From a virus, in IMG/VR virus record IMGVR_UViG_3300008221_000026, positions 1 through 26,369 of that record: a DNA stretch of 26,369 nucleotides, one strand, 5' to 3'. Position numbers and translations under genes: made by a program. Position 1 is the first letter of the stretch, and each line of letters begins with the position of its first letter. Under the pieces are notes generated by a model. The model had not been told where the DNA came from. It worked only from the letters and a program-made list of their open reading frames with translations, and made no database searches. Shown piece after piece: positions 1 through 26,369 of this stretch.

Positions 1-22
1 ATTTTAGTTGTTATTATTTCCA

Positions 23-30
23 CAAATATA
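23..30 (-). promoter_or_regulatory. Possible Bacteroidota -7 box (TATATTTG)
   Basis: On the minus strand this reads TATATTTG, an exact match to the TAnnTTTG -7 element of Bacteroidota promoters. It lies just past the terminator that closes the early operon, so it could start the next transcription unit, beyond the left edge. No TTG is seen at the expected -33 distance, and AT-rich DNA yields such boxes by chance. Confidence 0.3.
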
Positions 31-84
31 CTAATACTTTTTAATTAAATAACCCTACTTTTTAAATATATTAATATTTATCGC

Positions 85-116
85 ACAAAAAAGCCGAGAC
101 TATGAAACTCGGCTTC
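85..116 (-). terminator. Rho-independent terminator closing the early operon
   Basis: A perfect 8-bp stem AAGCCGAG / CTCGGCTT (91-98 with 108-115) encloses a 9-nt loop. Read on the minus strand the stem is followed at once by a run of six T (92-87). It lies about 30 bp past the stop codon of the NinG-like gene, where the last gene of the minus-strand operon would end. Confidence 0.85.
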
Positions 117-144
117 TTCTAATATAACAAACTAATAAACACTG

Positions 145-690
145 CTAAAGTAAGGCTTTTATCTTAGACTTATACTCAACTATCTTATCTTTTATTTCAG
201 GGATCGAAAGTTTTAATTCTCTGTGGCAATTATTGTCTAACCATTGAAGCTGATATTCTGTTATCCTTTCCGTTATTCTCTTCCTGTATTCGTGAACGTT
301 GCCAGATAAAAACATATTGCAATGAGCATTACATTGACTGTGTACATTTAGTTCATTGAATCGAAGAAAGGAATAGTTTCCTGCAGCATAAAAGTGTCCT
401 GCTGCCATGTCATAGGGCTGTGGTTTATCACAAGAGACACAAGCTAATCCTTTATCCCTTGTTCTTATGAATGTGTTAAAGACTTTTTGAAATAGCTTTA
501 GGTAGTCTTTATGCGTTAACATCTTCTCCTTTGCTACCTTCGTTTCTTTTCGACTTGCCTTTTCTTTTTGAGTCCTAACCTTTCCAATGAGTTCTTTTAC
601 TCCAACATTATTGCATTCGTCCTTTTCGCAGTATTTCCAGTTAAATTTGCGAGGTTGGAATTTGTCGGAGCAGTGTTTACACTTTGGCAT
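145..690 (-). CDS. ninG: NinG/Rap-like recombination protein
   Basis: This 181-residue protein matches the lambda NinG (Rap) family, which assists phage recombination by acting on branched DNA intermediates. An N-terminal zinc-knuckle-like cluster (CKHC near residue 4, then CEKDEC near 21) is followed by a basic stretch. A C-terminal HNH-like zinc region follows: CVSC near residue 83, a conserved AAGHFY segment, and a second pair HSQCNAHC near 117-124. Length is close to the usual family size. The ATG overlaps the stop of the upstream phosphoesterase gene as TAATG, supporting the start and translational coupling. It is the last gene of the early operon, directly before a strong terminator. 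Family assignment is confident; activity is inferred. Confidence 0.85.
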   Translation of the reverse strand: MPKCKHCSDKFQPRKFNWKYCEKDECNNVGVKELIGKVRTQKEKASRKETKVAKEKMLTHKDYLKLFQKVFNTFIRTRDKGLACVSCDKPQPYDMAAGHFYAAGNYSFLRFNELNVHSQCNAHCNMFLSGNVHEYRKRITERITEYQLQWLDNNCHRELKLSIPEIKDKIVEYKSKIKALL

Positions 691-1910
691 TACCTTATAA
701 ATTTTGGCTTCAAATAAATATCTAATCCTTTAAATGATTCTAAAAAGAAACCTCTTCGCCCCTTCTTAAAGTTGTTCTGTACCCATTGGCTTGATGGACT
801 TAATGCAGGATAATTGAAGTAATAGAAGTCATCTGAGCTAGCCATGTCAAACAGGGCTTGATGACTATCCCCTTTGCAGAAGATAACTAGTTCAGCTTTT
901 TTGTAAATGCCGTAGTTCTTACAATATTGGTCTATCTTCTCTATGGAATCGGGTTTAAGTTGTGGCTTGAATCCAAACTTTAAACTTTTATCATCCTTGC
1001 CATGGCTGATTACAAAGCAAATGTTTCCAACAAAATAATGGTTAATAAACTTTCTGTGATTAGTTACTGTTACATTGTCATATTTCAATTCCAAAATATC
1101 CTTCATTGTCTTGTTAACAAAGTAGCCAAATGATCCAGAATGGTTATCATTGCAGATATTATTAACCTCAACTTTGCTGTAATGCAATAACAAAGGCTCA
1201 ATTAGTTTAATCTTAAACTCTACTGCTGTATCGAATGCTTCTTCATTGGTCATGTTCTGTGGCAAGTCATGCCCCCCTCTTGTAGTCTTGCCGTCAAAGC
1301 CATCCATTAAATCACCGTAATCATCAACTACAATAAAGTTGCTTTGACGTTCTTTAATTGTCTCTTCGCATATTCTTGTGCAATCTTTCAGGACCTCTTC
1401 TCTATCCCATTTGACAGCATACATTGAATTGTCGTACTTGTTCGTTTCCATTCCTATGTGAACATCAGTAATGACAAGACGATCAAAGTCTGAAGCTCTA
1501 TCAATTACAGGAACAACTAATCTGTCTAGTCTTTTAATGTGCTTCTTAATTATTGCTTCGTAATCGAAGTCTTTAATCTCTTCTTCTTCCTTCTTAGCTG
1601 CATATTGTACCCATTGTTGCCCTGTTGTTTTGGAAGTTGATACTTTTATAACCTCAAAGTTGTCCGGTACTTCTATAGGCTTGGCTTGCAATTTCTCAAC
1701 TGAAGATACTATCTCTCCTTTCTTGTCAAGTTTTTTTATAGTTTCAACAAATTTTCTTTTATTCGGTCTTGCTCTTTGTCTTTCAATTTCTTCAAAAACC
1801 TCGTCGGAAATTCGATATTGAGCTTTGCTTTTATTCCTGCCTAGCTTCTTATTTATCGACAAGCCCAAAGCGGTTGCTTCTTTATCTGTTAAGTATTTCT
1901 TGACACCCAT
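690..1910 (-). CDS. Calcineurin-like metallophosphoesterase
   Basis: The 406-residue protein carries the ordered metal-binding motifs of the calcineurin-like phosphoesterase superfamily: DVH at 149-151, GDLMD at 199-203, NDNHS at 254-258 (in place of GNHD/E), SHGKD around 302-306 and GDSH at 347-350 (in place of GHxH). The first 140 residues are an extra region: a lysine-rich start that could be a helix-turn-helix (about 5-60), followed by a linker. The family cuts phosphodiesters or phosphomonoesters with two metal ions; the substrate here is unknown. Its position next to a NinG-like recombination gene makes a DNA-processing nuclease role likely, but removal of a nucleotide signal used by host defence is also possible. 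TAATG coupling joins it to ninG. Confidence 0.75.
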   Translation of the reverse strand: MGVKKYLTDKEATALGLSINKKLGRNKSKAQYRISDEVFEEIERQRARPNKRKFVETIKKLDKKGEIVSSVEKLQAKPIEVPDNFEVIKVSTSKTTGQQWVQYAAKKEEEEIKDFDYEAIIKKHIKRLDRLVVPVIDRASDFDRLVITDVHIGMETNKYDNSMYAVKWDREEVLKDCTRICEETIKERQSNFIVVDDYGDLMDGFDGKTTRGGHDLPQNMTNEEAFDTAVEFKIKLIEPLLLHYSKVEVNNICNDNHSGSFGYFVNKTMKDILELKYDNVTVTNHRKFINHYFVGNICFVISHGKDDKSLKFGFKPQLKPDSIEKIDQYCKNYGIYKKAELVIFCKGDSHQALFDMASSDDFYYFNYPALSPSSQWVQNNFKKGRRGFFLESFKGLDIYLKPKFIR

Positions 1911-1914
1911 TTTT

Positions 1915-2619
1915 TTATTTGTTAAAATAATTAATTAATGCTTTCTTTCTGCACTGAACTTTGATATTCCCATTTTCAAATTCAACTACACTTCCCTTAA
2001 CTCCTGTTGTTAATCTTGTCTGAATTTGCTTTGTTTTAATCTCTGCAATGGTTGAGCGTTTAAGTTTGTCTTTATCCTCAGGAGTCATCTTAATTAGCCC
2101 TGTTGATTCTGCATACAAGAAAGCATCTGACCAATTAGCAATCATCGGAAAGCTCCCTTGCTCTTCATGAACCTTCTTTATAAATTCAAAAGCTCCTTTC
2201 ATTTCTAGCTTTGGGTTAACTTTATTTTCTAGCTGCAATTCAACAGGAATAGGCTTAACTTTCATGTTGTCTTTTCTGACATATTCCTTATACGAATTTA
2301 AAACCGATCCAATAAAGAAGTTATCTAAACTTTGAAAGTGGCTCTTGTCGTAGTCCAATTTCTTTGCAGCATACAATATAAATGCTTCATTTGTATTCGC
2401 TAAAGATAACGATTTGAATTGAGACTCCATGAACTCGAAGATAATAGTTAACTCTCCTGTCTGCAATTGATCCCTTATCCCAATCGAAAAAGCAATCTTA
2501 TTCCAAACATCGGAAAAGGCATTGCGCCCGTTGTTGCTGAACTCCTCAAATGAATTAACATCCCTTATTTTAATTGTTAAGGAATCTGTCGAGTCTGCTT
2601 GTTGATTTATTTGTTTCAT
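1915..2619 (-). CDS. Unrecognised early phage protein
   Basis: This 234-residue protein matches no family I can name. It is rich in charged and aromatic residues, has no membrane segment or clear catalytic motif, and ends in a basic stretch (RKKALINYFNK). Its start overlaps the DUF6291 gene by 50 nt in another frame, a long overlap for this genome; no internal Met is a better start because the next lies far inside the protein. The order (DUF6291 protein, this, phosphoesterase, NinG) places it in the replication/recombination block. A replication accessory or helicase-loader role would suit the position, but no motif shows it. Confidence 0.6.
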   Translation of the reverse strand: MKQINQQADSTDSLTIKIRDVNSFEEFSNNGRNAFSDVWNKIAFSIGIRDQLQTGELTIIFEFMESQFKSLSLANTNEAFILYAAKKLDYDKSHFQSLDNFFIGSVLNSYKEYVRKDNMKVKPIPVELQLENKVNPKLEMKGAFEFIKKVHEEQGSFPMIANWSDAFLYAESTGLIKMTPEDKDKLKRSTIAEIKTKQIQTRLTTGVKGSVVEFENGNIKVQCRKKALINYFNK

Positions 2620-3244
2620 TGTTTTTGTTATTATTTTGTTTTAATTCAAAAAATCCTTTCCACCCATTGTCAATAGATGCCTGTATAATCAATACAGAGG
2701 TGTTCTCATCGCCTTTAGATAACTTTAGGAGTGTTCTTATGCTTCGCGCTTCTGAAAGCTCTGACGAGTAAGTAAATTTATGATTCTTTTTTTTGTAAGA
2801 TTTCCATAATTCCCATTCAGCAATTAAAGAATCGAAACCTAAAGGAAATTCTTTTAAAATCAAAACCCCTTTTTTTTCTTTAATATCTTTCACAGTATCA
2901 TTATCAGTTACTGTATCTGTTACTGTTACTGTATCGGCTTTTTTGGGTTCACTTGGGTTACCAATTAACCCATTGGGTTCTTTAGGTTCTTTTGGTCTAC
3001 CACCTTTTGAACCGTTCTTAGAGTTCCTTTCTCTTATTGATTCATACTTTACCAAGTCTCTTTTTAACTGAAGCTCAATAGGTTTCCAACTACCTAAAAG
3101 CATTCTATCAGTTAATACAGGGCTCATGTCGTTAACATATTCGAGAAGGTGTTGGAATAATCTACCCTTCTCTTCGTCGGTTAAGTGCTCAACTGAGTGT
3201 ATCAAATCGCAATAAATTAGGAACGACTTCTTATCTTTAGCCAT
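2570..3244 (-). CDS. DUF6291-type replication-associated protein
   Basis: The 224-residue protein begins with the pattern of DUF6291 proteins from Bacteroidota phages and mobile elements: FLIYCDLIHSVEHLTDEEKG, then a leucine-rich segment with YVND. After about residue 75 comes a basic, low-complexity linker with GSKGGRPKEPKEP and a threonine/aspartate-valine run near 108-118. The C-terminal third has a lysine/tyrosine-rich helix-like region (about 140-205). Such two-part proteins occupy the replication-initiator position in related phages, and the C-terminal part would be the DNA-binding or partner-binding half. The ATG overlaps the end of the YopX gene by 8 nt. Family is fairly sure; the molecular role is inferred from context. 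Confidence 0.7.
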   Translation of the reverse strand: MAKDKKSFLIYCDLIHSVEHLTDEEKGRLFQHLLEYVNDMSPVLTDRMLLGSWKPIELQLKRDLVKYESIRERNSKNGSKGGRPKEPKEPNGLIGNPSEPKKADTVTVTDTVTDNDTVKDIKEKKGVLILKEFPLGFDSLIAEWELWKSYKKKNHKFTYSSELSEARSIRTLLKLSKGDENTSVLIIQASIDNGWKGFFELKQNNNKNNETNKSTSRLDRFLNN

Positions 3245-3638
3245 TAGTAACCTCCTTTGATTCTTGTATATTTCCGATTACTTCAATTTCTTTATTAAAT
3301 CCATCTTCTACAATATGCCCATCTTCATTAATGGACAAAGAAAATGGATCGTATATTTCTTTATTAACCCCACCAAAGACAGTTCCATTTTTTATAAATA
3401 TTTGATAAATCAATTTATTAAAATTCCCCTTGTAAAAATCTCCTTCGTAAATATCAACTCCTTTCTTGTCCTGAAGTCCTGTGAATTGCCCTACTGTTTC
3501 TATGTGAACCTCCATTAATGGGCTGCTAAGCATTCTTAAATAATATTTCACATTACCACCTATTACCAAGCGTGATAAATCTCCGTAAGTAATTTTTTCG
3601 TTATCTACCCTTAATCCTCTAAATTTAATTTCTCTCAT
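3237..3638 (-). CDS. YopX family protein
   Basis: The protein starts with MREIKFRG and contains GQFTGLQDKKGVDIYEGDF, the signature of the YopX family, common in phages and prophages and of unknown biochemical function. I place the start at 3638 because family members begin with this Met; an in-frame Met eight codons upstream (3662) would add a hydrophobic tail not seen in the family. Length is 133 residues, normal for YopX. It is the first gene below the structured intergenic region with a promoter box at 3750-3757, so it may head an operon of YopX, DUF6291 protein, unknown, phosphoesterase and NinG. Confidence 0.85.
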   Translation of the reverse strand: MREIKFRGLRVDNEKITYGDLSRLVIGGNVKYYLRMLSSPLMEVHIETVGQFTGLQDKKGVDIYEGDFYKGNFNKLIYQIFIKNGTVFGGVNKEIYDPFSLSINEDGHIVEDGFNKEIEVIGNIQESKEVTNG

Positions 3639-3668
3639 TTTTGTTAAATAAAAAACCCCCACAAATCC

Positions 3669-3743
3669 AATAGAGTCGAAGCTATTTTCTTTGCAAGGGT
3701 CTGTTAAAATTCCTTTAAGTTGCCTATGTTTCGACTACAACTT
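3669..3743 (-). ncRNA. Candidate structured leader or small RNA with a kissing loop
   Basis: On the minus strand, two hairpins lie in the 122-bp gap before YopX. The first has stem AAGTTG/CAACTT (3743-3738 with 3722-3717) and a 15-nt loop containing AGTCGAA. The second has stem AATAG/CTATT (3686-3682 with 3673-3669) and an 8-nt loop containing TTCGACT. The two loop heptamers (3736-3730 and 3680-3674) are perfectly complementary, so the loops could kiss. The first hairpin begins about 7 nt below the TATGTTTG box at 3750-3757, roughly where a transcript would start. The stems are short, so this is a prediction from base pairing alone; it matches no RNA family I know. Confidence 0.35.
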
Positions 3744-3749
3744 GAGATA

Positions 3750-3757
3750 CAAACATA
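3750..3757 (-). promoter_or_regulatory. Possible -7 box (TATGTTTG) upstream of YopX
   Basis: Minus strand reads TATGTTTG, a full match to TAnnTTTG. It sits just past the stop of the small gene at 3761 and above the YopX gene. The nearest upstream TTG is only 12 nt away, shorter than the usual spacing, so the -33 part is poor. Confidence 0.4.
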
Positions 3758-3760
3758 AGA

Positions 3761-3955
3761 CTAAATTCCCAAATATTTGTAATTTACTTTATTAAAATTT
3801 GTATTAAATACCCGGTGACCTCCAACTGCTGCAATCGCTTTCCACACCATGTCGTAACCTAAGTCTTTTGCATAGTCTAATTTACGTGCATACATTGTAT
3901 AGTCATCTCTTAATCTCCAACCGTTAGGCATTCCTGTGTAGTGATTATTGTCCAT
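3761..3955 (-). CDS. Small protein of unknown function
   Basis: This 64-residue protein is soluble in character, rich in Tyr, Asn and Asp, with no signal peptide or membrane segment. I do not recognise a family. Its ATG overlaps the stop of the upstream lipoprotein gene as TAATG, so the two are probably translated together and may act together. It is followed by the structured intergenic region. The overlap and the absence of a competing frame support it as a real gene. Confidence 0.6.
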   Translation of the reverse strand: MDNNHYTGMPNGWRLRDDYTMYARKLDYAKDLGYDMVWKAIAAVGGHRVFNTNFNKVNYKYLGI

Positions 3956-4317
3956 TATCTTACAAATATTAAAGTGGTAGAATCATTTCTAAATAACTCT
4001 AGACTGTTTGAGTCTTGACTTTGAACGTAGGCACTAAAGCCATCGTTCTTCGCTATACCGTTAACCGCTTGGAATGTTATGAAGGAAGTTGTGTTATCTA
4101 TCGTGTAAGCTCTTGAATTAACGTCACAGTTAGTTTTGTTAAATATCCATTCAATACTGTCTTTTGTGTAGTTAGTTTGGTTTTTCACTTCTTGTACTAA
4201 CTTCCAATTGCCTGACAAAGTGTAATTAATTGGATCAGGTGTTGGGATTACTTTATCTTCTTTCTTGCAAGCGGATAATGATAATATTGCTGCTACTATA
4301 ATTGTTAATTTTTTCAT
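3955..4317 (-). CDS. Phage-encoded small lipoprotein
   Basis: The 120-residue protein has a textbook lipoprotein signal: MKK, a hydrophobic core (residues 4-14), and the lipobox LSAC with the lipidated Cys at 17. The residues after Cys are charged (KKEDK), resembling the charged export tags that send Bacteroidota lipoproteins to the cell surface. The rest looks like a small beta-rich domain, and GNWKLV near residue 36 recalls the GxW motif of lipocalin-like folds. It lies among early genes, not with lysis or tail genes. Phage lipoproteins in such positions can block superinfection by masking a receptor; that role is inference. A spanin-like lysis role is less likely given the location. Confidence 0.75.
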   Translation of the reverse strand: MKKLTIIVAAILSLSACKKEDKVIPTPDPINYTLSGNWKLVQEVKNQTNYTKDSIEWIFNKTNCDVNSRAYTIDNTTSFITFQAVNGIAKNDGFSAYVQSQDSNSLELFRNDSTTLIFVR

Positions 4318-4324
4318 CTTGTTT

Positions 4325-4591
4325 CTATTTCTTGTTATAATAATTTATTAAATTTTTTTTCCTTGCGCACATCTTGCAGTGTTTTACATAACCATCCTCA
4401 TAAGTGTTGTTCTTATAGAACTCGGCTAATGTCTTTAGCACGTCGCAAACGTTGCACGTCTTTACTTTGACTAATATTTGGACCTGCTTTTCATAAACAA
4501 ATTCTTTCTTTAGCTCTTCCTGCAACTCTCGGACTGTGTATTTAAATTCGATTTCTTTCTTAACGTCTTCGTATTCATACACACAGTCCAT
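4325..4591 (-). CDS. Small zinc-binding protein (CxxC...CxxC)
   Basis: The C-terminal half holds CNVC and CKMC about 28 residues apart, with the FYKNN and DGYVKHC pattern of the short zinc-ribbon modules common in phage proteins and often seen beside HNH or endonuclease VII domains. Here the module stands alone behind a charged N-terminal region. The open frame reaches 4618, where a TTG would overlap the SSB stop; I prefer the first ATG at 4591 (starting MDCVYEYED, 88 residues), which has an A-rich leader typical of this genome. Neighbouring genes suggest nucleic-acid binding; the exact role is unknown. Confidence 0.6.
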   Translation of the reverse strand: MDCVYEYEDVKKEIEFKYTVRELQEELKKEFVYEKQVQILVKVKTCNVCDVLKTLAEFYKNNTYEDGYVKHCKMCARKKNLINYYNKK

Positions 4592-4614
4592 TGAGTTTAA
4601 TTTGCTTTGAAAGA

Positions 4615-4959
4615 TCAAAAGGGTAATTCGTCTTTCTCGTTTTCTTGCTCTGCAAAACTTGGTGCAGACTCAACAGCTTCTGAAAGTAAATCTATCTTCC
4701 ATGCATCAATTGAATGGTAGTACTTACCGTTATACTCTCGGCTACTTACGTTAAAACTAACGTTCACTTCCTGCCCGGCTGTTAATCCATTTAACAAAGC
4801 AAGCCCTTTATCTCCAAAGCATCCAAACGCTAAATCGGGATTATACTGATCGCCTGTATCAATCACAAAGCCACCTTTCGTCCAAGCCTTTCCTGCCTTA
4901 CTTGTTCCTGTCTCTTCAGCCAATATTACTTTAACTGTTCCTTTAATTTCTAAACTCAT
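4615..4959 (-). CDS. DUF3127-like single-stranded DNA-binding protein
   Basis: The 114-residue protein starts with the OB-fold-like strand pattern MSLEIKGTVKVIL and has the DUF3127 features of a short beta-rich domain with a glycine/lysine loop, about 90 residues. It ends in an acidic tail closing with DELPF, the classic C-terminal tip by which SSB proteins recruit partner replication and repair proteins. It therefore probably coats phage single-stranded DNA during replication and serves as a recruiting platform. It lies in the early operon upstream of the YopX/DUF6291/NinG block. Assignment is good from the fold pattern and tail. Confidence 0.8.
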   Translation of the reverse strand: MSLEIKGTVKVILAEETGTSKAGKAWTKGGFVIDTGDQYNPDLAFGCFGDKGLALLNGLTAGQEVNVSFNVSSREYNGKYYHSIDAWKIDLLSEAVESAPSFAEQENEKDELPF

Positions 4960-4971
4960 AATTATTTAATT

Positions 4972-5220
4972 TTAATCTTTGTTTGTAATGTTAAAATACT
5001 CTTCTGATTCTTCTATTAACTCAATCAAATTTTCAAGGTTTTCAATTGACAGCTTAATGTAAGTTAGTTTATTCGTGTCAATTTCTACACTTTCGCCATC
5101 ATTGAAAGTACAATCTAAAGGGTCTAATTCAATGTCTACAATTACAGAAGACAAGGTGTCATCTTCTTTATTGATTAGTAACTTACCATGTGAGGGAAAT
5201 AATTTATCTTCTACGTTCAT
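4972..5220 (-). CDS. Small acidic protein of unknown function
   Basis: This 82-residue protein is strongly acidic, with many Asp and Glu and a C-terminal leucine/glutamate-rich helix (about 55-75). I recognise no family. It lies 12 bp upstream of the SSB-like gene and 4 bp downstream of the membrane microprotein, fitting the tightly packed operon. Small acidic early phage proteins are often inhibitors or DNA mimics, but nothing specific shows that here. Confidence 0.55.
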   Translation of the reverse strand: MNVEDKLFPSHGKLLINKEDDTLSSVIVDIELDPLDCTFNDGESVEIDTNKLTYIKLSIENLENLIELIEESEEYFNITNKD

Positions 5221-5224
5221 AATT

Positions 5225-5368
5225 TTAAGTGTATTTAATAAATAAAAAAGAGATTTCTACTAGCAGTATCATTGCAAAGTATACTCCGAAAATTATTGCT
5301 ACTGCTATGTACATTAATCCTAACGCTACATCTTGCCACGTTGGCACTTCTTGTTCGTTGTCTATCAT
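5225..5368 (-). CDS. 47-residue single-pass membrane microprotein
   Basis: The open frame encodes an acidic soluble start (MIDNEQEVPTWQDVA), then a strongly hydrophobic segment (residues about 17-45: LGLMYIAVAIIFGVYFAMI and on), and ends KYT. Its ATG overlaps the stop of the upstream 105-residue gene as ATGA (5365-5368), and it fills what would otherwise be a 144-bp gap in a packed operon. Both facts argue that it is real although short. The product should be one membrane-spanning helix with a short cytoplasmic or periplasmic head. It is far from the lysis cluster, so a holin role is not favoured; function unknown. Confidence 0.6.
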   Translation of the reverse strand: MIDNEQEVPTWQDVALGLMYIAVAIIFGVYFAMILLVEISFLFIKYT

Positions 5369-5682
5369 TGTCCTAGTGCTTTATTGATTACTTGTTGTGC
5401 TAGTTCAGTATCACTACCCATGTAGCTTTGTTCTTCAACACAGGTAAGTAGGTTTTGCAAAGCTTCTAACAACTCAGGAGATGCTGCGATTAGGTTGGCG
5501 TTAGCTTGACCTTCTTTTAGTTCGGGATCGTTATCCCAAATATTTATTCCTTCATGAAAGATATTTTTATTGTAATGTTTTACTTCTGCTATTCTTGTTT
5601 TCCCACACTTTACGTGAGTAGAAATAGTTGATGTACTTTTGATTATTTGCCACTTTCCTTGTGTTCCTTTAAAATTTTTCAT
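5365..5682 (-). CDS. Phage hypothetical protein with ANANLIAASPELLEAL motif
   Basis: The 105-residue protein begins MKNFKGTQGKW and carries NANLIAASPELLEALQNLL near residues 65-85. This pattern recurs in many short early phage proteins from very different hosts, usually annotated as hypothetical. The N-terminal half is beta-like and the C-terminal half helical. No enzyme motif is visible. It overlaps the next gene as ATGA and lies 2 bp from the previous gene, so it belongs to the early operon. The family is recognised; the function is not known. Confidence 0.65.
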   Translation of the reverse strand: MKNFKGTQGKWQIIKSTSTISTHVKCGKTRIAEVKHYNKNIFHEGINIWDNDPELKEGQANANLIAASPELLEALQNLLTCVEEQSYMGSDTELAQQVINKALGQ

Positions 5683-5684
5683 TG

Positions 5685-6089
5685 TTATATTTTTATAATG
5701 TTTAAATCCAAATCTATTTCCATTTCTGCAAAACCCTGTAACATTTCAGAGAAGCTGTCACTTATAATACTGTCTACGTGAATATCAAATGTATTTCTTG
5801 CAAAAGTATGAACGGTTGTTTTTGCTTTTGTTTCGGCTGCCCATTGTTCGCCACTTGTGAAATTCTCTCTAGTTACTAGCTCTTCCGTTGTTTCGTGAAT
5901 AATTAAGTTGAACTTAGAGCATACCGCATCGGGTAGCATGTATAGTTCTCTTTTATCTGTAAGTCTACAAACAACGTTTACTTCTATTTCTTGACTGTAA
6001 ATCTCGTACTCGCTGTTTTCGTTACGGTCAAAGCCTATAATATCTTCGATTGCGAAAGTTGGGAATAGGTTAAATGTAAAATATTTCAT
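5685..6089 (-). CDS. First gene of the early operon, unknown function
   Basis: The 134-residue protein starts MKYFTFNLFPTFAIEDI and is acidic at its C-terminus. I recognise no domain. The open frame continues upstream to a TTG at 6125, but that would place the start inside the -7 box of the promoter at 6114-6143; the ATG at 6089 lies about 20 nt below the expected transcription start and has an A-rich leader, so I choose it. As the promoter-proximal gene of the early operon it should be among the first made, a position often holding host-takeover proteins, but no sequence feature supports a specific role. Confidence 0.6.
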   Translation of the reverse strand: MKYFTFNLFPTFAIEDIIGFDRNENSEYEIYSQEIEVNVVCRLTDKRELYMLPDAVCSKFNLIIHETTEELVTRENFTSGEQWAAETKAKTTVHTFARNTFDIHVDSIISDSFSEMLQGFAEMEIDLDLNIIKI

Positions 6090-6113
6090 AGTTTTTTGTT
6101 TTTTAGTATGGTG

Positions 6114-6143
6114 CAAATCTAACAATATTTTTTAGTTCTGCAA
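6114..6143 (-). promoter_or_regulatory. Bacteroidota-type promoter of the early operon
   Basis: On the minus strand the sequence has TTG (6143-6141), a 19-nt spacer, then TAGATTTG (6121-6114). This matches the Bacteroidota primary-sigma consensus TTG-N(17-23)-TAnnTTTG in both boxes. It lies directly after the terminator of the late operon and about 20 nt above the first early gene, where a promoter is needed. It is the best promoter in the window. Confidence 0.8.
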
Positions 6144-6177
6144 GTCTTTTTTTTAAAAAGAATTAATTAATTAAAAT

Positions 6178-6213
6178 AAAAAAAGCCCTGCTGATTAATT
6201 CAACAGAGCCTTT
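6178..6213 (-). terminator. Rho-independent terminator closing the late operon
   Basis: Minus-strand stem GCTCTGTTGA / TCAGCAGGGC (10 bp with two G-U pairs; 6209-6200 with 6194-6185) encloses a 5-nt loop and is followed by seven T (6184-6178). It lies between the last lysis-region gene (ends 6258) and the early promoter, so it separates the late and early operons. On the plus strand a looser T-rich tail follows, so weak bidirectional action is possible. Confidence 0.8.
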
Positions 6214-6257
6214 CTCTTTTTATTGCTAGCCCACCAAAGCTATGAGCTGTAAATGTA

Positions 6258-6563
6258 CTATAAAATATTTGATAAAAATTCCATTGCGTACTCAAATCTT
6301 TCTAATGTTAGCTTACCGGTTAAGTGCAAAGCGAGTAATGTTAACGAAGCAACTAATCCGATTAGATGACTCCAATTAATACGACCTTTTCCGCCTTCTT
6401 CGCTTGTTAAGTTATCTTCTCTGACTTGGACAACTCCTGCAACTGCTCCTGCTAGTGGTTTAATGTAAACACCAAGCGCACCCTTTACGAATGATCCGAC
6501 TGCTTTACCTACTTTTGAATGCAATATCTTCCCTACTGCTGTGTTTTTAAATGGCTTTTTCAT
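6258..6563 (-). CDS. Small membrane protein in lysis cluster, possible holin
   Basis: The 101-residue protein has a basic, glycine/alanine-rich amphipathic N-terminal half (GKAVGSFVKGALGVYIKPLAGAV broken over residues about 18-42), a polar middle, and a hydrophobic helix at about 66-85 (SHLIGLVASLTLLALHLTG). Its ATG overlaps the stop of the DUF5675 gene as ATGA. Similar small membrane proteins lie at the end of late operons in Bacteroidota phages. Position next to a candidate wall enzyme, coupled translation and a terminator directly downstream suggest a holin or lysis accessory. No family-specific motif proves it. Confidence 0.55.
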   Translation of the reverse strand: MKKPFKNTAVGKILHSKVGKAVGSFVKGALGVYIKPLAGAVAGVVQVREDNLTSEEGGKGRINWSHLIGLVASLTLLALHLTGKLTLERFEYAMEFLSNIL

Positions 6564-6979
6564 ACGTTTCTTATTTTTAAAATTGCTATTGTATCTGAGT
6601 TAAAACACTTGTGGAACTTATCCATTGTGTTTCTGCTGTTAGTTATGTCTATTAATCCATCTTTATCGATGTCTCCTCTGCGTTCTCCTAGAGCTATGCA
6701 GCCGTTTAATTGTCTTGCGTAGTTAGCAGCGTGGAATTTACATTCTGATCGGTTAATGACTCCTTTTACTTCCCATAAGTTTTGTTTGAATCTTTGAGAA
6801 AATTCTAAGTTTAAATGATAGGATCCCTGAGGTATGCAACTAACATTTACTTCGTTGTCCGCCCACTCTCTTTCGATTGATTGGGAGTAAAATAATTCTA
6901 TTCCAAATTCATCATGCACAAAGCACGTGCCTAATGACTGCTTTTCTCCCTGCTCTCTTAAAATTGTAACTGTATTCAT
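6560..6979 (-). CDS. DUF5675 family protein, candidate lysis enzyme
   Basis: The 139-residue protein shows the DUF5675 pattern: IPQGSYHL near 49, an F-x-x-x-WEV stretch near 60-71, HAANYARQLNGCIALGE at 83-99, then GDIDKDGLIDITNS with an acidic, calcium-loop-like Asp set at 103-111. The HxxN...GCI arrangement (His83, Gly93, Cys94) resembles the catalytic HxG...SxGC region of L,D-transpeptidase-type folds, so an action on peptidoglycan is plausible. It lies between two small membrane proteins at the end of the late operon, where an endolysin is expected, and no other endolysin is visible. Family is secure; the enzymatic role is inference. Confidence 0.7.
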   Translation of the reverse strand: MNTVTILREQGEKQSLGTCFVHDEFGIELFYSQSIEREWADNEVNVSCIPQGSYHLNLEFSQRFKQNLWEVKGVINRSECKFHAANYARQLNGCIALGERRGDIDKDGLIDITNSRNTMDKFHKCFNSDTIAILKIRNV

Positions 6980-6995
6980 GTTGTAAAAATACTAA

Positions 6996-7277
6996 TTATG
7001 TAAACAGCGTGAAGAACTTTGCTATTAAAGCACCGCCTTTTGTAGCTCCGAGACTACCCAAACCCAAGCCTGCACTTGTTGCCGCTGCAATCTTGCCCCA
7101 AGGAGTTTTATTATTAACCTTAATTTTCTCAATCTCATTTGTGTTGTTCTTGATGTCAGTGGTGTTTAATTCAATCTGCTCAAAGTATCCTATATTTCTA
7201 TCTAGCTTATCTCCCATTAAAGCATCGTACAGCCTGTCTATCTTTATTGTTAACTTCTCTATGCTTTCATCCTTCAT
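6996..7277 (-). CDS. Coiled-coil plus C-terminal hydrophobic helix, holin-like (XhlA-type layout)
   Basis: From ATG 7277 the protein has 93 residues: a helical, heptad-like region (about 5-55, with IEKLTIKIDRLYDAL and asparagine-rich TDIKNNTNEIEKI) followed by a glycine/alanine-rich hydrophobic tail (about 66-93). This is the layout of XhlA-like holin accessory proteins: coiled coil, then one membrane helix. The frame stays open to 7454, but that extension overlaps the next gene and is basic and cysteine-rich, so I reject it. The DUF5675 gene begins 16 bp downstream. The lysis role rests on layout and position. Confidence 0.55.
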   Translation of the reverse strand: MKDESIEKLTIKIDRLYDALMGDKLDRNIGYFEQIELNTTDIKNNTNEIEKIKVNNKTPWGKIAAATSAGLGLGSLGATKGGALIAKFFTLFT

Positions 7278-7330
7278 TGTGTAGTAGTAGTGTAAGGTTT
7301 TAAGCCTTAGTATTTGCCTTGTAAAGTTAA

Positions 7331-7552
7331 TTAATAATCTGCATAGATTATTGTAAAAGTTTCTTTTGCTTTTAAAATAGTATCTGTGTATGGGTCGGAT
7401 AGGATGAAGTAAAAAGCAGGGACGTTTTCTCCTGCATAACCGTAGGTTGTCCATGCGTTAGTAATGCTTTCGGCAGGAAACGTAATTGAGTTGTTAACTA
7501 ATCTTAACGCTTCTTTTGCTTTATTTTCTGTTGTGAATTTATAACCTTCCAT
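7331..7552 (-). CDS. Small protein downstream of the receptor-binding protein
   Basis: This 73-residue protein (MEGYKFTTENKAKEALRLVN at the start) is mixed alpha/beta in pattern, ends in a tyrosine/isoleucine-rich strand, and has no membrane segment. I do not recognise the family. It begins 3 bp after the stop of the receptor-binding protein gene, where tail phages often carry a small fibre chaperone or a small virion protein. Either is possible. The 53-bp gap to the next gene contains nothing I can name. Confidence 0.5.
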   Translation of the reverse strand: MEGYKFTTENKAKEALRLVNNSITFPAESITNAWTTYGYAGENVPAFYFILSDPYTDTILKAKETFTIIYADY

Positions 7553-7555
7553 GAC

Positions 7556-8419
7556 TTAATAAATTGAGTAAAAATTATTTATTTCTGTTTGCTTTTCTGA
7601 ATAGTCTGTTGTGTTTTCAAAAATAACTAACTCTTGGAAGGTATACATTCCAAACCCGACAGGGTTTGACGATTTAAATCCTAACCCTATAACATTATTA
7701 TCAAAGTTGTAATTAGCGTTTACCGAAAGCAAAAATTGATTATCCGTTTTGGTAAACATTTCTCCCCTTGTAATTGTACTAGATATTGTTTGATTGTTTA
7801 CTTTTGAATTAGTTACAGTGACCTTACCCCCTGCCCCTAACGAAGCCGCAGAATTTCCCGATTGAGCCAAGTAGAATTGATCGCCGCCGCCTGTGTTACT
7901 TCCCAGAATTGCGCTTTTATTCCCGTTGTTATACCCAACATAATAAACACCCTTAACCGTAGCTCCATCATTAGGAGCGTATGCGGACAAATACCCTCCG
8001 TCATCGTTTGCACTTCTTTCAATGCAAGGCTTGTCGTTAAGATTAATAATACTTCCGCTGTTAGCTATTTTGCCTTGAAGATTAGCCGTTGCTTGAACCA
8101 TATTGTTAGAACCGCTTTGGTCATAAATAACGGTTACAAATCCGTCTCCGCTACCCACAAAAGAAAGTAAAGAAACTGTATCTAATTCATTATTAACAAA
8201 TCCAATATCTTGTTCTGTGTTGTCTGCTCTACGTACTCGAATTGCTGAACCTGTGTAAGCAGTTCTTAATCTTCTAAGCGAGAACGCTGCTGCTGCGTTA
8301 GGGTAAGCATCTAATAATCCAGTAAATGAATTCCAAACCAAATTAGTTCCTAAGTAAACTTTAGAAACTTGATTGTTTCCAATCTTACAATTAGCAATGT
8401 CGTTAGTTCCTATCTTCAT
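7556..8419 (-). CDS. Receptor-binding tail protein with arabinofuranosidase B-like beta-sandwich
   Basis: The 287-residue protein starts with a short tail-anchor-like segment (MKIGTNDIANCKIGNNQ, then VYLGTNLVW, residues 1-29) of a kind common to Bacteroidota phage tail proteins. From about residue 43 it shows the catalytic-sandwich pattern of GH54 alpha-L-arabinofuranosidase B: LRRLRTAYTG, IRVRRADNTEQDIGF, then VIYDQSGSNN near 98-106. The fold is lectin-like; in phages it usually acts as a carbohydrate-binding head. I cannot confirm the catalytic residues, so binding is safer than cleavage. It is coupled to the fibre gene by TAATG, which suggests that it forms the fibre tip and determines host range. 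Confidence 0.7.
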   Translation of the reverse strand: MKIGTNDIANCKIGNNQVSKVYLGTNLVWNSFTGLLDAYPNAAAAFSLRRLRTAYTGSAIRVRRADNTEQDIGFVNNELDTVSLLSFVGSGDGFVTVIYDQSGSNNMVQATANLQGKIANSGSIINLNDKPCIERSANDDGGYLSAYAPNDGATVKGVYYVGYNNGNKSAILGSNTGGGDQFYLAQSGNSAASLGAGGKVTVTNSKVNNQTISSTITRGEMFTKTDNQFLLSVNANYNFDNNVIGLGFKSSNPVGFGMYTFQELVIFENTTDYSEKQTEINNFYSIY

Positions 8420-9171
8420 TATACTATAAAGTAAATGGTTGTTGCAACAGGTGTTAAAGCATCATACTCTGCTTGTGTTACACTTGCCAAAGAGTTAATA
8501 GTGTAAGTTGACCCTACACTTTTGTCTATTTTATTTCCAATACTTGTAAGATTAGTTGCCACCCCCGAAGAATTGGTTGCAATGTTAGTTGTATTAGTTG
8601 CAATACTAACGCCATTAGCAGCTATGTCTGTCACGTTACCACTTATACCAGTTACGTTAGTGGCTATATTAGTTGAGTTTGTTGCAATGTTCGTTGTGTT
8701 GTTCCCTACATTAGTTGTGTTTGTTCCAATATTGGTTGTGTTCGTTGCAATGTTAGTAACATTAGTCGCAACCCCTGAAGTGTTAGTTGCAATATTTGTA
8801 GAGTTAGTTGCAATACTCGTGGTGTTAGTTCCAATACTTGTAAGATTTGAAGACACCCCCGAAGCGTTAGTTCCAATACTTGACAGGTTGGCTGATATTC
8901 CTGTTGAATTTGTTGAAATGTTACTTTGATTAGTTGCAACTGCTGATGTGTTAGTTCCAATATTGGTAACATTAGTTGCAATATTCGTGTCTGCTGTTGA
9001 AAGCCCTGTTGATAAAGTAGAAATGTCTACCTTATTAGTGTTAATCTCTCCTGCGTGTTGGTTGACTACCGTCTTAACTTCGTTGGCATCTTGAAATCGG
9101 TACTTTTTAACAACAGGTAAAGCGTTAGCCAATCCCTGTTCTTTGTCTGTGTATGTAATTAAATCTGCCAT
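8419..9171 (-). CDS. Heptad-repeat tail fibre stalk protein
   Basis: The 250-residue protein has a short N-terminal attachment region (1-40) and then about 22 uninterrupted 7-residue repeats (residues 64-217) of the form [I/V]-x-x-N-[T/S/V]-x-x, such as IATNTTN and IGTNTTN. Ile or Val fills the a position and Asn the d position of every heptad. This is the pattern known from trimeric autotransporter stalks, where d-position Asn residues bind anions inside a trimeric coiled coil. The C-terminal 26 residues (with VTQAEYDAL and IYFIV) form a small beta cap of a type frequent at the ends of phage fibres. It should be a trimeric rod holding the receptor-binding protein encoded next. Confidence 0.75.
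   Translation of the reverse strand: MADLITYTDKEQGLANALPVVKKYRFQDANEVKTVVNQHAGEINTNKVDISTLSTGLSTADTNIATNVTNIGTNTSAVATNQSNISTNSTGISANLSSIGTNASGVSSNLTSIGTNTTSIATNSTNIATNTSGVATNVTNIATNTTNIGTNTTNVGNNTTNIATNSTNIATNVTGISGNVTDIAANGVSIATNTTNIATNSSGVATNLTSIGNKIDKSVGSTYTINSLASVTQAEYDALTPVATTIYFIV
8521..8982 (-). repeat. 21-bp tandem repeats coding the fibre heptads
   Basis: About 22 degenerate direct copies of a 21-bp unit lie head to tail inside the fibre gene; each encodes one heptad with the core ATNACN or GTNACN. Copies differ at many third positions, so the protein pattern is better conserved than the DNA. Unequal recombination between copies could lengthen or shorten the fibre in 7-residue steps. 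The several long open frames on both strands here are artefacts of the repeat. Confidence 0.85.
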
Positions 9172-9173
9172 TT

Positions 9174-9719
9174 TTAAATATCGTAAACTTTATTTGTAGA
9201 ATAGGTAGTGCCTTGACTTGTGTATACTTTGCTTGTGTTGGAAGGAACGTAGTTGGGTGTGCTGTTTATCAATTCAGGAAAACTTGAATAGTTAGTTGTT
9301 AAATATCTCTTTACTTGATTTTCATAAAACACCATTGATGCTTCTGCTGCTCTTTGCATACTTGATAATTGCCCATCATCAATACTCGACACCTCATCTG
9401 TGTCTCCTACGCTAATTGTAGCTGCTCCTATCTTGTATAACATCCTTGGCAATGCCATTACGTAGGTTTGCCATATTACCATCTTTAAAACGCTTGCTTT
9501 GTCTGAGTCGTATAATTCTTGGTACTTTGCATCTAATGTTCCACCATTATAATCATTCTTCAGCTTAATCATTAACGCTGTCCCTAAAACGTTTTGAGCT
9601 GCCAAATCCGTAGATTGAATAATTGCAGGAGTTAATATTTCAGCTGTGAAACTTTCGCTTGATGCAGTGTAAAATCTGAAGTCATCAACACCAATTAGTA
9701 AAGGAATAGTTATTGCCAT
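9174..9719 (-). CDS. DUF6712-type virion protein, possible connector
   Basis: The 181-residue protein matches the pattern of DUF6712 proteins from Bacteroidota phages: a helical N-terminal region beginning IPLLIGVDDFRFYTAS, an aromatic middle (VIWQTYVMALPRM near 80-92), and a Ser/Thr/Tyr-rich C-terminus. The helical arrangement with an early conserved Asp recalls head-tail connector proteins of the gp6/gp15 class. It lies between the portal-fusion gene and the fibre gene, 6 bp from the portal stop, which supports a connector role. Family is fairly likely; role is inferred. Confidence 0.6.
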   Translation of the reverse strand: MAITIPLLIGVDDFRFYTASSESFTAEILTPAIIQSTDLAAQNVLGTALMIKLKNDYNGGTLDAKYQELYDSDKASVLKMVIWQTYVMALPRMLYKIGAATISVGDTDEVSSIDDGQLSSMQRAAEASMVFYENQVKRYLTTNYSSFPELINSTPNYVPSNTSKVYTSQGTTYSTNKVYDI

Positions 9720-9725
9720 GTCTTT

Positions 9726-11435
9726 TTATTTTGGGTAAGCTCCGTTCAGGGGCATATCTTTAGGTGCTTTCTTTGCATCTCGGTAAGCTGATCCTGTTGG
9801 TTTCTTTTTGCTTGGGATATTCTTTACAATTTTACCTCTCGAAATATAAAGTTCAGTTTTTGACTTCATCCGGTAAAGTTCTTCTTGCCAATAGTGTCCA
9901 CATTGAACACCGCCTTTATACCTAAAAAGTGAGTAGTTTTGACCGTTATGACCAAAATTATTATTCACTCCTTGCTCTGATGCTGTATCAATATCTTCCT
10001 TTCTATACACAACACCTCTTCCTGTTCTGCTCATCATTTTTGAGCAAAACTTTCTACTGTTTGCCGAAGCATATTTTTGTTGATAACTGTAACGAATTTT
10101 ATAATAGTCTTTGTCTAAGTTGCTCTCTTTGTTAGGTCTTGAAGTAACAAAGTCTTTTAACTTTTCGATGGTTGTTAAGTTCTGCTTGATTAAGCTATTA
10201 GCCCAATCTTCTGTACTTTCTCCATTCTCTTCTCTAACATCTACTAACTCCCATTCATCCAAGTCTATTGCTTCGCCAACTTCTAAAGCGTCTAACATTG
10301 ATTGGTCATCAAAGTCTTTCTCTTCTTTTACTTTCTCTAAAGTAATTGCGTTGCTTAAATCTTCATCAGTTACAACTGTCTCTTCTGCTACTTCTCTAAA
10401 TGATACGTTCTCAATTTCTAATTCTGCAAATATTGGTTGTAGGATCTCTAGTAATTGTTGTCTTCTTGGTTCTATAATCTTAACCCTCATTCGCTCCGTA
10501 GCATAAGCAAGCTCTTCCGTTTCACTTGTAAAACCTGCACCCTTAGAATTAAGTCCACTAATCAAGTTTGCCGATGGTATTCTAAAGGCTTTTAATATTC
10601 CAATCTCAGAGGTTGCGTGTTGTCCTTCGTAAACTTTGTCAATTCCTGTCATGTTAGGAGTTGAGAAAGTAGGAGCGTTTCCACCTTCCCTGTAATAAGT
10701 AGTAATTACCTTACCTGCATTTGCCGCTCCTGTCGTTTGGGCTTGTGTTTCAATTGCATCTCTTCGGTCCGTCTCAGCGTCTCCGCTTGATTCTTTACTA
10801 ACAACCATTGAAGGGAACATCCCCTGCTGCGCTCCATGGTTATGCATCATGTATATTGCAATCTCTAGTTCAATTGCATCTGTTGCACTAAGGTATCTGG
10901 GGCGACCGTAAGGAGTGTTAAACGTTCCACTATCATAATAGTACAAAAGGCTTTTTTCGTCCTCGTTATTGTAGCTGTTTATGTAAGAATTGCTGTACTT
11001 ATAAAGTGAGCTTGTGGGATTCCAATCTTCTCTGTAAGCGAATTGGTCGGGTGTTCCGTCATTTAAATGAGTGACTCTAAAGTGAGCAACATTGATATTC
11101 TCAACTGCTGTGATATTCTTTAATGGGTTTCTTCTAATCTCAATCGAAACGCTTTCTTGAGAGATTAGCCCGGTAGCCATAGCCGTAACACTTTTCTTTT
11201 TAAAAAACTCTTTAAGCCTTGCCGCTTGTTCTTTGTCGGGACAGGTTAAACCCATAGCGACAACATCTTGCGCAATGTCATCAATTATACACTGAAGGGT
11301 AGGAGAGTTATTAGAAAGACTATTAAGATAATTGCTGAATAAATTATCGTATGCGTTTGGGTAGAATGTCCCTGACTTCCTTTGTCCTTGGACTGCATTA
11401 GTTTTGTATCTTGAAAGTTGTATCTTGTCAATCAT
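9726..11435 (-). CDS. Portal protein with C-terminal Cys/His domain fusion
   Basis: Residues about 1-345 fit a phage portal: an N-terminal wing with NNSPTLQCIIDDIAQDV near 43-59, a middle beta region, and the stem/crown pattern with FRIPSANLISGLNSKGAGF, a run of glutamates and IIEPRRQQLLEILQPIF. Portals form the dodecameric ring through which DNA enters and leaves the head. After an acidic linker (about 355-445), residues 448-520 form a separate domain with SRKFCSKMM (Cys464) and YKGGVQCGHYW (Cys512, His514), probably metal-binding and known as a module in Bacteroidota phage head proteins. The C-terminal 50 residues are basic. The ATG overlaps the upstream stop as ATGA. Portal call is strong; the tail domain's function is unknown. 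Confidence 0.75.
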   Translation of the reverse strand: MIDKIQLSRYKTNAVQGQRKSGTFYPNAYDNLFSNYLNSLSNNSPTLQCIIDDIAQDVVAMGLTCPDKEQAARLKEFFKKKSVTAMATGLISQESVSIEIRRNPLKNITAVENINVAHFRVTHLNDGTPDQFAYREDWNPTSSLYKYSNSYINSYNNEDEKSLLYYYDSGTFNTPYGRPRYLSATDAIELEIAIYMMHNHGAQQGMFPSMVVSKESSGDAETDRRDAIETQAQTTGAANAGKVITTYYREGGNAPTFSTPNMTGIDKVYEGQHATSEIGILKAFRIPSANLISGLNSKGAGFTSETEELAYATERMRVKIIEPRRQQLLEILQPIFAELEIENVSFREVAEETVVTDEDLSNAITLEKVKEEKDFDDQSMLDALEVGEAIDLDEWELVDVREENGESTEDWANSLIKQNLTTIEKLKDFVTSRPNKESNLDKDYYKIRYSYQQKYASANSRKFCSKMMSRTGRGVVYRKEDIDTASEQGVNNNFGHNGQNYSLFRYKGGVQCGHYWQEELYRMKSKTELYISRGKIVKNIPSKKKPTGSAYRDAKKAPKDMPLNGAYPK

Positions 11436-11752
11436 GCTAATGCGAAGTCTAAAGTGTAATCAAATTGGGTTATTGATGAATCAGTTTTGATAAATCTAAC
11501 CTCTCCAACCTTTAATATTGTGTTTGATTGTTCAATCGTGTAAAGATAGGTATCATCTATCAATTGTGAAGTGTCAGAACTATCTAAGCCAAAGGAATAA
11601 TAACCTTCGCTGATTGTTGTAATAACTGAATCAAACGAAAGAGAAGGGCGAGAAGGACTGTTAAGCTGTAACGTGATAGCTGTGCCAGTGACGTTACTTT
11701 GATTTAGTCTTACTCTTACTGTTACTGCTTCGCTTGACGTTATTGTTATCAC
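11432..11752 (-). CDS. Small beta-rich virion protein upstream of portal
   Basis: The 106-residue product has alternating hydrophobic strands (VTVRVRLNQSNV, AITLQLNSP, then YTIEQSNTILKVGEVRFI), like a small Ig-like or baseplate-upper-type sandwich. No other Met occurs in the frame, and a stop lies directly before the first usable codon, so translation must start at the GTG at 11752 or another weak codon. It overlaps the 3' end of the preceding small gene by 59 nt and the portal start as ATGA. Such domains occur in neck, stopper or baseplate proteins; the family is not identified. Confidence 0.6.
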   Translation of the reverse strand: MITITSSEAVTVRVRLNQSNVTGTAITLQLNSPSRPSLSFDSVITTISEGYYSFGLDSSDTSQLIDDTYLYTIEQSNTILKVGEVRFIKTDSSITQFDYTLDFALA

Positions 11753-11873
11753 TTATAATGCCTTTTAATTCAGGGTATTTTTTAAAAACCCAACTAATTC
11801 CTTTTAAAGTGGTCGAGTCTGTAACTTCAAACTCGACCTCTTTATGATAATATTTACCTTTTCTTAGAGCCAT
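11694..11873 (-). CDS. Small basic-tailed protein (59 residues)
   Basis: Starting at ATG 11873 (MALRKGKYYHKEVEFEV) the protein has a beta-like N-terminus, a helix with FKKYPELKGII, and a Ser/Lys-rich basic tail (KRSSNSKSKTKSK). An upstream Met at 11909 would deepen the overlap with the preceding gene and is less likely. It overlaps the genes on both sides in different frames (20 nt and 59 nt). Its layout resembles the next small protein upstream (11854-12069), which has the similar helix FLKDHPEFKEKLT and also a basic tail, so the two may be distant duplicates. Role unknown; a capsid or DNA-contacting accessory is possible. Confidence 0.5.
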   Translation of the reverse strand: MALRKGKYYHKEVEFEVTDSTTLKGISWVFKKYPELKGIISDNNNVKRSSNSKSKTKSK

Positions 11874-12069
11874 TTGATTTAGCTTTAACAACAGGCTTGA
11901 CATATTCAATGCCCATTAATTTATATTGAGACATTACCGCTATTTCATTGGTAAGTTTCTCTTTAAATTCGGGATGGTCTTTTAAAAACGATTCAACGTC
12001 TGCCTTTTTAGTTGTTGCATCAATAGTCAATTGAGACTTTGAGCCGATAAATGTTCCGAATAAATACAT
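11854..12069 (-). CDS. Small protein with basic tail, possible head accessory
   Basis: The 71-residue protein starts MYLFGTFIGSKSQLTID, has a helix containing SFLKDHPEFKEKLTNEI, and ends in a lysine-rich tail (KAKSNGSKKR). It begins 1 bp after the stop of the 177-residue virion protein. It shares a strand-helix-basic-tail layout and the PE[F/L]K motif with the protein encoded at 11694-11873. Proteins of this size between capsid and portal genes are usually head completion or decoration factors, but no family is recognised. Confidence 0.5.
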   Translation of the reverse strand: MYLFGTFIGSKSQLTIDATTKKADVESFLKDHPEFKEKLTNEIAVMSQYKLMGIEYVKPVVKAKSNGSKKR

Positions 12070-12070
12070 A

Positions 12071-12604
12071 TTAAGAAGGTTCTGTAACTGTGAATGCTGC
12101 CGTAAATCCGCTAAACAGAACTGTTTGCATTGGCGCTGTTGCTTCTTCAGTCAATGTCAAAGTAACTCCTTTAGGATCTGAAAGATTAACTCCTGCTGTT
12201 CCTGCGTCTCCACCGGTTAAAGTCATTCCTCTTTGTTCGCCCATGTAAGTATAATTTCCATTTACCCACTTAACCAAAACCTCTGTTTTTCCTTTGATAA
12301 TATTCTCAACCAAAACAACTGTTGAAGCAGTATAATTATCAATTTTAAATTCTAAAGTTCTGTCAAACTTGAAAGCGTTAGATGTCGCTTCTGAAGTTAT
12401 TGGATTGGTTATTGATGTCGTGTTGAATACAGGGATGATATGGTAAGCCGTACCACCTGTTCCTGAGAAAGTAGCTACTCCATCTGCAACAGCAATAGTG
12501 ACTTCTGTGGCTTGTCTTGCCGTTCGGTCAATTAGATAAATTGAGTCAATTCCTGAAGGAGTCGCACAACCGGGCTTTGATGCTGATAATGTTAATGTAC
12601 ACAT
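12071..12604 (-). CDS. Virion structural protein, possible tail tube or capsid-associated
   Basis: The 177-residue protein is almost wholly beta-strand in pattern, rich in Thr, Ala and Gly, with two close cysteines near the start (CTLTLSASKPGC, 2-13). The C-terminal half, with NYTYMGEQRGMTLTGGDAG and then GVTLTLTEEATAP, resembles the strand-loop pattern of phage tail-tube and decoration proteins. It is the first gene after the capsid gene, from which it is separated by a 50-bp gap holding a GC-rich hairpin. A structural role is likely; tail tube is my preferred guess, capsid decoration the alternative. Confidence 0.6.
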   Translation of the reverse strand: MCTLTLSASKPGCATPSGIDSIYLIDRTARQATEVTIAVADGVATFSGTGGTAYHIIPVFNTTSITNPITSEATSNAFKFDRTLEFKIDNYTASTVVLVENIIKGKTEVLVKWVNGNYTYMGEQRGMTLTGGDAGTAGVNLSDPKGVTLTLTEEATAPMQTVLFSGFTAAFTVTEPS

Positions 12605-12626
12605 TATAATTTGTTTTAAAAATGAA

Positions 12627-12648
12627 GGGGAGGATTTGACTCCTCCCC
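12627..12648 (-). terminator. GC-rich hairpin after the capsid gene (attenuator or processing site)
   Basis: Perfect 8-bp stem GGGGAGGA / TCCTCCCC with a 6-nt loop, 6 bp past the capsid stop. On the minus strand it is followed by TTCATTTTT, an interrupted T-run, so termination would be partial. It could lower transcription of the following genes or protect the capsid mRNA end, both useful where the capsid is needed in large excess. Confidence 0.6.
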
Positions 12649-12654
12649 GTTATA

Positions 12655-13584
12655 TTATAGAGTGTTTTCCATCGTTACCCAATCAGTTGTAACCAATCCC
12701 GATCCATAACCGAAAGAACCAAATATGTTTGCTTGGTTTTTTAAGTTTTCTTTCTGATCAATTACGTCTAATGAAATAACGTCACTTGGTGCTGATGGTA
12801 ATCCAATACCTAAGTTAGAAGTCTTACCCAATAGTATCCAATAAGGATTTAAGTTAGGCACAACTTTTAATCCAAATCCACCAAAGTTAGTTGGCTCGGA
12901 AGAAAGTACTGCATTATTTTGAGTTTGCAAACTTCTTCTATATGCCCACTCAGTTGCAGGGGATACGTGAAAGAAAACATCTGCTTGCTCATTTAATAAA
13001 GCAACAGGCACTTTGTCAACCATTGCATTAAACTTTGCTTGGATAGTTGCAGGGTCAGTCAATGATGCTCCTGCTGCTATAATTTGAGCCGTCTTAGAAG
13101 CTGCTGTCAACTTGTCAATAGCTAACTTTACAAATCCGTTAATTGTTCCTGCGATGTCTCCTGTTGCTCCTGCGTTAGAACTCCATAATTCAGATTCAAC
13201 GGTTTTCAATGCTTGCTCTGTAATGTTAAGCACCATTGCTACCTTTAACTCTTCAGGAACACCCATTGCGTGGATATTTGCTACTGCATCTTTCCACTCA
13301 GTGTTTTTAAACAAATCGTAAGGGATAGGCAAGTTGATTGACTTTTTGTCAATTGTAAACTCGGTGTCCGAAATCGCTGCGTTACCTTGTTCGCCCGGTG
13401 CTGTTGCATAAGCTTGAACGATACCGCCTGTTGTCATTTCCCACATAGAGAACTTGTCTCTTGTGCCTTGTACTTGCTTGATACCAAATGATGGATCAAA
13501 TGATGCCGCCTTTAAGACAGCATTTAAAAAGACCTCTTCAACTCTGTTGATTGAATCGGACGCTTGTGTGATTGCTACTGCCAT
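12655..13584 (-). CDS. Major capsid protein, HK97-like fold
   Basis: The 309-residue protein follows the protease-scaffold gene by 1 bp, the standard place for the major capsid protein. Its pattern fits an HK97-type shell protein of Bacteroidota phages: an N-terminal helix region, a beta region around 45-90 (FSMWEMTTGGIVQAY), a long helical A-domain spine (about 100-165), a second helical part with FHVSPATEWAYRRSL near 206-220, and a C-terminal strand region ending YGSGLVTTDWVTMENTL. There is no long delta domain, so assembly depends on the separate scaffold in the preceding gene. The hairpin directly downstream fits high expression. Confidence 0.8.
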   Translation of the reverse strand: MAVAITQASDSINRVEEVFLNAVLKAASFDPSFGIKQVQGTRDKFSMWEMTTGGIVQAYATAPGEQGNAAISDTEFTIDKKSINLPIPYDLFKNTEWKDAVANIHAMGVPEELKVAMVLNITEQALKTVESELWSSNAGATGDIAGTINGFVKLAIDKLTAASKTAQIIAAGASLTDPATIQAKFNAMVDKVPVALLNEQADVFFHVSPATEWAYRRSLQTQNNAVLSSEPTNFGGFGLKVVPNLNPYWILLGKTSNLGIGLPSAPSDVISLDVIDQKENLKNQANIFGSFGYGSGLVTTDWVTMENTL

Positions 13585-13585
13585 T

Positions 13586-14677
13586 TTAAAATGATTTTCT
13601 ATTGTTTAAATAATTCATCACCCCGCTTTCTTCGCCAGATAATTTTGTGATTGATTTTGGGTCTACGTTCTGAACTTTTGCAAGTTTTTCCGTATTTAAA
13701 TTTGTTGCCGCTTCTAACTTAGTTAATAGCTCCTTTAAGGATAACAACTCTGATTTTAAAGAAACGTTCTCAGCATTCATTTCAACTGATGCTTGAGCGT
13801 TTAATACTGCTGCACTTTTAATGTTAGCAAGCTCTTCTTGCATCTCTTCCAAAGGCTTCTTCTTCTCTAAATCCTCTTCTGCTTCTTTCTCAGTAACGGA
13901 AATTAAGATACCACCTTCAACGGTCATAACTTTTCCTTCGCTTTCGAAAACACCTTCAGCAGGTACAAGCATTTCTTGATCCTTAAATATTGCAGCACCC
14001 TCTTCGAAAGTATCTGCGTAAATCATTACACCTTCGCCAACATCAACAGATGCTAGGTTGGTTTTGCCGGGAGTTTTCATCCCCAACTTAACTAGAATCT
14101 CGCCTAGCAACTTATTTGTTTCAGTCATTTCTGATTTTTGATTAATTGAAAAATTGATTAATTCGTGGGCCATATCCATTTCAACTGATACGCCTTTTAC
14201 TTTTTTAGTTTTAATATCTGATAGAACTTGGTCGTTAGTAATGTACGTTCCCTGCATCCATGTACCCGATGGTACTTTAAAGCCTAGTAACGTTGCTTTG
14301 TCGTTGGTTGGGTCTTGAACAATCCAATTTTCAACAACATCAACGCCTGTTAACTTCTGCTTCTCGTCATGCTCATAATTCCATTCGCCTAACGTTCGCT
14401 TCTCTAACATGTAGTCTCTTGCAATTTCTTCGATAGTATCGGCTGTTAAGAATATCTCGTAAGCTTCTCCGCTTTCTGATACTCTAGGTATGTTTTGGTC
14501 AGGGATAAGAACAGGGGAATAGATCATTCTTTTTTCTTCCTGAACTGAGAAGAGTAAAGGCTTACCTTCTTTGTTTAGGTAGATGAAATCTGTTTCAATT
14601 GCAGGGTTCTCGACTAAGGCAATACGGAAAACCGAGGTGCTTAACCAATCTTTTTTCTTTAATTCGAAACGCTTCAT
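13586..14677 (-). CDS. XkdF-like prohead protease fused to scaffold
   Basis: The 363-residue protein has an N-terminal XkdF-type protease part (1-180): YSPVLIPDQNIPR, EWNYEHDEK with His103, GVDVVENWIV (111-120) and KGVSVEMD with Ser164; His103 and Ser164 are the likely catalytic pair. Residues about 185-255 hold a small acidic beta domain. Residues 262-345 are an Ala/Glu/Leu-rich coiled coil that should serve as the scaffold. A protease-scaffold in one chain allows self-removal after shell assembly. It lies 1 bp before the capsid gene and is the first minus-strand gene after the two plus-strand genes. A TAACTTTG box lies only 5 bp before its start, too close for a normal leader. Confidence 0.8.
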   Translation of the reverse strand: MKRFELKKKDWLSTSVFRIALVENPAIETDFIYLNKEGKPLLFSVQEEKRMIYSPVLIPDQNIPRVSESGEAYEIFLTADTIEEIARDYMLEKRTLGEWNYEHDEKQKLTGVDVVENWIVQDPTNDKATLLGFKVPSGTWMQGTYITNDQVLSDIKTKKVKGVSVEMDMAHELINFSINQKSEMTETNKLLGEILVKLGMKTPGKTNLASVDVGEGVMIYADTFEEGAAIFKDQEMLVPAEGVFESEGKVMTVEGGILISVTEKEAEEDLEKKKPLEEMQEELANIKSAAVLNAQASVEMNAENVSLKSELLSLKELLTKLEAATNLNTEKLAKVQNVDPKSITKLSGEESGVMNYLNNRKSF

Positions 14678-14717
14678 GTTTCAAAGTTAACTTAATGAGT
14701 AGATATTATTGAGTTGA

Positions 14718-14750
14718 TTGGTTTAGTGTGTTGTTAATTGTTTATATTTG
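14718..14750 (+). promoter_or_regulatory. Plus-strand promoter for the HTH / alpha-CTD cassette
   Basis: TATATTTG at 14743-14750 is an exact TAnnTTTG -7 box. A TTG at 14718-14720 lies 22 nt upstream, at the long end of the accepted -33 spacing. The box ends 15 bp before the HTH start codon, so the leader would be very short. These are the only genes on this strand, so they need their own promoter. Confidence 0.6.
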
Positions 14751-14765
14751 TAGAAAGTAAAAGGA

Positions 14766-14954
14766 ATGGCTAATAATTACGAAAAGTATTTAACTAAGCA
14801 AATGATTCGCAAAGCGGATGTAGCTGATATGATAGGTTGCCACATTAACTCTGTAAATAACTACGTTAAAAGGCAGGGTTTGCCTATTCATCGAAAGGAA
14901 GGAATGCACCCTTACTTTATTCCAAAGGAAGTTAAGGCTTGGATTGAAGAATAA
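14766..14954 (+). CDS. Small helix-turn-helix DNA-binding protein
   Basis: The 62-residue protein is one compact domain: IRKADVADMIGCHINSVNNY (14-33) forms the helix-turn-helix with the recognition helix, followed by RQGLPIHRKEGMHPYFIPKE, a short wing, and VKAWIEE. This is the MerR/excisionase (AlpA/Xis, HTH_17) layout. Such proteins regulate transcription or direct excision. AAAGGA just before the ATG is a rare Shine-Dalgarno-like site in this genome. It is the first of only two plus-strand genes, and the second starts 17 bp later. With no integrase in view, I favour a regulator over an excisionase. Confidence 0.75.
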   Translation: MANNYEKYLTKQMIRKADVADMIGCHINSVNNYVKRQGLPIHRKEGMHPYFIPKEVKAWIEE

Positions 14955-14971
14955 ATAAAAAAACAAAAACT

Positions 14972-15304
14972 ATGATTACGAAAGAAGAAGTACATAACGC
15001 ATTAGAACTTATTGATAAATACAAAATACAAGAATCTAATCTTATTAAAGAGTTGCAAGATAAATCTATCAGACAAAAGGATACTCGAAGTCTAGTATCA
15101 ATAGGTTTAAAAACAAGGGAAATTAATGCTTTAGCATCAGCCGACATTTACACAGTAGGGGATTTACTAAGCGCAGACAGATCTCAAGTAATACTTTACA
15201 GGAATATGGGAAGAGGTGGTATTAGAAAGATTAACAAAGCCCTAGAAGATGACGGTATTGTAACAGCTCATTTTTCTTTGTATGGAGGTCATTACAGGTA
15301 TTAA
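14972..15304 (+). CDS. Stand-alone RNA polymerase alpha-CTD-like protein
   Basis: Residues 41-96 align without gaps to the C-terminal domain of the RNA polymerase alpha subunit. TREIN (48-52) matches the segment with E. coli Arg265 and Asn268, which bind UP-element DNA, and both residues are kept (Arg49, Asn52). TVGDLL (61-66) matches the IGDLV segment, and RNMGRGGIRKINKAL (77-91) matches NLGKKSLTEIKDVL, with Gly296 kept (Gly80) but Lys298 and Ser299 replaced by Gly. Residues 1-38 form a charged helix in place of the alpha N-terminal domain; a short aromatic tail (HFSLYGGHYRY) follows. The protein could bind UP-like DNA or compete for contacts of host alpha. It has an A-rich leader and no terminator; its stop lies 5 bp from the converging tape measure gene. 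Confidence 0.7.
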   Translation: MITKEEVHNALELIDKYKIQESNLIKELQDKSIRQKDTRSLVSIGLKTREINALASADIYTVGDLLSADRSQVILYRNMGRGGIRKINKALEDDGIVTAHFSLYGGHYRY

Positions 15305-15309
15305 TAACC

Positions 15310-16854
15310 CTACTTCCCTAACCTAATCAAATCGCTCACTCTGTTATCCATAGCGTTGCTGTCTCTAATGTCTTGATTGACTACAACAGCTCTGTTGCTT
15401 GGTAATCCACTTCCACCACCTACACCTTGGTTGAACGCTCCAAAGTCGGGTATTCTTGCATTGCTTTGACTTGGTCTTGCTCCGCCGCCGCCGCCGCCGC
15501 CGCCTGAGATAGATGGTGCACTTGTTCCCCCTGTTGCATCTGTACTTAGTATCTTTTTAACTTGGACCAACCCAAAAACACCTGTTGCTATTGCTTGTGC
15601 TATTGCAAACCCTGGTATACCTCCTGCTGCTGTTCTTGCCGTACTCTTTAGCTGCCCAACTATTGCTGCAAAGGTATCAAAGGTTGCTTGTGCTGCTGCT
15701 AAACCTTTTTGTCTTTTAGCATTACCCATAGATAAAAGAGATAGTATTTGAAACCCTCTACTTACTAGAGCTTGTTTTGCTGACTCTTTCTGAGCCTCTA
15801 GGTCTAATTCTCTATCTGTCCTGTCCTTTATTTGAGATAACTCAAAGTCTCCTGCTTCTTTGTTTTTTTCAGCTTGCTTCTTTAAAAAGTTATCTTGCTG
15901 TTGTAGCTTTGTTTCATCTTCAGGCGTTAAGTCCGCAAACCCTTTGCTTTCGATCTTTCCTATGTCTAAATCTTCCCCGTTCGTTTCTCCTTCTTTTTGC
16001 TTGGTTAGTTCATCGGTTATTGATTTTTGCTTAGAAAGCAATTCCTTTAACTTAGAGTCTCTGTCTGTTTCAATGTTAAATAACTCGGCTTCTAATATTC
16101 TTTGAGATTCTAAATCTTCGTTTAACGATTCCCCTAAAGAGTTTTTAGCTGTTAAAATTCTTAGCTCTTCTTTTGTTTGGGCAATATTTTCATTTGCTAA
16201 TTGCTGCGTTAACTCAATCGCTCGCTCATTTGCTTTGTTTCTTTCTTCTGCTGACTTTGTAAAATCTTCTGAAGCCAACCTTGCCGCTTCTGTTTCTGCT
16301 CTTAACTTTGCTTCGGTTACAATAAAGTCAATCTTTCTTTTTGCTAGGTTTTGAAAATCAACTTCTAAATCTTGTGCTGCTTTAGACTCTCTTAATATCT
16401 CATCCCCTATTCCTGCAAAGCTGCCTTTTAATATGTCTAACCCTTCAGAGAAGTTGCCGTTTACAAGTATTTCAAATAGCCCACTTCCGAACGTGCTTAA
16501 CCTATCAATTAACACGTCTATTGTCGCACCAATTCCTGCCATCGCTTTATCTAGTATGTCAGCGCCTGCTTGGGTCTTTGTAAAGTAAGAAGTTAAAGCC
16601 GTTATTGCAATTAACAAAGCTCCTATTCCTGTTGCTGCAATTGCACCTTTTAAAGTTTTCATTGCAACAACTCCATTTTTGACACCTCCAACCATCTTCT
16701 TAAAGCCTGTAATCGCTCCGCCAGTCATTGAGTCCAAAGAATCGCTTAACCCTTCTGTTGCTTTGGTTGACTCTCCTATGCCCTTATCTAAGTTGTCTAA
16801 ACTTTTCTCAGAGTCCTGAGTCTCTATAATTGTTTTAACCTCTAGTACTGCCAT
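15310..16854 (-). CDS. Tape measure-like tail protein
   Basis: The 514-residue protein has the layout of a short tape measure. A polar N-terminus is followed by a glycine/alanine-rich hydrophobic region (about 44-92, GVVAMKTLKGAIAATGIGALL). A long charged helical region rich in Glu, Lys and Gln (about 155-375) comes next, then a second hydrophobic, Ala/Gly-rich segment (about 395-435). The C-terminus is glycine-rich and disordered, with a run of eight glycines. If it sets tail length at roughly 0.15 nm per residue, the tail would be near 75-80 nm. It is coupled by TAATG to the large hub-like gene upstream. An internal virion protein of a short-tailed phage is the alternative. Confidence 0.7.
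   Translation of the reverse strand: MAVLEVKTIIETQDSEKSLDNLDKGIGESTKATEGLSDSLDSMTGGAITGFKKMVGGVKNGVVAMKTLKGAIAATGIGALLIAITALTSYFTKTQAGADILDKAMAGIGATIDVLIDRLSTFGSGLFEILVNGNFSEGLDILKGSFAGIGDEILRESKAAQDLEVDFQNLAKRKIDFIVTEAKLRAETEAARLASEDFTKSAEERNKANERAIELTQQLANENIAQTKEELRILTAKNSLGESLNEDLESQRILEAELFNIETDRDSKLKELLSKQKSITDELTKQKEGETNGEDLDIGKIESKGFADLTPEDETKLQQQDNFLKKQAEKNKEAGDFELSQIKDRTDRELDLEAQKESAKQALVSRGFQILSLLSMGNAKRQKGLAAAQATFDTFAAIVGQLKSTARTAAGGIPGFAIAQAIATGVFGLVQVKKILSTDATGGTSAPSISGGGGGGGGARPSQSNARIPDFGAFNQGVGGGSGLPSNRAVVVNQDIRDSNAMDNRVSDLIRLGK
15482..15504 (-). repeat. GC-only trinucleotide repeat (seven CCG units) in the tape measure gene
   Basis: Seven exact CCG copies plus CC on the plus strand, read as GGC glycine codons in the gene. 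In a genome this AT-rich the use of one GC-only codon seven or eight times in a row is unusual and points to slippage growth. Confidence 0.85.
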
Positions 16855-19082
16855 TATGTAATTAGTATTTGTCCGTTTTGAGTTGCCACTTCCTTTACCG
16901 AATCGTAAAAGAAACCGTAAGCAATTGCACTATTTTGTAAGTCTGTTTGATCTGCTGAACTTCCATCGGCGGGGCTTAAAGCTGCATTAGTTAAACTATC
17001 CTTCCATTGAACAATTGAGTTAAGCACGTTGTAAGGGTAAAAGGGTGCTATGTCAACATTAAATATTGTAAACCTCTTCATAAAAGTAGCACTTACGTAG
17101 CTATCGTTTGAGGTTAAACTAATACCTGACAAGCTAATTAACCTAAATAAAGTATTCTTGTAATAGAACTTTTCGTTAAACTGCCATCCGTCAATGTCGT
17201 TAACGCTTAATTTGATGTTAATTTTCACTTCTCTACTTGCCCGGCTGTAAGTTTCTTGAATGTACTTCTTCCAATAGAGTTCGTAAAGTGTGTTATTGGG
17301 ATACCCTGTATTGGTCCAGTAAGATAATGACTGACCAAAGTTATTATCAAACTCATTAAATCCGCCATCTCTTAAACTCCAATTTCCAATAAATGGGATG
17401 GTGTTGTAAGTCGTTGTATCTGTGGAGAAGTTAGAACCTAATATTAATTGTATTGTCATTACTCCTGCACCTGTCTGTAATAATGTAGGATTTCCCTTTA
17501 TTGTGTTTAATTCCTTATCGTACATTTTAGGAATAACTGCACCCGATCCACCAACTCCAACACTTGGAATTACTGAAATAGGGATTTCTACTTCTATTTC
17601 ATTTTTTGCAAATTCAGTTCCTGTGTTTCTTATTAGCTTTTGCCCGTAAGGCTCATTAGTTACTTCTAGGTATTGATTACTATAAATATCATCATTTTCT
17701 TTGTATCCTAACCTAACCGATTTAGCTCCATCAATAGAAAAGGGTTTAATTTGAACGTCTATTTTTTCCTCAATTATGTCATCTAATATGATAACCTCGC
17801 TGCTATCTTCTACCCATGACACCCAAGGGGCTAAAGTGTAACTTCCATCTTGATTAGTTATTATCTGACCATTACATTGAAGCACTATTGTACTGAATAT
17901 TTCCCAAGCTGTAAGTTCAGGACAGTTGCTAGAAATGTCTATTTGAGAAGCAGAATTTAATGAGGGTGCTGCAACAACTCCAAACTGAAAACCTTCTAAA
18001 ATAGATGTTCCGTCATCTGAATCTGATGCAAGCTGTAAAGTAAATTCTTGCCCTGCCGTACATTGTATTGTTATATTTTTGACAAAAGCAACATCAACGC
18101 TTGTTCCTTGTGGAATAAATACAGCTCCGTTAATTACTTGAACTATTAAAGAACTTGTCAAGTCTTTTAGAGTAAAATTAGGGGATGCTGTTCCATCTTC
18201 AGTAGGCAAATCTGAAGAAAATCTAACACTCCCTTCTATTCTAAAAGTATATTCCCCAGTTGTAGGGATTACGTATTTATCATTTGCTAAATCAAAGTTG
18301 TCAAATCTGTAATTCTCTTCTGTTTGAAAGGTTGCCGTAACAGGAGAGAAAGTTGTGAATGATTGGCTTGAAGTTTTAGCCATAACCCCTGTATTATCTA
18401 AAGGGCTAGTATTTAAAGAAGGTGTTGTGTTTTTATCGTTGTGTAATAAAATTACTTGGTTCATTAACCTTTCTAATCCTGTTGTTGTAATCACAATAGG
18501 CATTAAATCAAAGCACTTTTTAAAAGTTACAGCAGGCTTAAATGCGTCTTCTTTTAAAGATAAGCTATTCTGGTAATCCTGCCCATAGTCTACAACTGGA
18601 AATACGTATCCGTTGGCATCTCTGTAAGTATTAGGAGCATCAAAGTACTGCTTTATTTCTGTATAATTATAAAGAACCGTTTCTCCTGCAAATAGCTCAG
18701 CCATTGTAATGTTTGACAAAACAGCCTTTAAGTTTGTCTCGCTTCCCTGGAATAACAATTCAACCTCTTTAGTATTATTTCCTGCAACTGCATTTGTCAC
18801 AAAGAATGAACCGGCAAACCTCTCAAACCCTCCAATTAATATCTTCCCTTTAATTGCTTTGTTGAGATCAACTTTCGCTTCTTGTGATGGGTCTGTAATA
18901 TCCCCTAATGCTTCTAATAAATCCCCAACCAAAGGCAATCTAAAACCCTGCTTTGTAACTGTCCCCTGTGTTCCTAAGTCATCAACCGCAGCAACTACTC
19001 TGTCTATCTGTATACTCTCATTCTCAAAAGTACGGCAAACATAAGAAAACCCTGCAACTTCTAATATGATTGTTACTATCAT
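16854..19082 (-). CDS. Large tail protein, probable hub or tail-tip
   Basis: The 742-residue protein is beta-rich throughout, with few helices. Residues 1-130 (IILEVAGFSYVCRTFENESIQIDRV split across the start, then GGFERFAGSFFVTNA) look like a baseplate-hub N-terminal domain. A jelly-roll-like insertion near 240-370 (GEYTFRIEGSVRF, then IPQGTSVDVAFV) resembles C1q/TNF-type sandwiches seen in virion proteins. The remainder (CNGQIITNQDGSYTLAPW, then a long beta region to about 670) resembles the hub domains of siphovirus tail tips. It sits between another tail protein (ATGA overlap) and the tape measure (TAATG overlap). The specific domain count is by eye. Confidence 0.6.
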   Translation of the reverse strand: MIVTIILEVAGFSYVCRTFENESIQIDRVVAAVDDLGTQGTVTKQGFRLPLVGDLLEALGDITDPSQEAKVDLNKAIKGKILIGGFERFAGSFFVTNAVAGNNTKEVELLFQGSETNLKAVLSNITMAELFAGETVLYNYTEIKQYFDAPNTYRDANGYVFPVVDYGQDYQNSLSLKEDAFKPAVTFKKCFDLMPIVITTTGLERLMNQVILLHNDKNTTPSLNTSPLDNTGVMAKTSSQSFTTFSPVTATFQTEENYRFDNFDLANDKYVIPTTGEYTFRIEGSVRFSSDLPTEDGTASPNFTLKDLTSSLIVQVINGAVFIPQGTSVDVAFVKNITIQCTAGQEFTLQLASDSDDGTSILEGFQFGVVAAPSLNSASQIDISSNCPELTAWEIFSTIVLQCNGQIITNQDGSYTLAPWVSWVEDSSEVIILDDIIEEKIDVQIKPFSIDGAKSVRLGYKENDDIYSNQYLEVTNEPYGQKLIRNTGTEFAKNEIEVEIPISVIPSVGVGGSGAVIPKMYDKELNTIKGNPTLLQTGAGVMTIQLILGSNFSTDTTTYNTIPFIGNWSLRDGGFNEFDNNFGQSLSYWTNTGYPNNTLYELYWKKYIQETYSRASREVKINIKLSVNDIDGWQFNEKFYYKNTLFRLISLSGISLTSNDSYVSATFMKRFTIFNVDIAPFYPYNVLNSIVQWKDSLTNAALSPADGSSADQTDLQNSAIAYGFFYDSVKEVATQNGQILIT

Positions 19083-20287
19083 TGTATTTGTTGGATTTCG
19101 TTGTTAGCGTACATTAAGCGAATGTCTAACTTATAAAGGTTATGACTTAATAGCTCCTGCTCATAAGTTGTGCTTTGCAATATCATTGGGTAAGCTACAT
19201 TCGTTGCATCAAACATGATTACAACTGCTGATTTAAATAATTCAGCTAATGAATCTACTTGCTCCTGGGTCTTAAAGTAGTCTCTTCTAATCGTAATTTC
19301 TTTGCTTGTACTATTACCAAACTCCTGTATGTTTGGGTTGTTTATGTTTTGAATTACTGCAAATGTGGTTGCCTTATAATTGATTCCATCACTTTGTATC
19401 TTCTTCCCTTTGCTTACGTTGTAGCTTGTGTTTGCTGCTAAAGTAAAATTATCGTACTCAGCCCCACCGTATCGGTTGACAAAATATAACCTGTATCTGT
19501 CTTGCTTTGGATTGCAAGGCTCTCTAAATATTGTTATCTCTTCGCTATTAAATGTACTAACACCTCGGTTGTATACTATTTTGCTTTTAGAGTATAATGT
19601 TTCTGATGGGAAGACTGAATTTATATTAATATTCCAATACGCAACTCCTGTTAAACTGGGTCTTATAGTTAAGTCAATTGTTGACGTACTCAATAATACA
19701 TCTTCTGAATTATAATATGATGTTACCAAATCGTTAGCTTCTAAAGTTCCACTTGTTGTAGAAATAACAGAAGGCAAAGATAACAGCTCAGTATCATTAT
19801 CGGAAAGGTAAAGCGTTTTCTTAACTTTAGGTAATTTAATCGGGTATGTGTCGTACCAATTGTCATCTCTATAATTCAACACAGTAGGCTGCAATTCGTA
19901 ACCGTTATACACATAAAAAGTATCTGACTCTGTGTATCCCCCAAAAGTTGGCGGTTGCGTTTGGTCGGTCGAAGCGTTAGCTCCTATTTCTATTTTTATT
20001 CTAGAATAAGAATTTGGTTGAGAATGTTCTGCACTTCCATTGTACTCAGATTTAAAAAAAGAATCTTTGACAAGTTCCAAAGGGTTAACTTGTGCAAAGT
20101 CTCCTGAAGTTGGTGTTATTGTTTTTATTATTGAATTTGAACTGTCATTCAGTGCCGTTACTTTTATCTTATAAGACAGGAAGAAAGTCTCAACACCTAC
20201 CCAACTAATTAAGACAATGAATGGGTTGTAAGCTCCATAAATTCCAAGCTCAGGATTTACGTTATTATAATTTACTGCTACTGCCAT
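19079..20287 (-). CDS. Tail protein, possible distal tail component
   Basis: The 402-residue protein is beta-rich. Its central part has the pattern EPCNPKQDRYRLYFVNRYGG then YDNFTL (near 256-282), a motif with N-x-x-GG followed by an aromatic pair that I associate with Bacteroidota phage tail or baseplate proteins. The C-terminal part (about 330-402: ITIRRDYFKTQEQVDSLAELF, then a strand region ending NNEIQQIQ) looks like a tail-tube-binding domain. Its place before the hub-like protein suggests a distal tail or hub partner. No enzyme motif is visible. The start lies directly next to the stop of the gp10-like gene. Confidence 0.55.
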   Translation of the reverse strand: MAVAVNYNNVNPELGIYGAYNPFIVLISWVGVETFFLSYKIKVTALNDSSNSIIKTITPTSGDFAQVNPLELVKDSFFKSEYNGSAEHSQPNSYSRIKIEIGANASTDQTQPPTFGGYTESDTFYVYNGYELQPTVLNYRDDNWYDTYPIKLPKVKKTLYLSDNDTELLSLPSVISTTSGTLEANDLVTSYYNSEDVLLSTSTIDLTIRPSLTGVAYWNININSVFPSETLYSKSKIVYNRGVSTFNSEEITIFREPCNPKQDRYRLYFVNRYGGAEYDNFTLAANTSYNVSKGKKIQSDGINYKATTFAVIQNINNPNIQEFGNSTSKEITIRRDYFKTQEQVDSLAELFKSAVVIMFDATNVAYPMILQSTTYEQELLSHNLYKLDIRLMYANNEIQQIQ

Positions 20288-20884
20288 TTACTTTAATGTT
20301 ACGTTAAACCCTTGCTTTCCTAATTTAGATTTCATTTCAAATGCTTTCTCGAATAGGAACGCTTCTTCTAACTGTTCTTTATTTTCGTTGAATGCTCTTT
20401 CTTGTGCTTTGCTCATGAAGTTGGTCTTTATTATACCATCCCTTGCAATAGCTCTTCCCATGAAGTAAGCCGCCTGTTTAATATTTCGTTCTCCTGCCTT
20501 ACCACTTTTGGTTACAAACTGAAAGCTAATCTTACCGTTTGGCATGACTACTTTTTTTGTTAATCGCATCTTAGAATCTTTGATGTATTTCTCCATCACT
20601 CCTTCTTTGATGTTCTTTTTCTTAAACTTAAAAATTGAACCTTGGCTTTTATCCCAACCGTTAACACCTTTTTCAAGGAATATGCCGTACTCTTCTACTG
20701 TTGTAAATTCGACATCATAACCTGCTTTGGTTTCAATTACGTTAAAACCTAAACCATTACTCAACGCCTTAGTGTTGTTAGTCTTTCGCTTCTTACCTGC
20801 AAACCCTGTAAGATTAAGATTACTTTTTGCCTGCTTGACTGACTCTTCTGCGTATACTTCTAATGCTTCCTTCAAACTACTCAT
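20288..20884 (-). CDS. HK97 gp10-like neck / tail-completion protein
   Basis: The 198-residue protein carries the gp10-type core: an N-terminal helix, then VEFTTVEEYGIFLEKGVNGWDKS near 58-80, followed by a basic loop and a C-terminal helix (about 135-190). The EYGIFLEKG pattern is characteristic of HK97 gp10-like head-tail joining proteins. A lysine-rich insertion at about 84-125 makes it longer than the usual 100-150 residues. Its ATG overlaps the preceding gene as ATGA. It should sit at the neck where tail meets head. Confidence 0.6.
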   Translation of the reverse strand: MSSLKEALEVYAEESVKQAKSNLNLTGFAGKKRKTNNTKALSNGLGFNVIETKAGYDVEFTTVEEYGIFLEKGVNGWDKSQGSIFKFKKKNIKEGVMEKYIKDSKMRLTKKVVMPNGKISFQFVTKSGKAGERNIKQAAYFMGRAIARDGIIKTNFMSKAQERAFNENKEQLEEAFLFEKAFEMKSKLGKQGFNVTLK

Positions 20885-21300
20885 AACAAGCAGGTTTTTT
20901 GCAGATTAAAATTAAGGGTAAATGCAACACCTCCTAACCCATCTTTATACTTCTTTGGTACTTTCGTTACGTTAACCGAGTCCTGGAAATAATAGCCGTT
21001 TTTCTTTAGGTAGTCAACAAGCATGCTTGCAATGTCTCTTGTATCAGATGTTACTTCTTTTATTCTTTCATCCTCATCGCCTAATGTTGTCAGTAAGTCT
21101 AACATCTCAAATTCAAGACTAATTAAATCAGTATGTAGATTGAATGTCATTGTATCAGATAAAGAGTATACAAGCCTAACGCCTTTCTTGTCTAATCCCT
21201 TATCCGCGTATCTCGAAAAGTCAACAAAAGTTATTTCAGGAAAGTTAGCTGTTACTAATACTTTAATATTCTCAACTACTTGCTTTATGGATGTCTGCAT
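20881..21300 (-). CDS. Possible tail terminator protein
   Basis: From ATG 21300 the product has 139 residues with an alpha/beta pattern: an N-terminal helix (MQTSIKQVVENIKVLV), strands around 40-70, a helical stretch with RDIASMLVDYLKKNGYYF, and a final strand (GVAFTLNFNL). This matches the general layout of tail terminators and is in the right place, next to a gp10-like gene. The frame continues to 21351, but the ATG at 21300 forms a TAATG overlap with the previous gene and is the likely start. The call rests on layout and position. Confidence 0.5.
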   Translation of the reverse strand: MQTSIKQVVENIKVLVTANFPEITFVDFSRYADKGLDKKGVRLVYSLSDTMTFNLHTDLISLEFEMLDLLTTLGDEDERIKEVTSDTRDIASMLVDYLKKNGYYFQDSVNVTKVPKKYKDGLGGVAFTLNFNLQKTCLL

Positions 21301-21971
21301 TATTGTTCGTTCTTTTTGTTTATCTCTGATATTCTTACGTCCTCCATCCAACTAAATGCCCTCCATATTTCCATCTCTTCAGCTAAAGCCATCTTAGTTG
21401 GGTCTTCATTCGCTAGAGTTCTAATAAGTCCGTACATTTTTCTACCGTCGTTCTCTTCTTTCTGTTCGCCCTTGTACAATATAGGGTAACTTTCCTGCAA
21501 AGATAAGATTAAATGACCAAACAGTTTAATAGAATAAAGCGAGTAAATGAACGGAGCATCAAAGAATCGTTTCTGACCTTCCAAGTATTCATTTTTATTA
21601 AATGGTTTTGCCCAATCTCTCCGATACATTAAAGCTGTAACAGCGTAAGCAAACTCAAAAGTCTCATAATTTAAATCAATATTGACCAATTCAACCAAAA
21701 ACTTTAAAGGCATATCTAGTAAGTCATCGTGTTTAAAATACTCAACACCGTTATACTTTATCTTTGCAGGAGGTTCGCCAATTGGTTCTTTGCTTATTGT
21801 ATCAATAAAGGTCAGGACAACAGCTAAAGAGTTTTGCTCTGTAAATAGTTTGGGATCGTGTCCAATGTGCTTAAAAAAAGTTTCCACTTGTTGACTTTCT
21901 GTCTGCGTTCCAAGGGCTTGCATTAAAGCCTGTGGAATCTCCTTTGATGAATCGGGTATCCTGATTTTCAT
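21300..21971 (-). CDS. Unknown tail-region protein, possible tail assembly chaperone
   Basis: The 223-residue protein is mostly helical. The middle shows FEFAYAVTALMYRRDWAKPFNKNEYLEG (split near 98-125), with the aromatic, mostly helical character common in tail assembly chaperones, though I cannot name its family. It overlaps the 3' end of the terminase gene by 101 nt, the longest overlap in the window; no internal Met gives a clearly better start. It ends in TAATG with the tail-terminator-like gene. I looked for a slippery site at that junction and saw none, so there is no evidence for a programmed frameshift. Confidence 0.5.
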   Translation of the reverse strand: MKIRIPDSSKEIPQALMQALGTQTESQQVETFFKHIGHDPKLFTEQNSLAVVLTFIDTISKEPIGEPPAKIKYNGVEYFKHDDLLDMPLKFLVELVNIDLNYETFEFAYAVTALMYRRDWAKPFNKNEYLEGQKRFFDAPFIYSLYSIKLFGHLILSLQESYPILYKGEQKEENDGRKMYGLIRTLANEDPTKMALAEEMEIWRAFSWMEDVRISEINKKNEQ

Positions 21972-23418
21972 ATTTCGGTTGAATCGGTTGTTTAAATACT
22001 ATATTCTTTTCAATTATCCCTGTAAGTACGTCGGGTGCGCCATCTTGTGAGTTAGCCCTAAAGTTCTTTTTGAATCCTGTTAAATGCTTCCAAAACATCC
22101 CCCACCTAATATGCCAATCTTTAGGAAAGATAATGTGCCTTTGAACCTGGGCAGAGTTTGAAACTATCCTAGCTTCTTTGTTCATTGATTGATGAAACCA
22201 ACTAACAGCGCACTTGGTATTTCTTCCAACATTGATTGCAAAGTAGCGACCTCCGTTATTACTTTCAAAATTGGCTTGCTTTGTTCCTGTATCATTAAGC
22301 ATCTTGGCTAACTGCCTTTCTGTTGTCTCCATTCCATCCAACGTGTAAAGAATATCTGTTACATACAAGTCATCGCCTACTCTATCATAACAGACAGAGC
22401 AAAGGTAATCAGCTCCTGCATCTGCTGTATCTGTGTAGTTACCTTTCTTGGTCACTCCTTCAGGTATCCTTTCGTAAGTTTTCCACTCTCCTGAGTATAG
22501 CAAACCTTCTTTAGATGTCGGGTTTCCTTGGTGTAGGCATTCAAACTTGTTAGGATCAATCCTTCGCTCCTCTTCTAGCTTTTCGATTGAATGTCTATTA
22601 TCCCACAATGCCACACCTTTGGGTCTGTTATCAATTGGGGTTGGCTCAGTCATCTTTATTGCTTCAAAGTTTATCTTTACCCACTCTTTAGGATTAAGGC
22701 CATCTAGCTCGCTTAAATCATTTATTACGTTTACTTTTTCGTTCTCTTCAATTCTGCCTATTACGTCCTCTTCGTGCCACCTTGTGAATACTATCAATTG
22801 TTGGCTTTCATTGTGTAATCTTGTTTTAACAACTGAGGTGTACCAATCCCAAGCACTCTCTCTAATTACTGGGCTGCTTCCTTCTTGGTAGTCTTTATAA
22901 AGGTCATCCATTATAACGCAATCCAAAGTAATTGAGGTTAACGCCCCACCTCTTCCAACTGCTTTTAACATTCCTTTATGCCCTACAATTTCAAACTCTT
23001 CTGAGTTCCTTAAATAGCTACTTGCTACTGTTACGACATTACTTGAATTAAGCGTTGTGTTAGGAAATAAAGAATGATATTCAGGTGTGTCTATTATCCT
23101 TTGATTATCCCTGTTAAACTTTCTCGCAATAGTAGCATTATAAGAAGTAATCGCTAACCTTGTATTAGGATTTAAACCAAACATAAAAGAAGGTAACCGC
23201 CTCGTGCTACCTTCACTTTTCCCATGTTGTGGTGGCATTGAAACCATTAGCTTTTTAATCTTACCTTTTGCAAAACGGTCCAGTATTTCGTAATACGCTT
23301 TGTGATAAGACTCCCACTCAAAGTTTGGAGTAGTATAGGAAGTAAAATCTTTTAAATTAGTCCTAGCAAGTCTTTTTGCCTTTTCTTTTTCAAGATTTAA
23401 TTCTTTTAAATTACCCAT
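21871..23418 (-). CDS. Terminase large subunit
   Basis: The 515-residue protein is the packaging motor ATPase-nuclease. The ATPase domain has a Walker A motif PPQHGKSE at 62-69, a Walker B with CVIMDD near 167-172, and a coupling motif near IVFTRWHEED. The RNase H-like nuclease follows, with acidic residues in DTADAGADYL, NFESNNGGRY and DGAPDVLTGI. It cuts concatemeric DNA and drives it into the head through the portal. It overlaps the small subunit gene by 8 nt, and its own C-terminus overlaps the next gene by 101 nt. The Walker B region is followed by a normal-length middle domain, so the protein is intact. Confidence 0.95.
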   Translation of the reverse strand: MGNLKELNLEKEKAKRLARTNLKDFTSYTTPNFEWESYHKAYYEILDRFAKGKIKKLMVSMPPQHGKSEGSTRRLPSFMFGLNPNTRLAITSYNATIARKFNRDNQRIIDTPEYHSLFPNTTLNSSNVVTVASSYLRNSEEFEIVGHKGMLKAVGRGGALTSITLDCVIMDDLYKDYQEGSSPVIRESAWDWYTSVVKTRLHNESQQLIVFTRWHEEDVIGRIEENEKVNVINDLSELDGLNPKEWVKINFEAIKMTEPTPIDNRPKGVALWDNRHSIEKLEEERRIDPNKFECLHQGNPTSKEGLLYSGEWKTYERIPEGVTKKGNYTDTADAGADYLCSVCYDRVGDDLYVTDILYTLDGMETTERQLAKMLNDTGTKQANFESNNGGRYFAINVGRNTKCAVSWFHQSMNKEARIVSNSAQVQRHIIFPKDWHIRWGMFWKHLTGFKKNFRANSQDGAPDVLTGIIEKNIVFKQPIQPKYENQDTRFIKGDSTGFNASPWNADRKSTSGNFF

Positions 23419-23803
23419 TCGTCACCCTTCTAGCTTGTTTTAACTGCTCTTCAATCTCTTCATCTGTTAATGATGACAAGTCGATGTTTTTGTTTAGGTT
23501 TTCGGTTTCCATTCTTTCAATGTACCCTCTTTTCTTTCCTTTAGTTTTTAAGTAGAATATTGTAGAGGTTGAATTTCCTGACTTGATTTGTTGATGTAGC
23601 TGACTTTCTGCAAAGTCTAAAGCTACATTATCAATGTCCTTTACTTTCTTCAAAAACTCTTCGTCTACTTTTAGCCATTCGTAAAATATTGTTCGTCCTA
23701 TTCCTACTTTCTTGCAGGCAGAAGTTACAACCCCAAGGGAAGATTCTAACGCTTCTAATATTGCCTTTTTATGTTGTTCAGTTTTGTTCATACTTCTTAC
23801 CAT
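23411..23803 (-). CDS. Terminase small subunit
   Basis: The 130-residue protein lies directly upstream of the large subunit and has the expected parts: an N-terminal helix-turn-helix (AILEALESSLGVVTSACKK, then GIGRTIFYEWLK; about 14-46), a helical middle with a conserved AESQLHQQIKSGNSTSTIFYL stretch (split near 68-87), and an acidic C-terminal helix that would contact the large subunit. It recognises the packaging site. Two starts are possible: ATG 23803 or ATG 23791 (MNKTEQHKK); both overlap the methyltransferase gene, by 26 or 14 nt. Motif layout is clear. Confidence 0.85.
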   Translation of the reverse strand: MVRSMNKTEQHKKAILEALESSLGVVTSACKKVGIGRTIFYEWLKVDEEFLKKVKDIDNVALDFAESQLHQQIKSGNSTSTIFYLKTKGKKRGYIERMETENLNKNIDLSSLTDEEIEEQLKQARRVTNG

Positions 23804-24980
23804 TTATTTTAACCTCTAACCCTTCGTCTAACTTAATCATTCTATCTATTATTACTTGGCAGTACTTAGGGTCTAGCTCCATCCCGTAACACTTTCTTTT
23901 TAATTGGTGTGCTGCTACCATTGTTGAACCGCTGCCTAAGAACAAATCAAAAACAATATCTCCTTTTTTACTCCCATCAGATATCCCTTTTTCACATAAT
24001 GGTATTAGTTTCATTGTTGGATGTAATTCGTTCTTTTTAGTCCTATCAATATTCCAAACATCCATTCCGTTATTGCCTCCGTAAAAATTATGCTCGCTTA
24101 CCCAACCATAAAAAATAGGTTCATACCTACTCATATAATCAGAATTTGATAAAGTATGGTTTCCTTTTTCCCAAATAATAACAGACCTACATTGCAAACC
24201 TGTCCTATCCATACTTGCAAAATACTTATTCATTCCTAATCTGTAAAAAGAAATGTAAAAAGCACCATTGCAAAACAATTGTATATTTGAGTTAATCGCA
24301 TCTAAAAAATCCTCGCCATCTTCCTTAGACATTTTATCGTTTTTAATACTTTCGTGCTTTGAATTATAAGTAGGTTGAGTGCCTTTCTTTTCATCCCAAG
24401 AAACATTTCCTTGAAAATCCATTAAATAAGGTGGGTCAGTAAAAACCATATCAGCCTTCTCTCCATCCATTAACTTAGCTGCTTGGTCTGAGTCTGTACT
24501 ATCCCCACAAAGCAAACGATGCTCTCCAATCTCTATCAAGTCCCCAAGCACTACATCCACTTGCATATTGTCAGGCTCAGCATAATCGTCCTCCTCTGCT
24601 TCAAGTTGTGTTACATCTTCAAACGGAAAACCATCCAAGCCCCATTCTTCAAGTTTCTCAACATCCCATTCATTCGCTAAAATATCCCAATCCCACTCTC
24701 CAAACCCGACATTGTCTTTTACTATAAATTCATTCTGCTGCTCTTCTGTAAGGTCACTTGCTTTGATTATTGGAACTTCCGTAAGTCCTGCTTCCTTGCA
24801 AGCCTTTAATCTCATGTTTCCACCTAATACAATCATTTCGTTATTGACTACGATTGGTCTAAGGTTAAGCATCTCGGGAAAGTTTTTAATTGACTTTACT
24901 AACTTCTTAAATTTATTATCCTTTATAATCCTAGGGTTATTAGGGTTTGTTTTTATGCTTAATATTTTTACTACTTCCAT
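23778..24980 (-). CDS. ParB-domain / DNA methyltransferase fusion
   Basis: The 400-residue protein joins two parts. Residues 1-120 match a ParB/Sulfiredoxin-type domain: NPNNPRIIKDN, then RPIVVNNE and GGNMRLKAC (53-61, the GxxRxxA signature). Residues 140-395 form a class-beta DNA methyltransferase: LLCGDS, the catalytic DPPY at 182-185, HPTMKL at 320-325, and the AdoMet-binding DLFLGSGST at 345-353. DPPY indicates methylation of adenine N6 or cytosine N4. Motif IV precedes motif I, as in the beta class. The enzyme probably marks phage DNA against host restriction, with the ParB part helping it bind DNA. It lies immediately upstream of the terminase genes. Confidence 0.9.
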   Translation of the reverse strand: MEVVKILSIKTNPNNPRIIKDNKFKKLVKSIKNFPEMLNLRPIVVNNEMIVLGGNMRLKACKEAGLTEVPIIKASDLTEEQQNEFIVKDNVGFGEWDWDILANEWDVEKLEEWGLDGFPFEDVTQLEAEEDDYAEPDNMQVDVVLGDLIEIGEHRLLCGDSTDSDQAAKLMDGEKADMVFTDPPYLMDFQGNVSWDEKKGTQPTYNSKHESIKNDKMSKEDGEDFLDAINSNIQLFCNGAFYISFYRLGMNKYFASMDRTGLQCRSVIIWEKGNHTLSNSDYMSRYEPIFYGWVSEHNFYGGNNGMDVWNIDRTKKNELHPTMKLIPLCEKGISDGSKKGDIVFDLFLGSGSTMVAAHQLKRKCYGMELDPKYCQVIIDRMIKLDEGLEVKINGKKYEQN

Positions 24981-25033
24981 TTTTTATTATTGATTACCTA
25001 CCCTGTGCAGCTTTGTTACTAATTAGTTTATTA

Positions 25034-25144
25034 TCAATTACTTTGACATTCGGGTAAATAAACAATCTTAATTAATCCTTCCCTATCGAATATAGCTATT
25101 ACATTCCACAGTTCAAGGTCAATTAAAACGTCTTCCTCTACCAT
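25034..25144 (-). CDS. 36-residue acidic microprotein
   Basis: A short frame (MVEEDVLIDLELWNVIAIFD at the start, ending PECQSN) begins 16 nt below the TATATTTG box at 25160-25167 and has the A-rich leader typical of this phage. It is acidic at the start with a hydrophobic, beta-like centre. It fills most of an otherwise empty 202-bp gap upstream of the methyltransferase gene. I do not recognise a family and the short length makes it uncertain. Confidence 0.45.
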   Translation of the reverse strand: MVEEDVLIDLELWNVIAIFDREGLIKIVYLPECQSN

Positions 25145-25159
25145 TTTGTTTTGTTTAAT

Positions 25160-25167
25160 CAAATATA
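25160..25167 (-). promoter_or_regulatory. Possible -7 box (TATATTTG) upstream of methyltransferase and terminase genes
   Basis: Minus strand reads TATATTTG, a full TAnnTTTG match, in a very AT-rich gap. It would direct transcription into the microprotein, methyltransferase, terminase and tail genes. The -33 site is poor (TTT in place of TTG, 17 nt away). Confidence 0.45.
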
Positions 25168-25182
25168 ACTATTATTTAATTA

Positions 25183-25413
25183 TTAAACAGTCTTTGGTTT
25201 TCGTTGAATAACCTTTCGCTCTATAACATACTTTGCAGAAATGTACTTGTCCTTGTTTAATCCCTGGGTACTAAAGTTAAACTCGATTGTTCGCCTAGTC
25301 TCTTTGTCTGCTACATGACAATCTAAGAAGTAGCTTAGCTTTCCATAAGCCATTGAATAATCCTTGTGGGTCTTCCTTAACTTGTGATTGGTTATTGTGT
25401 ATACTATATTCAT
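25183..25413 (-). CDS. Small protein of unknown function
   Basis: From ATG 25413 the product has 76 residues (MNIVYTITNHKLRKTHKDYS at the start), basic overall, with a C-terminal strand region rich in Ile, Lys and Arg (KYVIERKVIQRKPKTV). The frame stays open upstream to 25494 but that part overlaps the previous gene and is less likely; the chosen start lies 11 bp after its stop. I recognise no family. Basic small proteins next to endonuclease and methyltransferase genes may bind nucleic acid, but no motif confirms it. Confidence 0.5.
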   Translation of the reverse strand: MNIVYTITNHKLRKTHKDYSMAYGKLSYFLDCHVADKETRRTIEFNFSTQGLNKDKYISAKYVIERKVIQRKPKTV

Positions 25414-25424
25414 TTTCTTTTGTT

Positions 25425-25721
25425 TTAATTCATTTTTAATTCGTAACCCATAGCAATCGAAACTCCTTTTGCTGCTTCCATTATCTTTCGACAAAGGTAA
25501 AGTTCCGGTACTTTCTTATCTGCTTCTCTTTCCTTTCCTGCGTTGCTTTTTTCTTCGCTTAGATAGTACTGCTTGTTCCATTCTTGATGATACTTTACTT
25601 GTTCTAAACTTAGGAAATACATATTGCAGACTAGTTCTCTACTCCCTTTGTAAAGGTCTTTATAATCGCCAGAGTCATACCATGCAATTATGGTAGTTAT
25701 CTTTTCTAGTATCTCATCCAT
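25425..25721 (-). CDS. Helical phage protein of unknown function
   Basis: The 98-residue protein is mostly helical (MDEILEKITTIIAWYDSGDY, then a Glu/Lys-rich middle and KKVPELYLCRKIMEAAKGV near 67-85). I do not recognise a named family. It has no membrane segment or metal motif. Its ATG overlaps the stop of the HNH gene by 8 nt, indicating coupled translation. Confidence 0.5.
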   Translation of the reverse strand: MDEILEKITTIIAWYDSGDYKDLYKGSRELVCNMYFLSLEQVKYHQEWNKQYYLSEEKSNAGKEREADKKVPELYLCRKIMEAAKGVSIAMGYELKMN

Positions 25722-26214
25722 TTAATACCTCATTTAGTTTGTTTTGGTAGGTTTGATGCGCTTCAAATTCATTTATAAAAAGACCTAAATGTTTGCTTTT
25801 CCCGTTAATATGAATTATAGAAGTCCATTTTTTGGCTAGTTTATGCCACCAAACGCCTACATATTGAGAAGTTCCGCCCTTCTTATCTTTACATGTGTTT
25901 TGTCTATTTGTTATTAATTGTAAATTTATTAGCCTATTGTCTGTTTTAATATTATTAATGTGGTCAACTACTAATGTGTGACCGCAAGGTTTATGATTTA
26001 AGAATGTTTCACAAACGAGTTGGTGTACAGTTCTTGATTTACCGACAATCCCCACCATTAAATACCCTGCACCATCTAAAAAATCCTTTAGCATTTTACC
26101 TTTTTCTTTTCTACCAGTTTTCGTTATCCTTGGCAGAACTTGAACTCTGCCCAAATTACTTACAAGATAATTGTTATTACTTGGTAGTTCTTTCCACTCT
26201 TCTATGTTATCCAT
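25714..26214 (-). CDS. NUMOD4-HNH-AP2-like homing-type endonuclease
   Basis: The 166-residue protein has three parts. Residues 6-30 (EWKELPSNNNYLVSNLGRVQ) are a NUMOD4-type DNA-binding start. Residues about 85-110 (VVDHINNIKTDNRLINLQLI, then NRQNTCK) are the HNH nuclease core, with the His-Asn pair and the LxNLxLxT-like end. Residues about 118-160 (QYVGVWWHKLAKKW, then SKHLGLFINEFEAH) resemble the AP2 DNA-binding domain found in such enzymes. These are typical of free-standing homing endonucleases that move themselves between phage genomes. All core motifs look intact. Confidence 0.85.
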   Translation of the reverse strand: MDNIEEWKELPSNNNYLVSNLGRVQVLPRITKTGRKEKGKMLKDFLDGAGYLMVGIVGKSRTVHQLVCETFLNHKPCGHTLVVDHINNIKTDNRLINLQLITNRQNTCKDKKGGTSQYVGVWWHKLAKKWTSIIHINGKSKHLGLFINEFEAHQTYQNKLNEVLNG

Positions 26215-26216
26215 GT

Positions 26217-26354
26217 TTACATGTTGTTTAATTCACACCTAACTTTTATAAAATATTGATAAGCATTTTCATAGCCTTTATATTCTTTTGGTATCATTTG
26301 AGCGTGTTCCATTGCTTCGTTTATACAGATTTCTGCGTGTTTAATCGCTATCAT
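26217..26354 (-). CDS. Small protein at the window edge
   Basis: Read from ATG 26354 the product has 45 residues (MIAIKHAEICINEAMEHAQM at the start), mostly helical, ending ELNNM. The frame is still open at the right edge of the window, so the true start may lie beyond 26369 and the gene may be longer. Its stop is 2 bp from the start of the HNH gene, consistent with a shared operon. No family is recognised. Confidence 0.45.
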   Translation of the reverse strand: MIAIKHAEICINEAMEHAQMIPKEYKGYENAYQYFIKVRCELNNM

Positions 26355-26369
26355 AGTGCAGAGTATTTC

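Follow-up and report, generated by a model that had tools for sequence, protein, structure and literature searches.

The window analysed in this work, the whole stretch of 26,369 nucleotides of the IMG/VR virus record IMGVR_UViG_3300008221_000026 (positions 1 to 26,369), contains a gene for a 250-residue protein that we interpret as a phage fibre. It lies downstream of genes for a portal protein and a DUF6712 protein and directly upstream of the gene at 7556..8419. The features of the locus are as follows, with the evidence in brackets.

7556..8419, minus strand: receptor-binding candidate, 287 aa, with an arabinofuranosidase-B-like body (tblastn, alignment, PF09206 in homologues)
8419..9171, minus strand: fibre gene, 250 aa (open reading frame and the syntenic homologues L134-L140 and L144)
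8422..8490, minus strand: C-terminal tip of the fibre, PF24243 Phage_tail_C, aa 228-250 (Pfam)
8521..8541, minus strand: last heptad, IGNKIDK, with Lys at d (a junction that is conserved and reads NRIEKN in most relatives)
8542..8982, minus strand: 21 consecutive [I/V]xxN heptads with Asn at d, aa 64-210 (register count, SadA match)
8983..9087, minus strand: first stretch of the helix (aa 29-63), in which Asn at d is not regular (AlphaFold2 (AF2) helix 29-218)
9088..9171, minus strand: N-terminal part, aa 1-28, presumed virion anchor (alignment of nine homologues)
9174..9719, minus strand: PF20459 DUF6712 protein, directly upstream of the fibre gene (Pfam)
9726..11435, minus strand: portal protein (phrog_33693, E 6e-29; Nonlabens phage portal)

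The central part of the fibre protein is a run of exactly 21 strict [I/V]xxN heptads, in register and uninterrupted (aa 64-210, window 8982..8542). Position d is Asn in all 21, and position a is Ile in 16 and Val in 5. Position e, following the Asn, holds Thr in 7 heptads, Val in 4, Ser in 4, Leu in 3 and other residues in 3, and position f holds Thr or Ser in 20 of the 21. The first-pass annotation of this DNA had described about 22 heptads in which Asn is followed by Thr or Ser. The run is real and its Asn invariant, but the 22nd heptad (8541..8521) has Lys at d, and Thr or Ser follows the Asn in just 11 of 21 cases. The best-register count over the whole protein is 22, which adds an INTN at aa 43, outside the run. 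Composition-preserving shuffles of the protein (n = 5000) reached a maximum of 8 heptads, with a mean of 2.4. The 21 Asn codons are mixed (12 AAC and 9 AAT), and the DNA copies of the heptad share a mean identity of 57% (24% to 90%), which indicates that Asn is held at the protein level and is not merely the product of fresh tandem duplication. Tandem Repeats Finder reported 21- and 42-bp arrays in the stalk DNA, periods that fit growth and shrinkage of the stalk by gain and loss of units.

The two ends of the protein point to a virion component. The N-terminal part carries a conserved NALPxxKK motif followed by ANEhKxVVN in the alignment of nine homologues, and the AF2 model places two strands there at low confidence (E4-9 and E20-25); attachment to the virion would take place through aa 1-28. 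The tip scores 31.5 bits against the Phage_tail_C profile, for a gathering cut-off of 23.7, and residues 24-64 match PHROG 17481, a minor tail protein. Both matches bear out the original designation of a phage fibre stalk, and the names 'minor tail' and 'minor head' both occur among the PHROG matches of the fibre family. What the window fibre has in common with Phage_tail_C proteins is the C-terminal 23 residues, which are kept in its homologues; the Pfam family is silent on the stalk.

With the N-terminal 64 residues of the fibre as query, neither viral contigs nor phage records yielded a relative. A tblastn search with the whole fibre against phage records gave a single match, in Ruegeria phage Tedan; masking of the repeat by the low-complexity filter is the probable cause. 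Syntenic relatives were found through the upstream DUF6712 protein, seven of them in viral contigs (L134-L140) and one in a Vicingaceae (Flavobacteriia) assembly (L144). In 8 of 8 relatives with a complete gene the fibre occupies the same gene position, and conservation covers ~45 residues at its N-terminal end and ~35 at its C-terminal end, the PF24243 tip included. These fibres of related uncultured Bacteroidota phages thus have their gene position, N-terminal anchor, Asn-at-d stalk and C-terminal tip in common with the window fibre. They differ from it by a knob of ~180 residues, which either splits the stalk in two or separates it from the tip, with 6-21 heptads before the knob and 0-10 after it, whereas the window fibre has a single uninterrupted stalk and no knob. 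For one homologue with a knob (L140), AF2 modelled the knob poorly, at a pLDDT of about 30-55.

The host of the phage is most likely a member of the Bacteroidota, since L144 lies in a Vicingaceae assembly and the portal protein has distant relatives in Nonlabens phages; the fibre gene of one such distant phage, P12024S, has no stalk of this kind. Among the relatives of the downstream gene detected by tblastn are phage genes annotated as alpha-L-arabinofuranosidase, as minor tail protein or as virion structural protein. The first ~30 residues of its product (MKIGTNDIANCKIGNNQVSKVYLGTNLVW) are constant across the relatives, while the body differs in several of them, some being PF09206-like and others unrelated.

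AF2, run on an alignment of nine sequences, predicted one helix from aa 29 to 218, with pLDDT values by block of 77-97 in the stalk, mostly 95-97, and low confidence in the tip. At 1.5 A per residue the 190-residue helix would be ~28 nm long and the Asn tract, if helical, ~22 nm. A beta-helix, the fold that the earlier annotation had set against a coiled coil, is absent from this model and hence disfavoured for the stalk. The model is that of one chain, so that the oligomeric state lies beyond its reach. A Foldseek search with it gave no significant match, as expected for a lone helix.

The best matches among solved structures by sequence were SadA 2wpr (E 8e-5), UspA1 2qih (2e-4) and SadA 2wpq (5e-4), and a profile of the nine fibres recovered the same three at 7e-6 to 9e-5; these matches are short and lie within low-complexity sequence. 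They agree with the likeness to trimeric autotransporter stalks noticed at the outset, and together with published work on SadA and GCN4 they make trimerisation of the fibre and binding of anions in the stalk core well-motivated proposals. From autotransporter stalks, layers of Asn at d are known to coordinate a central anion in a coiled coil of three chains (PMC4786415), and a second paper discusses trimers with Asn triads that bind anions (PMC12933892). In stalks of this type the Thr next to the Asn belongs to the ring around the ion; in the window fibre Thr stands there in 7 of 21 heptads, and the lack of Thr or Ser in about half of them weighs against an Asn-core trimer of this kind. The stability of engineered GCN4 trimers falls with each Asn layer (PMC12933892), so that 21 layers would need stabilisation from outside the stalk.

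The frequency of such stalks among viruses was surveyed by scanning viral contigs with a degenerate DNA pattern that encodes the [I/V]xxN heptad eight times in succession. At least 120 stretches matched, and translation gave 122 loci with an open run of 8 or more among the matches listed. Some of these runs lie in short open reading frames resembling non-coding repeats, but the majority consist of plain Asn/Thr/Ser heptads within open reading frames that are hundreds of residues long. The number of viral contigs with at least 8 Asn-at-d heptads in a row is about 100 or more. A control scan with Asp at d matched 45 stretches, against the at least 120 for Asn, a ratio that is only suggestive because many of the Asp matches and some of the Asn matches lie in short open reading frames and resemble tandem repeats of non-coding DNA. 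Runs of 20 or more heptads were found in 27 stretches of viral contigs, the longest among the matches listed having 39 (L038). In autotransporters the longest run, a figure going back to Hartmann and colleagues in 2009, is reportedly 19 heptads. Pfam and PHROG searches on 82 of the motif proteins revealed many different fibre contexts, among them tail fibre repeats, the S74 chaperone, the T7 tail fibre N-terminus, T4 gp9/10 and Phage_tail_C; a YadA anchor was present in 2 of the 82. With so many viral contigs carrying such runs on unrelated phage fibre anchors, the stalk of the window is an ordinary one among phages, and the emphasis first laid on its length and regularity was overstated.

The analysis directly shows the repeat, its conservation at the protein level, the predicted helix, the conserved ends, the variable stalk length in relatives and the lack of autotransporter parts. 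Our preferred reading is that the protein is probably a virion fibre with an anchored N-terminus, a trimeric coiled-coil stalk with 21 Asn-at-d layers, a trimer-closing tip and a docked receptor-binding protein. Residues 1-28 would most likely anchor the fibre to the particle, and residues 29-218 would form one continuous helix. Three such helices would pack in parallel into a coiled coil whose core has Asn at d in 21 successive layers. The 23-residue tip would most likely close the trimer and present a separate receptor-binding protein, the product of 7556..8419, which may dock on it through its constant first 30 residues while its body changes between phages. The Asn layers of the core probably bind anions or water and could serve both as a register key and as a solubility device. 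Single chains would remain soluble until three of them are gathered by the domains at the two ends, after which Ile or Val at a and Asn at d would lock one register. The stalk itself would be a spacer of adjustable length, changing by heptads. Given that each layer weakens the GCN4 trimer, we infer that the large number of Asn layers probably helps to control folding, and that trimerisation is started by the ends.

A different origin, the capture of the stalk from a bacterial trimeric autotransporter, had been raised in the first-pass annotation as shared ancestry with host adhesins, and the motif is indeed that of SadA (2wpq/2wpr/2wps) and UspA1 (2qih), whose stalks are made of [I/V]xxN heptads, often with Thr after the Asn. 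In the window fibre, Thr or Ser takes that place in those 11 heptads only. The fibre also differs from these adhesins in having no outer-membrane anchor or secretion signal, being a virion protein made inside the infected cell: it gave no Pfam match at E<=1 to the YadA anchor (PF03895), YadA_head or YadA_stalk, and its start (MADLITYTDKEQGLAN...), read by eye, has no hydrophobic stretch of the kind found in secretion signals. Among 295 genomes of the class of L144, the only relative linked to a host and thus the likely host class, none had a YadA anchor, while the E. coli control was positive; this part of the evidence makes it unlikely that the stalk was captured recently from an adhesin in the current host group. 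Matches to the Asn-heptad DNA pattern in the same 295 genomes were mostly simple repeats, the clear exceptions seen being the phage region of L144 and one protein in another genome (L203). The motif-bearing viral contigs do include proteins with YadA_anchor, YadA_head or YadA_stalk domains, so that exchange within a wider phage pool is possible; the motif is however found on many unrelated phage anchors. Taken together, capture from an autotransporter is improbable. For the origin of the stalk, both exchange among phages and independent origin remain, and a motif of only seven residues does not allow shared ancestry to be told from independent origin.

Three further proteins were encountered in these searches. 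Ruegeria phage Tedan, a cultured phage, encodes a protein (L193:2674-3516; MT764845.1, 36328-37170) that is annotated only as hypothetical and combines a signal-peptide-like stretch with an Asn-at-d stalk and, by eye, a short YadA-like barrel at its C-terminus that has no Pfam match; it is perhaps a phage-encoded trimeric autotransporter. A second protein, on a viral contig (L026:7566-8672), has a start resembling a signal peptide, a run of 20 Asn-at-d heptads and a YadA_anchor match that exceeds the cut-off; this autotransporter may be prophage cargo or host flank. The protein of L203 has an Asn-at-d stalk followed by repeats that look YadA-head-like by eye.

It is very unlikely that the repeat is intrinsically disordered, or helical only on binding, and acts as a flexible Thr/Ser/Asn-rich linker from anchor to tip. 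The composition, rich in Asn, Thr, Ser and Gly with few charges, would suit a linker, as would the destabilising effect of Asn-at-d layers in designed trimers (PMC12933892), but AF2 predicts a continuous helix with a pLDDT of up to 97, and sequences with the same motif in SadA have been solved as trimeric coiled coils. Moreover, a linker would have no use for a heptad register that holds strictly, with Ile or Val at a, through all 21 repeats and is preserved in relatives whose stalks differ in length. Highly improbable is the proposal that the repeat is mainly a result of DNA slippage, a 21-bp tandem repeat that reads as heptads by chance with its Asn unconstrained: the 21- and 42-bp arrays and the variable stalk length among relatives are in line with slippage, which could alter the number of units, but leaves unexplained why copies so divergent in DNA sequence keep Ile or Val at a and Asn at d, the latter through both Asn codons.

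The Asn-at-d stalk motif is already known, and the window fibre adds a member to those that carry it together with an implication for the purpose of the layers. For autotransporters, the proposed role of the Asn-at-d layers is to maintain the passenger in a soluble, export-competent state (Hartmann et al. 2009, as relayed in PMC6173795). Phage fibres do not pass through a membrane by that route, and no sign of export is seen in the window fibre, so that another reason must apply at least here; long Asn-at-d runs in phage fibres challenge the explanation by passage through the outer membrane that was derived from bacterial adhesins. It is plausible, and we suggest it tentatively, that Asn at d is a general building block of phage fibres, placed on unrelated anchors and selected for controlled in-register trimer assembly and not for competence for outer-membrane export. 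Phage fibres, which are assembled inside the cell, provide a natural test of the export explanation and make the purpose of the layers directly testable. Natural stalks of graded length, from 6 to 39 heptads, also offer a gauge of how many polar layers a trimer tolerates.

A further uncultured viral contig (IMGVR_UViG_3300031608_000095) contains a fibre-like open reading frame of 2539 aa (L003:2470-10089) with 104 in-register [ILV]xxN heptads, distributed over several blocks.
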